Source: Burkholderiales bacterium (GTDB taxonomy: Bacteria; Pseudomonadota; Gammaproteobacteria; Burkholderiales; Burkholderiaceae_C). Taken from it: 64,000 bases of DNA. A model generated the notes under the pieces. The model had not been told where the DNA came from. It saw nothing but the letters and a program-made list of their open reading frames with translations, and did not search any database. Location: positions 1 through 64,000 of the forward strand of contig JAKFVA010000004.1 in the NCBI GenBank assembly GCA_021732385.1, given 5' to 3'. The position numbers were made by a program, and so were the translations under genes. This document shows positions 1 through 64,000 of this stretch, in pieces. Position 1 is the stretch's first letter; the number at the start of each line of letters is the position of its first letter.

Positions 1-74
1 CGTTGATGGCCATGGCGGCTTTTGCCGTTCTTGCGGATGTGCTGACCTTGACAGCTTGGACAGGTGGTGTTCAT
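1..74 (-). CDS. IS1-family InsA-like protein, 5' part only
   Basis: Reading the minus strand from the ATG at 74-72 gives 24 codons before the window edge. They contain CPSC, then RKNGKSRHGHQ, which matches the amino-terminal zinc-finger pattern of IS1-family InsA (CPxC, a short spacer, K/RNGKS, GHQR). In that family InsA binds the inverted repeats and is joined to InsB by frameshifting to make transposase. Most of the gene lies outside the window, so intactness cannot be judged. The product is a transposition protein with fair certainty; the exact IS is unknown. Confidence 0.55.
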   Translation of the reverse strand, partial: MNTTCPSCQGQHIRKNGKSRHGHQ

Positions 75-128
75 GCCGGCATCATGGCAGATAAAGGATT
101 CGAAATCAATACCTATTTAGCAATCCCC
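1..128 (-). mobile_element. Terminal part of an IS1-like insertion sequence
   Basis: The first 74 bases encode, on the minus strand, the start of an IS1 InsA-type zinc-finger protein (next entry). About 54 bases of leader precede its start codon. A plausible outer end is near base 128, where the minus strand reads GGGGATTGCTAAATAGG, but no second terminal repeat is in the window, so the exact boundary and any target duplication are inferred and not seen. The element lies about 90 bases beyond the 3' end of tRNA-His and runs out of the window. Confidence 0.5.
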
Positions 129-130
129 GA

Positions 131-160
131 TAGCGCTGGCGCACAATCTGCGCAGCGCTA
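131..160. other. Hairpin between the IS-like end and tRNA-His
   Basis: TAGCGCTG at 131-138 pairs with CAGCGCTA at 153-160, and CGCA at 140-143 with TGCG at 149-152. This gives a 12-bp stem with one bulged base and a 5-base loop. There is no T-run, so it is a poor intrinsic terminator for the upstream tRNA-His, although it lies in the right place for one. Confidence 0.35.
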
Positions 161-218
161 CGGGTGGGGGGGTTGGGGCCAACGCGGCTAGCAGCGCGTC
201 AAAACCGAAAAAATTAAG

Positions 219-295
219 TGGGGTGACTGATGGGGCTCGAACCCACGACAACCAGAATCACAATCTGGGACTCTACCAACTGAGCTACAGCCACC
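219..295 (-). tRNA. tRNA-His (anticodon GTG)
   Basis: The minus strand folds as a full cloverleaf of 77 bases, including an encoded CCA at 221-219. The anticodon loop carries GTG inside the stem CCAGA/TCTGG, the T arm has GTTCGAGCC, and the D arm is TAGCTCAGTTGGTAGAG. The extra 5' G (G-1) opposite C73, the identity element of tRNA-His, is encoded. It follows ppiD by 26 bases in the same direction. Confidence 0.96.
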
Positions 296-320
296 ACTGG
301 AAATAAATTATAGCCCCGCC

Positions 321-2258
321 CTACTGCGCTTGGCCAGACGCCGCCGATGCGTCCGGCTTAGGGGTGGGCTCTGCCACCTTGGCCAGTGTTTTGTGGCGCA
401 CCCGCAATAAGTTGTAGTAAGCCTGGTTTTCGGCGGCGGCGGCCCATTGTGAAAACTGGGTTCTGCCCTGCTGCACGCTCTCGGGCGGGGGCGTGCGCGG
501 CACCACCTTGTTGACACGGACCACGGCATACCCCTCGCTGCCCACGTCCACGCCCACCCACGCTGGCAAGGCTGCGGGGTCGGCCCGCAAAGCGGCTTCC
601 ACCACTTTGAAGGGTTGTTTTTGCGACTGGTCACGCGCCACCACCAGCGCCGTGGACAACGCTGTGGTTGCCGAGCCCGCCTTGAAAGCCGCCAATTGCG
701 CCGCGCCCTCCTTGGCTGCCATGGCCGCGCCCTGCGTGGCCAGCAATTGCTCGCGCACCAGCGCTTTGACCTCGGCAAAGTCTTGTGTGCGGGCCGGTGT
801 GTATTTGACAATGCGCGCCGCCACCAACTGGTTGCTGGCGGTTTCAATCGCCTGCGTATTGCGCTTCTTGTCAACCGACTCCGGCGAAAAAACCGCGTTC
901 AGAAATTTGGCATTGGCAAACAGGCCCGAGGCCAGCCGGTCCGGCTGACGGGTGACTTTGCTGGCGGTTTTAAGCTCCAGCTTCAAACGCTCGGCCGTGG
1001 GCTTGAGGCTGTCAGGCTGGTCGTAAACCGCGTTGGTAAAAGTCTCGGCAATCTCGGCAAATTTGCGTTGCGCCTGCTGCTTTTTCAAATCAGTTTCGAT
1101 GCTGGGCTTCATTTCTTCAAAGCTGCGCGATTGGGGTAGCTTGATGTCGGTCAGCTTGATGATGTGGTAGCCAAAATCGGTTTCGACGACCGGGCTGATA
1201 TCGCCCGATTTCATGGAAAAAGCGGCATCTTCAAACGGTTTGACCATGGCACCGCGCGCAAAGAAATCCAGGTCGCCGCCGTTGCTGGCTGAGCCGGGGT
1301 CTTGGGAGTTTTTCTTGGCCACATCGGCAAAGCTCTGCGGTGCTTTTTGCACGGTCGCCAATAATTCATCCGCCTTGGCCTTGGCTTTTTGCCGCTCAGC
1401 CGGGGCAGCGCTTTTGGGCGAGGCAATCAAGATGTGGCTGGCGCGCCGCTCTTCCAGGCCGCTCAGGCGGGCGGCATTTTGCTCGTAGTAGGCACGCAGG
1501 TCTGACTCGCTCAATGTAATGCTGTTCTTCACCGCGTCCAGATCAAGCACCAGGTACTCGATGTCGGCCTGCTCGGGCGCCTGGAACAACGCCGGATTGG
1601 CTTGGTAAAAAGCCTGCAGAGCCGCATCGTCGGTATTGACTTGGTTAAAAAAATCAGCGGGCCGGTAGCGCAGCACCTGGATTTCACGCTGCTCAAAAAA
1701 AGCATTCAGGGCCAGGTCGGCCAATGCATTAGGCGAAAAGCCGGTTTGCGCCACACCCGCCAGCACCTGGCGGCTCGACAGGTCGGCTCGCACACTGGCC
1801 TCAAACAGCTCGGGCGTCATGCCTTGCGCGCCCACCAGTTGGCGATAACGCTCCATGTCCAGGCTGCCATCGGGTTTACGCAGGCTTGCAATCGCCTCGT
1901 TGCTTTGCAGGTCACGCGCCAGGCGCTGGTCAGAGGTCAATAATTTGGCTTGCCGCGCCTGCACCGCCAGCACCTTGTCGCGGATCAGGCGCTCAAGCGT
2001 CGCGTAGCGCGCCTCGGGCGTGTCAAACAGCTTGACATCAAGCGAGGGGGCGGTCTGGCGCAGGCGCTCGACCTCGTTTTTGTGCGCGTTGTCCCATTCG
2101 GTTTGCGTAATTTCCTGGCCCGCCACGCTGGCCACGGATGCGCCTTTTTCCTTGAACCCGCTGTAGCCCTCCAGGCCAAACAACACAAAGGAGGGAACGA
2201 TCAGCAAGAACAGCAGAAACTGCATGATCTTGGTGTGTTTTCTGACGAAATCAAACAT
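321..2258 (-). CDS. ppiD: PpiD-type periplasmic peptidyl-prolyl isomerase
   Basis: A 645-residue inner-membrane-anchored folding factor of the SurA/PpiD type. Residues about 12-32 form one hydrophobic anchor (MQFLLFLLIVPSFVLFGLEG), leaving the rest in the periplasm. A SurA_N-like helical region follows, then one parvulin domain at about residues 255-370 with RASHILIA, the GSASNGGDLDFF loop and FGYHIIKLTDI. The carboxyl half is helical and resembles PpiD. I chose the ATG at 2258 because the protein then begins MFDFVRKHTKI, as in relatives; an upstream TTG at 2285 lies in the AT-rich arm of a terminator. PpiD assists outer-membrane proteins leaving the Sec translocon. tRNA-His lies immediately downstream. 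Confidence 0.93.
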   Translation of the reverse strand: MFDFVRKHTKIMQFLLFLLIVPSFVLFGLEGYSGFKEKGASVASVAGQEITQTEWDNAHKNEVERLRQTAPSLDVKLFDTPEARYATLERLIRDKVLAVQARQAKLLTSDQRLARDLQSNEAIASLRKPDGSLDMERYRQLVGAQGMTPELFEASVRADLSSRQVLAGVAQTGFSPNALADLALNAFFEQREIQVLRYRPADFFNQVNTDDAALQAFYQANPALFQAPEQADIEYLVLDLDAVKNSITLSESDLRAYYEQNAARLSGLEERRASHILIASPKSAAPAERQKAKAKADELLATVQKAPQSFADVAKKNSQDPGSASNGGDLDFFARGAMVKPFEDAAFSMKSGDISPVVETDFGYHIIKLTDIKLPQSRSFEEMKPSIETDLKKQQAQRKFAEIAETFTNAVYDQPDSLKPTAERLKLELKTASKVTRQPDRLASGLFANAKFLNAVFSPESVDKKRNTQAIETASNQLVAARIVKYTPARTQDFAEVKALVREQLLATQGAAMAAKEGAAQLAAFKAGSATTALSTALVVARDQSQKQPFKVVEAALRADPAALPAWVGVDVGSEGYAVVRVNKVVPRTPPPESVQQGRTQFSQWAAAAENQAYYNLLRVRHKTLAKVAEPTPKPDASAASGQAQ

Positions 2259-2284
2259 GCTTGCATCTTTCAACAACAACAACA

Positions 2285-2313
2285 AAAAAGGCGAACCGGG
2301 TGTTCGCCTTTTT
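2285..2313 (-). terminator. Intrinsic terminator after hupB/tRNA-Val
   Basis: A perfect 12-bp stem (2285-2296 with 2302-2313, core GGCGAAC/GTTCGCC) with a 5-base loop. It is flanked by A-runs on one side and T-runs on the other, so it can work in both directions. It lies 18 bases beyond the 3' end of tRNA-Val and just upstream of the ppiD start, so it should insulate ppiD from hupB-tRNA transcription. Confidence 0.85.
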
Positions 2314-2330
2314 GCAAGTGGCTTGTGGAG

Positions 2331-2406
2331 TGGTGGGTGCTGACGGGCTCGAACCGCCGACCTACGCCTTGTAAGGGCGCCGCTCTACCAACTGAGCTAA
2401 GCACCC
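2331..2406 (-). tRNA. tRNA-Val (anticodon TAC)
   Basis: A 76-base cloverleaf on the minus strand. The acceptor stem GGGTGCT pairs with AGCACCC, followed by A73 and an encoded CCA at 2333-2331. The anticodon stem-loop is GCGCC-CTTACAA-GGCGT, with anticodon TAC. The T arm is GGCGGTTCGAGCC. It lies 14 bases downstream of hupB and is probably co-transcribed with it. Confidence 0.96.
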
Positions 2407-2420
2407 CACAGCAACCGCTG

Positions 2421-2693
2421 TCAATTCAGGGCATCTTTCAACGCCTTGCCGGGGCGAAACTTGGGCACTTTGGCGGCCTTGATTTTAATCGAAGCGCCGG
2501 TGCGCGGGTTGCGTCCGGTGCGCGCGGCGCGGCGGCCCACGGTGAACGTGCCAAACCCGACCAGCGATACCGAGCCGCCTTTTTTCAAGGTGGTTTTAAC
2601 CGCCCCAATCGTAGATTCCAGCGCGCGCGCGGCGGCCGCCTTGGAGATGTCTGCGTGTTGTGCAATGTGATCGATCAATTCGGTTTTATTCAC
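2421..2693 (-). CDS. hupB: DNA-binding protein HU-beta
   Basis: A 90-residue histone-like HU/IHF-family protein starting [11 protein letters not shown]. It carries the signature [20 protein letters not shown] followed by a lysine-rich arm and the helix at the carboxyl end, and is the full family length. The start codon is GTG at 2693, preceded at about 8 bases by the Shine-Dalgarno-like GAGGGG. HU binds and bends DNA without strict sequence preference and compacts the nucleoid. The HU form and not IHF is favoured by length and by the [16 protein letters not shown] segment. tRNA-Val and a terminator follow. Confidence 0.97.
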
Positions 2694-2836
2694 AAAAAAC
2701 CCCTCATATCAAGTAATTGTTGGTCGGTCTGTTGGGTGTCTGACATTTGGCCCGAGCTGCCAGAGCAAAAAAATATTCTAACGGTTTAGCCGCATGCTGG
2801 GCAGTAGCGTTACGCATTTATGCGCCCCTAAGTGCA

Positions 2837-3925
2837 TTAATTCAGCGCCTGCGCAATCGCCTTGCCCACATCGCCGGTTTTTGCCTTGCCGCCCAAATCG
2901 GCGGTGCGAGGTGCGCCGCTGTCAGGTTGCAGTACGCTTTCAATGGCACGCAGCACGGCGTCGTGCGCCGCCCGGTAGCCCAGAAAATCCAGCATCAGTG
3001 CACCGCACCAAATCTGCCCAATCGGGTTGGCCAGTTGTTTGCCCGCAATGTCGGGGGCCGAGCCGTGCACCGGTTCAAAGAGTGATGGGAAACGCCGATC
3101 GGGGTTGAGGTTGGCGCTGGGGGCGATGCCAATGGTGCCGGTGCAGGCGGGGCCAAGGTCGCTCAAAATATCACCAAACAGATTGCTGGCCACGACCACG
3201 TCAAAAAAATCCGGGCGCTGCACAAAGTGCGCCGTCAGGATGTCGATGTGGAATTTGTCCACCCGCACATCGGGGTACTGCTGGGCCATCAGCTCCACCC
3301 GCTCGTCCCAATAGGGCATGGTAATCGCTATGCCGTTGGACTTGGTGGCACTGGTCAGGTGTTTCTTGGGCCGGGCCAGCGCTTGCTCAAAGGCAAACTT
3401 GAGCACCCGGTCCACCCCCACGCGCGACATCACGGTTTCCTGCATCACGATCTCGCGCTCGGTGCCGGGGTACATGCGCCCGCCAATGCTCGAGTACTCG
3501 CCTTCGGTGTTCTCGCGCACGATCAACATGTCGATCTCGCCGGGCGCGCGGGCGCTGCCGTCCCTGCGCACCACGGGCGCAATGATGCCGGGCATGAGCC
3601 GCGCCGGGCGCAGGTTCACATACTGGTCAAACTCGCGCCGGAACAAAAGCAGCGAACCCCACAGCGAGATATGGTCAGCTACTTTCTCGGGCCAACCCAC
3701 AGCGCCAAAATAAATAGCGTCGTGGCCGCCAATCTGGTCTTTCCAGTTGTCCGGCAGCATTTGGCCGTGCCGCTCAAAATAATCCCAGCTGGAAAAATCA
3801 AAGTGGTCAAACTGCAAGTCAAGGCCAAACTTGACCGCCGCTGCCTCCATGACGCGCAAGCCCTCGGGCATTACCTCTTTGCCAATACCGTCGCCAGCAA
3901 TCACCGCAATTCTTTTTTTAGCCAT
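2837..3925 (-). CDS. Tartrate/D-malate-type decarboxylating dehydrogenase
   Basis: A 362-residue member of the isocitrate/isopropylmalate dehydrogenase superfamily in the TtuC/DmlA branch (tartrate or D-malate dehydrogenase, NAD- and metal-dependent). Visible motifs are the start IAVIAGDGIGKEV, the substrate segment NLRPARL, the RENTEGEYSSIGGR block, and the metal/cofactor region SNLFGDILSDLGPA followed by FEPVHGSAPDIAGK. The start ATG has GGAG seven bases upstream, inside the 3' end of the preceding transporter gene, and the two overlap by 8 bases. Which 2-hydroxyacid is the true substrate cannot be told from sequence. It is last in the pgsA-transporter-dehydrogenase run. Confidence 0.88.
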   Translation of the reverse strand: MAKKRIAVIAGDGIGKEVMPEGLRVMEAAAVKFGLDLQFDHFDFSSWDYFERHGQMLPDNWKDQIGGHDAIYFGAVGWPEKVADHISLWGSLLLFRREFDQYVNLRPARLMPGIIAPVVRRDGSARAPGEIDMLIVRENTEGEYSSIGGRMYPGTEREIVMQETVMSRVGVDRVLKFAFEQALARPKKHLTSATKSNGIAITMPYWDERVELMAQQYPDVRVDKFHIDILTAHFVQRPDFFDVVVASNLFGDILSDLGPACTGTIGIAPSANLNPDRRFPSLFEPVHGSAPDIAGKQLANPIGQIWCGALMLDFLGYRAAHDAVLRAIESVLQPDSGAPRTADLGGKAKTGDVGKAIAQALN

Positions 3926-4838
3926 GTTTCAACTCCACAGGTTTCACCACCCAGCTGACGCCCCAGGCCGTCAGCACAATACCGCCCACCGTGACCAGCG
4001 TCACGGGTTCGGCAAACAATAACCACGCCATCACGGCGGTGCAAGGGGGCACCAGGTACAGCAATGAAGTCACTTGCGTGGCCGCGCCTTTTTGAACCAG
4101 CAGGTAATACAAGGAGCTGCCACCCAAAGTCAGCACCAGGACCGACCAGGCCATCGCCCCGACAAACTGCCCCGTCCACTGAATGCGCTCGGCCTCCAGG
4201 AAAGACAGCGGCAAAATCACCAGCAACCCCGCCAGCAGCTGCACCGCGCTGGCGCTGCGCACATCGCAAGGCAGGACAAAACGCTTTTGATACAGCGTGC
4301 CCACCGTGATGCTGCACAAGGCCAGCAGCGTGGCTCCCAGTGTCAGCCAAGTCACTTCATTGCCCTGCCCGAGCTTGCCACCCACCACCAACGCCAGCCC
4401 GGCAAAACCCAGCGCCAGCCCAGCCCATTGACGGCGGCTGGCCTGCTCGTCGGCCTTGCCCATTTGCGACAACCACACGGCGGTGAGCACCGGCTGCAAA
4501 CCCACAATGAGCGACGCCAGGCCCGAGCCCATACCCGCTTTGACAGCCGTCCAAACACCCCCCAGATAACCCGCCTGAAGCAGCACGCCAACCACCGCCA
4601 GGTGCAGCCACTGCGTGCGGCTGCGCGGCCAGGCCACACGCGCCAATACGATCCACACCAGAAAGCACAAGATGGACAAGGCAAAGCGCAAGGCAATGAA
4701 ATTCATGGGCGGTGCCAGCGGCATGCCGTAGCGCGCCACAATGAAGCCGGTGCTCCAGATGAACACAAAAACCCAGGGCATGGCCCGCACAAGTGCGTCT
4801 TGTGGCTGCGCAGCCGACGTCCCCGGAACCACACTCAT
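3918..4838 (-). CDS. EamA/DMT-family transporter
   Basis: A 306-residue inner-membrane protein with about ten hydrophobic segments in two similar halves, typical of the drug/metabolite transporter superfamily (EamA, formerly DUF6). The first helix begins AMPWVFVFIWSTGFIVARYG and is followed by PMNFIALRFALS, a hallmark of these proteins. The ATG at 4838 overlaps the pgsA stop as ATGA, which fixes the start; a longer reading from 4895 would run back into pgsA. Members export amino acids or other metabolites; the cargo is unknown. Overlap on both sides shows co-transcription and probable translational coupling. Confidence 0.85.
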   Translation of the reverse strand: MSVVPGTSAAQPQDALVRAMPWVFVFIWSTGFIVARYGMPLAPPMNFIALRFALSILCFLVWIVLARVAWPRSRTQWLHLAVVGVLLQAGYLGGVWTAVKAGMGSGLASLIVGLQPVLTAVWLSQMGKADEQASRRQWAGLALGFAGLALVVGGKLGQGNEVTWLTLGATLLALCSITVGTLYQKRFVLPCDVRSASAVQLLAGLLVILPLSFLEAERIQWTGQFVGAMAWSVLVLTLGGSSLYYLLVQKGAATQVTSLLYLVPPCTAVMAWLLFAEPVTLVTVGGIVLTAWGVSWVVKPVELKHG

Positions 4839-5401
4839 TTGGCGCGTGCCCTGATTTCTGGCAAAGCCTTTTGCAGGTAATACACCATCGACCACACGGT
4901 GAGAACGGCCGCAATCCAGATCAGCCAGCGGCCCCAGACGCCGGTGTGGATGAAGCCCAGCAACACACCGTCAAACAGCAAAAAGGGGATCGCCACCATT
5001 TGTGCGACGGTCTTGAATTTGCCGATGCGGTGCACCGCCACGCTTTTAGAGGCACCAATCTGCGCCATCCATTCGCGCAGGGCAGAAATGGCGATTTCCC
5101 GGCCAATGATGATCAGCGCCACAAACACATCGACCCGGTTCAGGTGCACCAGCACCAAGAGCGAGGCGCAGACCAAAAACTTGTCGGCCACCGGGTCAAG
5201 AAAGGCACCAAAAGAAGAGGTCTGGTTGAGCTTGCGCGCAAGGTAGCCATCAAGCCAGTCAGTCAGGGCAAACACCACAAACATCACGGTGGCCACCAGA
5301 TTGGCAGTGGCAGGCGCGTAATCCAGGTAAAACACACCCACGATCAACGGAATCGCAAAAATCCGCGTCCACGTTAGCAAAGTGGGGATGGTCATGAACA
5401 T
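4835..5401 (-). CDS. pgsA: CDP-diacylglycerol-glycerol-3-phosphate 3-phosphatidyltransferase
   Basis: A 188-residue integral membrane enzyme. It makes phosphatidylglycerol phosphate from CDP-diacylglycerol and glycerol 3-phosphate, the committed step to phosphatidylglycerol and cardiolipin. The CDP-alcohol phosphatidyltransferase signature DG-x2-AR-x8-G-x3-D-x3-D is complete in TDWLDGYLARKLNQ followed by SSFGAFLDPVADK. The start gives MFMTIPTLLTWTRI, aligning with the usual PgsA amino terminus; earlier methionines exist but add no family sequence. It follows uvrC on the same strand with a 68-base gap and overlaps the downstream transporter. Confidence 0.93.
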   Translation of the reverse strand: MFMTIPTLLTWTRIFAIPLIVGVFYLDYAPATANLVATVMFVVFALTDWLDGYLARKLNQTSSFGAFLDPVADKFLVCASLLVLVHLNRVDVFVALIIIGREIAISALREWMAQIGASKSVAVHRIGKFKTVAQMVAIPFLLFDGVLLGFIHTGVWGRWLIWIAAVLTVWSMVYYLQKALPEIRARAK

Positions 5402-5469
5402 GCAAAGCATTGTGGCACGCCATAGTGGTGCGCCGCCTCTGTGCATGTTGGAGCGCGTAAGCCAAATGG

Positions 5470-7482
5470 CTAATGCAAAGCCCGGTAAATCTGCTCGGCC
5501 AGTTCGCGCGAAATGCCATCCACCGTGATCAAATCTTCCACCGTGGCTTGCGCTACACCACGAATGCCGCCAAAACGCTGCAACAGGCTGGCGCGTTTTT
5601 TGGGGCCAATTCCGGCAATGTCTTCGAGCTTGCTGCTGCCAGTACGCACCTTGGCGCGGGCGGCGCGCATGCCGGTAATGGCAAAGCGGTGGGCTTCGTC
5701 GCGGATTTGCGCCACCAGCATCAGGGCCGCCGAATCGGGCGGCAGCGTCACTTTGGCGCGCCCATCGGCAAATACCAGCTCTTCCAGGCCCACTTTGCGC
5801 GCCAGCCCTTTCTCCACCCCCACCAGCAATGACAGCGGCAAACCCAGCCCCTCAAACACCTCACGCGCCACGCCCACCTGGCCGCGCCCGCCATCTATCA
5901 GCACGGCATCGGGCATGCGCACGGCGCTGCTGGTTGCGTCGATTTGCGCGGCTTCCACCAGCTTGCTGTAGCGGCGCGTCAGTACCTGGCGCATGGCGGC
6001 GTAATCGTCTCCCGGCGTAATGCCTTCAATCTTGTAGCGCCGGTATTGCGCGCTTTGCATCTTGTCGCCCTCAAACACCACGCAAGAAGCCTGGGTCGCC
6101 TCGCCTGCCGTGTGCGAAATATCAAAGCATTCAAAGCGCAGGCGCTCGGTCTGCCCGTCGGCCCGCTCCAGGTCCAGCACCTGCGCCAGCGCCTGCGTTC
6201 GAGCGCGTTGCGAGCCTTCTTCGGCCAGCAAACGGGCCAGTTGGATGCGGGCATTTTTTTGCGCCATCTCCAGCCAGATACGGCGCTGTTCACGCGGCTG
6301 GTGCGTCAGATTCATTTTGATGCCGGTTTGCTCCGACAGCGCCGTCAGCAGCCCGGCAGACACTGCATGGCTGGTCACCAGCGAGGGCGGCGCGGCTATT
6401 TGCAGATAGTGCTGGGCAATAAAGGCTTCGAGCACGCGCGCTTCGGTCTGCGCGGTGGCGGCTTCGGTTGTGCTGGCCTCGGTATCGGTTGAGGTGTCGG
6501 TTGCGGTATCGGTTGGGGTATCCATTGGCGTGTCGGCAGCAGCAGTGCCCGGCATTGCCTCAGCGGCATCGCTTTCGTCAAGCACCATAGCCAGCGCGTC
6601 TTGCACATGCAGCGGAAAGTAGGGCCTGTCGCCCAGGTGCCGCCCGCCACGCACCATGGCCAGGTTGACGCAGGCTTTGCCGCCTTGCACCACCACAGCC
6701 AGTATGTCGGTGTCGCGCTCCAGCGCGCCACTGCCATTGGACTCCATGCTTTGCTGGTGCAGCACGCTGGACAGCGACGCTATCTGGTTGCGCACCTCCG
6801 CCGCCTGCTCAAACGCCAGTTGCCCCGACAGCTCCATCATGCGTGCCTCCAACGTCTGCAGCACAGTTTGCGTTTCGCCCTGCAAAAAGGCCTCGGCGTC
6901 CTGCACGTCGCGGGCGTATTGCGCAGGCGTTACCAGGTTGACGCATGGACCCGAGCAACGCTTGATTTGGTAGAGCAGGCACGGCCGCGTGCGGTTGGCA
7001 AACACCGTGTCCTCGCAGGTGCGCAGGCGAAACACCTTTTGCAAAAGCTGTATGGTTTCGCGCACCGCCCAGCCGTTTGGATAGGGGCCAAAGTAGCGGT
7101 GCTTTTTGTCGATAGTGCCGCGGTAGTACGTAATGCGCTCAAAAGCGTGGGCCGCAATCTTCAAATACGGGTAGCTTTTGTCGTCGCGAAACAGAATGTT
7201 GTAGCGCGGGTGCAGCGCTTTGATCAGGTTGTTTTCCAGCAGCAGTGCCTCGGCTTCCGAGCGCACCACCGTGGTTTCCATGCGCACAATCTTGCCAACC
7301 ATGTAGCCAATGCGCGTGCCGCCGTGGTTCTTTTGAAAATAACTAGACACGCGTTTTTTCAAGTCGCGCGCCTTGCCCACATAAAGCAAGGCGTCGGCGG
7401 CGTCAAAGTAGCGGTACACCCCCGGAAGTGGCGGCAGCGCAGCCACCTGGCTCAGCAGGGCTTCATTGAAAATCTGGGGCAT
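5470..7482 (-). CDS. uvrC: Excinuclease ABC subunit C with a Thr/Asp-rich insertion
   Basis: A 670-residue UvrC, which makes both incisions in nucleotide excision repair. In order: the GIY-YIG nuclease domain (residues about 16-95, [20 protein letters not shown]), the cysteine cluster near CSGPC, the UVR coiled coil, the RNase H-like second nuclease region ([31 protein letters not shown]), and a carboxyl-terminal double helix-hairpin-helix ([19 protein letters not shown]). The ATG at 7482 gives the family start [12 protein letters not shown]; longer readings run into the divergent earP. The protein is longer than the usual 600-odd residues, mainly because of a repetitive [15 protein letters not shown] stretch near residues 315-348. 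Confidence 0.96.
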
Positions 7483-7549
7483 AGCCACTATTGTGTGGCC
7501 AAGCCGCCCGGCGGCACTGGCAAGGTGGCTTGGCGTGGACAATTCAGCC

Positions 7550-8707
7550 ATGCACAGCAGTCCTTCAAACCCCAGCCGCAGCAGCCTGGCCTGGACTATT
7601 TTTTGCCAGGTCATCGACAACCTGGGCGACATTGGCGTGTGCTGGCGGCTGGCCTGCAACCTGGCCGCACGAGGCCAGCAAGTGCAGTTGTGGGTAGACG
7701 ACCCCAGTGCCTTGCAGTGGATGGCTCCTGCTGGCTACCCCGGCGTGAGCGTGCAGCGCTGGGCCGCCGACAGCGTTATGCCGCGGCCCGGTGACGTGGT
7801 GGTAGAGGCCTTTGGCTGCGCACTAACTCCTGAATTCATAGCGTCAATTGCCCACTGTGCATGCGCCAGAGCACAAAAAGGCTTAAAACAACCAGTCTGG
7901 ATCAACCTGGAATACCTCAGCGCCGAGCCCTATGTGGAGCGCAACCACCGCTTGCCCTCGCCGCAACCCAATGGCCTGACCAAGCACTTTTTTTACCCCG
8001 GCTTTACGCCCCTGACTGGTGGTTTGCTGCGTGAGCCTGATTTGCTGGCACGCCAAGCGGGCTTTGACCGTACCGCTTGGCTGCAAGCGCAAGGCATAGC
8101 CTGGCAAGGCGAGCACCTGATCAGCCTGTTTTGCTACGAACCGCCAGCGCTTGGCCAATTGCTGGCGCAACTGCGCGCAGGCCCTGCGCCTGCGCAGCTG
8201 TTGGTCACACCCGGGCGTGCGCAGCAGGCGTTAGCACAAGCGCTTGAGCGGCTGGGGACCGATCTGGCTGCGCCAAGCAGGTTGCGCATCACCCATTTGC
8301 CCTACCTCAGCCAGCCCGATTTTGACCACTTGCTGTGGGCTTGCGACTTCAACTTTGTACGTGGTGAAGATTCCCTGGTGAGAGCGCTGCTGGCAGCGCG
8401 GCCTGATGCGCTGGGTGTTTTGCAAGCCGTGCCGTTTGTCTGGCAGGTTTACCCCCAATCCGACAACGCCCACCACGCCAAGCTCAGGGCCTTTCTGGCC
8501 TGGCTGCAAGCGCCTGCGGCCACTGGCGCGGCGCACCACAGCTGGAGCGGCCTGGCCAATGCAGGTGCGCCCTGTTTGCCCGGCAACCCCGCCGCGCTGG
8601 CTGCTGCCCAGCACACCGCTACGCTAGTGCGTGCCCGTCTGCTTGCGCAAAGCGACCTGGCGCAGCAACTCATGGACTTTGTGCAAACCCTGGCAGCCCA
8701 CAAATAG
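7550..8707 (+). CDS. earP: EF-P arginine rhamnosyltransferase
   Basis: A 386-residue EarP, which transfers rhamnose from dTDP-L-rhamnose to an arginine of elongation factor P. Family marks are the amino-terminal [20 protein letters not shown], with the catalytic-region aspartates, and the carboxyl-terminal nucleotide-sugar site [19 protein letters not shown] chose the ATG at 7550 because it leaves a 67-base divergent gap to uvrC and a normal amino terminus; a TTG at 7466 would overlap uvrC. The partner efp follows 87 bases downstream and has arginine at position 32, as this pathway requires. It acts in the cytoplasm. Confidence 0.95.
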
Positions 8708-8794
8708 CGCCCTGCCAAACCCCGCTAAAATCGCAGGCTTTGCACTTAGCTGCCCAATCTGCCGCTTGCTGCGGCCCTACTCTTTCACCACACC

Positions 8795-9349
8795 ATGAAA
8801 ATCGCTCAAGACATCCGCGCCGGTAACGTCATCATGCACGGCAAAGACCCGATGATCGTGCTGCGCACCGAATACAGCCGTGGCGGCCGCAACTCGGCCA
8901 CCGTGCGCATGAAGCTCAAAAGCCTGCTCAGCCAGTTTGGCACCGAGGTCGTGTTCAAGGCCGACGACAAGATGGAGCAAGTGATGCTGGACAAAAAAGA
9001 CTGCACCTACTCCTACTTTGCCGACCCGATGTACGTGTGGATGGACGGCGATTACAACCAGTACGAGGTCGAGTCCGAGAACATGGGCGACGCGCTCAAT
9101 TACCTGGAAGACGGCATGACCGCCGAGGTGGTGTTTTATGAAGGCAAGGCGCTGTCGGTGGAGCTGCCCACCAGCGTGGACCGCGAAATCACCTGGACCG
9201 AGCCCGCCGTCAAAGGCGACACCTCGGGCAAGGTGCTCAAGCCCGCAAAAATAGCCACCGGCTTTGAAATTGGCGTGCCAATTTTTGTGGCGCAGGGCGA
9301 CAAGGTCGAGATTGACACCCGCACTGGCGAATACAGAAAACGCGTTTGA
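8795..9349 (+). CDS. efp: Elongation factor P (Arg32 type)
   Basis: A 184-residue EF-P with the three OB/KOW-like domains and the carboxyl-terminal signature [18 protein letters not shown] relieves ribosome stalling at polyproline stretches. The tip of domain I reads [10 protein letters not shown], placing arginine at residue 32. In the EarP branch this arginine is rhamnosylated; lysine-type EF-Ps use EpmABC instead. The neighbour earP supplies the modifying enzyme. A strong terminator lies 50 bases after the stop. Confidence 0.98.
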
Positions 9350-9398
9350 CCCGCCGCGCAGCCGCAAGCGCTTTTGCGTCGGTTGCCCGCATCTGCCC

Positions 9399-9423
9399 AA
9401 AGGCGCCCAACGGCGCCTTTTTT
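9399..9423 (+). terminator. Intrinsic terminator after efp
   Basis: AAAGGCGCC at 9399-9407 pairs perfectly with GGCGCCTTT at 9412-9420 around a CAAC loop, followed by T residues to 9423. It closes the earP-efp transcription unit. Confidence 0.88.
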
Positions 9424-9455
9424 CTTGCCTGCCGCCAGCCGCCTAAGATCGGCCC

Positions 9456-10379
9456 ATGGCCTTTGACTTTGCCCACATCAGCGTGCCTTTTCGCATGCAG
9501 CCTGGCTTGCAGCGCATTACGGCCGCGCAGGCGCAGCTCACGCCGCTGCGAAGCGGCAGCGCCTTGCATGCCGAGAAATTGCAGGTCTGCCAGGCGGGCC
9601 AAGCCATCTTCAGCGTGCCGGGGTTTGACGCCAGCGCCGCCCTACAAACTGCCACGCGCAGCCTGCCCTTGCAAGTGCGCGCCTTCCTGCCCGATGTCCC
9701 ATCCGCATTGGATTTAGCGCTGGCGGCAGAGGAAGACCTGTGCGTGATCGACGGCCCCAGTGGGCACCTGGTGTGGCTGTGCGTTTGCACACCCTCTCAT
9801 TGGAATCCGGCCACCAAAATTGGCCACGACTTTGCCGCCATCCACGCCCCAGTGGCCGACAGCGCCGCCCTGCTGGCCGCTGCCCCGCCGCTGCTGGCGC
9901 GTATTACCCAGGGTCCGGCCGCGCAGCGCTACTGGCGTCGGCAGGCGTGGACTATCTCGCCCTCCCCGCGCTACGACCAGCACCCGCTGCGCCAGCCACG
10001 CGCGCCATGGCCCACCCAGACCACCCGACCCGCTTCACCCGCTGCCACCAGCAACAGTGCCCATCACTTTGCCAGCCAGTGCTGGCTGCGCTGGGAATGC
10101 CAGACACTGCAACCGGTGCTGCACCCGGACTGCAGCACCAGCACGCAAACCCTGTTCAGCATTCGCGTGGGTTTGCTACCTTTGACGCAGGCCGTGCAGC
10201 AGCCCTGGCAGGCCAAGCGTCTGGCGGATTCGCTGGCCTCCATGAGCGATGCCGTGCTGACCTACAAAAATCTGCTTCCCGCCCGCGCAGCGCTGTTGGC
10301 CTGGTGCGCCACTTTGGCTAGATTAAACAACCCGGAAAACACTGTAAAGCACTACAAAATTGATAGTAAAAAACCATAG
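9456..10379 (+). CDS. DUF3445 protein, haem-dependent oxidative N-demethylase-like
   Basis: A 307-residue protein resembling the DUF3445 family, whose studied members are subunits of haem-dependent oxidative N-demethylases. Recognisable blocks are the MQPGLQRI start region, DLCVIDGPSGHLVWLCVC, the segment WNPATKIGHDFAAIHAPV, and near the carboxyl end FSIRVGLLPL and AVLTYKNLL. The middle (about residues 165-205) is a proline-rich low-complexity stretch. The last eleven codons (VKHYKIDSKKP) and the stop lie inside the arm of a dispersed repeat, so the native carboxyl end may have been replaced. No partner subunits are adjacent; substrate unknown. Confidence 0.72.
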   Translation: MAFDFAHISVPFRMQPGLQRITAAQAQLTPLRSGSALHAEKLQVCQAGQAIFSVPGFDASAALQTATRSLPLQVRAFLPDVPSALDLALAAEEDLCVIDGPSGHLVWLCVCTPSHWNPATKIGHDFAAIHAPVADSAALLAAAPPLLARITQGPAAQRYWRRQAWTISPSPRYDQHPLRQPRAPWPTQTTRPASPAATSNSAHHFASQCWLRWECQTLQPVLHPDCSTSTQTLFSIRVGLLPLTQAVQQPWQAKRLADSLASMSDAVLTYKNLLPARAALLAWCATLARLNNPENTVKHYKIDSKKP

Positions 10380-10602
10380 CATTACCCGCAAACCAGCAAA
10401 GCGTTTAAAGCAGTTTTCTCATCTGAAAAATGCCCATTTTTTCTAAAATTTGGCTGGCCAGCACGCTTTTGCGCCCCCAAACACCCTAGTTAGCCGATTT
10501 TTTTGGTTTTTAGCCAGATTTCAAGTACCAAATATCGCGTAAGGCCAGTAGTTATGTGCGGGTAGCGCTATAGTTTTTTACTATTGATTCAGTAGCAAAT
10601 TT
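10345..10602. repeat. Dispersed element with inverted arms, copy 1
   Basis: Two related arms point toward each other. Arm A, about 10345-10391, contains GATAGTAAAAAACCATAGCA then TTACCCGCA. Arm B, 10556-10602, is the reverse form containing GTGCGGGTAGCGCTATAG and TTTTTTACTATTGATTC. They enclose about 165 bases of AT-rich, non-coding DNA. The same arm sequence occurs at 37704-37748 and in a second inverted pair at 57346-57600. Arm A includes the stop codon of the DUF3445 gene. No coding capacity is seen between the arms. It resembles a MITE or paired extragenic palindrome; mobility is inferred only. Confidence 0.75.
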
Positions 10603-10652
10603 GCCCCCTCGCTGGCGCTAGGCCGAGACCAGACTCAGCCACAATCAAGCCC

Positions 10653-11519
10653 ATGAAAAGCGACGCCTTAATCAAACAACGCGCCCTGGCTGACGCCTGG
10701 GACACCCTGCAAGCCCACTCCCAGGACGGCAAGCCGCTGGAGCCGCACGCCTACCGCGTGGCCTTTGCCGACCCCGAATTTTTGCTGCGCCGCGAAACTC
10801 GCGGCATCCGCATGCAGCTGGAAATGCTCAAGCCCGACCTGGAACAGCAGGCGCGCGGCATCCAGCAAACTATTGTGGTGTTTGGCAGTGCGCGCTTTTG
10901 CTCACCCGAAGACGCGCAAAAACGGCTCGGCACGGCCCTGCAAAGCGGCGATGCCGCGCTGGCTGCCACCGCGCAAAAAATTCTGAAAAACAGCGTCTAC
11001 TACACCCACGCGCAGCGCTTTGCCACGCTGGTGGCGCTGCACAGCCAGCACCTGGATGTGCAAGACAAGCTGTTTATTTGCACCGGCGGCGGCCCCGGCA
11101 TCATGGAAGCCGCCAACCGCGGCGCGCACGACGTGGGTGTGCAAAGCGTGGGCCTGTCGATTGCACTGCCCTTTGAGAGCAGCGGCAATGCGTTCATCAC
11201 GCCGGAGCTCAGCTTCAAGTTCCACTACTTTGCGCTACGCAAAATGCACTTCATGATGCGGGCGAAGGCGCTGGTCGCCTTTCCCGGCGGCTTTGGCACG
11301 CTCGACGAGCTGTTTGAGGTAATCACCCTGGTGCAGACCGGCAAGTCGCAACCCGTGCCGATCATCCTGTTTGGCACCAACTATTGGAAACGGCTGGTCA
11401 ACTTTGACGTGCTGGTGGAAGAAGGCGCGATTTCAGAGCGCGACTTGCAACTGGTGCACTACGTGGACGAGCCCGAGGCGGCGTGGGAGATCATTCGGGC
11501 GTTTTATTCGCTGGGATAG
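10653..11519 (+). CDS. LOG-family nucleotide phosphoribohydrolase
   Basis: A 288-residue Rossmann-fold protein of the LOG/TIGR00730 family, once called lysine decarboxylase-like. It has both family motifs, GGGPGIMEAANRGA and PGGFGTLDELFE. These enzymes cleave the N-glycosidic bond of nucleoside 5'-monophosphates, releasing the base and ribose 5-phosphate; plant homologues activate cytokinins. It is longer than the roughly 190-residue short LOG proteins because of an amino-terminal helical region of about 70 residues. It stands alone on the plus strand, preceded by a dispersed repeat and facing rmuC. The preferred substrate (AMP, pyrimidine or cytokinin nucleotides) cannot be told. Confidence 0.86.
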   Translation: MKSDALIKQRALADAWDTLQAHSQDGKPLEPHAYRVAFADPEFLLRRETRGIRMQLEMLKPDLEQQARGIQQTIVVFGSARFCSPEDAQKRLGTALQSGDAALAATAQKILKNSVYYTHAQRFATLVALHSQHLDVQDKLFICTGGGPGIMEAANRGAHDVGVQSVGLSIALPFESSGNAFITPELSFKFHYFALRKMHFMMRAKALVAFPGGFGTLDELFEVITLVQTGKSQPVPIILFGTNYWKRLVNFDVLVEEGAISERDLQLVHYVDEPEAAWEIIRAFYSLG

Positions 11520-11635
11520 TCCGTCTGCCCATCTTTCAGTTGCAGCATGCCCCCTCACGCTGTTGCCGCCGCCCGTGATGTTTGAGGAACAACCCAGCCC
11601 GTGGCGAACCATCGAAGCGCCCGATGGCTCGCTGA

Positions 11636-13009
11636 TCAGTCGTCCGCCAGATCACCGGGCAGCAGCGCCTGAGACTGCTCCTGCGGCAGCGCCTCCACCA
11701 CTTTCAAGGCGCGGCGCATCTGGTTGGTGCGGGTCTGGGCTGTGTCGAGCGTGTCGGTGGCTTTGCGCATCTGGTCGCGCACTTTTTCAACCCATTGGCC
11801 GTAGCGTTCAAACTCGGTTTTGACCGCGCCCAACACGTCCCAGACTTGACTGGCCTGCTGCTCCAGCGCCAGGGTTCTGAAGCCCATGTGCAGGCTGTTG
11901 AGCATGGCCAGCAGCGTGGTGGGCCCGGCCAGTGTGACTTTGTGTTTGCGCTGCAAGTCGTCCATCAGGCCGGGACGGCGCAGCACCTCGGCGTACAAAC
12001 TCTCGACTGGCAAAAACAAGATTGCAAAATCGGTGGTGTGGGGCGGCGCCAGGTAGTTGTCGGCAATCGATTTGGCCTCCTGCTTGATGCGCGATTCCAG
12101 CGCCTTGGCGGCCGCTTCAGCGGCGGGGGCATCGGCGCGGTCGTGCGCGTCGAGCAGACGCTCGTAATCGTCGCGGGGGAATTTGGCGTCTATCGGCAGC
12201 CATACCGGCGCGCCGCCGGCGCTGCGGCCGGGAAAGCGCACCGCAAAATCCACCCGCTGGCCGCTGTCCGGTTTGGTTTCGATTTGCTTGCTGTATTGCT
12301 CGTTCGTCAGCACCTGCTCGAGCAACGCTTCGAGCTGCACCTCGCCAAACAGACCCCGGGTTTTAACGTTGGTCAGCACGCGCTGCAAGTCGCCGACACC
12401 CTGGGCCAGGCTTTGCATCTGGCCAAGGCCCTTGTGCACTTGCTCCAGCCGGTCGGCAACCAATTTGAAGCTCTCGCCCAGTCGGGTTTCCAGCGTGGTT
12501 TGCAATTTTTCGTCAACGGTTTTGCGCATTTCATCGAGCTTGGCGGCATTCTGGGCTTGCAGTTGCGCAAGCTGTGTCTCCAGCGTGCCGCGCACCTCCA
12601 TCAGGCGACGGGCATTGGCTTCGCTAAGTGCTTGAAGCTGGGTCGACAAGGTGTCCGACAACGTTTTTTGCAGCAGCGTGAGCTGCTGCGCAAACGCATC
12701 GATCTGCGCGTTTTGCGTGCGCACGGCTTCGGCGCTTTGCTGAACCAGGGTTTGCTGAAAGGTGGCAAAGGTGGCGCCAAGTTCTTGCCGGCCACTGCGC
12801 GCGGACTCGCTGATGTCGCGGCGCACTTCGCGCTCCATGCGCTCCAGCCGCTCGCTGTTGGCGACCTGCGCCAGGCGCAAGCCAGCCAACGCTTCGGCCT
12901 GTTCGCTGGCGTTGCTGCCCGCGCGCGGCCTGAACACCAGCCAGAGCAGCAGCGCCAGGTCGAGCAAACCCAGCGCTGCCAGTGCCGCGAGTTCGACTGA
13001 AAAACTCAT
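11636..13009 (-). CDS. rmuC: DNA recombination protein RmuC
   Basis: A 457-residue RmuC-family protein. It has an amino-terminal membrane anchor (about residues 5-28, LAALAALGLLDLALLLWLVF), a long coiled coil (about 45-190) and the conserved nuclease-like domain with NVKTRGLFGEVQLEALLEQVL, WLPIDAKFPRDDYERL and ILFLPVESLYAEVLRRPGL. The PD-(D/E)XK-like core includes the DAKFP element. RmuC limits inversions at short inverted repeats in Escherichia coli; its biochemistry is not settled. The start overlaps the stop of the upstream hydroxyacid dehydrogenase as ATGA, so the two are coupled. Confidence 0.93.
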   Translation of the reverse strand: MSFSVELAALAALGLLDLALLLWLVFRPRAGSNASEQAEALAGLRLAQVANSERLERMEREVRRDISESARSGRQELGATFATFQQTLVQQSAEAVRTQNAQIDAFAQQLTLLQKTLSDTLSTQLQALSEANARRLMEVRGTLETQLAQLQAQNAAKLDEMRKTVDEKLQTTLETRLGESFKLVADRLEQVHKGLGQMQSLAQGVGDLQRVLTNVKTRGLFGEVQLEALLEQVLTNEQYSKQIETKPDSGQRVDFAVRFPGRSAGGAPVWLPIDAKFPRDDYERLLDAHDRADAPAAEAAAKALESRIKQEAKSIADNYLAPPHTTDFAILFLPVESLYAEVLRRPGLMDDLQRKHKVTLAGPTTLLAMLNSLHMGFRTLALEQQASQVWDVLGAVKTEFERYGQWVEKVRDQMRKATDTLDTAQTRTNQMRRALKVVEALPQEQSQALLPGDLADD

Positions 13010-13989
13010 GCGGCAGCGGGCACCGTATTGACGGACGTTCGGGGCGTTTTCCCGCTGAAAAAGTCCAGCAAATTATCGGCGGCCAGATTGGCCATGGCCA
13101 AGCGCGTGGGCGTGCTGGAGCTGGCGATGTGCGGAGTGAGCACCACGTTGGAGAGCGCCAGCAAATCAGGATGCACCTTGGGCTCGCCTTCAAACACGTC
13201 GAGCCCGGCAGCCGCGATTTGGCCGCTGCGCAAGGCGGTGGCTAGCGCGGCGTCATCGACAATGCCGCCGCGCGCGATGTTGGTCAGCGTGGCGCTGGAT
13301 TTCATTTGTGCCAACTCGGCTGCGCCAATGGTGTGGTGCGCCTGCGCCGAATACGGCAGCACCAGCACCAGGTGGTCGGCGGTTTTCAAAAGCGCTTCTT
13401 TGCTAACGTAGCGGGCCTTGCATTCGGCCTCGGTGGCTGCGTCCAGCCTGGAGCGGTTGTGGTAGATCACTTGCATGCCAAAGCCCAGTGCGCCGCGCCG
13501 TGCAATAGCCTGGCCAATGCGGCCCATGCCCAGAATGCCCAGCGTGCTGCCATGCACATCGCTGCCGGCAAATTGATCAAAGCGCCAGTTTTTCCAGTGA
13601 CCGGCGCGCAAATAATGTTCGCTCTCGGTGATGCGGCGGGCGGTGGCCATCATCAGGGCAAAGCCAAAGTCGGCAGTGGTCTCGGTCAACACGCCGGGGG
13701 TGTTGGTGGCCCAGACACCGCGCGCCGTCATGGCGGGCACGTCAAAGTTGTTGTAGCCCACCGCCATGTTGGCGCAAATTTTTAAATCGGGGCAAGCGGC
13801 CAGCAGTTCGGCGCTGATGCGCTCGCTGCCGGTGGTGAACGCGCCTTGCTTGCCTTGCAATTTGGCGGCCAATTGCACCGGGGTAAAAAGCGTGTCGTCC
13901 TGGTTGGCCTCTACATCAAACTGGCTGGCCAGACGCTGCAAGGTTTCTGGAAACACGGCGCGGCAAACGAGGATTTGGGGTTTGTTCAT
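13006..13989 (-). CDS. D-2-hydroxyacid dehydrogenase (glyoxylate/hydroxypyruvate reductase type)
   Basis: A 327-residue NAD(P)H-dependent oxidoreductase of the D-isomer-specific 2-hydroxyacid dehydrogenase family. The Rossmann motif is TLGILGMGRIGQAIARR. The catalytic triad is visible as Arg in NIARGGIVDD, Glu in GLDVFEGEP and His in VVLTPHIASSS. Length and MAVGYNNFDVPA favour the GhrB / glycerate dehydrogenase branch, which reduces glyoxylate and hydroxypyruvate; 2-ketogluconate reductase is an alternative. It lies 48 bases after the NhaD-like gene and overlaps rmuC by 4 bases. Confidence 0.88.
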   Translation of the reverse strand: MNKPQILVCRAVFPETLQRLASQFDVEANQDDTLFTPVQLAAKLQGKQGAFTTGSERISAELLAACPDLKICANMAVGYNNFDVPAMTARGVWATNTPGVLTETTADFGFALMMATARRITESEHYLRAGHWKNWRFDQFAGSDVHGSTLGILGMGRIGQAIARRGALGFGMQVIYHNRSRLDAATEAECKARYVSKEALLKTADHLVLVLPYSAQAHHTIGAAELAQMKSSATLTNIARGGIVDDAALATALRSGQIAAAGLDVFEGEPKVHPDLLALSNVVLTPHIASSSTPTRLAMANLAADNLLDFFSGKTPRTSVNTVPAAA

Positions 13990-14037
13990 GGCGTAGTTGA
14001 AGGTAGTGCAGTTGATGCGTTGTGCAACAACTGTGGG

Positions 14038-15465
14038 TTAGCGAAACCAGATCAGTGTGACCAGGGCAAACAGTGGTAGCAGCACCAGGCACGACCAGGC
14101 CATGTAGCCAAAAAAGCTGGGCATCTTGACGCCGCGGTCTTCGGCAATGGCTTTGACCATGAGGTTGGGCGCGTTGCCGATATAGCTGTTAGCGCCCATG
14201 AACACCGCACCGGCAGAAATGGCCGCCAGCGTCGGGGCCAACGTAGTCATGAGTTGCGCTGGGTCGCCGCCAGCGGTGTTGAAAAACACCAGGTAAGTGG
14301 GCGCGTTGTCCAGAAACGAGCTGAGCAAGCCAGTGGCCCAAAAATACATGGCTGGATTGGGTGAACCGTCGGGCCGGGTCACCGCTGACACCACCGCCCC
14401 AAACGGGCCGTCAACACCCGCCTTTAGCATGGCAATTACCGGAATGATGGTGAGGAAAATACCGGCAAATAGCTTGGCTACTTCTAGCATTGGTGCCCAA
14501 GAGAACTGGTTGGCCTCATGCACCTCGCGAGCGGTGAGTTTGAGCGAGAGCAACGTGACCACCACCAGCCCGGCATCACGCACCAGGCCGGGCAGACCAA
14601 CTTCGGTGCCCGCCACATTAAACACGACACCCGACTTCCACGCGCCACTCAGCAAGACCAGCCCAATGACCACCGCCAGCAAGGCGAAATTGACCTGGCC
14701 GTCAAAGCCGATGTTGCGCGAATCGGGCGTGGGGTCGATGGGCAAGAGTTCTTCACGGTGGCGGTAATACCACCAGTCGAGGGCGTAAAAAATCGCCAGC
14801 AGGCAAGCCAGCATGAACAGCGTTTCGGGAAAGATGTTTTTGGCTGTCCAGAAAAAATCCACGCCCTTGAGGAAACCCAGGAACAGCGGCGGGTCGCCCA
14901 ACGGCGTGAGCGAGCCACCTATGTTTGAGACGATGAAAATGAAGAACACCACCACATGGGCTTTGTTCTGGCGGTTGTCGTTGGCGCGAATTAATGGCCG
15001 GATCAAGAGCACCGACGCGCCAGTGGTGCCAACAAAGCTGGCTAGCACAGCACCAATCGCCAAAATGCTGGTGTTCAGGCCCGGACTGCCGTGCAAGTTG
15101 CCCCGAATGAAGATGCCGCTCACTACGGTGAACAGCGCCGTGAGCAAAATCACGAACGGGATGTACTCGGCCAGTAGGGCATGCACCAGCCCCACGCCAG
15201 CCGCGGCCACACCAAAAACACTGGCAAACGGCAACAGGAAAGCCAGCGCCCAGAGCGCCGCCACCTTGCCATAGTGGTGGTGCCAAAATTGCGGCGCAAG
15301 CAGGGGAAACAAGGCAATCGACAGCAAGATGCCGGCAAAGGGCACAGCCCACCAGGCGGACAAACGGCTGCCGTCAAAATCGGCAGCAAAGGCGAGCTGC
15401 GGCAGACACAGCAACACGATGCAAGCTAATGAAGCCAGAGGCTTGGAGGAGAAGGCGCGGGTCAT
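14038..15465 (-). CDS. NhaD-like sodium:proton antiporter
   Basis: A 475-residue membrane protein of the ion-transporter superfamily. It has a signal-like first segment ([18 protein letters not shown]) and about twelve further hydrophobic helices. Blocks such as [37 protein letters not shown] and [20 protein letters not shown] are typical of the NhaD-like antiporter group (UIT/ArsB-NhaD). The role would be Na+ or Li+ extrusion in exchange for protons at the inner membrane. The ATG overlaps the pncB stop as ATGA. Transported ion is inferred from family only. Confidence 0.85.
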
Positions 15466-16751
15466 GAAGAGGTCTCGGTCAAAGTCGGGCTGGGAATTTC
15501 AAATACCTGGCGCAGGTAAGCCACGTATTTCTCATCGTCGCACATGTTTTTGGACGGGGTGTCGCTCAGTTTGGCTACCGGCTGGCCGTTGCAGCGCACC
15601 ATCTTGATGACGATTTGCAGCGGCACATGCGCGGGCGGGTCAGCCATGTCGTTGGTGAGGTTGGTGCCAATGCCAAAGGCCAATTGACAACGGCCCTGAA
15701 AGCGCTGGTACAGCTCGATGGTGCGCGGCACCGTCAGGCCGTCGCTGAAGATGAGCGTTTTGGTAAGCGGGTCAACCCGGTTCTTGCTGTAGTGCGCAAT
15801 GATGCGCTCGCCCCAGGCAAACGGGTCGCCGCTGTCGTGGCGGGCACCGTCAAAGAGTTTGCAGAAGTACATGTCAAAGTCGCGCAGGAAGGCGTTGATG
15901 CCGTAAACGTCGGAGAGCGCAATGCCGAGGTCGCCACGGTACTCACGCGCCCACGATTCAAAGCCAAACACCTGGCTGTCGCGCAGGCGCGGGCCCAGCG
16001 CCTGACACGCCTGCAAATATTCATGCGCCATGGTGCCCAGTGGAATCAGGCCCAGCTTCATGGCAAACAGCACATTGCTGGTGCCGGCAAACTGGGCTGG
16101 CCGTGTGCTGGCATTTTCAGGCGGCAAGTAGGCGGGGCGTACCGTACCCAGCTGCTTGCTCAGCACGCGCAGCACTTCTTCATGCCAGCTGCGCGAGAAA
16201 CGGCGGCGGGTGCCGTAATCAGCGATTTTCAGGTCACTCAAGCCTGGCGCTTGCAACTGGCTGATTTTGTGGTCGAGGCGGCGACGGCCCTCCGGCAAAT
16301 CAGGGGCTTTTAGGGTGTGCCGAAAGTACACCTCATTGACGATAGCAAGCACCGGAATCTCAAACAAAATCGTGTGCAGCCAGGGGCCTTGAATGCGAAT
16401 GTCCAGCTCGCCATTGGGCAGGGCTGAAACGCTGATGTATTTTTCATTCAGTTTGAACAGCGCTAGAAAATCGACGAAATCGCTTTTGATAAAGCGCATG
16501 CTGCGCAGGTAGGCCAGCTCGGCGTCCTGAAATTGCAGGCTGCAAAGCGCGCGTATCTCGGCCAGGATTTCACTGGCGTACTGGCCCAGGGGAATTGGCT
16601 TTTCCGAGGGCTGCCCAGCCTCATTGCGCGTGGCTTGCGCGTTGCGGCATTTGAAGCGGTACTCCACTTGCGCACCAGGAAACTGGTGCAGCACCACCTG
16701 CATCATGGTGAACTTGTACAGGTCGGTGTCAAGCAGGCTGGTGATGATCAT
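15462..16751 (-). CDS. pncB: Nicotinate phosphoribosyltransferase
   Basis: A 429-residue enzyme that makes nicotinate mononucleotide from nicotinate and PRPP with ATP hydrolysis, the entry to NAD salvage. The amino terminus [15 protein letters not shown] is diagnostic. [17 protein letters not shown], the segment [20 protein letters not shown] followed by MAHEY (containing the phosphorylated histidine of the family), and the PRPP/nucleotide region [16 protein letters not shown] are all present. Length is normal. It sits 30 bases after livF and overlaps the antiporter gene, so NAD salvage and the Liv-type transporter may share a transcript; nicotinate as a Liv cargo would be speculation. Confidence 0.97.
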
Positions 16752-16781
16752 GCCAAATGGTAACCAAAGCCAGTGACCGCA

Positions 16782-17417
16782 TCAGACAGGGATTGCCTTG
16801 ATATGCCCAGCTTGCAGCAGCAGCACGCGGTCGGCCTGTGCGCTGAGCAGCTCGTTTTGCTCGGCCACCAGCATGGCCATGCCGCTGGCGCGCAATTGCA
16901 GCAGCGCGTCGCGAATGGCTTCAACCAGAACCGGCGCAATGCCCTCGCAAGGCTCATCGAGCAGCAGCAGCCGGGGCTGGGTCATTAGGGTGCGGGCAAT
17001 TGCCAGCATTTGCTGCTCGCCACCGCTCATCTGGCTGGCGCGGCGGCCCAGCATGGGTTGCAAGGCAGGAAACAATTGGAGCACTTGCGCCAGCGTGGCA
17101 GTGGCGTTCCCACGCGCCGCAATATGCAGGTTCTCGCGCACGCTGAGGCCGGTAAACAAGCGCCGGTCTTCAGCCACATAGCCCAGGCCAGCCTGGGCGC
17201 GGCGGTGGCTTGGCCAGTTTTCAATTGGCTGGCCCTGGTAGCGCAAAATGCCGCTGGCTTGCGCACCCAGGCCCATGATGGCTTGCAGCAACGTGGATTT
17301 ACCCGCGCCGTTGAGGCCTTGCAGCACCACCAGCTCGCCCTGCCCCACCTGCAGCGACACATCAAACAGCGCCTGCGCCGCGCCATGCCAGGCGCTCAGC
17401 TTGCTGACTTCAAGCAT
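16782..17417 (-). CDS. livF: Branched-chain amino acid-type ABC transporter ATPase LivF
   Basis: A 211-residue ABC ATPase with Walker A GLNGAGKSTLL, signature MSGGEQQMLAIARTLM and Walker B RLLLLDEPCEGI, followed by the switch region LVAEQNELL. The LivF subclass is indicated by pairing with LivG and by GYVAEDRRLFTGLSVRENL. The ATG at 17417 lies 8 bases inside the 3' end of livG, the expected coupled start; upstream ATG-like starts lie deep in livG. It energises uptake together with LivG and the fused permease. Confidence 0.93.
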   Translation of the reverse strand: MLEVSKLSAWHGAAQALFDVSLQVGQGELVVLQGLNGAGKSTLLQAIMGLGAQASGILRYQGQPIENWPSHRRAQAGLGYVAEDRRLFTGLSVRENLHIAARGNATATLAQVLQLFPALQPMLGRRASQMSGGEQQMLAIARTLMTQPRLLLLDEPCEGIAPVLVEAIRDALLQLRASGMAMLVAEQNELLSAQADRVLLLQAGHIKAIPV

Positions 17418-18228
17418 GGTCTGTGGCCTTGACTGGCAGCGCATCCGGGCGGGACTTGAAAGAGCGGCCCAGGTAACGGCTGCGCACCACTTCATTGGCA
17501 GCTACCACTTGCGGGCTGCCCTGCGCCACCAGCACACCGTCCATCAACACCAAAACCCGGTCGGCGATGCCAAAAACCGCGTCCATGTTGTGTTCGGTGT
17601 AGAGCACGGCCAAACCACCAGCGGCCAGCGTACGCACCAGCGCCATCAGTTCGGTGCGCTCGATTGGAGCCAACCCGGCGGCGGGTTCATCCAGCAGCAA
17701 GAGCGCCAACTTGGCCTGTGAAGGCAGCGCAGACCCAGGCGTTGCAGTTTGCAAACCAGCCAGCGCCAACGCCAGCTCCAATCGTTTTTTAGCCCCATAA
17801 GGCAACGTCAGCGCGTCGCGCTGGGCTTGCTCGTGCAGGCCTACGCGCGCCAACAGGTCCAATGCGGCCTCTGCGTGGCTGTCATCAAGCGTGTTCCAGC
17901 CGCGCAAGCCTTGCGGCGCAGTTAGCAGCAATTGCAAGTTTTGCAGTACGGTTAGCGCCTCAAAGGTTTGCGCCACCTGGAAAGTGCGTGCTATGCCCAG
18001 GCGCAAGCGTTGTGCCGGTGTGCGGCCCAGCAGCGCCTGGCCATTCCACGCTACTGTCCCGCTGCTGGCAGCCAACTGCCCCGCAATGCAGGCAAAGCAG
18101 GTGGACTTGCCTGCGCCGTTGGGGCCAATCAGGGCCACGCATTCACCGGGCTGTACAGCAAAGCTTACGCCATCGAGCGCTTTGACACCACCAAAGTGCT
18201 TGACCAGTTGGTTCACTTGCAACGTCAT
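17410..18228 (-). CDS. livG: Branched-chain amino acid-type ABC transporter ATPase LivG
   Basis: A 272-residue ABC ATPase with Walker A LIGPNGAGKSTCF, a signature region varied to LTLPYGAKKRLELALALAG in place of the canonical SGGQ-type motif, Walker B LALLLLDEPAAGL and TEHNMDAVFGIADRVLV. The unusual YGAKKRLE signature is shared by LivG-type proteins (YGxQRRLE). The preferred start is the ATG at 18228, which overlaps the permease stop as ATGA; an ATG at 18246 would add six residues. An insertion (about QTATPGSALPSQAK) precedes Walker B and lengthens the protein. Confidence 0.92.
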   Translation of the reverse strand: MTLQVNQLVKHFGGVKALDGVSFAVQPGECVALIGPNGAGKSTCFACIAGQLAASSGTVAWNGQALLGRTPAQRLRLGIARTFQVAQTFEALTVLQNLQLLLTAPQGLRGWNTLDDSHAEAALDLLARVGLHEQAQRDALTLPYGAKKRLELALALAGLQTATPGSALPSQAKLALLLLDEPAAGLAPIERTELMALVRTLAAGGLAVLYTEHNMDAVFGIADRVLVLMDGVLVAQGSPQVVAANEVVRSRYLGRSFKSRPDALPVKATDHA

Positions 18229-20099
18229 GCGCACTTGCCTTGCCATGAATTTTTAGCCAGCAGGCGCTGCACGCCTCCCAGCAAGCCCGACGGCGCCAGC
18301 ACCATGATGCACATCACAAACAGACCCAACGCGCCACGCCAATAGTCAAAGCCGCGGCCCAGTTCGGCGCTGGCCCAGGTCAGTACGCCGCTGCCCAGCG
18401 CCGCGCCCCACAGGTGGTGTACACCGCCGAGCAACACCACCAGCAGCGCATCGACCGACGTGGCCACGCTGGCCACTGAAGGAAATACCGCCCCCTTATG
18501 CGCGGCAAACAGGCCGCCCGCCAGCCCTGCCAGCACTGCACTTTCAACAAAGATACGGTATCGCACCCAGCCCAGCGGCAAGCCCGATGCACCAGCGCGC
18601 TGCGGCGCATCCCGCACCGCCTGCAAGGCTGCGCCCAGGGTGGATTGCGTCAGGCGCGCTAATGCCCACACGCTCAGCACTGCGAGGCCCAGCACCAGTG
18701 CAAAAAACAAGGGCCGGGTCTGCTCGGTGACCAGAATCAAGCCAATCACGCCGTTGTCGCCACCGGTGACGCCAACCCACTGCGTGGCACTGGCCCACAA
18801 CACCTGCGCCAGCGCCAATGAGAGCATTGCCAGGTAAACGCCGCTTGAGCGCACCACCACTGCGCCAAATACAGCAGCTACAACCAGTGCGGCCATACAG
18901 CCCGCCAGCAATGCCCCCGGCAGCGCCCAGCCCCAGGCCGCATGCGAGAGCGCTGCACCGTAAGCGCCCAGTGCAAAAAATGCGGCGTGGCCAAAACTGA
19001 CTAGCCCGCCCAGCGCCATCATGGCTTGCAGGCTGAGGCCAAAAATCAGCAAAATGAGCGCGTCAAGCGCGAGCGACTGTCCGTAGTCACCCGTGGTACC
19101 TAAAAACCCCAGCAAGACGACGAACGCGGCAAAAGGCAAGGCTTTGGCTGTTTTTCCAGCTGGCTTTGGCAGCCAGTTGAGGTGAAATTTTTGCGGCAAT
19201 TCACGCGTTGCGTCCGCGTGGGCCGAGCCCATCAAGCCCTGTGGACGCAGCGCCAGCACCAGCGCCATGACCACAAACACCAGCACTAGCGTGGCCTGTG
19301 GAAACAGGCTCACCCCCAGCGCGTGCACGAGGCCAATCAACAGCGCCGCCAGAAAAGCTCCGCTAATGCTGCCCAGCCCGCCGGTGACCACCACCACAAA
19401 GGTTTCCACAATCACGTTCATGTCCATTTGCAAATGCGCGGGCTCACGCGGCAACTGCAAGGCGCCGCCCAGGCCAGCCAATGCACAACCCAGCACCACG
19501 GCCCCCAACATCAAGGGTTTGGGATTGATGCCCAAAGCGCCCAGCATGGCGCGGTCTTGCGTGGCAGCACGCAGGCGCTGACCAAAACGGCTGCGTGTGA
19601 GTAGCCCATGCAGGCCCAGCCAGACCAGCGGCCCCAGCGCGAGTGTGACGAGTTGCCAAACAGGAAATAGCGCGCCCCAAATTTCAACAGCTCCACCCAA
19701 GCCCGGAAAGCGCGGGGCAAACACCTCATCAGCGCCAAAGCCCAAGCGCATGGCATCGTGCAGTGCCAGCGTCAGGCCAAAGGTAGCGACTAACTGGTAG
19801 AGCTCTGGCGCGCCATAGAGCCTGCGCAGCAACACAAATTCGGCAACGGCACCTACTGCACCTGCGGCCAATGCGCCCAAAAGCAGCGCAAACGCATACA
19901 GTGCGGGGCTTTCACCCCAGGCTGGCAACCACAGCGTAACGATGTGTGCCGACAAAAGCGCGCCCAGCATGAAGAAGCTGCCATGCGCAAAATTGACGAT
20001 GCGCGTAACGCCAAAAATCAGCGTCAGCCCTGCCGCCATCAGGAACAAGGTGGTGGCGTAGCTCAGGCCATTTAGCAGCTGAATGGCATAAAAGCTCAT
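18225..20099 (-). CDS. Fused LivH-LivM branched-chain amino acid-type permease
   Basis: A 624-residue membrane protein in which two permease subunits are joined. Residues 1-290 are LivH-like (LLNGLSYATTLFLMAAGLTL, GVTRIVNFAHGSFFMLGA). Residues about 325-624 are LivM-like (ALDALILLIFGLSLQAMMAL, GLVSFGHAAFFALGAYGAAL, PLGWVRYRIFVESAVLAGLA). The linker is a short basic and proline-containing segment near residues 300-318. In most bacteria LivH and LivM are separate heterodimer partners, so the fusion supplies the whole membrane channel. No binding protein gene is adjacent; two candidate binding proteins occur at 56156 and 57946. Cargo may be amino acids, urea or another small solute. Confidence 0.92.
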   Translation of the reverse strand: MSFYAIQLLNGLSYATTLFLMAAGLTLIFGVTRIVNFAHGSFFMLGALLSAHIVTLWLPAWGESPALYAFALLLGALAAGAVGAVAEFVLLRRLYGAPELYQLVATFGLTLALHDAMRLGFGADEVFAPRFPGLGGAVEIWGALFPVWQLVTLALGPLVWLGLHGLLTRSRFGQRLRAATQDRAMLGALGINPKPLMLGAVVLGCALAGLGGALQLPREPAHLQMDMNVIVETFVVVVTGGLGSISGAFLAALLIGLVHALGVSLFPQATLVLVFVVMALVLALRPQGLMGSAHADATRELPQKFHLNWLPKPAGKTAKALPFAAFVVLLGFLGTTGDYGQSLALDALILLIFGLSLQAMMALGGLVSFGHAAFFALGAYGAALSHAAWGWALPGALLAGCMAALVVAAVFGAVVVRSSGVYLAMLSLALAQVLWASATQWVGVTGGDNGVIGLILVTEQTRPLFFALVLGLAVLSVWALARLTQSTLGAALQAVRDAPQRAGASGLPLGWVRYRIFVESAVLAGLAGGLFAAHKGAVFPSVASVATSVDALLVVLLGGVHHLWGAALGSGVLTWASAELGRGFDYWRGALGLFVMCIMVLAPSGLLGGVQRLLAKNSWQGKCA

Positions 20100-20162
20100 G
20101 TGCGCAGCGGGTGGAGTTGCGCTAGTTTGAAGTCAGCGGGGATTAAGCAGCGTCCCGGCTGC

Positions 20163-20900
20163 TTAACCAAGCCAGGTGGTGAAGTCTGCGACCGGCACGC
20201 GAGTGGTGCTGTAGCTGTTAACCAGCGCCGATTTGTCGGCATAACCCAGCGACATGCCGCAGACCAGCATCTCCTCGGGCCCAGCCCCCAGATGCGGCAG
20301 GATGATCTTGGCAAAGCCGTTCCAGGCGGCTTGGGGGCAGGTGTGCAAGCCACGCGCACGCGCCACCAGCATGATGCTTTGCAGGAACATACCGTAATCC
20401 ACCAGGCTGCCGCGGCCCATCACCTTGTCGAGCGTAAACATCAAGCCAACAGGCGCGTCAAAAAAGCGAAAATTTCGCTGCTGCTGGAGGTGCATTTTTT
20501 CCTTGTCACCCTTGGCTATGCCCAGCAGGCTGTAGAGCGTCCAGCCGTTTTCACGGCGCCGGTCGATGTAGGGGCTGATCCATTTTTCGGGGTAGTAGTC
20601 GTAGGCTTCCTTGTATTCGGCAGCCAGCGCCGGGTTGGCATTGATGGCGTCGTGCGCGGCGCAAACTTTCTCGACCAGCGTGTCACGGCTTGCGCCTTGC
20701 AGCACATAGGTTTTCCAGGGCTGGGTGTTGGTGCCGCTGGCGGCGCGGCGCGCTACTTCCAGAATGTCGGTGATGGTTTCGCGCGGCACGGGTGTGGGCA
20801 AGAACGCGCGCGCCGAAAAACGGCTGAGCAAGGCCGCATCCACACTGGCGGGGTCTTGAATGACAGTGCCAACTTGGTTGGAAAGGACAGGATGAGTCAC
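20163..20900 (-). CDS. Nitroreductase-family FMN oxidoreductase
   Basis: A 245-residue flavoprotein of the nitroreductase family. The FMN-binding start RFSARAFLPTPVPRETI and the block RRAASGTNTQPWKTYVL are characteristic. The central FDAPVGLMFTLD, the DYGMFLQSIMLVARARGLHTC segment and a carboxyl-terminal GMSLGYAD complete it. Members reduce nitroaromatics, quinones or flavins with NAD(P)H; the physiological substrate is unknown. Its start overlaps the thioesterase stop (ATGA) and the livHM fusion begins 63 bases downstream. Confidence 0.88.
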   Translation of the reverse strand: MTHPVLSNQVGTVIQDPASVDAALLSRFSARAFLPTPVPRETITDILEVARRAASGTNTQPWKTYVLQGASRDTLVEKVCAAHDAINANPALAAEYKEAYDYYPEKWISPYIDRRRENGWTLYSLLGIAKGDKEKMHLQQQRNFRFFDAPVGLMFTLDKVMGRGSLVDYGMFLQSIMLVARARGLHTCPQAAWNGFAKIILPHLGAGPEEMLVCGMSLGYADKSALVNSYSTTRVPVADFTTWLG

Positions 20901-21331
20901 GTGATTTGCTCCAAAACAGAAATAAAAGCCTCGGGCAGAGGCACGGGTTTGCGACTTGCTTTGTCTACATAAACATGAACGAAATAGCCTTGCGCCGCGC
21001 TGCTGGGCTGGCCCTGGGCAAATAGCGCAATCTCATAGCGCACACTGGAGGTGCCGCGATGTGCCACGCGGATACCCGCCTCCACCACCTGCGGAAATGC
21101 CAGCGGTGCAAAGTAATCGCATTGCGACTGCACTACCAGGCCAATGGTCTGGCCATTGTGCAAGTCAAGCATGCCCTGGGCTATCAGCCAGGCATTAATG
21201 GCGGTGTCAAACCAGCCGTAATAGACAACGTTGTTGACATGACCGTACGCGTCATTGTCTGACCAGCGGGTAGTGATGGTGGCAAACGCCTTGTAGGCAG
21301 TACGCAGTTCGGGTTGCGGGCGTGAATTCAT
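20897..21331 (-). CDS. Acyl-CoA thioesterase (4HBT hot-dog family)
   Basis: A 144-residue hot-dog-fold thioesterase of the YbgC/FadM type. The catalytic motif is DNDAYGHVNNVVYYGWFDT and the strand LVVQSQCDYFAPLAF follows. I chose the ATG at 21331 (MNSRPQPELRTAYKAF); an upstream in-frame start at 21382 adds residues with no family match. It hydrolyses acyl-CoA or acyl-carrier thioesters. It is the first gene of a minus-strand run and is divergent from the phasin gene, which hints at shared acyl-CoA/PHA physiology. Confidence 0.88.
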   Translation of the reverse strand: MNSRPQPELRTAYKAFATITTRWSDNDAYGHVNNVVYYGWFDTAINAWLIAQGMLDLHNGQTIGLVVQSQCDYFAPLAFPQVVEAGIRVAHRGTSSVRYEIALFAQGQPSSAAQGYFVHVYVDKASRKPVPLPEAFISVLEQIT

Positions 21332-21446
21332 TGCCCGGTATTTTGCCAGTGCAGCGCCTGGCCTTGCCGCAGCCCGCAACACCCACTTGTGTCGCGCTCA
21401 TGAAAGGCGGCTGCGCTAGGCAATTTCTAGAAAACCGGCTCTAATA

Positions 21447-21520
21447 TGCTGCGTTGCAGCAAAATGCACTTGCAAAACCTGGGAAAACCCTTAAACTTCA
21501 TTCCATGCTGCACTGCAACA
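21447..21520 (+). promoter_or_regulatory. Two TGCTGC-palindromes upstream of phasin
   Basis: TGCTGCGTTGCAGCA at 21447-21461 and TGCTGCACTGCAACA at 21506-21520 are two near-identical imperfect palindromes 59 bases apart. PHA regulators of the PhaR/PhbR type are known to bind TGC-rich sites before phasin genes, so these are candidate operators. The assignment to PhaR is inference. A GACCC-TAG-GGGTC hairpin follows at 21527-21539. Confidence 0.5.
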
Positions 21521-21580
21521 AATCAGACCCTAGGGGTCACAGCGCAGATATTTATCCACACAACTATTGGAGATATAACT

Positions 21581-22123
21581 ATGTTGACCGCTGAGCAAAT
21601 TCTGGCATCCCACAAAGCCAACGTCGAAACCCTATTTGGCCTGACCACCAAGGCGTTCGAAGGCGTTGAGAAAATTGTTGAACTCAACCTGACCGCTTCT
21701 AAAGCTGCCTTGGCTGAGTCCGCCAACCATGTGCAAGCTGCCATGAGTGTGAAAGACGCGCAAGAGCTGCTGGCCCTGCAAGCTGGCCTGATGCAGCCTC
21801 TGGCCGAGAAAACTGCCGCTTACAGCCGCCATTTGTATGACATTGCCTCGGCTTCGGGCACCGAACTGGGCAAAGCTGTAGAAGCTAAAACCAACGAAGC
21901 ACAAAAAGCTTTTGTTGGAATTGTAGACAACATCGCCAAGAACGCGCCTGCCGGTTCCGAGACCGCAGTGGCTGTGATGAAAAGCGCTGTGGCCGCTGCC
22001 AACAACGCCTACGAGTCGGTACAGAAAGCTGTTAGCCAGGCGACCGAAATGGCCGAAACCAATTTCAACGCCGTGACCAGCACCGCTGTGAACGCCGCTA
22101 AAACCACCGCTCGCAAGCGTTAA
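21581..22123 (+). CDS. Phasin (PHA granule-associated protein)
   Basis: A 180-residue helical, alanine-rich protein of the phasin_2 family, which coats polyhydroxyalkanoate granules. [20 protein letters not shown] and [19 protein letters not shown] are typical, with a basic end TTARKR. The ATG at 21581 has GGAG eight bases upstream, deciding the start over the ATG-like codon at 21446. It is followed by a strong terminator, so it is monocistronic. Its presence implies PHA storage, although phaC/phaA/phaB are not in the window. Confidence 0.92.
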
Positions 22124-22161
22124 TTTGCTTGTAAGCTGCTTGTTCGCACAAGCAGCTCGTT

Positions 22162-22189
22162 AAAAAACCCGGCTTATGCCGGGTTTTTT
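22162..22189 (+). terminator. Intrinsic terminator after phasin
   Basis: A perfect 12-bp stem (AAAAAACCCGGC at 22162-22173 with GCCGGGTTTTTT at 22178-22189) and a TTAT loop, ending in a T-run. It starts 38 bases after the phasin stop. Confidence 0.9.
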
Positions 22190-22261
22190 CTTTCTGCAAA
22201 CCATTTTTTTGCTGCAGCAATTCCGTCCCCTGACTGTAAAAAATAAGCCTACCTTTTTAAA

Positions 22262-22286
22262 TTATTAAGAATGATTCTCGTTTGCT
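22262..22286 (+). promoter_or_regulatory. Probable Fur box before the Fe(III)-binding protein
   Basis: The minus strand reads CAAACGAGAATCATTCTTAA, close to the AATGATAATCATTATC-type Fur consensus (I count 12 of 16 matches over the core). It lies about 40-60 bases before the start of an iron-binding protein gene, where a Fur repressor would be expected. Confidence 0.65.
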
Positions 22287-22323
22287 TTATCATTGCGTCA
22301 TCTTTTGTTTAAAGGAAGCCACT

Positions 22324-23367
22324 ATGTTTAAAACTATTTTTGCTGTCAGTGCGCTCAGCCTGACGGCGTTAGCCGCAGCTCATGCACAGAGCAATGTGCT
22401 CAATCTTTATTCAGCTCGCCATTACGCTACCGACGAGGCGCTATACAGCAACTTCACCAAGGCCACGGGTATTCAGATCAACCGCGTTGACGCGGATGAC
22501 GCCAGCATTTTGGCCCGCCTTAAAGCCGAAGGTGCCGCCTCCCCCGCCGATGTTGTTTTACTGGTGGATGCCGCTCGCCTGTGGAAGGCCGAGAACGAGG
22601 GTTTGTTCCAGCCAGTCAAGTCCAGCCTGCTAGAACAGGCGATTCCTGCACAGTACCGCAGCAAACCTTCGGCTGATGGTGCAAGCTCGTGGTTTGGTTT
22701 TTCCACTCGCGCCCGCGTGATTGTGTACAACAAGGTCAAAGTGCAGCGCATTGATGTGGACACCTATGAAGAGCTAGGCGATCCCAAAAACAAGGGCCTA
22801 CTGTGCATCCGCTCGGGCTCGCACCCCTACAACCTGTCACTGTTTGGCGCGCTGGTTGAGCATGTGGGGGAAGCGGCCGCTGAGAGCTGGCTCAAAGGTA
22901 TGGTGGCCAATATGGCGCGCGAACCCAAGGGCGGCGATACCGACCAAATAAAAGGCGTGGCTTCTGGCGAATGCGGTATGGCGGTTACCAATACCTACTA
23001 CGTGGCGCGCATCATGCGTTCTGAGAAGGCGGAGGACAAAGCCATTGCTGAGAAAATCGGTGTGGTGTTTCCCAACCAAAGTTCATGGGGTACACACCTG
23101 AACATTGCAGGTGGTGGCGTGGCAAAGAATGCCAAGAATGGCGCCAATGCCGTAAAGTTTTTGGAGTACCTGGCCAGTCCTGAAGCCCAGAACTATTTTG
23201 CCAACGGCAATAACGAGTACCCGGTTGTGAGTGGCGTGAAGTTCAACAATGTGGCGCTGAGCGCCATGGCGGGTGGCGCTTTCAAGATTGAAACCGTTGG
23301 CTTGGGCGTAGTGGGTTCAAACCAGATCAAAGTGCAGCAAATGCTGGACCGCGTGGGCTTTAAATAA
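22324..23367 (+). CDS. Fe(III) ABC transporter substrate-binding protein (FbpA/FutA type)
   Basis: A 347-residue periplasmic protein with signal peptide MFKTIFAVSALSLTALAAAHAQ. The mature part begins NVLNLYSARHYATDEALY, typical of the FutA/FbpA class, and contains the paired tyrosines NTYYVARIM that bind ferric iron in this family, as well as LLVDAARLW and AVKFLEYLASPEAQ. AAGGAAG lies a few bases before the ATG, and a Fur box is upstream. No permease or ATPase gene is adjacent: the next gene is convergent, so the FbpB/FbpC partners must be elsewhere. Confidence 0.93.
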   Translation: MFKTIFAVSALSLTALAAAHAQSNVLNLYSARHYATDEALYSNFTKATGIQINRVDADDASILARLKAEGAASPADVVLLVDAARLWKAENEGLFQPVKSSLLEQAIPAQYRSKPSADGASSWFGFSTRARVIVYNKVKVQRIDVDTYEELGDPKNKGLLCIRSGSHPYNLSLFGALVEHVGEAAAESWLKGMVANMAREPKGGDTDQIKGVASGECGMAVTNTYYVARIMRSEKAEDKAIAEKIGVVFPNQSSWGTHLNIAGGGVAKNAKNGANAVKFLEYLASPEAQNYFANGNNEYPVVSGVKFNNVALSAMAGGAFKIETVGLGVVGSNQIKVQQMLDRVGFK

Positions 23368-23387
23368 GTAGCGGGCTTTTTTCATGC

Positions 23388-26321
23388 CTAGCGGCGCAGC
23401 AATACCTTCAGGGCCGTTTGCAGCCGCCGGGCCGATTCCGCGTCATGCGATGAAGCCAGCAGCGTGGCCACGTCCTGCGCCCAGGTTTGCGCTGGTGCTG
23501 GGTCGTTGCGTTTGGTCAGCAATTGCAGCTGCATTGCACGGCGCGCGTCCAGGTGAGCCGCGGGTGTTGGCAACTCAGCCGCCATTTCAAGGCGCAGCAA
23601 GGCATTGGCACCCTCCCCGGCTGTGGCACCATCAAGCGCCTTGACCCAGTGGTTGCGCGCTGCTGCATTGACGCGACTGCCAAGCGCCTGTGCTGCAGGC
23701 AACTGCGTAGCATCACGCTGCTGCCAAGCTGTTAGCAAGTGCGTCAAGACCTCCCCGTGCGCCTGCATGGCAAGTTTTTTCAGTGCAACTTGCGCATGGT
23801 CCAACGCATCACGTTGGGCGCGAAAGGCAGCATCGCCCAGACGCGGCGCATCACGCAGGTCGCGCCGCGCGCCGGGTGCGCCACGGTCGGCAAAGCGCTC
23901 TGCGGACGGTCTGTCAAAGCGGCCACGCTCGGCATCGCGCGGCGTAAAGCGGTTGTCGCCAGGACGTTCAGCGCCACCACGGCCAGAAGCGGGTTTGCCG
24001 CCACGGCCTGTCGGTGCCGGCTCGGCCTTTTTCATGCCGGGGCGGTCATCGCCGCGCACGGCCTTGACAGGCTTGACGGGTTTGGCGACTTGCGCTGGCG
24101 CTGCGACTTGCGCTGGCGCTGCAACTTGCGCGGGTACCGCGGCTTCCTGGGGCTCGTGCAGTCCTGATTCAACCAAAGCTACAGCTTCGGGGATCTGCAT
24201 AGCGTCGCCAGCCAGTGCAGGGGTATCTGCCTGCTCGGGCTGTACGTTGGCAGGCGGGTTCAGTGGCGGCAGAGACTGTGGCGTTTGAAGTTGCGCAACG
24301 GGCAAGGCCGGGGCATCGGCCTGGCCAAGCTGCGCTGCCTGCAAGGCCGTCATGGCCGCGTGAATTGCCTGGGCATCGCCACTGGCGCTGGCCGCTTGAA
24401 GCGCTTTGGCAGCCTCCAGTACGGTGCGGTCACGGTCACTCAATGCGGCGTCGGCTTTTTCGCGTTCTTGCGTTTTGCGGTTGAAGGCGTCATCAATCGG
24501 CTGGCGAAACGCTTCCCACAGCTTTTGCTCGAGCTTGCGCTCCATCGGCACCGACTGCGCTTCAGCTTGCCAGCGTTGCTGCAGCGTTTTGACGGCATCA
24601 ATGCGCAAATGCGGCTCGCTGCCCAGCACAGTGGCTTGCTCAATCATGGCGCGGCGCTCGGCCAGACTTAACTTTTGCGCACTTTCAAGCGGCTCATAAG
24701 CGGCGTTGATGGCGGCTTTCCATTGGGACTGCAACTCGCCAAATGCTTTTTCACCTACATGCCCAGCGTCACGCCAGCGGTCGGTGAACTGTTGCGCGGC
24801 GCGGGCGAAGGCTTTCCATTCATGCGGCTCGGTTCGCTGGGTATTTTTTACCGTCCAGGCCTTGACCTCTTCAATCAGTGCCAAGCGTTGGGCCCGGTGC
24901 GCAGCCTCCTCGGACTTGACTTTTTCCAGCCAGACTTCAACTGACTGGTACGCCAGGTTGCAGGCTTCGTCAAAACGCTTCCACAAGGCGTGGTTGGGCA
25001 CACCGCCCTGGTCAGTTTGCTTCCATTGCTCACGCAGGCTGCGCAGGGTTTCTTGCAGCTTGCGCCCGCCCAGCACTGCCTTGGATTTGGTGCCCTTGGC
25101 GGCAGGCTGGGCTGGCTCGATGACCTCTGAAGTTTTGTCTGCCGCTTCGGTGCCTGCAGCTTCAGCCGTTTCAGTGGCTGGTGTTTTGACTGGCCCCTTG
25201 CGATGCGGCTTGACCAGCGCTTCCGCCTGTGTAACCAGTTCCAGGCGCAATTGATCGGCGCGCCAGCGTTGCCAGCCCTCCAATTCACCCGCCGCCGCCA
25301 AGGCGGCATTGACGCGCGCCTCCAGTGCGCCGTCCAGGTGCTTGCCGTGCTCTTTCAATGCCTGACGCACAGAGGCAGCCGCGCTGGCGCTTGCCTTGCC
25401 ATGGCCTTCGGCCATTTCAAGCTCCAGTTTTGAGAGCAACCCGCCCACAGTCTGGTTAGCCTTGGAGCGCATTTCACTCAGCACTGCTGGGTCCACAGCA
25501 GGCTTGCCGGGTTTGGCTACTGGTTCAGCCGCCAGGCCTCGCTGAGCCCGCAATTCATTGGCCCATACTGGGACGGGTGGCAGCGGCGCAGAGGTATCAG
25601 CCGCTGCAGCGCCAGCCAATGCCACGGCAGCAGAGAAAGCCTCCCACACCGCAAGCAACTGGCTTTGCGAGGCTTCAAGCAACGGCGCAAATTTGGCATC
25701 CACGCTGCCCCAACTGGCATCAGCAACCAACGCAGCCGCGCGTGCCTGCCATTGCTGCACATCGGCAGCCAGGGATTGCAGCGTCTGCTGCGCATCGTGC
25801 CAGCTTTTGGTAGAGAGCACCTCAATGCGTTGCGCCATTAAAACCGCCGCTTCGCGCTGCACCAGTGCGCCATGCTGCAAATCCTCAATACCCTTGATAC
25901 GCTCGGCCAGTTGAACCTTCAGCCCTGCCAGCGGCGGTTTGCTCAAGGGTGCGCCGCCTTTGGCGGCATCACGCTGCCAGGCCAATGCATCGGCAATATG
26001 AAAACGGCTGGCCTCCAGCAATGCAGTAGCTTTGGCCTCCCACTCTGCTGCTAGGCTTTCCTGGCCCTTGGCACGCTTGAGTTCATCAAGCCTTTCGCGA
26101 AGTGGCTTGGCTGCACCCTTATCGCGCGCGCCCAATTCCTTGAACACTGCCTGCATTTGGTCGGCACTCGGCTGGCTTGCCAGCCAGTCGCGAATACGTT
26201 GCGCGCGCTCGCCCGAGGTGGGGGCTGAAAACGCGCCCCCGGTGATAGCGTCCAAAGCGGGTACGGCATTGCCGGTGGGCGTTTGTGCTGCGGTAGAGCT
26301 GGTGGTTGAGTGATTAGGCAT
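23388..26321 (-). CDS. Large DUF349 repeat protein
   Basis: A 977-residue, strongly helical cytoplasmic protein with about three tandem DUF349 units near residues 425-640, each with a tryptophan-centred helix pair (for example LRSLREQWKQTDQGGVPNHA and FTDRWRDAGHVGEKAFGELQ). A long alanine-rich, basic low-complexity region follows (about 690-820), including repeated APAQVAAPAQVA and an Arg/Gly/Asp-rich stretch (GRGGKPASGRGGAERPGD, RDAERGRFDRPSAERF). Such RGG-like stretches often bind nucleic acid, but this is inference. Function of DUF349 proteins is not established. It is convergent with the iron-binding protein gene. Confidence 0.8.
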   Translation of the reverse strand: MPNHSTTSSTAAQTPTGNAVPALDAITGGAFSAPTSGERAQRIRDWLASQPSADQMQAVFKELGARDKGAAKPLRERLDELKRAKGQESLAAEWEAKATALLEASRFHIADALAWQRDAAKGGAPLSKPPLAGLKVQLAERIKGIEDLQHGALVQREAAVLMAQRIEVLSTKSWHDAQQTLQSLAADVQQWQARAAALVADASWGSVDAKFAPLLEASQSQLLAVWEAFSAAVALAGAAAADTSAPLPPVPVWANELRAQRGLAAEPVAKPGKPAVDPAVLSEMRSKANQTVGGLLSKLELEMAEGHGKASASAAASVRQALKEHGKHLDGALEARVNAALAAAGELEGWQRWRADQLRLELVTQAEALVKPHRKGPVKTPATETAEAAGTEAADKTSEVIEPAQPAAKGTKSKAVLGGRKLQETLRSLREQWKQTDQGGVPNHALWKRFDEACNLAYQSVEVWLEKVKSEEAAHRAQRLALIEEVKAWTVKNTQRTEPHEWKAFARAAQQFTDRWRDAGHVGEKAFGELQSQWKAAINAAYEPLESAQKLSLAERRAMIEQATVLGSEPHLRIDAVKTLQQRWQAEAQSVPMERKLEQKLWEAFRQPIDDAFNRKTQEREKADAALSDRDRTVLEAAKALQAASASGDAQAIHAAMTALQAAQLGQADAPALPVAQLQTPQSLPPLNPPANVQPEQADTPALAGDAMQIPEAVALVESGLHEPQEAAVPAQVAAPAQVAAPAQVAKPVKPVKAVRGDDRPGMKKAEPAPTGRGGKPASGRGGAERPGDNRFTPRDAERGRFDRPSAERFADRGAPGARRDLRDAPRLGDAAFRAQRDALDHAQVALKKLAMQAHGEVLTHLLTAWQQRDATQLPAAQALGSRVNAAARNHWVKALDGATAGEGANALLRLEMAAELPTPAAHLDARRAMQLQLLTKRNDPAPAQTWAQDVATLLASSHDAESARRLQTALKVLLRR

Positions 26322-26683
26322 TGCAATCGGGCAAGGGAAGGAGCGCTATTTTCACCTCGAATTGACCACTATTTCAAATGGCACCTCAAATGGCCGATAT
26401 CGCCGCAGCAAACGTGCACATCCAATTAGGTGTTGCCATCTGAAAACGTCTGCTCAGATAAATTCATGCGTAAAAACTAGCTCTATATTAAAAATAACAT
26501 CTATATAAGTAATTTTATATGCTTGACTGAATATTTTGACGGCTCCTAAAATTCAATTCGACATAACAAAGACGGGTTAACCCGAAATAGACTGCCTTAC
26601 GACAGCTTTATCGAAGTGTCGCTGTAGTCTCACGAAGCCTCTGATTTGGGTCATCCGACCCACCGCGCCACCATAGGAGTGCT
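26322..26683. other. 362-base intergenic leader before the lytic transglycosylase
   Basis: This is an AT-rich stretch with no credible gene. It holds a possible sigma-70 promoter (next entry), a perfect 12-base palindrome CGGGTTAACCCG at 26573-26584, and a small hairpin TGGGTC-ATCC-GACCCA at 26647-26662. AGGAG at 26675-26679 serves as ribosome-binding site for the ATG at 26684. The bases 26322-26520 show nothing I can name beyond the upstream region of the DUF349 gene. Confidence 0.55.
26523..26552 (+). promoter_or_regulatory. Candidate sigma-70 promoter
   Basis: TTGACT at 26523-26528 and TAAAAT at 26547-26552 are 18 bases apart, a fair -35/-10 pair in an AT-rich context, about 130 bases upstream of the lytic transglycosylase start. 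It was identified by eye only. Confidence 0.4.
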
Positions 26684-27583
26684 ATGCCGCTATTACAAAA
26701 CATCGCTGCAGCTGTAAAAAGCTTTACGGCCGATGCCCTGCAAGGTTTTTTTGAGATTACCCACAACGGCTTTGCCCTGGTGGGCTTGGCACTCACCTTT
26801 GGCCTTATCACCCTCAGCGCACGGCCTGATTTGCGAGAGGGTGCCGAAATGCAACTCACGCAATGGCTGCAAACCCGCCAGATTGCAACGCTGGGTATTG
26901 AGGTGGAAGCCGACGCCATTGAGCGCACTACGGCCGCCAACCCCAATAACCTGCCCAAGCAGCAAGCGGCCGTGGCCTACTGGCTTAGCCGCAAGTACAA
27001 GGTGGCACCGGAGCCGCTGAGTGTGCTGGTGGCAGAGGCCTATGTGGTTGGCGCACGCGTCAAATTGGAGCCCACGCTGATTCTGGCCATCATGGCAGTG
27101 GAGTCGGGCTTTAACCCGTTTGCCCAAAGTCCGGTAGGCGCACAGGGCCTGATGCAGGTCATGACGCGGGTGCACAGCGATAAATACGAAGGCTTTGGTG
27201 GCAAATTGGCCGCCTTTGACCCGGTGACCAATCTGCGGGTAGGCGTGAAGGTGTTGCAGGAATGCATTGCCCGGGCTGGCTCGGTTGAAGGCGGCTTGCG
27301 TTATTACGTGGGCGCAGCCTTAATAGAAGACGATGGCGGTTATGTAGGCAAGGTATTGGCCGAGCACGCACGCTTGCTGCAAGTTGCCAACGGCACCACA
27401 GTAGCACTGGCACCAACCTCGCCGCAGCGGGCGGCTTCGGTGGTGATGCCAGCAGGCAATGCGCTCATACCCAACGCCCCAGCCCTTACTGCACCCCCAG
27501 CATTCGTGCCACACCCCGCTCATGAAGCGCCGGCACCCGTTGTTAACAGCAGTGAGAAACTTGCCTTGCTCGGCAAATTCTGA
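26684..27583 (+). CDS. Membrane-anchored lytic transglycosylase (SLT domain)
   Basis: A 299-residue protein with one amino-terminal membrane segment (about residues 28-46, GFALVGLALTFGLITLSA) and a periplasmic SLT domain at about 115-235. The catalytic glutamate is in LAIMAVESGFNPFAQS, followed by VGAQGLMQVM and GVKVLQECIARAGSVEGGLR. It would cleave peptidoglycan with 1,6-anhydro-muramoyl formation. The carboxyl end is an alanine/proline-rich tail with no domain. It precedes the glyA riboswitch by about 20 bases but is probably a separate unit. Confidence 0.88.
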   Translation: MPLLQNIAAAVKSFTADALQGFFEITHNGFALVGLALTFGLITLSARPDLREGAEMQLTQWLQTRQIATLGIEVEADAIERTTAANPNNLPKQQAAVAYWLSRKYKVAPEPLSVLVAEAYVVGARVKLEPTLILAIMAVESGFNPFAQSPVGAQGLMQVMTRVHSDKYEGFGGKLAAFDPVTNLRVGVKVLQECIARAGSVEGGLRYYVGAALIEDDGGYVGKVLAEHARLLQVANGTTVALAPTSPQRAASVVMPAGNALIPNAPALTAPPAFVPHPAHEAPAPVVNSSEKLALLGKF

Positions 27584-27602
27584 GCCTGCGCTACACTAGT
27601 TT

Positions 27603-27727
27603 TGCACGCGACTGGCGATAGGCTGGCGGCTTTAGAAACAAATTCAAAGCTTGCCCGGCTGACGTGGAATACCACTGGGAAGCGTGCCGCACTGTTTAAC
27701 TGGTGCGTTCAGCCGTTCGCCTGGGCA
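27603..27727 (+). promoter_or_regulatory. ZTP (pfl) riboswitch aptamer before glyA
   Basis: The conserved 5' core CGACTGGCG (27609-27617), the hairpin GTGGAATACCAC (27664-27675) followed by TGGGAAGCG, and the distal CGCCTGGGCA (27718-27727) match the pfl/ZTP motif in order. GCACGC (27604-27609) pairs with GCGTGC (27682-27687) to close P1, and GGCG near 27614-27617 can pair with CGCC at 27718-27721 as the pseudoknot. This class senses ZTP/ZMP, which accumulate when folate one-carbon units are short, and commonly controls glyA. A terminator follows at once. Confidence 0.88.
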
Positions 27728-27728
27728 G

Positions 27729-27762
27729 CCCTGTACACCTAGCTGTGCAAGGGACCTTTTTT
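27729..27762 (+). terminator. Riboswitch expression-platform terminator
   Basis: CCCTGTACA (27729-27737) pairs with TGTGC-A-AGGG (27744-27753, one bulged A and one G-U pair), then ACC and six T residues at 27757-27762. It lies between the aptamer and the glyA ribosome-binding site (AGAGGA), so ligand binding probably prevents this hairpin and lets transcription reach glyA. Confidence 0.78.
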
Positions 27763-27773
27763 AGAGGACTGCC

Positions 27774-29030
27774 ATGTTTAATCGCCAAACCCTTATCGAG
27801 CAAACCGACCCCGAGCTATGGGCTGCCATTTTGGCTGAGCACAAGCGCCAAGAAGACCACATTGAGCTGATCGCCAGCGAGAACTATGCCTCCCCAGCCG
27901 TAATGGCGGCGCAAGGCACGCAACTCACCAACAAATACGCCGAGGGCTACCCTGGCAAACGTTATTACGGTGGCTGCGAGCATGTAGACGTGGCCGAGCA
28001 ACTGGCCATTGAACGCGTGAAAGAACTGTTTGGTGCTAACGCGCATGGCTGGGCGGCCAATGTGCAAGCCAATTCGGGCTCCCAGGCCAACCAGGCGGTA
28101 TTGCTGGCGTTTTTAAAGCCAGGCGACACTATCTTGGGCATGAGCTTGGCTGAAGGCGGCCACTTGACGCACGGCATGGCGCTGAACATGAGCGGCAAGT
28201 GGTTCAATGCCGTGAGCTACGGCCTGAACGCACAAGAGGCCATTGACTATGACGCCATGGAAGCCAAAGCGCATGAGCACAAGCCCAAGCTGATTATTGC
28301 TGGCGCGTCAGCCTATTCGTTGCACATCGACTTTGCGCGCTTTGCCAAAGTGGCCAAAGACGTGGGCGCCATCTTTATGGTGGACATGGCGCACTACGCT
28401 GGCCTGATTGCGGCGGGCGTCTACCCCAACCCGATTCCGCACGCTGACGTGGTGACCTCCACCACCCACAAAAGCCTGCGCGGCCCGCGCGGTGGCATTA
28501 TCTTGATGCGTGGCGAGCACGAGAAAGCCATCAACAGCGCCATCTTCCCCGGCTTGCAAGGCGGCCCACTGATGCATGTGATTGCGGCCAAGGCCGTGGC
28601 TTTCAAAGAAGCACTGCAGCCCGATTTCAAGCTGTACCAGCAGCAGGTGGTTAAAAACGCCCAGGTGGTGGCGCAAACGCTGACCGAGCGCGGACTGCGC
28701 ATTGTGAGTGGCCGCACCGAAAGCCATGTGATGCTGGTTGACCTGCGCGCCAAAGGCATTACCGGCAAAGTGGCAGAAGCCGTGCTGGGCGAAGCCCACA
28801 TGACCATCAACAAAAACGCCATCCCCAACGACCCTGAAAAACCCATGGTCACTAGCGGCGTGCGCATTGGCACACCGGCCATGACCACGCGCGGCTTCAA
28901 GGAAGACGAAGCGCGTGCCACCGCGCATCTGGTGGCAGACGTGCTTGACGCGCCCAATGATGCGGCCAACATTGCCGCTGTGCGCGCCAAGGTTAGCGCC
29001 CTGACAAAGCGGTTTCCGGTTTACCGCTGA
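27774..29030 (+). CDS. glyA: Serine hydroxymethyltransferase
   Basis: A 418-residue PLP enzyme converting serine and tetrahydrofolate to glycine and 5,10-methylene-tetrahydrofolate. [19 protein letters not shown] and [20 protein letters not shown] are diagnostic; the PLP lysine lies in [16 protein letters not shown]. Length is standard. AGAGGA precedes the ATG by seven bases. The upstream ZTP riboswitch ties its expression to folate one-carbon status. nrdR starts 17 bases later, so the two are co-transcribed. Confidence 0.98.
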
Positions 29031-29046
29031 GCGCGCCTCGCCTTTT

Positions 29047-29496
29047 ATGAAGTGCCCGTTTTGCAGCCACGCCGACACCCAGGTGATGGAGACCAGGGTG
29101 TCGGAAGACGCTGACTTTATTCGCCGCAGGCGCATGTGCGCATCGTGCGACAAGCGCTTTACCACGTACGAGCGGCCCGAAGTGAGCTTTCCGTGGATTG
29201 TGAAAAAAGACGGTCGCCGTATTGAATATGGCCGCGACAAACTGCTGGCCTCCATGAACCTGGCGCTGCGAAAACGCCCGGTCAGCACAGAGCAGGTTGA
29301 CGCTGCGGTAGAGCGCATGGAAGAAAAACTGCTCAACCTGGGTCTACGCGAAGTGCCCTCAAGCCGCATTGGCGAGCTGGTAATGCGAGAGCTGAAAAAG
29401 CTCGACAAAGTAGCTTATGTGCGCTTTGCCAGCGTGTACCGCAGCTTTGAAGATATTGACGAGTTCAAAACCCTGGTAGACGAAGTGCGGCGTTAA
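29047..29496 (+). CDS. nrdR: Transcriptional repressor NrdR
   Basis: A 149-residue repressor of ribonucleotide reductase genes. It has an amino-terminal zinc ribbon (CPFC at 3-6 and CASC near 31-34) and an ATP-cone (about 49-139; [19 protein letters not shown]). It binds NrdR boxes when loaded with dATP/ATP. Length and the end [19 protein letters not shown] are typical. It is in an operon with glyA, a common pairing in proteobacteria linking one-carbon and deoxynucleotide supply. Confidence 0.97.
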
Positions 29497-29538
29497 CGGG
29501 CACCGTGCCGCTGGCAGCCGCCTACCAGAAGCCGCAAG

Positions 29539-29979
29539 CTACTTCCAGCAAACGTCTACCGTTACCGCGCTGGTAATTACTGCAGTAATAGAGCGCCGGC
29601 CCGTGTTGTCGTAAACCAGCCCACCGCATTTGTCAGTGGCCATTGAACCTTGCGGCACAGCCTGCAAGGCAAAAGTGCTTACGGTAGGGGTACCGGTGAA
29701 ACCTATAGCGTAAGTTTGCGCCGAGGATGCCTCGCGCGGCACCCGAGCCAAGTTGGCTGGCAGGGCCACCGCAACGTTGGCGCGGTCAACGTCGTAGCGG
29801 TCGTTTTGCGAATAAAAGCGCTGCATGAACTGGGCCGTTTCCAGCAACTGTCCACGCGCCTCGGCCCGGCGCGACTTGTTGACTTGCTCACGGTAGCTGG
29901 GCAAAGCCACCGCGGCCAGGATGCCGATGATGGCTACGGTAATCATGACCTCAATCAGCGTAAAGCCTTTGGCTCGCAT
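29539..29979 (-). CDS. pilE: Type IV pilin-like protein PilE
   Basis: A 146-residue prepilin with the peptidase site RAKG^[16 protein letters not shown], glutamate at +5, and the hydrophobic helix that packs in the pilus core. A carboxyl-terminal cysteine pair (CGG and DVCWK) forms the usual disulfide loop. It is the last gene of the minor pilin operon, 27 bases after pilY1. In this context it is a PilE-class minor pilin and probably not the major pilin, though that cannot be excluded. Confidence 0.88.
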
Positions 29980-30006
29980 AAATTATTTCCGATGTATAGC
30001 AAAGCG

Positions 30007-33000
30007 TTAAAAAGGCGGCGCAAACAATTGACGCCAATTCCGTCGATAAGAAGATGCAGAACATGCATATTTTCTGCTTCCTGGCTCAGCATCCACTGTA
30101 TATCCGCAGGTTTGGTCTGGTGGTGCCAAGCAACTGTCAATGCCTGCGCCGTAACATGGAACACAGTTAGGTCCGGGGCACTGGCAGTTAGCGCCGGGGC
30201 AAGCGTTTATGCAAGGTGCTGTGCCGCAAGCGCAGGGGCCTACTTTGCAGAGTGACCCGGTAATGGGGCCCGAAGGCGGCGTAGTTAAATTTTTCCCCTT
30301 CTTTAATATCGCACCACTTCCATCGGCCGTGGTCTTGTATCCAGCTGCATTTGCGTTGTCTGTGCCATCAATTAGGCCATCGTTATTAGTATCAAACGTA
30401 GCCCCCTCCAAGCCAGCAGCACCTGTTAGCGGGTCAATCACAAAATTGTAGCCAATCCCGGTGTTACTTACCTGGCAAGTGGCAGCAGCAGCAGAAGCAG
30501 GTACCAGCGTTTCATAGAAAACCCGACCATCAGCAACTTGTGGGTCATAGGTCAAACGTTGTCCCGCTTGTATGGTTAAAGGCAAGCGCCAACCTCTTGC
30601 AGTGGCGTAATTCACTCTGTTAGCACTAATGCTGAAATAGGATTGGGTTTCACTGCCCAGCACCACCGTAATAGTATTGGTAATAGACTGCAAAACGAGC
30701 GAGGCTGTGCCTGATATTGGGCCAGTTGTCGTTGAACTGCTAGAGGAGTTGGCCCCAACAGCCACCCTGTCCCACAAACCGTATAAAGTTCGTTCTCCCA
30801 CAGTACCGGGATCACTTTCTTCAAATAACTTACCACTGCCCGTCAAGACCATTACGCCGCCCAGGGGATGCAACACATAGGTTGGCGCAGAAGTAATCGG
30901 CTCTGGTTGCCCTTGCCGATTCAATGCGCGGTATAAAGGTCTCGGAGTTGCGGCCGTGCTACCAAACGCCACATCCCAACTGGCTGCCGTATTGCCTGAG
31001 AGATCAAATTTCCATACATTGCCAAGCAGATCGCCCCCATAAGCGCTAACGATGCGCTGTTGAAAGTCGCGCACCACACGCACTCCGCCCAAACCGTTTT
31101 GATTTCCTGCAGCAGTGCTGCCCACACCGGTGTCAATCCGTCTGATCAAAGCCCCCGTCAGGGCATTGATGATGAATAGCTGCGCCCTGCGGCTGGTACT
31201 TTCGTAGCCGTTACCTGTAATGACCACCCAAGTACCATCACGCATCAAGCCTGCTTCAGGTGTTTGCAACACGTGCCCCAGTTCGTTGTAGTCACTAGCT
31301 GCACTGGATATTTCCCACAGAATATCGCTTGGGCCGGGAGGGTATAAGGCAGCTGTAGCAGTGCCAGCAGCAACCGCTGCACTTGGTGTTGGCACATTGA
31401 TGGCGAACAAGTTCTTGGCACCGGCACCGCCACTGGCAACCACAATATTGCGCCAATCAGACGCGGCTGCGCTGTACACATCAGTCTCCAGCGCAGGCCC
31501 ATCAACATAGTAACGGTGGTTGTATGGGGAGCTTGCCAAAAACCGTACCGTGCCCAACACAGCTCTGGGCATGAAAGCGAACGTCTCAGTTCCAGCCACG
31601 TCGCTAAAAACATGGAACATACCATCGTTTGCACCTACAAAAACCTGCGCAATTCGCCTGCTCTTGCGGTTCAAAAATTGCCGGTAGGTCGTGCGTCCAG
31701 GTGTGCCACTGACAGTAAAGTCATACGATAAATCCACCAAATCGCGCACCAAAATTGGTGACGAGTTCACTATGTCGCCTAAAGGACTGCTACGGCTGCG
31801 GTAAGTTGTCCCCTCGCCAGTGCGATCACCACGCAAATAAGCCACCAAGCCAGTACCTTGGGCGGCCGTCACATTCAAAGTAGCCGTCATACCTTGCGCT
31901 TGTAAATCAGCCCAGGTAAACGTCACCGCTGGTGTACTTGCATCTTTGTAGGTATAGATACGTCGATTCGCAGGCAGCGGAATGCTGTCCGCAGCCTGCC
32001 ACACAGGCGAATCGCCTTCGGCGTTGGCATCCAATGGAATAGCCGCCAGTCTGCCGGACCACACACCAGTGCGGTATTCCGGTACGTATTTTCGAGTGCT
32101 GCTGGTGAGTTGCCGACCCGAGACAGCAACGCCTGCCTCACTACCTTCTCTGTCTTCAATACTCCTGACAATGCTGAGCAATGCCTCAGAGAACGCCGTG
32201 GGGTTGTTTGCGCTGAAAGCACGACCTCGGCTGTTAATACTGGCATGCCAAAGATCGTCAATCCTCGCACGCGCAGCAGTAGTACCCGCCGCTGGATTGG
32301 CCGTGCCGGTAGAAACATCCGACCAGTTCAGCGTGCCCGCGGTCAATGCTGGTAAGTCAGCTGGGTTGTTTAATATGCCATTCAGGCCAAACGCCACGGT
32401 GTAGTTCGTCATGCTTTGCCAAAACGCTGGATTCTCTGAAGTGCTCACCACCATGTTGGCCAAATCAGGACGCAGGTCGTTTTTCCAGTAATAAGAGGCT
32501 ACGTCGGCCAATGTGTTGGAGCGGCCATCACTGTAGGGCCGCGCGGCCGTATTGTTGTAAATACGCCCATCGGGGCCGTTGATCGTCGGGCCCGTGGTGC
32601 TGTCGTTATCAGCCCGTGCAGCGGCAAGGCTGGCCTGTACATCGTTCCAAGAGCCGTCAGTGGTCAAGACGTGGTAGGCACGCCGACAGCCAAGCTGCGG
32701 CGTGGTGTCGTTAGTGCCAGGCGTGTTGCCCCATGGGCCACTGTTATCGCTGCGGCTGTAATACTGCCCTATATCACCAGTGGCACGCCGCAAAGGGGTT
32801 GGGCCCGTGACCTCAAGTGTGGTTAGCCAGGTGTAAAACTCCTGGCGGCCTGTGCCAGTAAACGGCCGCACGCCGCGCACCAGGGTTTGACTGTTTACGC
32901 CATCAATGCTGATAGAGCTGGCTTGGTTGATACGGCCATAGCCTAGGCGGTAGCTGGTAGGCAGATTTTGAAACGCTTCAGCAGTGCCGCCGATAGCGGA

Positions 33001-33750
33001 AAACACCCGGCTGCGGTAATAGGTAAACCAGTTAGCGAAATTCTGCAGCTCTTCAACCAAGGTGCAGGTGCTGGCACTGGTCACGCAATCGCTGCGCTCA
33101 GCGGCACGCGGATAAAGCGTACCTGTGCCGCGAATCACGGTTTGTGTGTAACTGCCCAGTATTGCTGAATTGGTACCGTTGAGTGTGAAATATTGCGGTA
33201 AATAAAAACTCTCGGATGCTGGGCTTGTAGCGCAATTGGTCCGGCTGGTACACCAGCCTGCCAGACCACCACCACTTAAGTTAACTGTTTGTGTTATCAA
33301 CAAGTTGACAGTGGTTGTGACAGCCAAACGGGGGTCGATGACTGCAGCCGCAGGATTGGAGTTGGGAAAGCGTGTCAGGTCTGCACGAACCCAGGGCTGG
33401 TACCGCACAGCAGGGTTGTAGTACAGATTGTTAACCTGTGCCGACCGCATCTGGCGGTTGTAGAGGTTGGTCGGGTTGAACGTCGCAATAGCATTCTTTT
33501 GCCGCGTACCGCCAGTGCCCATGCCATAAGGCACCGTGCCTATGAAGCGGCCGTCTGTCAGGAAGAGGCACAAGGCATCTTCATGGCATTCGATATACAT
33601 CGAACCCGAATCATCAAAGGTAAATACCAAGTTGGGCGCCACTGCCGGGCCAGTAACTATCAGGGGTGCTTGCGCAACTTGTGCGTGCAGAGCGCCTGCG
33701 CAAACTGCAACCCACAAAAACAGGCATAAACGCTTAATAGTTTGACGCAT
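30007..33750 (-). CDS. pilY1: Type IV pilus tip adhesin/assembly protein PilY1
   Basis: A 1247-residue secreted protein with signal peptide (residues 1-24, FLWVAVCAGALHAQ). The start of the mature region has FTFDDSGSMYI, a MIDAS-like DxSxS as in von Willebrand factor A domains. The carboxyl half is the PilY1 beta-propeller (about 640-1110; FVGANDGMFHVFSD, WVVITGNGYES). A calcium-binding-like loop DTNNDGLIDGTD lies at 1120-1131. The last 80 residues (30010-30249) carry 12 cysteines. It primes pilus assembly and acts at the tip in adhesion and surface sensing. It lies between pilX and pilE in the minor pilin operon. Confidence 0.93.
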   Translation of the reverse strand: MRQTIKRLCLFLWVAVCAGALHAQVAQAPLIVTGPAVAPNLVFTFDDSGSMYIECHEDALCLFLTDGRFIGTVPYGMGTGGTRQKNAIATFNPTNLYNRQMRSAQVNNLYYNPAVRYQPWVRADLTRFPNSNPAAAVIDPRLAVTTTVNLLITQTVNLSGGGLAGWCTSRTNCATSPASESFYLPQYFTLNGTNSAILGSYTQTVIRGTGTLYPRAAERSDCVTSASTCTLVEELQNFANWFTYYRSRVFSAIGGTAEAFQNLPTSYRLGYGRINQASSISIDGVNSQTLVRGVRPFTGTGRQEFYTWLTTLEVTGPTPLRRATGDIGQYYSRSDNSGPWGNTPGTNDTTPQLGCRRAYHVLTTDGSWNDVQASLAAARADNDSTTGPTINGPDGRIYNNTAARPYSDGRSNTLADVASYYWKNDLRPDLANMVVSTSENPAFWQSMTNYTVAFGLNGILNNPADLPALTAGTLNWSDVSTGTANPAAGTTAARARIDDLWHASINSRGRAFSANNPTAFSEALLSIVRSIEDREGSEAGVAVSGRQLTSSTRKYVPEYRTGVWSGRLAAIPLDANAEGDSPVWQAADSIPLPANRRIYTYKDASTPAVTFTWADLQAQGMTATLNVTAAQGTGLVAYLRGDRTGEGTTYRSRSSPLGDIVNSSPILVRDLVDLSYDFTVSGTPGRTTYRQFLNRKSRRIAQVFVGANDGMFHVFSDVAGTETFAFMPRAVLGTVRFLASSPYNHRYYVDGPALETDVYSAAASDWRNIVVASGGAGAKNLFAINVPTPSAAVAAGTATAALYPPGPSDILWEISSAASDYNELGHVLQTPEAGLMRDGTWVVITGNGYESTSRRAQLFIINALTGALIRRIDTGVGSTAAGNQNGLGGVRVVRDFQQRIVSAYGGDLLGNVWKFDLSGNTAASWDVAFGSTAATPRPLYRALNRQGQPEPITSAPTYVLHPLGGVMVLTGSGKLFEESDPGTVGERTLYGLWDRVAVGANSSSSSTTTGPISGTASLVLQSITNTITVVLGSETQSYFSISANRVNYATARGWRLPLTIQAGQRLTYDPQVADGRVFYETLVPASAAAATCQVSNTGIGYNFVIDPLTGAAGLEGATFDTNNDGLIDGTDNANAAGYKTTADGSGAILKKGKNLTTPPSGPITGSLCKVGPCACGTAPCINACPGANCQCPGPNCVPCYGAGIDSCLAPPDQTCGYTVDAEPGSRKYACSASSYRRNWRQLFAPPF

Positions 33751-33758
33751 ACAACACC

Positions 33759-34331
33759 TTATCTTCGGAAAAATGACTGAAGCCAGACTTCGCTGCCAGA
33801 GACTACCTGACCCGAACCATTGACACGGTAATCCGCACTGAAACCACGCGCAGTAATTAAATAGCTTTGGCGATTTTGCGCACCAAGCTCACCCGGAGGT
33901 AAGGGATTGAGCTCAATCATGCAGAGCGGCAAAACCGGCAAAGGTCGACTTGAGGCGTCAAGTGAATTGGTCAAAACTGCCGTAATGGTGTTGTACATTG
34001 TGGAATTAGCCCAGTTAGCGGCAGTTCTCCACAACTCAATGGGAGTGTCAGGATCAGGGGGCGCTGGATTGATGGAGTAACTTGGCATAGCTGCAAGCAG
34101 ATGATCTTCACAATTACGCAATGCAAGCTCAGCCGCCTGAGCGGCTGTCGCACTGGTTCTAAGGTTGCGAGAGACTTGCTCGCCAGAGATTGACCCCTGT
34201 ACGGCCAGCAATGCTACCAATGTAAGAACCACCAACAAAATCAGGGCCGTAATCAAAACAATGCCGCGCTGACCACGCGCTGCAATGCGGCTTGGCCGTG
34301 AGAGAGTCGGCGTGGTGAATGTTGCATTCAT
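33759..34331 (-). CDS. pilX: Minor pilin-associated protein PilX
   Basis: A 190-residue protein with a PilX-type amino-terminal segment: RGQRGIVLITALILLVVLTL forms the hydrophobic helix, followed by SGEQVSRNLRTSATAAQAAE, typical of PilX_N. The class lacks the classical FTLIE glutamate arrangement. It is part of the initiation complex of minor pilins under the pilus tip together with PilV, PilW, FimT and PilY1. The ATG overlaps the pilW stop as ATGA. Confidence 0.88.
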   Translation of the reverse strand: MNATFTTPTLSRPSRIAARGQRGIVLITALILLVVLTLVALLAVQGSISGEQVSRNLRTSATAAQAAELALRNCEDHLLAAMPSYSINPAPPDPDTPIELWRTAANWANSTMYNTITAVLTNSLDASSRPLPVLPLCMIELNPLPPGELGAQNRQSYLITARGFSADYRVNGSGQVVSGSEVWLQSFFRR

Positions 34332-35302
34332 ATGTAAACAAACTCCGCGCGATTTCTGAGTGTCACTACCGAGGTGAAAGCGCGCCTCAAAAAACCGCCC
34401 GGCGAGGCAACTACATTACCTAGGCAATCCACATACGTAGCTGGCCCGTTTTGATTCGGCACCTCACTGCGCATAACAAGGCAAACCTTGACGCTCACTA
34501 CGCGGCCCCAGTTTGAATCAACCGAACCCCCGATGGCATCTACTTGCGTTGCAGTCATGTAACTGGTGATTTCACGTTGGATCGTATCGTTAGCCACACC
34601 ATAGCGAAACACCATACTCTCCACATGCTGCATGATGGGCTGAGCGGCGTAGGCTATCGTGCCGCCATTACCGGCGCAATACAACTCTGAAGTTCCACTG
34701 TTACCGCCCTGCCGCACATAAAAGCGGGACTCAATTAATTTGTACGGCAACGCGCCACCAGTTACATCTGAAGTTACCGTTCCCACCACAGCGCTATTGA
34801 GGCAGTCGCTTGGGTTAGTGCCTACTGGCGATGTATTGCTTACATCACCCTCAAAACGAATGGCAATGGCATTGCCATTCGTCGAAGCCGCGGTATTGCA
34901 CTCCAACGCAAGTGCATTAGCTGCCGTAGTTGGATTTGAAAAGCCGTTATCACAACCACGAACCCCAGCGCCTGAAAAATTGCTGTCACTTGTCTTGAAT
35001 GTTGTTGTACCGCTATCGACAGTCTTAGGTGCCAAAAGAACACGGGGAACGCTGAAACCCGACATGCGAATGTAATTAGCCATGTAATTCATGGCAATAG
35101 CTGCATCTTCACTCATACGTGTACCGGCTTCCGACTGACGGCCTGTAGAACTGGTAGAGGTGTAAACAGCCAAAATTGCCACCACGATTACCAAACCAAT
35201 CGTGATGGAAATCATCAACTCAATTAAGGTGCGCCCGAGCTGGCTTGCATTCAGGCCACAACGCGAGCTTGGACGACTGTAACGAGTGGATAGCTTGTTC
35301 AT
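34328..35302 (-). CDS. pilW: Minor pilin PilW
   Basis: A 324-residue minor pilin with the prepilin-like segment QLGRTLIELMISITIGLVIV followed by the helix. The globular part contains several cysteines. I chose the ATG at 35302, which overlaps the pilV stop as ATGA; the longer reading from 35428 lies in pilV coding sequence. It belongs to the FimT-PilV-PilW-PilX-PilE priming complex. Confidence 0.9.
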   Translation of the reverse strand: MNKLSTRYSRPSSRCGLNASQLGRTLIELMISITIGLVIVVAILAVYTSTSSTGRQSEAGTRMSEDAAIAMNYMANYIRMSGFSVPRVLLAPKTVDSGTTTFKTSDSNFSGAGVRGCDNGFSNPTTAANALALECNTAASTNGNAIAIRFEGDVSNTSPVGTNPSDCLNSAVVGTVTSDVTGGALPYKLIESRFYVRQGGNSGTSELYCAGNGGTIAYAAQPIMQHVESMVFRYGVANDTIQREITSYMTATQVDAIGGSVDSNWGRVVSVKVCLVMRSEVPNQNGPATYVDCLGNVVASPGGFLRRAFTSVVTLRNRAEFVYI

Positions 35303-35847
35303 ATGCTGGTTCTGAAGTAAGCGCAACGCGGCTGTGGACTGACACCAGCAACCGCAGCAGCCGGGCAGTCGTTGTTGGAGGCAACTGACAGCCCTTCCGC
35401 TGCTGTTGCTTCGCTCCACATAATCCAAATATCTACCGCCAATGGATTCACCGGATCACGCAACACATACGCATCACCGCCAGGTAAACGGCGGCGCAAA
35501 TCGTTGCGCCACTCAACCAAGTCGACCGCAGCAATTTGGGCACTATTGCAAACGGCAGTAGGTGTGCATGCTGGAGAAGGCAATGCGATGACAGTATTTG
35601 AACTTACATAAACACTCGTCTTGTTGTAACTGTTGTCAATGAATCCTTTAAAGTTGGAACGCATACGGTCAGCAAATTCACCCGCAAGTTGAACGCCGAT
35701 AGTCTGAAACTGCGCGCTCTTGCCGTATTGCACAGAGGCCGCAGTCAAGCTGCCCAAAGCCAAGAGACCAAACGACATGATCAGCACAGCAATTAGCACC
35801 TCGAGCAAAGAGCTGCCATGCTGGTAAGTGTGAAATGAATTTTTCAT
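35299..35847 (-). CDS. pilV: Minor pilin PilV
   Basis: A 182-residue minor pilin. The cleavage site is QHG^SSLLEVLIAVLIMSFGL, with serine in place of phenylalanine at +1 and glutamate at +5, a common PilV form. The helix continues LALGSLTAASVQYGKSAQ. It overlaps both fimT (upstream) and pilW (downstream) by 4 bases. Confidence 0.9.
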   Translation of the reverse strand: MKNSFHTYQHGSSLLEVLIAVLIMSFGLLALGSLTAASVQYGKSAQFQTIGVQLAGEFADRMRSNFKGFIDNSYNKTSVYVSSNTVIALPSPACTPTAVCNSAQIAAVDLVEWRNDLRRRLPGGDAYVLRDPVNPLAVDIWIMWSEATAAEGLSVASNNDCPAAAVAGVSPQPRCAYFRTSI

Positions 35848-36407
35848 GAGTCGCTATTGGAACAAGCTGCAAAAGCGTCTGTCAGCAAGCGAGCCCGGCC
35901 TGCAAGCGAGACACAGACTCCGCGTTCGCGGTCAACGTTAAACGATGGCGCATTAAACGTCACACGCCCAGCGCCCGAACTCATCAAGCCAGTAGGTCGA
36001 AACCTTAAAACCACATTGGCGGAACCCAGGTACAGAATGCCCCCGCTGTTAGTGATAGGGCCTTGGACCCGCAGCAAGATATCGTCCGCGTCAAACGTGC
36101 CATCGTTGTCGCGGTTAACAAAGATAATCCAGCCGCTCACCCAATCCCCCGCCCCGGCAGCGCAACTCGGGCTACTCGACTCTGGGTTGGTGCTGCGGCA
36201 CATGGCTACCGTCAGCCCGCTGCGAATAGCCTCCGAGCGGGCATAGCGAATTGAATTCATGAAGGTGTTGGCGTGGCCCGAAACAGCGTTGCGCTCAATC
36301 GATTCCCGAAAGCTCGGCGCGCCAAGTGCCAATAAGATGCTCACAATAGACATGACCACCAATACTTCGATTAGCGTAAAACCACGGGCGGGGGCAAACC
36401 GTTTCAT
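35844..36407 (-). CDS. fimT: Minor pilin FimT/GspH type
   Basis: A 187-residue prepilin of the GspH/FimT family. The site ARG^FTLIEVLVVMSIVSILLA is followed by SFRESIERNAVSGHANTFM and by the GspH block ARSEAIRSGLTVAMCRS. I chose the ATG at 36407 (MKRFAPARG), which gives the usual short leader. It is the first gene of the operon; the promoter must lie in the 153-base gap shared with the divergent ribD. Confidence 0.9.
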   Translation of the reverse strand: MKRFAPARGFTLIEVLVVMSIVSILLALGAPSFRESIERNAVSGHANTFMNSIRYARSEAIRSGLTVAMCRSTNPESSSPSCAAGAGDWVSGWIIFVNRDNDGTFDADDILLRVQGPITNSGGILYLGSANVVLRFRPTGLMSSGAGRVTFNAPSFNVDRERGVCVSLAGRARLLTDAFAACSNSDS

Positions 36408-36560
36408 GTACCGGATGTTAGTGCCTGCTCTAAGCCAAAAGTCCACCATCCGACAAGCGTGAGATAAATTCAGTCAAGCGGTTCGCGCCAAGCATTCTTT
36501 TAACCACGCCTGAAGCCTTGTTCAACCCCGCCCCAGCCACCAGCACCGTCTACCCTCCCA

Positions 36561-37703
36561 ATGAACACCGACGCATTTTTAGTAGAGGCCCTGCGCCAGG
36601 CGCACCTCAGCCTGCACCTGAGCGCACCCAATCCGCACGTTGGCTGCGTGTTGGTAAGCGCCCAGGGCCAGGTGCTGGGGCGCGGCCACACCCAGCAGGC
36701 GGGCGGCCCGCACGCTGAGGTGATGGCGCTGCGCGACGCCGCTGCCCAGGGGCAAAGCAGCGCGGGGGCCACCGCTTACGTTACGCTGGAGCCTTGCGCC
36801 CACCAAGGCCGCACGCCGCCGTGCTGCGTGGCGCTGGTGCAAGCCGGGGTGACCCGCGTGGTGGCCTGCGTTGCCGACCCCAACCCGCTGGTGGCAGGCA
36901 AAGGCCTGGCCCACTTGCGCGCCGCCGGTATTGCGGTGGAACTGCTGCCCCCCAGCCACCCGCAGGCCGTGGCCGCGCGCGAGCTGAACATTGGATTTTT
37001 CAGCCGCATGCTGCGCAAAACGCCCTGGGTGCGCCTGAAAATTGCCGCCTCGCTGGATGGCACCACCGCCCTGGCCAATGGGGCCAGCCAATGGATTACC
37101 TCGGAGGCCGCCCGCGCCGATGGCCATGCCTGGCGCGCCCGCGCCTGCGCCGTGCTCACTGGTATTGGCACCGTGCTGCAAGACGATCCCCGCCTCAATG
37201 TGCGCGGCATTGAAACGCCGCGCCAGCCCACGTTGGTGCTGGTGGACAGCCGCCTGCAAATGCCGCTCGACGCGCAAATCTTCCAGCCCAGCCGCCCGGT
37301 ATGGATTTATTGCGCTGTGCCAGAAACCACCGAAGCCGCCGCCAAGCAAGCCGCGCTGCAAGCGCGTGGTGCCACGGTCATCCACCTGCCCGACGCCCAC
37401 CCCGACCCCGCCCAGCGCAAAGTCGACCTGCCCGCCCTGCTGCGCGACCTGGCCCAGCGCGACATCAATGAACTGCATGTGGAAGCCGGCCACAAGCTCA
37501 ACGGCTCGCTGTTGCAAGCGGGCCTGGTGGACGAACTGCTGGTCTACCTGGCCCCGCAACTGCTGGGGCCAGGCCAGGGCATGGCCCACCTGCCCGCCCT
37601 GGCGTCGCTCCCCGGTGCCGGGGCGCTGGAATTCACGTCAGTCACGCAAATTGGGGCCGATGTGCGCTTGCTGGCACGCGGCGTGGGCCGTGGCCAGTTT
37701 TGA
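36561..37703 (+). CDS. ribD: Riboflavin deaminase/reductase RibD
   Basis: A 380-residue bifunctional enzyme. The amino-terminal deaminase (residues 1-145) has the zinc site HAEVMALRDAA and PCAHQGRTPPC. The carboxyl-terminal reductase (about 155-375) has VRLKIAASLDGTTALANGAS, ITSEAARADGHAWRA and a NADPH-binding GTVLQDDPRLNVR. Together they convert the pyrimidine from GTP cyclohydrolase II to 5-amino-6-ribitylamino-uracil phosphate. It is followed by a 202-base gap with a dispersed repeat half and then ribE. No FMN riboswitch is visible before it. Confidence 0.96.
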   Translation: MNTDAFLVEALRQAHLSLHLSAPNPHVGCVLVSAQGQVLGRGHTQQAGGPHAEVMALRDAAAQGQSSAGATAYVTLEPCAHQGRTPPCCVALVQAGVTRVVACVADPNPLVAGKGLAHLRAAGIAVELLPPSHPQAVAARELNIGFFSRMLRKTPWVRLKIAASLDGTTALANGASQWITSEAARADGHAWRARACAVLTGIGTVLQDDPRLNVRGIETPRQPTLVLVDSRLQMPLDAQIFQPSRPVWIYCAVPETTEAAAKQAALQARGATVIHLPDAHPDPAQRKVDLPALLRDLAQRDINELHVEAGHKLNGSLLQAGLVDELLVYLAPQLLGPGQGMAHLPALASLPGAGALEFTSVTQIGADVRLLARGVGRGQF

Positions 37704-37748
37704 TTTACTATTAAAATCATAGTAAAAAAAGATAGCGCTACCCGCACG
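37704..37748 (+). repeat. Dispersed element, single arm (copy 2)
   Basis: TTTACTATTAAAATCATAGT followed by AAAAAAAGATAGCGCTACCCGCACG begins directly after the ribD stop and matches the arms at 10345-10391, 10556-10602, 57346-57390 and 57552-57600. No intact opposite arm is found before ribE; only a weaker inverted pair, CCTAAAAACAG with CTGTTTTCAGG (about 37777-37787 and 37842-37852), remains. Confidence 0.72.
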
Positions 37749-37905
37749 TTTTTACTGGATAAAACACCGATTTAACCCCTAAAAACAGCTCGATTTTTCT
37801 GATTTTTTGCCAATTTGGCATGGGGTGGCGGTTTTAGGGCTGTTTTCAGGCCCCCCAAGGCCCTGCCGGGGCCGCAAAAGCCAATCCTGCGAGAATGCCA
37901 CCCTT

Positions 37906-38529
37906 ATGTTTACCGGCATCATCACGGCCATTGGCCACATAGTCAGCCTGCGCGATTTAGGTGCTGGCAGCGCCCACGGCAAACAACTGCAGGTGCAAAC
38001 GCCGCCCGGCTGGCTGGCTGGCACGGGCCTGGGCGACAGCATTGCCATCAACGGCGCCTGCATGACGGTTACCGGGCTGGACGCCGGGGGCCAGCAGTTC
38101 AGCCTGGATATTTCTGCCGAGTCGCTGGCCATCACCACGGGCCTGGCCGCTGTTGGCCCAGTCAATCTGGAAAAAGCCCTGCGCGCCAACGACCGGCTGG
38201 GCGGCCATTTAGTCAGTGGCCATGTGGATGGCATGGGCAGCGTGACGCGCTTTGAGCCGGTAGGCGAGAGTTGGCTTTTGCAGCTGCTTGCGCCGACTGA
38301 ACTGGCTAAATACCTGGCCTACAAGGGCTCGATTACCGTCAATGGCGTCAGCCTCACCGTCAACCAGGTGCAAGACCTGGCCAGCGGCTGCCAGGTCAGC
38401 ATCAACCTGATTCCCCACACCGTGCAAAACACCGCCTTGCAACACCTGCAAACCGGCCATTGGGTCAACCTTGAAATTGACCTGATTGCACGCTACGTTG
38501 AGCGCATGCTAAAGGGCGCTGCGCAATGA
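37906..38529 (+). CDS. ribE: Riboflavin synthase alpha subunit
   Basis: A 207-residue enzyme of two repeated lumazine-binding barrels that dismutates 6,7-dimethyl-8-ribityllumazine to riboflavin. It starts MFTGIITAIGHIVSL. The two similar halves carry GDSIAINGACMTVTGLD with FSLDISAESLAIT, and GSITVNGVSLTVNQV with INLIPHTVQNTALQ. The ATG at 37906 gives the classical start; an in-frame codon at 37807 lies in non-coding sequence. It overlaps ribBX by 4 bases. Confidence 0.96.
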   Translation: MFTGIITAIGHIVSLRDLGAGSAHGKQLQVQTPPGWLAGTGLGDSIAINGACMTVTGLDAGGQQFSLDISAESLAITTGLAAVGPVNLEKALRANDRLGGHLVSGHVDGMGSVTRFEPVGESWLLQLLAPTELAKYLAYKGSITVNGVSLTVNQVQDLASGCQVSINLIPHTVQNTALQHLQTGHWVNLEIDLIARYVERMLKGAAQ

Positions 38530-39650
38530 CCGCCACACCCATTTCCCCGGTGCAAGACATTGTGGCCGAGCTGCGCGCAGGCCGCATGGTGATTCTGGTT
38601 GACGAAGAAGACCGCGAAAACGAGGGCGATCTGGTGCTGGCAGCCGACCATGTGACGCCCGAGGCCATCAACTTCATGGCGCGTTTTGGCCGCGGCCTGA
38701 TATGCCTCACGCTCACCCGCGCGCACTGCGAACGCCTGCAACTGCCCCCCATGGCCACGCGCAACGGCACCAAACACAGCACGGCGTTTACCGTGTCCAT
38801 CGAAGCCGCCGAGGGCGTCACCACCGGTATTTCGGCGGCCGACCGCGCCCACACCATTGCCACCGCAGTCGCCAAAAACGCCAGTGCCGCGCACCTGGTG
38901 CAGCCTGGCCATGTGTTTCCCTTGCAGGCGGTGGATGGCGGCGCGTTAATGCGCGCTGGCCACACCGAAGCGGGTTGTGATTTGGCGCTGATGGCCGGTT
39001 GCAGCCCCGCCGCCGTCATCTGCGAGATCATGAAAGACGACGGCACCATGGCCCGCCTGCCCGACCTGCAGGTGTTTGCCGCTGAGCATGGCCTGAAGAT
39101 TGGCACCATTGCCGATTTGATTGAGCACCGCAGCCGCACCGAGTCACTGGTTGAAAAAGTTGGCAGCCGCACGCTTAACACCGCTTTTGGCGAATTCACC
39201 GCCCACGCCTACAAAGACAAGCCCAGCCAGGGCTTGCACCTGGCGCTGGTCAAAGGTCAGTGGGCGGCGCAAGACAGCGTGGTGGCCAGGGTTCACGAGC
39301 CGCTGTCGGTGCTCGACGCACTGGAGGTGGGCCGCGCCATGCACTCCTGGAGCCTAGAAGCCAGCCTGCAACGCTTGGCGCAAGAAGGCGCTGGCGTGGT
39401 GGTGCTACTTAATTGTGGCGAAACCGCGCCGCAACTGCTGGCGCAGTTTGAAGGCACCGCCCGTGCCAGCCACGGTCCCGAGCGCGGCCGCATGGACTTG
39501 CGCAGTTACGGCATTGGCGCGCAGATTCTGCGCAGCGTTGGGGTGCAAAAAATGCAGTTGCTGGGTACGCCCCGGCGCATGCCCAGCATGGCAGGCTACG
39601 GCCTTGAAATCACCGGCTACCTGGCGCCCGCCAAAGCCGCAAAGGACTGA
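38526..39650 (+). CDS. 3,4-dihydroxy-2-butanone-4-phosphate synthase with degenerate RibA-like domain (RibBX type)
   Basis: A 374-residue protein. Residues 1-205 form a complete Rib[19 protein letters not shown] carries the catalytic acids, [11 protein letters not shown] and [13 protein letters not shown] follow. The carboxyl part (about 215-370) has the fold of GTP cyclohydrolase II but lacks its zinc motif: where a CxTGDxxxSxRCDC block should follow VARVH, the sequence reads [20 protein letters not shown] with no cysteine. The second domain should therefore be catalytically dead, as in the RibBX variant known in proteobacteria. A separate ribA must exist elsewhere. Coupled to ribE by ATGA and two bases from ribH. 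Confidence 0.93.
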
Positions 39651-39652
39651 AC

Positions 39653-40129
39653 ATGTTTGGCGCAGACAAAGGCCAGGTGCCCGCACAAGACAAGCTCATG
39701 GATGGCAGCGAACTGGCGATCGCCATCGTGCAGTCGCGCTTTAATGCCGCCATTACCGAGGCGCTGCTGCAAGCCTGCACAGCAGAGCTGGCCGTGCTGG
39801 GCGTGACGGCCACGCAAATCCACACCGTGCAAGTGCCTGGTGCGCTGGAAATACCCGTGGCACTGCAAGCCCTGGCCGAGTCCAATAAATACGACGCGCT
39901 GATTGCACTGGGCTGCATCATTCGCGGTGAAACCTACCACTTTGAACTGGTGGCCAACGAATCCGCCGCCGGTATCTCGCGGCTGGCGCTGGACTACCAA
40001 TTGCCCATCATCAACACCATTTTGACCACCGAAAACACCACCCAGGCAGTCGTCCGGCAAACCGAAAAGGGCCGCGACGCCGCACGCTGCGCCGTAGAAA
40101 TGGCTAATTTGTTGCACCATTTGGCCTAA
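39653..40129 (+). CDS. ribH: 6,7-dimethyl-8-ribityllumazine synthase
   Basis: A 158-residue enzyme condensing the ribitylamino-uracil with 3,4-dihydroxy-2-butanone 4-phosphate. The motifs [51 protein letters not shown] and a [12 protein letters not shown] segment are diagnostic; the histidine in RGETYHFE is catalytic. Length is normal. It starts two bases after ribBX and lies 46 bases before nusB. Confidence 0.97.
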
Positions 40130-40175
40130 ATGCCCGGCCCCTTCCCGTTTATCTGCCTGCCTCACACTGCCCTGC

Positions 40176-40721
40176 ATGACCGCTCCAAAAACCGACTCCC
40201 CTGCCGCTGGCGCTAACCGCAGCAAGCCCGTGCGCAAATCGGGCCCTAATGCACGGCGCAGCCGCTCGCGCGAGTTTGCCCTGCAAGCGCTCTACCAGCA
40301 CCTGGTGGGCGGCAACGAACCCGAGAGCATTAGCGCCTTCACCCGTGAGTTGCAAGGCTTTGACAAGGCCGACGCGCCGCACTTTGAGGCGCTACTGCAA
40401 GGCTGTATCACGCAAGCCGCTGCGCTCGACGCACTGGTGCTGCCGCTGCTCGACCGCCCCATGAGCGCCATCTCGCCAGTAGAGCGCACGATTTTGTGGA
40501 TTGGCGCTTACGAGTTTCAGCATTGCCCGGATGTGCCCTGGCGCGTCGTGCTCAATGAATGCATCGAACTGGCCAAGGAATTTGGTGGCACTGACGGCCA
40601 CAAATACGTCAATGCCGTGCTAAACGGCCTGGCAAAACGGCTGCGGCCAACCGAGGTGCAGGCCGATCCAGCCAAAACCGTGCGCCAAAGCACGCGGCCC
40701 GCCCCGGCCCCAAGCGAGTAA
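40176..40721 (+). CDS. nusB: Transcription antitermination factor NusB
   Basis: A 181-residue all-helical RNA-binding protein acting with NusE/S10 on boxA in rRNA operons. [37 protein letters not shown] and [20 protein letters not shown] are the family blocks. It has a basic amino-terminal extension and a short disordered carboxyl end, making it longer than E. coli NusB (139). The ribH-nusB pairing is widespread. Confidence 0.96.
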
Positions 40722-40743
40722 CAACAACTCGCCCAGACCAGGC

Positions 40744-41931
40744 ATGAAAATCTCGCGTCGCGCCAGCCAGATCGAGCCCTTTTATGTGATGGAAGTGGCC
40801 AAGGCCGCCGCTGCCCTGGCAAAGCACGATGCAGTGGGCACAGCGCCCATGATTTACCTGAATATTGGCGAACCCGACTTCACCGCCCCCGCTTTGGTGC
40901 AAGAAGCCGCTGCCCGCGCCGTGCAGGCTGGCCGCAGCCAGTACACCCCAGCCATTGGCCTACCCGTGCTGCGCGAACGCATCAGTGCCTGGTATGCCAC
41001 GCGCTTTGGCGTGGCGGTGCCAGCCAGCCGTATTGTGGTGACTGCTGGTGCATCGGCCGCGCTGCAACTGGCCTGCCTGGCATTGATTGAAGCGGGCGAC
41101 GAGCTCTTGATGCCCGACCCAAGCTACCCCTGCAACCGGCACTTCGTTACGGCAGCAGACGGCAAGGCGTTGCTGATTCCCACCAGCGCACAAGAGCGCT
41201 TTCAGTTGTGCGCCAGCAAGGTCGAGCAGGCCTGGACACCCGCAACGCGCGGCGTGTTGCTGGCCACCCCGTCCAACCCCACTGGTACCAGCATCCATCC
41301 CGATGAAATGCACCGCATCCACAGCGTGGTCAGCGCGCGTGGCGGCATCACCCTGGTGGACGAGATTTACCTGGGCCTGAGTTTTGACGCCACCTATGGC
41401 CAAACTGCGCTGGCGATTGACGACCAGATCATCAGCATCAACAGCTTTTCCAAGTACTTTCAGATGACCGGCTGGCGGTTGGGCTGGCTGGTACTGCCCG
41501 CGCCTTTGGTACCCGTGGTGGAGCGGCTGGCGCAAAACCTCTACATCTGCCCCAGCACCATCGCGCAGCATGCCGCATTGGCGTGCTTTGAAGCGACCAG
41601 CCTGGCCGAGTATGAGCGCCGTCGCCACGAATTCAAAGCCCGGCGCGACTACCTGGTGCCCGCCCTCAACGCGCTGGGGTTGACCGTGCCAGTCATGCCT
41701 GACGGTGCGTTTTACGTTTGGGCCGATTGCGCCCAAGCTTGTAAAAAACTTGGCCTGCCGGGCAGTTGGGAGTTTGTTTTTGCGCTGCTCGACCAGGCCC
41801 GCGTCGCTATTGCGCCAGGCCGCGATTTTGGTGTGGCCGACACCCAGCGCTTTGTACGCTTTTCCACTGCCAGCAGTATGGCCAATTTACAAGAAGCTGT
41901 GGCCCGACTGCAAATTTTCCTCGGGCGCTGA
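40744..41931 (+). CDS. PLP-dependent class I/II aminotransferase
   Basis: A 395-residue fold-type I aminotransferase. The substrate region is IYLNIGEPDFTAPALVQEAA. ASAALQLACLALIEAGDELL, the pattern LATPSNPTGTSI, and the PLP-lysine segment SINSFSKYFQMTGWRLGWLV are all present. It groups with aspartate/alanine-type transaminases; substrate is not determinable. It lies 22 bases after nusB and one base before ybgC, linking the riboflavin-nusB and tol runs into one possible long transcript. Confidence 0.88.
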   Translation: MKISRRASQIEPFYVMEVAKAAAALAKHDAVGTAPMIYLNIGEPDFTAPALVQEAAARAVQAGRSQYTPAIGLPVLRERISAWYATRFGVAVPASRIVVTAGASAALQLACLALIEAGDELLMPDPSYPCNRHFVTAADGKALLIPTSAQERFQLCASKVEQAWTPATRGVLLATPSNPTGTSIHPDEMHRIHSVVSARGGITLVDEIYLGLSFDATYGQTALAIDDQIISINSFSKYFQMTGWRLGWLVLPAPLVPVVERLAQNLYICPSTIAQHAALACFEATSLAEYERRRHEFKARRDYLVPALNALGLTVPVMPDGAFYVWADCAQACKKLGLPGSWEFVFALLDQARVAIAPGRDFGVADTQRFVRFSTASSMANLQEAVARLQIFLGR

Positions 41932-41932
41932 T

Positions 41933-42367
41933 ATGCCTTCCTTGCCCCTTGCAACTGCACCTCCATTTGGTTTTTCGGTGCGCGTATATTGGGAAGACAC
42001 CGACGCGGGCGGCATTGTCTTTTATGCCAATTACCTCAAATTTTTTGAGCGCGCCCGCACCGAGTGGCTGCGCAGCCTGGGGCTTGAACAACGCGCATTA
42101 AAAGAAACCACCGGTGGCTTGTTTGTAGTGAGCCGGACGCATATGAATTACCTGACCCCCGCGCGACTTGATGATCTGCTGCACGTGACGGCCAGCGTCA
42201 GCCAGTTGGGCCGCTCCAGCATCACCTTGGCGCAGCAGGCGCTATTGATTTCTAAGCAAGCTGGCACACTGCTGTGCGAAGGCAGCATCCGCATTGGCTG
42301 GGTGGACGCCGCCAGCATGCGGCCTGCGAGAATGCCCCAATCACTTTTAGAGCGGCTTCACCCATGA
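41933..42367 (+). CDS. ybgC: Tol-Pal-associated acyl-CoA thioesterase YbgC
   Basis: A 144-residue hot-dog thioesterase. The catalytic signature YWEDTDAGGIVFYANYLKFF followed by ERARTEWLR is the YbgC hallmark; FVVSRTHMNYLTPARLDD follows. It begins just after the aminotransferase stop; a longer in-frame reading from 41705 overlaps that gene and is rejected. The stop overlaps tolQ as ATGA. YbgC acts on acyl-CoA/acyl-ACP thioesters and is classically encoded at the head of tol-pal clusters. Confidence 0.94.
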   Translation: MPSLPLATAPPFGFSVRVYWEDTDAGGIVFYANYLKFFERARTEWLRSLGLEQRALKETTGGLFVVSRTHMNYLTPARLDDLLHVTASVSQLGRSSITLAQQALLISKQAGTLLCEGSIRIGWVDAASMRPARMPQSLLERLHP

Positions 42368-43077
42368 CCCCAGACCTGTCCATCGTGCAACTTGTCCTCA
42401 ATGCCAGTTGGGTGGTGCAGGCCGTCATGCTGCTGCTCATGGGCGTCTCGATTGCCAGTTGGGCGGCCATTTTCCGCAAACTGCTCTCGCTCAAGCGCAT
42501 CAAGCAGCTCAATGAAGAGTTCGAGCGCGAGTTCTGGTCGGGCACCAGCCTGAACGACCTGTTTGCCGCCGCCGCCAAAAACGCCAGGCAATCGGGCCCA
42601 CTGGAGCGGATTTTTGCCAGCGGCATGCGCGAGTTTCAAAAGCTGCATGCCATGCACAGCGCCCGCCACATGGCTGACAGTGGCGCACTGATGGACGGTG
42701 CCCGCCGCGCCATGCGTGCCAGCTACCAGCGCGAGATGGACGCGGTGGAAACCAATCTGTCATTTCTGGCGTCGGTTGGCTCGGTCTCACCGTATGTCGG
42801 CTTGTTTGGTACGGTCTGGGGGATCATGCATGCCTTTATTGGCCTGTCGGCCCTTCAGCAAGTCACGCTGGCTACCGTGGCCCCTGGCATTGCCGAAGCG
42901 CTGGTAGCCACTGCCATTGGCCTGTTTGCTGCCATTCCTGCCGTGGTGGCCTACAACCGCTTTGCCCGCGACATTGACCGCGTGGCGGTGCAGATGGAGA
43001 CTTTCATGGAAGAGTTCAGCAACATCTTGCAGCGCAGTGCCGGGGCCGCAACCAGCACCTCAGCGTCTGGCCACTGA
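42364..43077 (+). CDS. tolQ: Tol-Pal system proton-channel protein TolQ
   Basis: A 237-residue inner-membrane protein of the MotA/TolQ/ExbB family with three transmembrane helices (about residues 14-38, 135-165 and 170-200). The conserved block is VGSVSPYVGLFGTVWGIMHA, with ATVAPGIAEALVATAIGLFA in the third helix. With TolR it forms the proton channel that energises TolA during outer-membrane constriction at division. Coupled to ybgC by ATGA. Confidence 0.95.
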   Translation: MTPDLSIVQLVLNASWVVQAVMLLLMGVSIASWAAIFRKLLSLKRIKQLNEEFEREFWSGTSLNDLFAAAAKNARQSGPLERIFASGMREFQKLHAMHSARHMADSGALMDGARRAMRASYQREMDAVETNLSFLASVGSVSPYVGLFGTVWGIMHAFIGLSALQQVTLATVAPGIAEALVATAIGLFAAIPAVVAYNRFARDIDRVAVQMETFMEEFSNILQRSAGAATSTSASGH

Positions 43078-43101
43078 AAATCACACACCCGGGAGCACCG
43101 C

Positions 43102-43539
43102 ATGCCTTCCATTGTTTCGCATGGCCATGGCCGCAGAGGCAGACGCACCATCAATGAGATCAACATGGTGCCGTTCATTGATGTGATGCTGGTGCTTTTG
43201 ATCATCTTCATGGTCACCGCGCCTTTGATAGCGCCCAGCCAGATCAGTTTGCCCAGCGTGGGCAAAGCCAGCGCCCAACCCGACAAGGTGCTGCAAATCG
43301 TGATAGCCAAAGACGAATCGCTCAGCCTGAAATCAGGCGAGCAAACCAGCACATTGACGCTCAGGCAAATTGCCGCCAGCGTCAAAACCGCGCAAGCGGG
43401 CAATGCTGCTGTGCCCGTCGTCATCAGTGCCGACAAGGCCGTGAAATACGAAGCAGTGGTGCAGGTCATGGACACGCTGCAGCGCGCCGGTGTGCAGCGC
43501 GTGGGCCTGTCGGTGCAACTGGCGCCCGCCGAAAAATAG
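43102..43539 (+). CDS. tolR: Tol-Pal system protein TolR
   Basis: A 145-residue ExbD/TolR-family protein with one transmembrane helix at about 23-42. The proton-path aspartate is in EINMVPFIDVMLVLLIIFMV. The periplasmic domain follows with VVISADKAVKYEAVVQVMD. GGGAG-like sequence precedes the ATG. It lies 24 bases after tolQ and 4 bases before tolA. Confidence 0.95.
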   Translation: MPSIVSHGHGRRGRRTINEINMVPFIDVMLVLLIIFMVTAPLIAPSQISLPSVGKASAQPDKVLQIVIAKDESLSLKSGEQTSTLTLRQIAASVKTAQAGNAAVPVVISADKAVKYEAVVQVMDTLQRAGVQRVGLSVQLAPAEK

Positions 43540-43543
43540 CACC

Positions 43544-44383
43544 ATGCCCGCCTTGGCCGACCGCTTTGAATTCATGCCCCCGCAGCAAGGGGGCCTGGTT
43601 CGCGGCTTTGGCTTGGCACTGCTGGCGCACGGCCTGCTGGTTGCGGCCTTGACCTGGGGCATCAACTGGAAATCACAACCGCAAACTGTGCTGGCCGAGG
43701 CCGAGTTGTGGTCTTCATTGCCGCAGCAAGCAGCGCCCAAGCCGGTTGAGTTGCCGCCCGCAGCACCCGCTCCCGTAATTGCGCCTGCACCTGTAACACC
43801 TCCAGCACCTGCACCACCCGCGCTGCGCGAAGCCGAGATTGCGCTGGAGCGAGCCAAGCAAAAAAAGCTGCAAGACGACCAAAATGCCGCCCAGGCACGC
43901 CAGCGCGCCGAGCAGCAACGCGAGGCAGAGAAAAAACTGGCGATTAAAAAAGCTGAGGATTTGAAATTGGCCCAGGCCAAAGCCGCTGACCAAACCAAAG
44001 AGGAAGAAGCCAAATTAAAGAAACAGCGTGAGGACAATCTGCGCCGCATTGCCAGCCTGGCCGGTGCCACCGGCGCACCCAGCGCGATTGGCACAGCGCC
44101 ACAAGCTGCGGGCCTGTCTCAAAGTTACCAGGCGCGCTTGCAAGCGCGGGTGCAGCCCAACATCGTGACGGCTGAAGACCTCCCGCCCCACCTGGTGGCC
44201 GAAGTGGAAGTGCGCTCTTCGCCTGAAGGCATCATCATCAGCCGCGCGCTCATCAAGTCCAGCGGCAACCCGGTATGGGACAACATCGTGCTGCGCGCCA
44301 TTGACAAAACCGCTTTTTTGCCGCGCGATGAAAACGGCAAAGTGCCCTCGCCTCTGAGCATCAAATTCCGGCCACGCAACTGA
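43544..44383 (+). CDS. tolA: Cell envelope integrity protein TolA
   Basis: A 279-residue protein with a transmembrane helix near residues 18-38 (FGLALLAHGLLVAALTWGI), a proline-rich segment, a long Ala/Lys/Glu/Gln helix (about 85-180) and a TonB/TolA carboxyl domain (about 195-279; VEVRSSPEGIIISRALIKSS, AIDKTAFLP). It spans the periplasm and transmits TolQR energy to the outer membrane. The normal next genes tolB and pal are absent; dnaE is encoded convergently 29 bases on. A CCTGGC/GCCAGG hairpin (44385-44407) lies between but has no T-run. Confidence 0.9.
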   Translation: MPALADRFEFMPPQQGGLVRGFGLALLAHGLLVAALTWGINWKSQPQTVLAEAELWSSLPQQAAPKPVELPPAAPAPVIAPAPVTPPAPAPPALREAEIALERAKQKKLQDDQNAAQARQRAEQQREAEKKLAIKKAEDLKLAQAKAADQTKEEEAKLKKQREDNLRRIASLAGATGAPSAIGTAPQAAGLSQSYQARLQARVQPNIVTAEDLPPHLVAEVEVRSSPEGIIISRALIKSSGNPVWDNIVLRAIDKTAFLPRDENGKVPSPLSIKFRPRN

Positions 44384-44412
44384 CCCTGGCTAAAAACGCT
44401 GGCCAGGCTGAT

Positions 44413-47400
44413 TCAGTCGTACACAACGCTGGCCTGCCCAGCATCAGCCTGAGCGCGCCAGCTGGCAAGCGCCACGTCGCTGGGAAAGAATTTGGCGGCA
44501 TCGCCCAACTGAACTTCCGCGCAGGCGCCGCCCGCTGGCGTGTGGCGCTGCATTACAAGCCGTACCCCCAAAGCCCGCAACAACTCGCCCTGCTCGCTCA
44601 ACTCGCGCTGTGGCGCAAAATCTTTTACCAAGCGCGCTATATCGGGCACAGCGCCGTTGACCATGACGCGCAAAAATCTGCCAAACCGGCAACGCGCCTG
44701 CGCCAGGCTCCACACCTCTGTAACCTTGAGCCGCTGACCACCTGAAAAACGGTCGAGCTGCAATTGGCCGCGCACAATCACCAGTTCGTCGTCTTTGAAA
44801 TGGTTGCGGTTGGCGTTCATTAATGCTTCGTCGGCGCTGGCTTCAATCACGCCTGATTGGTCTTCAAGTTTGAACAAGCCGAGCTTGCCGCGCTGGCCGT
44901 TGATCACACGGAAATCGCTCACAATGCCGGCCAGCAATACTGGCTCCTTGCTGGCGCCAAAATCGCGCTGGCCCGGCTCCCTAGCGGCGCTGGCCGAGGC
45001 AATGTCGCGCTTGACGAATTGCCTTACTTCCAGCGCCGCCTCTTCAAACAAATGGCCCGAAAGGTAAAAACCCAGGGCGCTTTTTTCGTGGCTCAAGCGC
45101 TCGCGCACGCCCCAGGGCAAAGCATTTGCCAGGGCAGGCTCCTCGATCTGGCCCACGCCAGCACTGGCGCTGCTCACGCCAAACATGTCCTCCTGCCCAG
45201 CCTCGCTGGCCGCCTGGCAGGCATTGGCAAAGTCAAACGCCTGGTCAACCGACGCCAGCAGCGCAGCTCGGTTCAGGTGCAGGCTGTCAAACGCCCCGGC
45301 CTTGATGAGCGCCTCCACGGTGCGTTTGTTGAGCTTGCTGCGCTCGACCCGCATGCAAAAGTCGCTCAGACTCTTGAAGGTGCCACCCGCTTCGCGTGCG
45401 CGTGTGATAGCCGCAATCGCCTGCTCACCTGTACCCTTTACAGCGCCCAGGCCATAGCGGATGGCCTGGTCTGAAATCGGCTCAAAGCGGTGGCGGCCGC
45501 GGTTGATGTCGGGCGGCTCAAAGGTAAGGCCAAAGTTTTTACTGGCATCTTCAAACAGCACCTTGAGCTTGTCGGTGTCGTCCATTTCGACCGTCATGTT
45601 GGCGCAAAAGAACTCGGCCGTGTAGTGGCGCTTGAGCCAGCCGGTGTGGTAGGCCAGCAGCGAATAGGCAGCGGCGTGCGACTTGTTGAAGCCGTAGCCG
45701 GCAAACTTTTCCATCAGGTCAAAGATCTCGTCGGCCTTGACCTCGTTGATGGCGTTTTTAGCAGCGCCATCACGGAAAATTTGCCGATGCTGGGCCATTT
45801 CCTCGGCCTTCTTCTTGCCCATGGCACGGCGCAGCAAATCGGCGCCACCCAAAGAGTAGCCGCCCAGAATCTGCGCCGTCAGCATCACCTGCTCTTGGTA
45901 GACCATGATGCCGTAGGTCTCAGACAGCATTTCTTCCACCAGCGGGTGCGGGTATTGGACCTCTTCGCGGCCGTGCTTGCGTGCAACAAAGCTGGGGATC
46001 AAATCCATTGGACCGGGGCGGTACAAGGCGTTGAGCGCAATCAAATCCTCCAGCCGCGTGGGCTTGGCGTCGCGCAGCATACCCTGCATGCCGCGGCTTT
46101 CAAACTGGAACACGGCCTCGGTCTTGCCGTTGGCAAACAGTTTGTAGGTATCGGCGTCATCCAGCGGAATGTTGTCAAAGGCAAATTGCGCCTGACCGGG
46201 ATGGCGGGCCACAATCAGGTCTTTGATTTGCTCCAAAATTGTGAGCGTAGCCAAGCCCAAAAAATCGAACTTGACCAGCCCCGCAGCCTCCACATCGTCC
46301 TTGTCAAACTGGCTGACGGCTGATTCGCTGCCCGGGGGCTGGTAGAGCGGGCAAAAATCAGTCAACTTGCCGGGCGCAATCAGCACACCGCCCGCATGCA
46401 TGCCGATGTTGCGCGTCAGGCCTTCGAGCTTTTGCGCCAGGCCCAGCAGGGTTTTGACGTCGTCCTCGCGCGCTAGCCGGTCGGCCAGGATGGGCTCGAC
46501 TTTAAGTGCACCTTCAATCGTGATGTGCTGACCCGGCTTGTTGGGAATGAGCTTGGACAAGCCATCGCAAAAGGTGTAGCTCATGTCGAGCACGCGGCCC
46601 ACATCGCGAATTGCCGCGCGCGCCGCCATGGTGCCGAATGTGACGATCTGGCTGACCGCCTGCTTGCCGTATTTGGCTTTCACATAGTCAATCACACGGT
46701 CGCGGTTGCCCTGGCAAAAGTCAATGTCAAAGTCGGGCATGGACACGCGTTCGGGATTCAGGAAACGCTCAAACAGCAGTTTGTATTGCAGCGGGTCGAG
46801 ATCGGTAATCTTGAGCGAATACGCCACCAATGAACCGGCTCCCGAACCACGCCCCGGCCCCACCGGACAGCCATTGGCCTTGGCCCAGTTGATGAAGTCG
46901 CCCACAATCAAAAAATAGCCTGGAAACCCCATCTTCAGGATGGTGTTGATCTCAAACGCCAAACGCTCCTCATAGCGCGGGCGCTCTTTTTCCCGCTGCG
47001 CGGCATCGGGGTAGAGCTGCATGAGCCGCTGGCGCAAGCCTTCGTTGGAGGCATGGCGAAAGTAGTCGTCAATCGGCAATTGGTGGCCATCCACGGCAGG
47101 CGTGGGGTAGTCAGGCAAATGCGCCTTGCCCAGCTCCAGCGTGAGGTTGCAGCGCATGGCAATCGCTGTGGTGTTGGCCAGCGCGGAAGGCACGTCGGCA
47201 AACAGCGCCTGCATTTGCGCGGCAGACTTGAAGTATTGCTCGCGCGTGAATTTGCGCGTGCGGCGCGGATTGGCCAGAATCTCGCCCTCGGAAATACACA
47301 CGCGTGCCTCGTGCGCCTCGTAGTCGTCGGGTTGGGTGAACTGCACCGGGTGTGTGGCCACCACTGGCAGGCCCAGGCGCGCCGCCAGTAGCACCGTGGC

Positions 47401-47961
47401 AGTCACATGGGCTTCATCGTCAGGGCGGCCAGCGCGTTGCAGCTCCAGGTAAAAACGGTTGGGGAACAGGCCCGCCAGCTCCAGCGCCATTGCGCTGGCT
47501 GCGGCCAGGTCTTCAGCTTGCGTGCGGTACTGGCCCTGCGCCAGCGCCTGGCCCACTGCCCCAGCCTGCGCGCCCGACAGCGCAATCAAACCCGCATTCA
47601 GCTCAGCCAGCCACGCCAGCTTGCAAACGCCCTGGGCCTTGACGACATTGACCGTCCAGGCGCGCGACAACAATTCGCACAAATTCAAGTAGCCCTGCTG
47701 GTTTTGCACCAGAACCAACAAACGGCTGGTGGCCTGCGCGTCGCTGCCCTGGCCCTGTACAAACAACTCAGCGCCAATTAGCGGCTTGACGCCAGCTGCA
47801 CGCGCGGCCTTGTAGAACTTGATGCCGCCAAACAGGTTGTTCAGGTCGGTGATGGCCAGCGCGGGCTGCGCGTCAGCGGCAGCAGCCCTGACAATTTCAT
47901 CAATCCGGCAGGTCGAGTCAACGACGGAAAATTCGGTATGCAGACGCAGATGGATGAACAT
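44413..47961 (-). CDS. dnaE: DNA polymerase III alpha subunit
   Basis: A 1182-residue replicative polymerase. It has an amino-terminal PHP domain (FIHLRLHTEFSVVDSTCRID), the palm with catalytic aspartates in SMPDFDIDFCQGNRDRVIDY and in LVKFDFLGLATLTILE, the GRGSGAGSLVAYSL finger-palm motif, an HhH region (FAGYGFNKSHAAAYSLLAYH nearby), and an OB-fold region (VLLAGIVSDFRVINGQRGK) before a tau-binding carboxyl end. I chose the ATG at 47961 (MFIHLRL). Its first 44 bases overlap the 3' end of the upstream GGDEF-like gene, with no clear Shine-Dalgarno, suggesting coupled translation. Confidence 0.98.
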   Translation of the reverse strand: MFIHLRLHTEFSVVDSTCRIDEIVRAAAADAQPALAITDLNNLFGGIKFYKAARAAGVKPLIGAELFVQGQGSDAQATSRLLVLVQNQQGYLNLCELLSRAWTVNVVKAQGVCKLAWLAELNAGLIALSGAQAGAVGQALAQGQYRTQAEDLAAASAMALELAGLFPNRFYLELQRAGRPDDEAHVTATVLLAARLGLPVVATHPVQFTQPDDYEAHEARVCISEGEILANPRRTRKFTREQYFKSAAQMQALFADVPSALANTTAIAMRCNLTLELGKAHLPDYPTPAVDGHQLPIDDYFRHASNEGLRQRLMQLYPDAAQREKERPRYEERLAFEINTILKMGFPGYFLIVGDFINWAKANGCPVGPGRGSGAGSLVAYSLKITDLDPLQYKLLFERFLNPERVSMPDFDIDFCQGNRDRVIDYVKAKYGKQAVSQIVTFGTMAARAAIRDVGRVLDMSYTFCDGLSKLIPNKPGQHITIEGALKVEPILADRLAREDDVKTLLGLAQKLEGLTRNIGMHAGGVLIAPGKLTDFCPLYQPPGSESAVSQFDKDDVEAAGLVKFDFLGLATLTILEQIKDLIVARHPGQAQFAFDNIPLDDADTYKLFANGKTEAVFQFESRGMQGMLRDAKPTRLEDLIALNALYRPGPMDLIPSFVARKHGREEVQYPHPLVEEMLSETYGIMVYQEQVMLTAQILGGYSLGGADLLRRAMGKKKAEEMAQHRQIFRDGAAKNAINEVKADEIFDLMEKFAGYGFNKSHAAAYSLLAYHTGWLKRHYTAEFFCANMTVEMDDTDKLKVLFEDASKNFGLTFEPPDINRGRHRFEPISDQAIRYGLGAVKGTGEQAIAAITRAREAGGTFKSLSDFCMRVERSKLNKRTVEALIKAGAFDSLHLNRAALLASVDQAFDFANACQAASEAGQEDMFGVSSASAGVGQIEEPALANALPWGVRERLSHEKSALGFYLSGHLFEEAALEVRQFVKRDIASASAAREPGQRDFGASKEPVLLAGIVSDFRVINGQRGKLGLFKLEDQSGVIEASADEALMNANRNHFKDDELVIVRGQLQLDRFSGGQRLKVTEVWSLAQARCRFGRFLRVMVNGAVPDIARLVKDFAPQRELSEQGELLRALGVRLVMQRHTPAGGACAEVQLGDAAKFFPSDVALASWRAQADAGQASVVYD

Positions 47962-49699
47962 GCGACTGATTGTAGGCAGCGCTTGCGGCAGCACTGACGT
48001 CAACACTAAACCGCTTGGTACCTTGTAGTTTTTCTATGGCTTCGTTGAGTTCTGCAAAGACCGGTTTGAGTCCGGTTTTTTGAAACCACTGACACGTTCC
48101 CGCAATACGCAAATCCAGCTTTTCAACCCAGTCTTGCGGCTCACGGTAGCCCAGCGCTGCGGCCAATATGGCTGTAAATTGTTCGCGTATCTGCTCGCTG
48201 GAATAAGTCGTATGCGTCAAAGCGGCGAAATGCTTGTCTCCAACCCGCCCGATTTGCCAATCTTTACCAATTCCCCGCTGCAAGATTGCTGCGATGCGCA
48301 CAACCAGCTGCTCTGAGGTCACCACACCGTATTCAGTAGATGCAGCATGAGCCCCGCGTATCTCCAACAGCGCCAACCAACCGGGTGTGTTTGTGGCTTG
48401 CTCCAAAAGCACCTGTTCATCAAAAGCGTGACGGAAACCGTCAAAAGACAAGCATCCGGTCAACGGGTCGCGTGCCCGCTGCGTCAAATCGCGGCCCAGC
48501 ACGTGCTGGCCGTACCGGTACTGCACTAACAGGTCATGCCGAAACAGCAAGCTGCTGGCTGCCAGCAACGCCATGGCACAGGTATTGGCCAGATTCACGC
48601 TGTGCCAGTAAAGCGGGTTGGCCAAATTTAAAAACGTTAGCAAGACCCCTGCCAAAAATCCCAAGACCGCCAACAACCCCCATACCGGCGGTCGCGCGCC
48701 CAACAACCTAACTTGCGCGCACAGCAACAAACAACTCAGCACGCAAAAAATCATCCACCCCCCTGCGGTGGTTTGGCGCCAGGCAGGCGGCAACACTTCT
48801 ATTTGCAACACCCCCAGCAGCAGCGCAGTGACGATGACCAACAGCGGCGATCGGCGTTGCCAGGGCGCCACCCAACGCGAATCCCGGGTTGCCACTGTCG
48901 ATGCAACCAACAAGCCAGCCATCAGCACCGCAATAAAGTGTTTGGATGCATCGTTGAAGGCCGGCCAATTGGGTGTTAGCCAAATAGCGGCATAGCCATT
49001 GCTGCTGATATGGGCCAGCCAGGCTACCAGGCTGTAGGCCAACAAAATCCAGCCCGCCCGAAGCTTTTGGGTGTAGGCCGAAATGCCGCACACCAGCACC
49101 ACCATGAAATGCAAGCCGGTGACAAAACCCATGACGCTGGACTGCAAAAAACGATGCTCGCGGAACAAGTCGTCGGGCATGATCCACAAGGGTGCTTGCA
49201 TTGCGCCGTTATTGACCAGCGTTACCAGCAGCTGCACCGGCTGATCGGCTACATAAATTGGAAACGCGGGAAACGGCCCGGCAAATGGCCAATCTTTCTG
49301 AGCCACACGGTCGCCTGCTTGGGCCATCTGCCAAGACTGACCCGGCGTTCGCCAAAACACTTGCACCTGATCCAAGCGCGTCAAAGGCACCTCAATCAGG
49401 TAGCTGGCATGTTTTGCTTCAGAGCGCAAGGTAACTGCGGCCATACTGCGCTGCTGCGGCTCCAGTCGCAATGTGGTTGCGCCAGACGGCAATAGGGCGG
49501 CGCTTTGTCCCTGCTGCCACCAACGGTCAAGGTCTACGGGTACGTCCAGGGGCTCAGACCATACCGCAGCAGCAGCGCCCAGATTTATCAAGCCCTCAGC
49601 GCTGCGCAGTTGCAATTGGGGCACCAAAGCCCACGCTGGGCTGTAGATCAAGACGAAACCAACCACCGCCAAGGCAATGCGCAACATGGCTTGCATCAT
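47918..49699 (-). CDS. 7TM-DISM membrane protein with degenerate GGDEF domain
   Basis: A 593-residue protein with a signal peptide (about 1-25), a periplasmic sensory region of the 7TMR-DISM type (about 30-180), seven hydrophobic helices (about 185-395; FLQSSVMGFVTGLHFMVVLV begins them) and a cytoplasmic GGDEF-like domain (about 415-565). The GGDEF domain keeps RDPLTGCLSFDGF at its start, but the active-site loop reads RVGDKHF in place of RxGGDEF, and no RxxD inhibitory site is evident. It is therefore unlikely to make cyclic di-GMP and may be a sensor or effector. Its 3' end overlaps the dnaE start in another frame. Confidence 0.82.
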   Translation of the reverse strand: MMQAMLRIALAVVGFVLIYSPAWALVPQLQLRSAEGLINLGAAAAVWSEPLDVPVDLDRWWQQGQSAALLPSGATTLRLEPQQRSMAAVTLRSEAKHASYLIEVPLTRLDQVQVFWRTPGQSWQMAQAGDRVAQKDWPFAGPFPAFPIYVADQPVQLLVTLVNNGAMQAPLWIMPDDLFREHRFLQSSVMGFVTGLHFMVVLVCGISAYTQKLRAGWILLAYSLVAWLAHISSNGYAAIWLTPNWPAFNDASKHFIAVLMAGLLVASTVATRDSRWVAPWQRRSPLLVIVTALLLGVLQIEVLPPAWRQTTAGGWMIFCVLSCLLLCAQVRLLGARPPVWGLLAVLGFLAGVLLTFLNLANPLYWHSVNLANTCAMALLAASSLLFRHDLLVQYRYGQHVLGRDLTQRARDPLTGCLSFDGFRHAFDEQVLLEQATNTPGWLALLEIRGAHAASTEYGVVTSEQLVVRIAAILQRGIGKDWQIGRVGDKHFAALTHTTYSSEQIREQFTAILAAALGYREPQDWVEKLDLRIAGTCQWFQKTGLKPVFAELNEAIEKLQGTKRFSVDVSAAASAAYNQSHVHPSASAYRIFRR

Positions 49700-49707
49700 T
49701 AATCTGA

Positions 49708-49776
49708 AAGTAATTTTGTAGTACGTTTTACCACATCATATAAACAATGTGTTTGACGCCATTAGCAAAATTACTT
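49708..49776. promoter_or_regulatory. 11-base inverted repeat before the GGDEF-like gene
   Basis: AAGTAATTTTG (49708-49718) is exactly repeated in inverse as CAAAATTACTT (49766-49776), 47 bases apart, in the AT-rich leader just upstream of the start at 49699. It could be a two-site operator or a long-loop hairpin. No regulator is identified. Confidence 0.4.
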
Positions 49777-49830
49777 ACTCAATCCAGCGCAAATAACTAG
49801 GTGTTGAGCAGCGGACTGGCAGCAAAAAAA

Positions 49831-50709
49831 TTAAGGCACTGTGAAACGGGTGGCAGGCAAGGGAATGAACTCGCTGTCACCCGCCACGCCGGCAAAATCG
49901 CCCGCCTCCCAATCTTTGGCAGCCTGTGCAATGCGCTCCTTGCGGCTGGAAACAAAGTTCCACCAGATATAGCGGCGGCCATCCAGCGGCGCGCCGCCAA
50001 TGGCCATCAGGCGTACCGGGCCTGCTGCGCTGATGCGCGTTGGTTGGCCTGGCGTGAGCAGCACCAGGCTTTGCGCGGCCATGGGCTGGTCATCCACTTG
50101 CACAGCGGCGTCCACCAGGTACAGCGCCAGTTCAGCGGCCAGCGGCGGCAGCGTCAATTCACACTTTGCGGGCAGCGAAATGTCCAGGTACAGCGTGGGC
50201 GCGTAGGTGACCACGGGCGACTGGGCACCAAACGCCTCGCCTATCAACACCCGCACCAGGGCATCGCCCACCCGCACTTGCGGTATGGCATGCGCAGGGG
50301 TGTGCGCAAAGGCCGGCTCGGCTTCTTCAAACGCCAGTGGCAACGCAGCCCACAGCTGGATGCCGTGATTGATATAGCTTGCATCAGCCAATTCCGCAGG
50401 CTTGCGTTCGGAGTGCACAATGCCGCGCCCAGCGGTCATCCAGTTGATGGCGCCAGGCTCGATTTTTTGCGCGTAACCCAGGCTGTCGCGGTGCATGATG
50501 GCACCGCTGAACAGGTAGGTCACTGTGGCCAAGCCAATGTGCGGGTGTGGCCGCACATCATGCTGGTTTTGCGGCTGCTCGGTGACTGGCCCAAAGTGGT
50601 CGAAAAACACAAACGGGCCGACCGACTGGCGCTGCGCCGCAGGCAGCAGTCGGCGCACCTTGAAGCCGCCGCCTAAATCTTTCTCATGCGGCAAAAGCTG
50701 CTGCAACAT
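49831..50709 (-). CDS. Pirin family protein (bicupin)
   Basis: A 292-residue pirin with two cupin barrels. The metal site lies in the first: VRPHPHIGLATVTYLFSG gives the His pair, then GAINWMTAGRGIVHSE gives the third histidine and glutamate. The carboxyl cupin contains LTPGQPTRISA and a closing GDSEFIPLP. The ATG at 50709 gives the usual MLQQLLPHEKDLGGGFKVRR. Bacterial pirins can oxidise quercetin or sense redox state; the role here is unknown. It is the third gene of a pirin-reductase-pirin run, 11 bases after the flavodoxin gene. Confidence 0.9.
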   Translation of the reverse strand: MLQQLLPHEKDLGGGFKVRRLLPAAQRQSVGPFVFFDHFGPVTEQPQNQHDVRPHPHIGLATVTYLFSGAIMHRDSLGYAQKIEPGAINWMTAGRGIVHSERKPAELADASYINHGIQLWAALPLAFEEAEPAFAHTPAHAIPQVRVGDALVRVLIGEAFGAQSPVVTYAPTLYLDISLPAKCELTLPPLAAELALYLVDAAVQVDDQPMAAQSLVLLTPGQPTRISAAGPVRLMAIGGAPLDGRRYIWWNFVSSRKERIAQAAKDWEAGDFAGVAGDSEFIPLPATRFTVP

Positions 50710-50720
50710 AACGTTAGCGC

Positions 50721-51275
50721 TCAGCCGTGCAGCTTTGTGGCCATGGCCGCTACGCGCTGGCCAAATAATTTGGCGGTGTCCAGGTCGCCTTGGGGCATTT
50801 CTGCCGGGCTGCTGTCTGATGGGCTTTGCGCCATGGCCCCGGCAAACGAGCCCAGGTAGTTGGTGTCGTTGCGTTTGGCGTCTTTCTTGTTGCTGGGCAT
50901 CATGGCGGTGCCCACCCACACACCGCCGTGCTGCATGGCCAGCGTGAACAAATAGTGCAGCGTGGAAAGCTTGTCGCCGTTCATGCTGGCGCTGTTGGTA
51001 AAACCGGCAAAGAGCTTGTCTTTCCAGGCCTGGCTGAACCAGGGTTTGCTGGTGGCATCGGCAAATTTTTTGAACTGCCAGCTCACGCTGCCCATGTAAG
51101 TGGGCGAACCCATAACAATGGCGCTGGCCGCGGCCAGCGCTTCCCAGCCGCCGTCGGGCAAGTTGCCATCGGCGTCAATGGCGATCAGCTGCGCCTGCGC
51201 GCCGTCCGCCACGGCTTGCGCCATGCGCTGGGTGTGACCGTAGCCTGAGTGGTAAACAACAACGGTTTTTGCCAT
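50721..51275 (-). CDS. Flavodoxin-like NAD(P)H:quinone reductase (WrbA-like)
   Basis: A 184-residue flavodoxin-fold protein. The phosphate loop is VVVYHSGYGHTQRMAQAV and the isoalloxazine loop is VMGSPTYMGSVSWQFKKFAD; FTNSASMNGDKLSTLHYLF resembles the WrbA/NQO group. The loss of the WrbA-specific GTRFG segment suggests a shorter relative. It would reduce quinones by two electrons, avoiding semiquinone radicals. It sits between two pirin genes in one direction, 42 bases after the upstream pirin. Confidence 0.87.
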   Translation of the reverse strand: MAKTVVVYHSGYGHTQRMAQAVADGAQAQLIAIDADGNLPDGGWEALAAASAIVMGSPTYMGSVSWQFKKFADATSKPWFSQAWKDKLFAGFTNSASMNGDKLSTLHYLFTLAMQHGGVWVGTAMMPSNKKDAKRNDTNYLGSFAGAMAQSPSDSSPAEMPQGDLDTAKLFGQRVAAMATKLHG

Positions 51276-51317
51276 GAAATGCTCCTGTTAAAAAAATTAA
51301 ACGTTGAAAAATCTGCG

Positions 51318-52022
51318 TCAGGCCAAGTCAAACACCAACACTTCGGCGTTTTTTCCGTTTTGCAGCACGAGCGCCGTCTCGCCATCGGCCAGCGCAGCAT
51401 CGCCTGCCTGCAATTGCTGGCCGTTGACTTCCAGTTCTCCGCGCACCAGATGCACATAGCCTTTGTGCCGGGGCGCGAGTGGCAGTTTGGCGCTTTCACC
51501 GCCATCAAACAGGCCCGCATACAGGCTGGCATCGGCATGAATGCTGACCGCGCCCTGCGCACCATCAGGCGCGGCTACCAGGCGCAGGCGGCCGCGCTTG
51601 TCGGCCTCGGCAAAGGTTTTTTGCTCGTAACTGGGCGCAATGCCGGTGGTGTTGGGCTGTATCCAGATTTGCAGCAAATGCGTGGTGGCGTCTTTGGCGT
51701 GGTTGAACTCGCTGTGCGTGATGCCAGTGCCCGCGCTCATGCGCTGCACGTCGCCGGGTGGAATGGCGGCGGCATTGCCATGACCAATATTATCCTGGTG
51801 CGCCAGGCGGCCCTCCAACACATAGGTGATGATTTCCATGTCGCGGTGGCTGTGCGCGCCAAAGCCGCGGCCGGGGGCAATCCAGTCTTCATTGATGACG
51901 CGCAGACTGCCAAAGCCCATGTGCGCAGGGTCGTGATAGCCAGCAAATGAAAACGAATGAAAGCTTTTCAGCCAGCCGTGGTCGGCATAGCCACGCTCTT
52001 GTGATTTGCGCAGTGTCAGCAT
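51318..52022 (-). CDS. Pirin family protein (YhhW type)
   Basis: A 234-residue pirin close to YhhW, which has quercetin 2,3-dioxygenase activity. It starts MLTLRKSQERGYADHGWLKS, with FSFAGYHDPAHMGFGSLRVI as a strong family block. The metal ligands are in GFGAHSHRDMEIITYVLEG and VQRMSAGTGITHSEFNH. It leads the minus-strand run and starts 120 bases from the divergent LysR gene, with two TTCA/TGAA palindromes in between, which suggests LysR control. Confidence 0.92.
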   Translation of the reverse strand: MLTLRKSQERGYADHGWLKSFHSFSFAGYHDPAHMGFGSLRVINEDWIAPGRGFGAHSHRDMEIITYVLEGRLAHQDNIGHGNAAAIPPGDVQRMSAGTGITHSEFNHAKDATTHLLQIWIQPNTTGIAPSYEQKTFAEADKRGRLRLVAAPDGAQGAVSIHADASLYAGLFDGGESAKLPLAPRHKGYVHLVRGELEVNGQQLQAGDAALADGETALVLQNGKNAEVLVFDLA

Positions 52023-52045
52023 GAACTGTCTCCTTTGGTAAACGC

Positions 52046-52127
52046 GTTCAACATGAACCGTAATTTAGGCCGTTTGCAGCCCGATGCACGCCACGCACTT
52101 TGATGGCATTATTCAAAATAAATGAAT
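52046..52127. promoter_or_regulatory. Two TTCA/TGAA palindromes in the pirin-LysR divergent promoter
   Basis: GTTCAACATGAAC at 52046-52058 is a perfect 13-base palindrome. ATTCA at 52111-52115 pairs with TGAAT at 52123-52127 (ATTCA-N7-TGAAT), which fits the T-N11-A form typical of LysR-type operators. Both lie in the 120-base gap between the first pirin gene and lysR. Confidence 0.55.
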
Positions 52128-52142
52128 TGAAATTACCCAATC

Positions 52143-53072
52143 ATGCAAAACCCGCGCGATGTTTTAACCCCCGACGCGCTCGCCATGCTGCAACGCATTG
52201 CCGAGCAAGGCAGCTTTGCCGCTGCCGCCCGCAGCCTGCAACTGGTGCCCAGCGCCCTGACTTACCGCGTGCGGCAGATTGAAGACGCGCTGGACGTGCT
52301 GCTGTTTGACCGCAGTTCGCGCCAGGCCAAGCTCACTGAAGCCGGAGCCGAACTGCTGCGTGAGGGCACGCGCGTGTTGGCTGAAATCGACGCCATGGCC
52401 AACCGCGTCAAGCGCGTGGCCACCGGCTGGGAGCCCCAGCTCACACTGGCGGTGGACAGCATCATCATGCAGACCACGGTGCTGGAGTTGTGCGAAGCCT
52501 TTTATGCCTTGAAGCCACCAACGCGCATTCGCATCCGTGAGGAGACTCTGTCAGGCACGCTGACCACCCTAACTTCGGGTCAGGCCGATCTGGCCATTGG
52601 CGTGGTGATGGTGCCGACCCACCAGACCGAGATACAGACCGAGGTGTTAGGCCGGTTGACCTTTGTTTTTTGCGTGGCTCCGCACCACCCGCTAGCCACT
52701 GCGCTTGAGCCCGTGGGCGACGATGTGCTTCGCCAGCACCGCGCGGTCTCGGTAGCCGATTCCGTGCAGCGTGGTGCGGGCCTGAGTTTTGGCTTGCTCG
52801 GCGGGCAAGACGTACTCACCGTGCCCACCATGCAGGTCAAACTGCAAGCGCAATTGCGCGGACTGGGCATTGGCTACCTGCCGCAATGCCTGGCCCAGCC
52901 CTATATTGACAGTGGCCGCCTGAAAGTGCTGCGTATCGCTCGCTCACGCAATGAAGGGCAGTTTCGCTACGCATGGCGCAGTCACCACGCCACCGGTAAA
53001 GCCCTGCAATGGTGGCTGCAACAGTTGCAAAGTCCGGTGACGCGCGCCGCCCTGCTGGGCCAGCGCGTGTAA
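52143..53072 (+). CDS. LysR-family transcriptional regulator
   Basis: A 309-residue LysR regulator. The helix-turn-helix is AEQGSFAAAARSLQLVPSAL followed by TYRVRQIEDALDVLLFDR. The carboxyl effector domain (about 90-300) has LTLAVDSIIMQTTVLELCEA and GLGIGYLPQCLAQPYI. It is divergent from the pirin/flavodoxin/pirin run and the usual LysR logic would have it regulate that run and itself. The inducer is unknown; a quinone or aromatic electrophile is an inference from the neighbours. The FAD oxidoreductase gene follows by 36 bases. Confidence 0.93.
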   Translation: MQNPRDVLTPDALAMLQRIAEQGSFAAAARSLQLVPSALTYRVRQIEDALDVLLFDRSSRQAKLTEAGAELLREGTRVLAEIDAMANRVKRVATGWEPQLTLAVDSIIMQTTVLELCEAFYALKPPTRIRIREETLSGTLTTLTSGQADLAIGVVMVPTHQTEIQTEVLGRLTFVFCVAPHHPLATALEPVGDDVLRQHRAVSVADSVQRGAGLSFGLLGGQDVLTVPTMQVKLQAQLRGLGIGYLPQCLAQPYIDSGRLKVLRIARSRNEGQFRYAWRSHHATGKALQWWLQQLQSPVTRAALLGQRV

Positions 53073-53108
53073 AGTGCAGGGCATGCACACAAGACAAGCA
53101 CACAGCGC

Positions 53109-54188
53109 ATGAATACCACCCGCAAAAACTCCTTACCTGCTATGCCGCGCCAGACACGGCGCATTGCCATCGTTGGCGCGGGCATAGCAGGCATCAGCTG
53201 CGCTCGCACACTAGCGCAAGCCGGGCACGAGGTGGTAGTGTTTGAAAAAAGCCGCTCGTGCGGTGGCCGCATGGCAACGCGGCAAACCAACTTTGGCAGC
53301 TTTGACCACGGTGCCCAGTACTTCACCGTGCGCGACACGCGCTTTGCGTTGGCGCTGCAAACCGCACCTGGTTTGTGCAAACCCTGGAGCGCCAACACAG
53401 TGCAGCTGCTGGATGCCTTTGGCCGAGTTGCCAGCATCTTGAAGCCCACCACGCAGCCGCATTGGGTGCCCAGCCCGGGCATGAATGCGCTGGTGCAGCA
53501 CTGGGCCGCACCACTTGCGCAGCAGATTGAACTCAACACGCAGGTCACGCGCATTGAACGCGACGCGGTGCACCCGCACGCTTGGCAATTGCGCACCCGC
53601 GGTGCCGACGATTCGCAGTTGGTCTACTCGGGTTTTGACGCGGTGCTGCTGGCACTGCCCAGCGTGCAAGCCCAACAATTGCTCTCCGGTAGCGCTGTGG
53701 CCCCGCAACTGGCCAGCCAGCTAGACGCCGTGCAAGTGGCGCCCTGCTGGACGCTGATGCTGGCGTTCCCACAGGCACTGCAAGCCAACCTCAGCCACCT
53801 GGGGCCGCAATGGAACGCTGCGCGTAGCACCCACCACCGCATTGCCTGGGTGGCGCGCGAGTCGTCCAAACCAGGGCGCGAGCGCATTGAACGTTGGACG
53901 GTGCAAGCCAGCGCCGCCTGGTCGCAAGAACACCTGGAAGACGACGCGCTGCGCGTGCAGGCTAAGCTGCTCAAGGCCTTTGCCGAGGTCACCGGTATCC
54001 GCGCCGAGCCCAGCCATGCGCTTGCACACCGCTGGCGCTATGCGCAAACCCTGCAAGCGCTGGGCCGCTCGCACCTGTGGGACGCCAGTCAGGGCATTGG
54101 CATCTGCGGCGACTTTTGCCTAGGCCGCCGAGTAGAAGATGCGTTTGTGTCTGGCCTGGAACTGGCGTTAAAAGTCGCTTCGAACTAA
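53109..54188 (+). CDS. Renalase-like NAD(P)/FAD-dependent oxidoreductase
   Basis: A 359-residue flavoprotein with the dinucleotide-binding start RRIAIVGAGIAGISCARTLA and the second motif VVVFEKSRSCGGRMATRQT, followed by FDHGAQYFTVRD. The carboxyl end ICGDFCLGRRVEDAFVSGLE matches the FAD-contact region of COG3380-type (renalase-like) amine-oxidase relatives. Substrate unknown. It may be co-transcribed with lysR (36-base gap) and gluQRS (24-base gap). Confidence 0.85.
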   Translation: MNTTRKNSLPAMPRQTRRIAIVGAGIAGISCARTLAQAGHEVVVFEKSRSCGGRMATRQTNFGSFDHGAQYFTVRDTRFALALQTAPGLCKPWSANTVQLLDAFGRVASILKPTTQPHWVPSPGMNALVQHWAAPLAQQIELNTQVTRIERDAVHPHAWQLRTRGADDSQLVYSGFDAVLLALPSVQAQQLLSGSAVAPQLASQLDAVQVAPCWTLMLAFPQALQANLSHLGPQWNAARSTHHRIAWVARESSKPGRERIERWTVQASAAWSQEHLEDDALRVQAKLLKAFAEVTGIRAEPSHALAHRWRYAQTLQALGRSHLWDASQGIGICGDFCLGRRVEDAFVSGLELALKVASN

Positions 54189-54212
54189 CGCAATGGCGGT
54201 GCAAGGGGCAAC

Positions 54213-55211
54213 ATGAGCGCCGCCGGGCCGCCCCAAGGCGCGAAGGCCCCCTCGGGGGGCAGCGACCCACATGAAATGGGGGAGCGTGGGGGCCCTATTT
54301 ATTGCGGTCGTTTTGCCCCCTCACCCACTGGCTTGCTGCATGCCGGATCGCTTGCAGCAGCGCTAGCCAGCTGGCTTGATGCGCGCGCGCACGGCGGCAC
54401 TTGGCTGGTGCGCATGGAAGACACTGACACACCGCGTTGCCTGCCCGGCGCAGACACCGCCATCTTGCAACAGCTCAGCGCGCTGGGACTGGTGCCTGAC
54501 GAAACCCCGCTCTATCAATCAAAGCGCAGCGCCCACTATGAACTGGCGCTAGCCGGTTTGCTGGCGCAAAACCAGGCCTACCCCTGCACCTGCACCCGCA
54601 GCGACATTGAACGCGTATTGCGCGCAAGCGGCAGCCAGCGGCCACGCCATGGCGAGCTGGTCTACCCCGGCACCTGCCGCCATCGCCGCTTTGACTTGCC
54701 AAGCCCGCCCGACTGCGTAATCTCTGCAAACCAGGCGATTCGGCTGCGCACAACGGGCTTAGCTCCCATCCACTGGCTTGACCGCCGTCTGGGCGCACAG
54801 CAGCAAAATGTGGCTACCGAAGTGGGCGATTTTGTGCTGCGCCGCGCTGATGGCCTGTGGGCCTACCAGCTTGCCGTGGTGGTGGACGACGCAGCCCAGG
54901 GCATCACCCATGTGGTGCGCGGCCAGGACCTGGCCGACAACACGGCGCGCCAGATCCTGCTGCAACAACAACTGGGCCTGCCCACGCCGCACTATCTGCA
55001 TGTGCCGCTGGTGCTGGGCGCCGATGGGCACAAGTTGTCCAAACAAAACGGCGCGCAAGCGCTGGATGTGGGCCAGCCATTGACCGCGCTCAATGCCGCG
55101 GCGCGCGTACTGGCGCTACCCGCGCAATTAGGCAGCGCGACTGATGCGCTGACCACCTGGACTCACATTTGGGCCGATGCTTGGGCGGCCAATCCGCCAG
55201 CCACCGCTTGA
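54213..55211 (+). CDS. gluQ: Glutamyl-Q tRNA(Asp) synthetase
   Basis: A 332-residue truncated GluRS-like enzyme that glutamylates queuosine 34 of tRNA-Asp. The HIGH-like motif is [18 protein letters not shown]; the KMSKS-like motif is [22 protein letters not shown] and [10 protein letters not shown] pair supplies zinc ligands. There is no anticodon-binding domain, as expected. The ATG at 54213 has AAGGGG four bases upstream, so I keep it, although residues 1-25 are encoded by a GC-rich repeat-like segment and relatives begin near residue 28 (YCGRFAPSP). An alternative ATG at 54276 has no Shine-Dalgarno. Confidence 0.92.
54225..54294 (+). repeat. GC-rich repeat-like segment read into gluQ
   Basis: The segment GGGCCGCCCCAAGGCGCGAA followed by GGCCCCCTCGGGGGGCAGCG includes a GCCCCC-TC-GGGGGC hairpin and ends in GGGGGAGCGTGGGGGC. 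From general knowledge of Comamonadaceae genomes, near-identical stretches are dispersed between genes; only one copy is in this window, so its repeat status is not shown here. It lies in frame at the start of gluQ. Confidence 0.45.
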
Positions 55212-55249
55212 ACCCTGCAACCTTACAATCGCGGCCCTACCCAGCGCGC

Positions 55250-56041
55250 ATGAACACAGCCACTCCCTCCCCAACCATCGCACCGGCAGCAGCAATAGAA
55301 ACAGCGGCACCTGCGCCGCCAAGCGCATCCGCGCAGCCCAGCAGCCCTGCAGCCGCACCCGTCACCCGCCAGCGCAAAACCATCAAAAGCTTTGTGCGCC
55401 GCGCAGGCCGCACCACCGTGGGCCAGAACCGGGCGCTGCAAGAACTGGGGCCGCAATTTGTGTTGCCCATGCAGCAGGCGCTGCTTGATTTACCCGCCGT
55501 ATTTGGCCGCAGCGCACCCACGGTGCTGGAAATCGGCTTTGGTATGGGTGAAGCCACGGCGCAGATAGCCGCGCTGCGCCCGCAAGACAACTTTTTGTGC
55601 TGCGAGGTGCACCCACCCGGCGTTGGCGCACTGTTGGCGCGCATTGCGCAGCAGCAGTTGCCCAATATCCGCATCGTTGCGCACGATGCGGTGGAGGTGC
55701 TCACCCATATGCTGGCACCCGGCAGCCTGGCGGGCGCACACATTTTTTTCCCCGACCCGTGGCACAAGACACGCCACCACAAACGCCGCTTGATCCAGCC
55801 GCCGCTGGTGGCCCTGCTGGCGTCGCGGCTGGCACCCGGCGGCTACCTGCACTGCGCCACTGATTGGCAGCCCTATGCACAGCAAATGATCGAGGTACTG
55901 GGCGCAGAACTTGCTCTAACCAACACAGCAGCCGGTTTTGCACCACGCCCCGGCTACCGGCCGCTTACCAAGTTCGAGCAACGCGGTCTGCGTCTGGGCC
56001 ACGGCGTTTGGGATGTGCTGTTTCGCAAGAACGCAAGTTGA
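55250..56041 (+). CDS. trmB: tRNA (guanine-N7)-methyltransferase
   Basis: A 263-residue SAM-dependent enzyme forming m7G46 in tRNAs. The SAM site is [16 protein letters not shown], then [19 protein letters not shown]; the catalytic/tRNA loop is [17 protein letters not shown] and the closing block is [19 protein letters not shown]. The ATG at 55250 begins an Ala/Pro-rich, probably disordered extension of about 45 residues that relatives in the order share. Its last 25 codons are recognisably repeated in degenerate form at 57644-57721. Confidence 0.95.
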
Positions 56042-56155
56042 GCCATAGCAAAGGCTCATGGCAACATGCACAAATTGAATGCGGGCCGGGGGTATTCCCC
56101 GCGGGTGGCGCACTGGCAGCCCCTACACTCTTGGACCTTTAAAAGAAAGCCTTTC

Positions 56156-57313
56156 ATGAACGCATTGCGCAGAAAACTGCTGCTGAGCAGCTCCCTGGCC
56201 AGCCTGAGCCTCCCCTTGTTCGCCCAGGGCAGCGGTAAAACCACGGGTACCAGCTTGCGCAAGGTGGTGCTGGGCCAGTCAGTGCCGCTCACCGGTGCCG
56301 CCGATCAGATTGGCCTGGCCTATGTGGCCGGTGCAAAGCTGTTTTTTGACGCATACAACGAGCGTATTACCGAGCGTGGCACAGGCGGCTTTCAATTTGA
56401 GCAAAAAGTGCTGGACGACAGCTACAACCCCGACAAGGCCCAGGCCAACGCCAAAAAGCTGCTGGCCGACGGTGCCGACTTGCTGTTTGGTTTTTTTGGC
56501 ACCAGCGCCTGCGATAACGCAGCCGCCGTGGCGCGTGAGCAAAACGCCCTGTTATTTGCGCCGTTTGCCGCCTCCAACACCTTGCGCAGCCCAGCCAACA
56601 ACCATGTCTTTCATGTGCGCCCCGGCATGACTGACGAGGCTTTGAAAATGCTGCGCCAAACCACCGCCATCAACCAGGGCCGCATTGCCGTGCTGGCCGA
56701 AGACGACGGCCTGGGCCGCGAAGGCCTGGCCGCTGTGGTGGCCGCCGCGCGCGAGCTGAATTTGCCACCCATTGTGGGCACTGCCATGGTGCCCACCAAC
56801 AGCGACAAAGTCGACGCCGCTGTGGCGCAACTGCTCAAGCTGCAACCCCAGGTGATTATTCAGGCCAGCCTGTTCCAGACTTCGGCGGCCTTTACCCGCA
56901 AAGTGCGCCGCGCGGGCTACATTGGCTCGCTGATGAACTTCTCGGTGGTGGGGCTGGACCCGCTGTACGCCGCTTTGGGCAAGGAAATTACCGGCGTGGT
57001 GGTGTCGCAGGTGGTGCCCTCGCCCAGCCGCCTGGCAGTGCCCATCGTCAAGGAATACATCACGCAACTGGAGAAAACCGACAACCAGCCCACCTATGCC
57101 GGGCTGGAGGGTTTTATCGCCGCCAAAACCTTGGCCGAGGCGCTGCGCCGCTCGGGCCGCAGCTTTGACACGCCCGCTTTGCAAAAAACCATGCTTGCCA
57201 TGAACGACTACGACGCCGGTGGCCTGCGTATCAATTTGCGTGCTGGCATGCGCGACCCCGCCCGCACGGTCGACCTGATCACGATTGCGGGCGACGGCAA
57301 GGTGCTGCGCTAA
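56156..57313 (+). CDS. Leu/Ile/Val-type ABC transporter substrate-binding protein (copy 1)
   Basis: A 385-residue periplasmic binding protein of the Peripla_BP_6 (LivJ-like) family. The amino terminus ALRRKLLLSSSLASLSLPLFA is a signal peptide with a twin-arginine-like start. The first lobe has VVLGQSVPLTGAADQIGLAY, LLFGFFGTSACDNAAAVA and [20 protein letters not shown]; the second has RIAVLAEDDGLGREGL and [17 protein letters not shown]. It has a close paralogue 633 bases downstream. No permease or ATPase genes adjoin; the Liv-type LivHM-LivG-LivF set at 16782-20099 lacks a binding protein. Ligand unknown. Confidence 0.9.
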   Translation: MNALRRKLLLSSSLASLSLPLFAQGSGKTTGTSLRKVVLGQSVPLTGAADQIGLAYVAGAKLFFDAYNERITERGTGGFQFEQKVLDDSYNPDKAQANAKKLLADGADLLFGFFGTSACDNAAAVAREQNALLFAPFAASNTLRSPANNHVFHVRPGMTDEALKMLRQTTAINQGRIAVLAEDDGLGREGLAAVVAAARELNLPPIVGTAMVPTNSDKVDAAVAQLLKLQPQVIIQASLFQTSAAFTRKVRRAGYIGSLMNFSVVGLDPLYAALGKEITGVVVSQVVPSPSRLAVPIVKEYITQLEKTDNQPTYAGLEGFIAAKTLAEALRRSGRSFDTPALQKTMLAMNDYDAGGLRINLRAGMRDPARTVDLITIAGDGKVLR

Positions 57314-57345
57314 CCCGCAACCGAACACCGGATTGGCAACTCCTG

Positions 57346-57600
57346 TTTGCTACTAAAGTAATAGTATTTTTAGATAGCGCTACCCGCACGCCAGTACTAG
57401 GCTAGCGCTTTATTTGATACCCGAAAATGCCTTGAAATTGCAAAAATGACGCGCTGCAGGCTTGCAAAACGTTTTTCTTGGCCGCTGTAGCCCGAAAATT
57501 CATTAAAAATTGCTTTTTTCAAGCGTCAAAAGTGGATTTTAGCCAATACTAGCGTGCGGGTAGCGCTATGGGTTTTTACTATCTATTTGATAGTAAATTT
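57346..57600. repeat. Dispersed element with inverted arms, copy 3
   Basis: Arm D (57346-57390) contains TTTGCTACTAAAGTAATAGT followed by ATTTTTAGATAGCGCTACCCGCACG. Arm E (57552-57600) is inverted: GCGTGCGGGTAGCGCTATGG, then TTTTTACTATCTATTTGATAGTAAATTT. Symmetry continues inward (CCAGTACTAGGCTA against TAGCCAATACTAGC). Total span is 255 bases, close to the 258 bases of the element at 10345-10602. No coding sequence lies between the arms. Confidence 0.78.
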
Positions 57601-57643
57601 GCCAAGTCGGCGTCAGCTCACCCGCCTTGCCACCCGCACGGCG

Positions 57644-57721
57644 ACCAAATTCGAGCAGCGCGGTCTGCGACTGAGCCACAGCGCGCGGAACCTGCTTTTC
57701 AAGTGCAGTGATCCATCCTAG
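57644..57721 (+). pseudogene. Remnant of the trmB 3' end
   Basis: Reading 57644-57721 gives [20 protein letters not shown] then a few residues and a stop. The true trmB ends [20 protein letters not shown] and a few residues. The first ten residues are identical, and the later ones diverged. Since a paralogue of the gene that follows trmB also follows this remnant, it marks a duplication of [trmB 3' end plus binding protein]. It has no start codon and cannot make an enzyme. Confidence 0.85.
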
Positions 57722-57945
57722 CTACCTACCTGCCAAGCCATTTGAACACTGGCATTGTTAGTAGGCACTTTAGTTGTCATCACCTATGCACAACTAGCCA
57801 TAGCGATTAGTTAAAGACCCCGCGACAGGCACAAAATTCAAGCACCCAACAGCCGGTTGAACTTTTGAATGCTTGGCCTGCAACTTCCAACTGCATTCCA
57901 AATTATTGATGCCTCTGCCCCTATTTCAACAACTGAAGGCGCAAT

Positions 57946-59115
57946 ATGACTGAACATCAAAGACGGCTATTCTTGGCGTCCACACTGGCATCCACCTGGA
58001 GCCTGATGTGCCCGCTTGCCATTGCGGGTGCCAAACAAAAAGACAGGTCGAAGATTGAACCTGTGGTTTCTCGCAAAATAGTGGTGGGGCAATCGGTGCC
58101 TTTGAGCGGTGCCGTAGCCAATATAGGTTTGGCCTACAGCGCGGGCAGCAAAGCGTACTTCGATGCGTTCAACGCCAGAGGACACAGCAGTTTGGTCTTT
58201 GAGCAAGTGACTCTGGACGACGGCTACCAGCCACACATTTCGATGGGCAATGCCCGCCGTCTGATCGGTGAAAAGGCTGATTTGCTGTTTGGCTTTTTGG
58301 GCACCTCGTGCTGCACCGGCGCTGCCAAGATTGCGCGCGAAAATGGCAAACTGCTGTTCGCCCCGTTTGCAGCATCCAGCTTGCTGCGCTCGCCCGCCAA
58401 TGCTCATGTCTTTCACATACGCCCCAGCATGAGCGATGAAGCCAGCAAAATGCTGCAACAAAGCCATGCCATGGGTCTGACCCGCATTGCGGTGCTGGCC
58501 GAGGAAGGCGATATGGGCCAGGAAGGCTTGGACGCAGTCGATGCCGCCATCAAGGCGCTGCAATTGCCACCGATAGTAGGCAGCGCACGGGTGCAAACCG
58601 ATTCGGGGCAGGCCGATGCTGCCGTCGCCCGGTTATTGGGCTTGCAGCCGCAGGTTATTATTTTGGTTAGCCATTACATGTCTTCAGCCGCGTTCACGCG
58701 CAAGGCACGGCGCTCGGGCTATGGCGGCGCACTGATGAATTTTTCAGTGGTAGGACTGGACCAGTTGCACGCGGCATTGGGACGGGATTTTGCAGGAGTC
58801 ACGGTTGCTCAGGTGGTGCCCTCTACCCGCAACATTGCCTTGCCACTCGTCAGAGAGTACGCAGCGGTTTCAAAAAGGAACAACACCTTGCCCACCAGCG
58901 TCGGGCTGGAAGGCTTCATAGCAGCCAAAACCCTGGTTGAGGGCGTGTTGCGCGCAGGCTCAGGTTTTGACGCAGTCGAGCTGCAAAAATCCCTTGAGAC
59001 TGTGCGTGGCTTCGATTTGGGTGGCTACCGCGTCAATTTGCATGCCAGTGAACCCACCCCGCAGCAAAATATTGATCTGGTCACCATCTCGGCGACTGGT
59101 CAACTGCTGCGCTGA
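57946..59115 (+). CDS. Leu/Ile/Val-type ABC transporter substrate-binding protein (copy 2)
   Basis: A 389-residue paralogue of the upstream binding protein, with the same order of blocks: [74 protein letters not shown] and [17 protein letters not shown]. The signal region has a twin-arginine-like [14 protein letters not shown], so export by Tat is possible. GAAGG lies six bases before the ATG. Codon use looks less GC-biased than copy 1, suggesting relaxed or different selection. The 3' end overlaps the convergent alaS by 16 bases. Confidence 0.9.
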
Positions 59116-61736
59116 TCAACCCATCCGGCAACCGAGGCCAGCGCTGAGGCCAGGGCCGCTGGCTGGGTACCGCCGGCCATCGCGAAATCGGCTTTGCCAC
59201 CGCCTTTGCCGCCCACCTGCTGCGCCACAAAGTTCACCAGTTCACCGGCCTTGTACTGCGTCATGCGGTCGGCGGTAACACCTGCTGCCAGTTGCACCTT
59301 GCCTGCATCGACCGATGCCAACACGATGACGGCGGTTTTCAGCTTGTCTTTCAACTTGGCCATGGTTTCGCGCAGCGTCTGGCTGTCGGCACCGTCGAGC
59401 GTGGACACCAGCACCTGCGTGCCTTTGACGTCCAGCGCCAACTTGGCCAACTCATCGCCTTGCGACGAGGCCAGCTTGCCCTTAAGTGCCGTAATTTCTT
59501 TCTCCAGCGCCTTCACCTGATCAAGCATCTGGCCAATGCGCTGCGGCAGATCAAAAGGCTGCGTTTTGAGCGTGCCAGCGGCGCTTTGCAAGGTGGATTC
59601 GAGCGACTGCAAGTAGACCAGCGCGTTGTCACCCGTCACCGCCTCCACGCGCCGCACACCGGCTGCGATGCCGGTTTCAGCCACAATTTTGAACAGCCCA
59701 ATATCGCCCGTGCGCGCCACATGCGTGCCGCCGCAGAGTTCCTTGCTGGAGCCAATGGAGAGCACCCGCACCTCGTCGCCGTATTTCTCGCCAAACAGCA
59801 TCATGGCACCCGATTTTTGCGCGGCCTCCATGGGCATCACAGCGGCATCGGTGGCGGCATTGTGCAAAATTTCAGCGTTGACGCGCTGCTCGATCTCGCG
59901 GATTTGCGCGTCGGTTACCGGCTGGTTGTGCGCAAAGTCAAAGCGTGTGCGCTCGGCGTTCACCAAACTGCCTTTTTGCTGCACATGCGCGCCCAACACC
60001 TCGCGCAGCGCCTTGTGCATCAGGTGGGTGGCGCTGTGGTTGCGGATGGTTTGCTGGCGCAATTCGGTGTTGACCTGCGCGTTCACACTGTCGCCGACTT
60101 TCAAGCTGCCTTGCGTCAACGTGCCGTGGTGGCCAAACACATCGGCCTTGATTTTTTGCGTGTCTTGAACAGCAAAAGATGCACCGTCAGAAGCCAGCAC
60201 GCCTTCGTCACCGACCTGCCCGCCTGACTCGGCATAAAACGGCGTGGTGTCCAGCACCACGACGCCGTTTTGGCCTTCGTTCAATTGCGCCACGTTCAGA
60301 CCGTCGGCATACAACGCCATCACTTTGGCGGGTTGCGAAAGCTGCTCGTAACCGACGAACAGGTTGCCTGTACCCGCATAGTCCAGCGCCTTGTCCATCT
60401 TGAATTTGCCAGCGGCGCGGGCCTGGGTTTTTTGTTGCGTCATGGCAGCGTCAAACCCCGCAGCATCGACCTCGACACCGCGTTCGCGGCACACGTCCTG
60501 CGTCAAATCGAGCGGGAAACCGTAGGTGTCGTGCAGCTTGAAGGCCACATCGCCGGGCAACACACGCGCTTCATGGGCCAAAGCGGTATCCAGAATCTGC
60601 ATGCCTGTTGCCAGCGTCTCAAAAAACCGCTCTTCTTCAATGCGCAGCACCTCAGTGATGCGCTTCTCATCGCTGGCCAAACGCGGATAGGCCGCGCCCA
60701 TCAGCGCGACCAAATCGGCCACCAGCTTGTGGAAAAACGGCTTTTTGCAGCCCAGCTTGTAGCCATGCCGGATGGCGCGTCGGATGATGCGCCGCTGCAC
60801 ATAGCCGCGCCCTTCACTGCCGGGGTTCACACCGTCGCTCACCAAAAACGCGGTGGCGCGAATGTGGTCGGCAATCACGCGCAGGCTCTTGTTGTCCAGA
60901 TCGGCGCAGCCCGTTTCGCGCGCCGCCGCCTTGATGAGCGCGGCAAAAATGTCAATCTCGTAGTTGCTGTGCACGTGCTGCAAGATGGCGGCCAGCCGCT
61001 CCAGGCCCATGCCGGTGTCGACACACGGCGCGGGCAGCTTGACCAGGCTGCCATCGGCCTGCATGTCAAACTGCATGAACACGTGGTTCCAGATTTCAAT
61101 GAAGCGGTCGCCATCTTCACCCGGGCTGCCAGGCGGGCCACCGGGGATGTGCGGGCCGTGGTCGTAAAAAATCTCGCTGCACGGGCCACAGGGACCGGTG
61201 TCGGCCATCATCCAGAAATTGTCTGAGGCGTATTTTTTGCCCTTGTTGTCACCAATGCGGATCACACGTTCTGGCGGCAGGCCAATCTCCTTGGTCCAGA
61301 TGTCATACGCCTCGTCGTCGTCGATGTAGACGGTGGCGGTGAGCTTGTCGGCGGGCAATTTATAAACTTCGGTCAGCAGTTTCCAGCCCCATTTGAGCGA
61401 GTCGCGCTTGAAATAGTCGCCAAAGCTCCAGTTACCCAGCATCTCAAAAAACGTATGGTGTCGGGCGGTGTAACCGACGTTTTCCAGGTCGTTGTGTTTG
61501 CCACCGGCGCGCAGGCAGGCTTGCACGCTGGCGGCGCGTACGTAGGAGCGCTTGTCGGTGCCCAAAAACACGTCTTTGAATTGCACCATGCCGGAGTTGG
61601 TGAACATCAAGGTCGGGTCGTTGCCCGGTACCAGCGGGCTTGAGGCCACCACCGTGTGGCCCTTGCTGGCAAAGAAATCCAGAAAGGTTTTGCGAATCTC
61701 GGAAACAGTGAGGGGGGCGGTGGTCGGGGATGTCAT
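59100..61736 (-). CDS. alaS: Alanyl-tRNA synthetase
   Basis: An 878-residue class II synthetase of full length. Amino-terminal catalytic core ([60 protein letters not shown]), editing domain with the zinc ligands in [18 protein letters not shown] and [19 protein letters not shown], and the carboxyl C-Ala domain with a GGxGGG-like [16 protein letters not shown]. It charges tRNA-Ala and clears Ser/Gly mischarging. Its stop lies inside the 3' end of the convergent binding protein gene. The toxin gene vapC lies 14 bases upstream in the same direction. Confidence 0.98.
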
Positions 61737-61750
61737 TTTTAGGCGGGTAG

Positions 61751-62176
61751 TCAGGAAAGCAGTTGAAATCGAAGGCCGGAAAAGCGTTTGAAGTCGCGGT
61801 CAAAGGTGCCAATTTCGGCGTTGTGCTCAATGGCCAGGGCAGCCAGATGGGCGTCGTTGGTCAGGTTGCCTGCCGAGCCAACCGTAAGCAGCAGGCGCGC
61901 CAATATGTCGCTGTGGCGCACACTGGGATGCAAGATTTTGCAATTGACGTGGTTCAACCACGAATCCACGTAACCTAGTGCTTGCGGCACCGTGCGGGGG
62001 CTCGCGGACAGCCGGGGATGCGTTGTCAAGCGAATGAAGCCAATCACGCTAAGCCAAGCCAAACCCAGACCTTGTGCGCTGCTCAAGCTGTCTTCCAGCC
62101 ATTGACGCGACAGCGCGTGGTGTGGGCTGTCACCATCGGCGGCATAGACCAAGAGATTGGTGTCGGCCAGCTTCAC
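61751..62176 (-). CDS. vapC: VapC-type PIN-domain toxin
   Basis: A 141-residue PIN-domain ribonuclease. The first acidic residue is in [14 protein letters not shown], a middle block is [13 protein letters not shown], and later acidic residues are in [15 protein letters not shown] and [13 protein letters not shown], so the usual four-acid metal site appears intact. Such toxins cut tRNA or other RNA until bound by the antitoxin. The ATG overlaps the antitoxin stop (ATGA), the standard toxin-antitoxin order. It lies just upstream of alaS. Confidence 0.9.
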
Positions 62177-62475
62177 GCGCCGCGCTTGACTTTGGCCAAG
62201 AATTCCTCGTTGTCCAACTCGGCAATCAGTTCGTTGGCCTTGGTTAAATCAACCAAAAAACCACCCGAGTGAAACACCCGCTGCACAAAGCGCGGTACCT
62301 CCTGGGAAGGCGCTGTCGCTGACGCATTCAGCGGCACCAACTTGGCCACGGGCTTGTTGTGCCGCATGATGATGACTTCTTGCCCCGCCTCGGCACGGGC
62401 CACGTACTGGCTCAAGTGGGTTTTAACCTCGAACAGGCCGACGGCTTCGCTGACTTTATGTGGATAAGCTTGCAT
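62173..62475 (-). CDS. vapB: Phd/YefM-type antitoxin
   Basis: A 100-residue antitoxin. The Phd/YefM amino-terminal fold shows as AVGLFEVKTHLSQYVARAEA followed by GQEVIIMRHNKPVAKLVPL; the carboxyl tail, which would wrap the toxin, is helical and acidic (ANELIAELDNEEFLAKVKRG). It should bind the palindrome TGGTTGATTCAACCA 17 bases upstream of its start and repress the pair, with VapC as co-repressor. Confidence 0.88.
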   Translation of the reverse strand: MQAYPHKVSEAVGLFEVKTHLSQYVARAEAGQEVIIMRHNKPVAKLVPLNASATAPSQEVPRFVQRVFHSGGFLVDLTKANELIAELDNEEFLAKVKRGA

Positions 62476-62491
62476 AGCACGACCTCAATTT

Positions 62492-62506
62492 TGGTTGATT
62501 CAACCA
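62492..62506. promoter_or_regulatory. Perfect 15-base palindrome, antitoxin operator
   Basis: TGGTTGATTCAACCA is symmetric about its central T and lies 16-31 bases upstream of the antitoxin start codon. Position and symmetry fit an autoregulatory operator for the toxin-antitoxin pair. Confidence 0.72.
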
Positions 62507-62602
62507 GATTCTAAGCTTTCTGACTGGGTTTGCCTTGGGCGACAGCCAAAATCGCATAAAGCCCCTAAGCTTGAGGCTTAACCCATTATTGGAATGCTCC
62601 CC

Positions 62603-64000
62603 ATGGATATGAAGACTTCCCCCCTGTCGCTGCTGAGTGACCCCAGCCTGCTCAAAACCGACGCGCTGATTAACGGCCAGTGGGTCAAGGGCCAGGCGGC
62701 CGCCCGCTTTGACGTGCACGACCCGGCCACCGGCATCAAGCTCACCGATGTGGCCAATCTGGGTCCGCATGACGCCGAACTGGCCATTGCCGCGGCCAAC
62801 GCCGCCTGGCCCGCATGGCGCGCGCTGACTGGCAAGCAACGCCACGCGATCTTGATGAAGTGGTATCAGCTCCTGATGGCCAATGTGGATGATTTGGCCC
62901 GCATCCTCACCGCCGAGCAAGGCAAGCCCTATGCCGAAGCCAAGGGCGAAATCACTTACGGCAGCAGCTTTGTGGAATGGTTTGCCGAAGAAGCCAAACG
63001 GGTCAACGGCGAAACCCTGCCACCGTTTGACAACAACCGCCGCCTGCTGGTGCTCAAGCAGCCCATTGGCGTGTGCGCAGCCATCACGCCGTGGAATTTT
63101 CCGCTGGCCATGATTACCCGCAAGGTTGCGCCCGCGCTGGCTGCAGGCTGCCCGGTGGTCATCAAGCCCGCCGAGCTGACACCGCTCACGGCGCTGGCTG
63201 CTGCTGAACTCGCCCTGCGCGCAGGCATGCCGCCGGGCGTGCTCAATGTACTCACCGCAGATTCAGCCAACAGCATCGCTGTAGGCAAGGTGTTTTGCGC
63301 CAGCGACGTGGTGCGCCACATCAGCTTTACCGGCAGCACCGAGGTGGGCCGCATTTTGATGGCGCAAAGCGCGCCGAGCGTGAAAAAGCTCTCGCTAGAA
63401 CTGGGCGGCAATGCGCCCTTCATTGTGTTTGACGACGCCGACATTGACAGCGCCGTAGAAGGTGCCATGGCCAGCAAATACCGCAATGCCGGGCAGACTT
63501 GCGTGTGCGCCAACCGCATCTATGTGCAAGACGCCGTTTACGACGCCTTTGTGCAAAAGTTTGTTGCCAAAGTGCAGGGCCTCAAAGTAGGCAACGGCTT
63601 TGACGACGCCGTGTCCACCGGCCCGCTGATTGAAGACGCCGCCGTGGAAAAAGTGCGTCGCCACGTGGCCGACGCCTTGGACAAGGGCGGCAAGCTGCTG
63701 GCCGGTGGCCACGCGCTACAAGGCCAGTTTTTTGAGCCCACCGTGGTGGGCGACGCCAGCGCCAACATGCTGTGCGCTACCGAGGAAACCTTTGGCCCGT
63801 TTGCGCCCGTGTTTCGCTTTGCCACCGAGCAGCAGGCGATTGACGCGGCCAATGCCACCGAGTTTGGCTTGGCCGCCTATTTTTACAGCCGCGACGTAGG
63901 CCGCATCTTCCGCGTAAGCGAGGCACTGGAATACGGCATGGTGGGCATTAATGTGGGTGTGCTGGCTACTGAGCATGTACCGTTTGGCGGCGTCAAGCAG
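62603..64000 (+). CDS. gabD: NAD(P)-dependent succinate-semialdehyde dehydrogenase, 5' part
   Basis: 466 codons are present and the frame is still open at the window edge; the family is about 480-490 residues, so only the last 20 or so are missing. The aldehyde dehydrogenase core is complete: ITPWNFPLAMITRKVAPAL, the Rossmann GSTEVGRILM, the catalytic glutamate in KKLSLELGGNAPFIV and the catalytic cysteine in YRNAGQTCVCANRIYV. GabD oxidises succinate semialdehyde to succinate in GABA catabolism; a glutarate-semialdehyde role (DavD) is an alternative. The ATG at 62603 has GGAA about ten bases upstream; the ATG at 62609 is also possible. Confidence 0.9.
   Translation, partial: MDMKTSPLSLLSDPSLLKTDALINGQWVKGQAAARFDVHDPATGIKLTDVANLGPHDAELAIAAANAAWPAWRALTGKQRHAILMKWYQLLMANVDDLARILTAEQGKPYAEAKGEITYGSSFVEWFAEEAKRVNGETLPPFDNNRRLLVLKQPIGVCAAITPWNFPLAMITRKVAPALAAGCPVVIKPAELTPLTALAAAELALRAGMPPGVLNVLTADSANSIAVGKVFCASDVVRHISFTGSTEVGRILMAQSAPSVKKLSLELGGNAPFIVFDDADIDSAVEGAMASKYRNAGQTCVCANRIYVQDAVYDAFVQKFVAKVQGLKVGNGFDDAVSTGPLIEDAAVEKVRRHVADALDKGGKLLAGGHALQGQFFEPTVVGDASANMLCATEETFGPFAPVFRFATEQQAIDAANATEFGLAAYFYSRDVGRIFRVSEALEYGMVGINVGVLATEHVPFGGVKQ

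Follow-up and report, generated by a model that had tools for sequence, protein, structure and literature searches.

The element at 10345–10602 of the window (the whole 64,000-nucleotide stretch of DNA analyzed here) raises the question of what keeps a pair of inverted arms at a nearly constant distance at the end of a gene. The initial annotation had pointed to three loci that share the arm ATAGTAAAAAxxATAGCGCTACCCGCAC, and upon inspection we found two of them to be inverted pairs, as described there, and the third to be single-armed. The first complete element (10345–10602, 258 bp, no strand assigned, dyad at ~10473.5; profile match C13:10351–10598, E 1.1e-45) was the top match in the window of a phased A/T template, and carries a left core, ATAGCATTACCCGCAA, at 10376–10391 on the + strand with 3 mismatches and an exact right core at 10556–10571 on the − strand. 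Its left end overlaps the 3′ end of the open reading frame (ORF) 9456–10379, whose TAG stop is supplied by the left core (10376–10379). The other complete element (57346–57600, 255 bp, no strand assigned, dyad at ~57471.5; profile match C13:57347–57596, E 7.3e-46, also matched by the A/T template) lies 33 bp downstream of the stop of ORF 56066–57313 and has two exact cores, at 57374–57389 (+) and 57554–57569 (−). Measured from start to start, the cores are 180 bp apart in both complete elements, and the window as a whole contained 6 core matches at ≤3 mismatches where 0.75 were expected.

The single-armed copy (37704–37810, + strand) begins directly after the stop of ORF 36561–37703 and consists of one outer dyad, one exact core at 37732–37747 and phased tracts; a second core was absent at ≤3 mismatches. 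The A/T-phased pattern of this copy is centered at ~37808, some two turns of the helix short of where the dyad would be expected. Downstream of it runs a riboflavin synthase-like reading frame (37807–38529) with a likely start at ATG 37906. The window also holds a ZMP/ZTP riboswitch (Rfam RF01750) at 27598–27733 (+), upstream of ORF 27774–29030.

The repetition of the arm extends well beyond the window. The parent genome (G000) is a Comamonadaceae draft of 2.61 Mb in 61 contigs, 97% complete, whose riboflavin synthase has relatives, at an identity of 75% at best, in Comamonadaceae and further Burkholderiales. Searching it with the arm yielded 170 core matches at ≤2 mismatches, compared to 3 for a reversed-pattern control, and these arms make up about 100 elements. 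Genome copies were taken from the searches and from the stretches around the matches, with 92 loci fetched; a sequence-only profile run over both strands of G000 placed them at 79 distinct places at least, and with single-armed copies included the places on record came to 104, a few of which lie inside called ORFs and are possibly chance matches. Core matches within called ORFs occurred at L131, L144 and L170:701–807, and we treat these as chance or ambiguous.

The near-constant length that had been read from the 258- and 255-base window copies turned out to be a property of the family. Within a searched range of 166–196 bp, the arms formed 36 pairs, at 183 bp (22 pairs), 182 bp (7), 184 bp (5), 180 bp (1) and 173 bp (1), while within a searched range of 160–191 bp, 54 of the 61 complete copies had a core spacing of 180–182 bp. 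Among the seven off-length copies, four were short by 9, 10, 21 and 21 bp, i.e., by approximately whole helical turns, and the other three were not. In about a third of copies, the second core was unrecognizable.

The enclosed sequences had been taken to be unrelated, which proved wrong: an ungapped stack of 108 halves gave a single diverged consensus that includes the interior. It reads TTGCTATTAAATnnATAGTAAAAAnyATAGCGCTACCCGCACGTCAGTATTGGnTTAAAGCnnnTTTTGATGCCTGAAAAAnnGCC, followed by A/T tracts at 61–64 and 70–74. Each element is a dyad of ~255 bp built of two half-sites, and each half-site has a strongly conserved core, ATAGCGCTACCCGCAC, located ~85–98 bp from the dyad, together with AAAA or TTTT tracts ~10.5 bp apart. 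These tracts are exchanged as whole units, AAAA for TTTT or the reverse; the inner tracts of the two halves were of opposite kind, A versus T, in 38 copies and of the same kind in 9. A/T peaks occurred near 26, 35, 46, 58 and 68 bp from the dyad, and the A/T period in each half was 10.25–10.5 bp, with a power of ~15 compared to 4.5 for shuffles. Outward of each core, most copies carry TTTTT, with A in place of T in one arm of 14 of the 54 elements, and at positions −7 to −4 none of the 108 halves had C or G. The copies are otherwise well diverged, with a mean pairwise identity of 0.565 and a maximum of 0.70, values close to those of independent draws from the consensus columns (0.562, maximum ~0.66).

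Using two wedge models, we predicted the curvature of the copies with 180–182 bp spacing, the same copies that served for the length tests. Over the central 150 bp, the predicted ratio of end-to-end distance to contour length was 0.61–0.62, compared to 0.88–0.90 after dinucleotide shuffling of each element, and 53 of 54 and 54 of 54 elements, respectively, fell below their own shuffle mean in the two models. When bases were inserted or removed at the dyad in the model, the mean curvature peaked at 0 to +1 bp, was much lower at ±5 bp, and recovered near ±10 bp. Predicted curvature above that of shuffles was also found in all 16 of 16 single-armed copies over a comparable stretch, and all five of the longest distant homologues were predicted to be curved. 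According to these models, the property that the elements conserve is intrinsic curvature, and their length would be fixed because it keeps the predicted bends of the two halves in phase with the helix, pointing in the same direction.

The copies were placed as the initial annotation had described, just after a stop codon or across it. In the window, the first element spans a stop and the other two copies start 0–35 bp past one. For the 80 copies in the genome with two neighbors called by a codon-based gene caller, the flanking genes were convergent in 38, tandem in 39 and divergent in only 3, a convergent fraction (38/80) that exceeds the window background of 5/34 (Fisher p 0.0013). The absence of a preferred pairing distance and of a 3′-end preference had been named beforehand as what would tell against the family; both preferences were present. 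At tandem sites, the T-rich strand was co-directional with the genes in 16 cases and not in 7, which by our estimate is nonsignificant.

The elements are, in addition, evenly spaced. Gaps within contigs had a mean of 24 kb and a coefficient of variation (CV) of 0.48, compared to 0.88 for random placement (0/5000 randomizations), and only 3% of gaps were <8 kb where 30% were expected. Profile-confirmed copies alone, among the matches listed, gave a CV of 0.50 versus 0.90. Contig C37 (L162–L165) departs from the even spacing, with four elements in 12.4 kb, two of them just 1.4 kb apart. Two kinds of insertion sequence (IS) ends, IS30-like and IS1-like by eye, were seen inside or adjoining elements at L104, L118, L141, L150, L157, L158, L162 and L170 (contig ends).

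What, then, retains these elements? The proposal that they are a folded RNA, a cruciform or a MITE kept by size stands as far as the retention of size is concerned and fails for all three causes. Dyad symmetry of the consensus and a strong predicted fold (mean minimum free energy, MFE, of whole elements about −89 kcal/mol) speak for a folded noncoding RNA or a cruciform retained by size, but in the interior, complementarity between the halves of the same element did not exceed that between halves taken from different elements (0.447 versus 0.459), and the cores displayed only a small same-element excess (0.870 versus 0.858, p 0.017). Native folds were only 2–3 kcal/mol better than swapped-half chimeras, which is within two standard errors. 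Watson-Crick covariation gave no outliers, the best z of 3.2 among nearly 30,000 pairs being at chance level, and mutual information was mostly between near-neighbor positions; even the most variable core position did not covary (25 paired versus 26.5 expected). An Rfam scan at the gathering threshold gave no match at the element loci. With compensatory stem changes absent, we largely rejected a structured RNA or cruciform, and we consider such a cause highly improbable. Without covariation, additional interior complementarity or subfamilies, neither a folded RNA nor a cruciform nor an active MITE is a likely cause. For a recent MITE, near-identical members are absent, the maximum pairwise identity being 0.70. 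The elements could instead descend from an old, now inactive MITE family, whose arms were once mobilized by a transposase; inverted arms, the many dispersed intergenic copies and their restriction to a lineage fit such an origin. Target immunity, as for Mu and Tn7, can yield over-dispersed spacing and could thus account for the even spacing. Against this, pairwise identities resembled independent draws from a consensus and contained neither subfamilies nor near-identical copies, and neutral relics ~44% diverged would not keep their length and A-tract phase. Furthermore, the strict arm pattern had no match in viral contigs or in other GTDB genome contigs, the element had none in plasmids, and a non-exhaustive search found no transposase with matching ends. 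We regard this origin as rather unlikely.

Gene 3′-end placement with convergent enrichment, the TTTTT outward of most cores and the stable whole-element folds would also suit a bidirectional transcription terminator, in which the cores would pair as a long-range stem with a U run after it whichever strand is transcribed, and would serve convergent and tandem genes alike. As to the features of an intrinsic terminator, U runs are present in most arms, but the sole core stem spans ~150 nt, so that the loop would be of that size, and it lacks covariation; the native elements were not significantly more stable than the chimeras, and 14 of 54 have A for T outward in one arm. Nor does termination predict the curvature, the helical-phase length optimum or the even 24-kb spacing, and we consider it an unlikely explanation. 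It is improbable, too, that the elements are functionless by-products, i.e., hot spots for insertion sequences or recombination, or plain AT-rich spacer at gene ends. The two IS kinds in or beside several copies point that way, as do the contig ends, 11 of 64 of which lay within 600 bp of an element where 1.5 were expected, whereas the predicted curvature is above that of dinucleotide-preserving shuffles, the length is held to ~1 bp, the core is conserved and the spacing is even.

A dyad, helical phasing, predicted curvature, a length optimum, 3′-end placement and even ~24-kb spacing are what was computed here. With about even confidence, we propose that the elements act as double-stranded DNA, and not as RNA or mobile DNA, by being wrapped by gyrase or a nucleoid protein and so organizing chromosome topology. 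Each half would bend via its phased tracts, with the fixed spacing aligning both bends; a protein complex would then wrap the element, through direct recognition of the cores and shape recognition of the arms; and the wrapped complex would hold or load a topological activity at gene 3′ ends and convergent pairs, where transcription-driven positive supercoils would accumulate. A more far-reaching version, tentative but possible, is that of a genome-wide set of nucleosome-like wrapping sites, evenly placed every ~24 kb, in which length-locked curved dyads are wrapped by a dedicated complex at the points where supercoils meet. To our knowledge, from the open-access literature, the gyrase sites and BIMEs described so far lack an even placement. 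The elements bear on the question whether bacteria place topological sites at regular intervals. The even spacing, the ~1-base constancy of length and the predicted curvature optimum are all visible from the sequence alone. The 255-bp element is also a cloneable test object, for which wrapping predicts that half-turn insertions at the dyad abolish function while full-turn insertions spare it.

As for the bound protein, DNA gyrase would be the first candidate by layout, because its motif is likewise a symmetric dyad with two arms, ~10.75-bp GC periodicity and a loose center; a bending or bridging nucleoid protein would come second in this order and may be considered an equally serious candidate. 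The Escherichia coli gyrase motif determined by Topo-Seq is symmetric and 130 bp long, its two 47-bp arms having a GC periodicity of 10.75 bp, and gyrase is attracted to DNA downstream of transcribed genes (PMC6379681). Taking a symmetric dyad with ~10.5–10.75-bp arm periodicity as the mark of a gyrase motif, we found both in the element, which shares with this motif and with the strong gyrase site (SGS) of phage Mu a dyad layout, a loose center, two arms with ~10.5–10.75-bp A/T-G/C periodicity and predicted curvature (z −3.4 for the Mu site). Against gyrase, the A/T-phase template of the element scored only moderately at the Mu gyrase cleavage center, with 4–9% of Mu positions equal or higher, and its best local match in Mu was about one turn off that center. 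The element differs from the gyrase motif in its length (255 versus 130 bp), its ~100 evenly placed copies and a sequence-specific core that lies outside the 130-bp motif; therefore, something other than gyrase probably reads the core.

Among known repeats, the BIME-2 and REP sequences of enterobacteria are similar in being intergenic, at gene 3′ ends and present in many copies; some of them are bound by gyrase, BIME-2 repeats acting as transcription-independent gyrase sites (PMC6379681). Insertion sequences are reported to target REPs (PMC1525189), and the same preference may hold for the elements. REPs, however, are short stem-loops arranged in mosaics, whereas the element is one long, length-locked dyad per site, evenly spaced and devoid of a pairing signal. 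Conserved stem-loop pairing of the REP/BIME type was looked for and rejected, as neither covariation nor an excess of interior complementarity was found. Compared by size and layout, ERIC/IRU sequences resemble the element in being long, imperfect palindromes that lie between genes and keep a constant size. ERIC, however, is ~127 bp long with a high similarity between copies, and the element has ~255 bp, ~56% mean identity and helically phased A-tracts. The Beta-proteobacterial repeat element (BRE) is likewise intergenic and has been reported in Bordetella and Comamonadaceae (PMC3110155). By its description, BRE is ~90 bp long, 69% GC in Bordetella and often tandem (PMC3110155), and on this size, GC content and tandem layout we set it aside as the identity of the element.

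Outside G000, the core pattern gave only isolated single matches across 60 relatives, and the element was not found in the riboflavin synthase gene region of 80 relatives. A profile run over 200 genomes of the family yielded weak matches in 11; G063 and G088 have 43 and 47 weak matches at E≤0.1, mostly half-length. A few other genera carry distant homologues, the best of them in G012 (E 7.7e-10). Another repeat, TAGCTGCTTGCGC, has 100–600 core matches, mostly single-armed, in other Comamonadaceae (G001, G005, G010 and G015; L171–L190). It has a TAGC core, the outer CTAT..ATAGC dyad in several copies, and GGCC..TTT..AAA at similar offsets, in a layout like that of one half of the element, from which it differs by its mostly single arm, another core and weak arm curvature. 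Going by these sequence likenesses, the TAGCTGCTTGCGC repeats are probably distant relatives of the element. In G005, the one genome evaluated, their spacing among the matches listed was random (CV 1.0–1.07).
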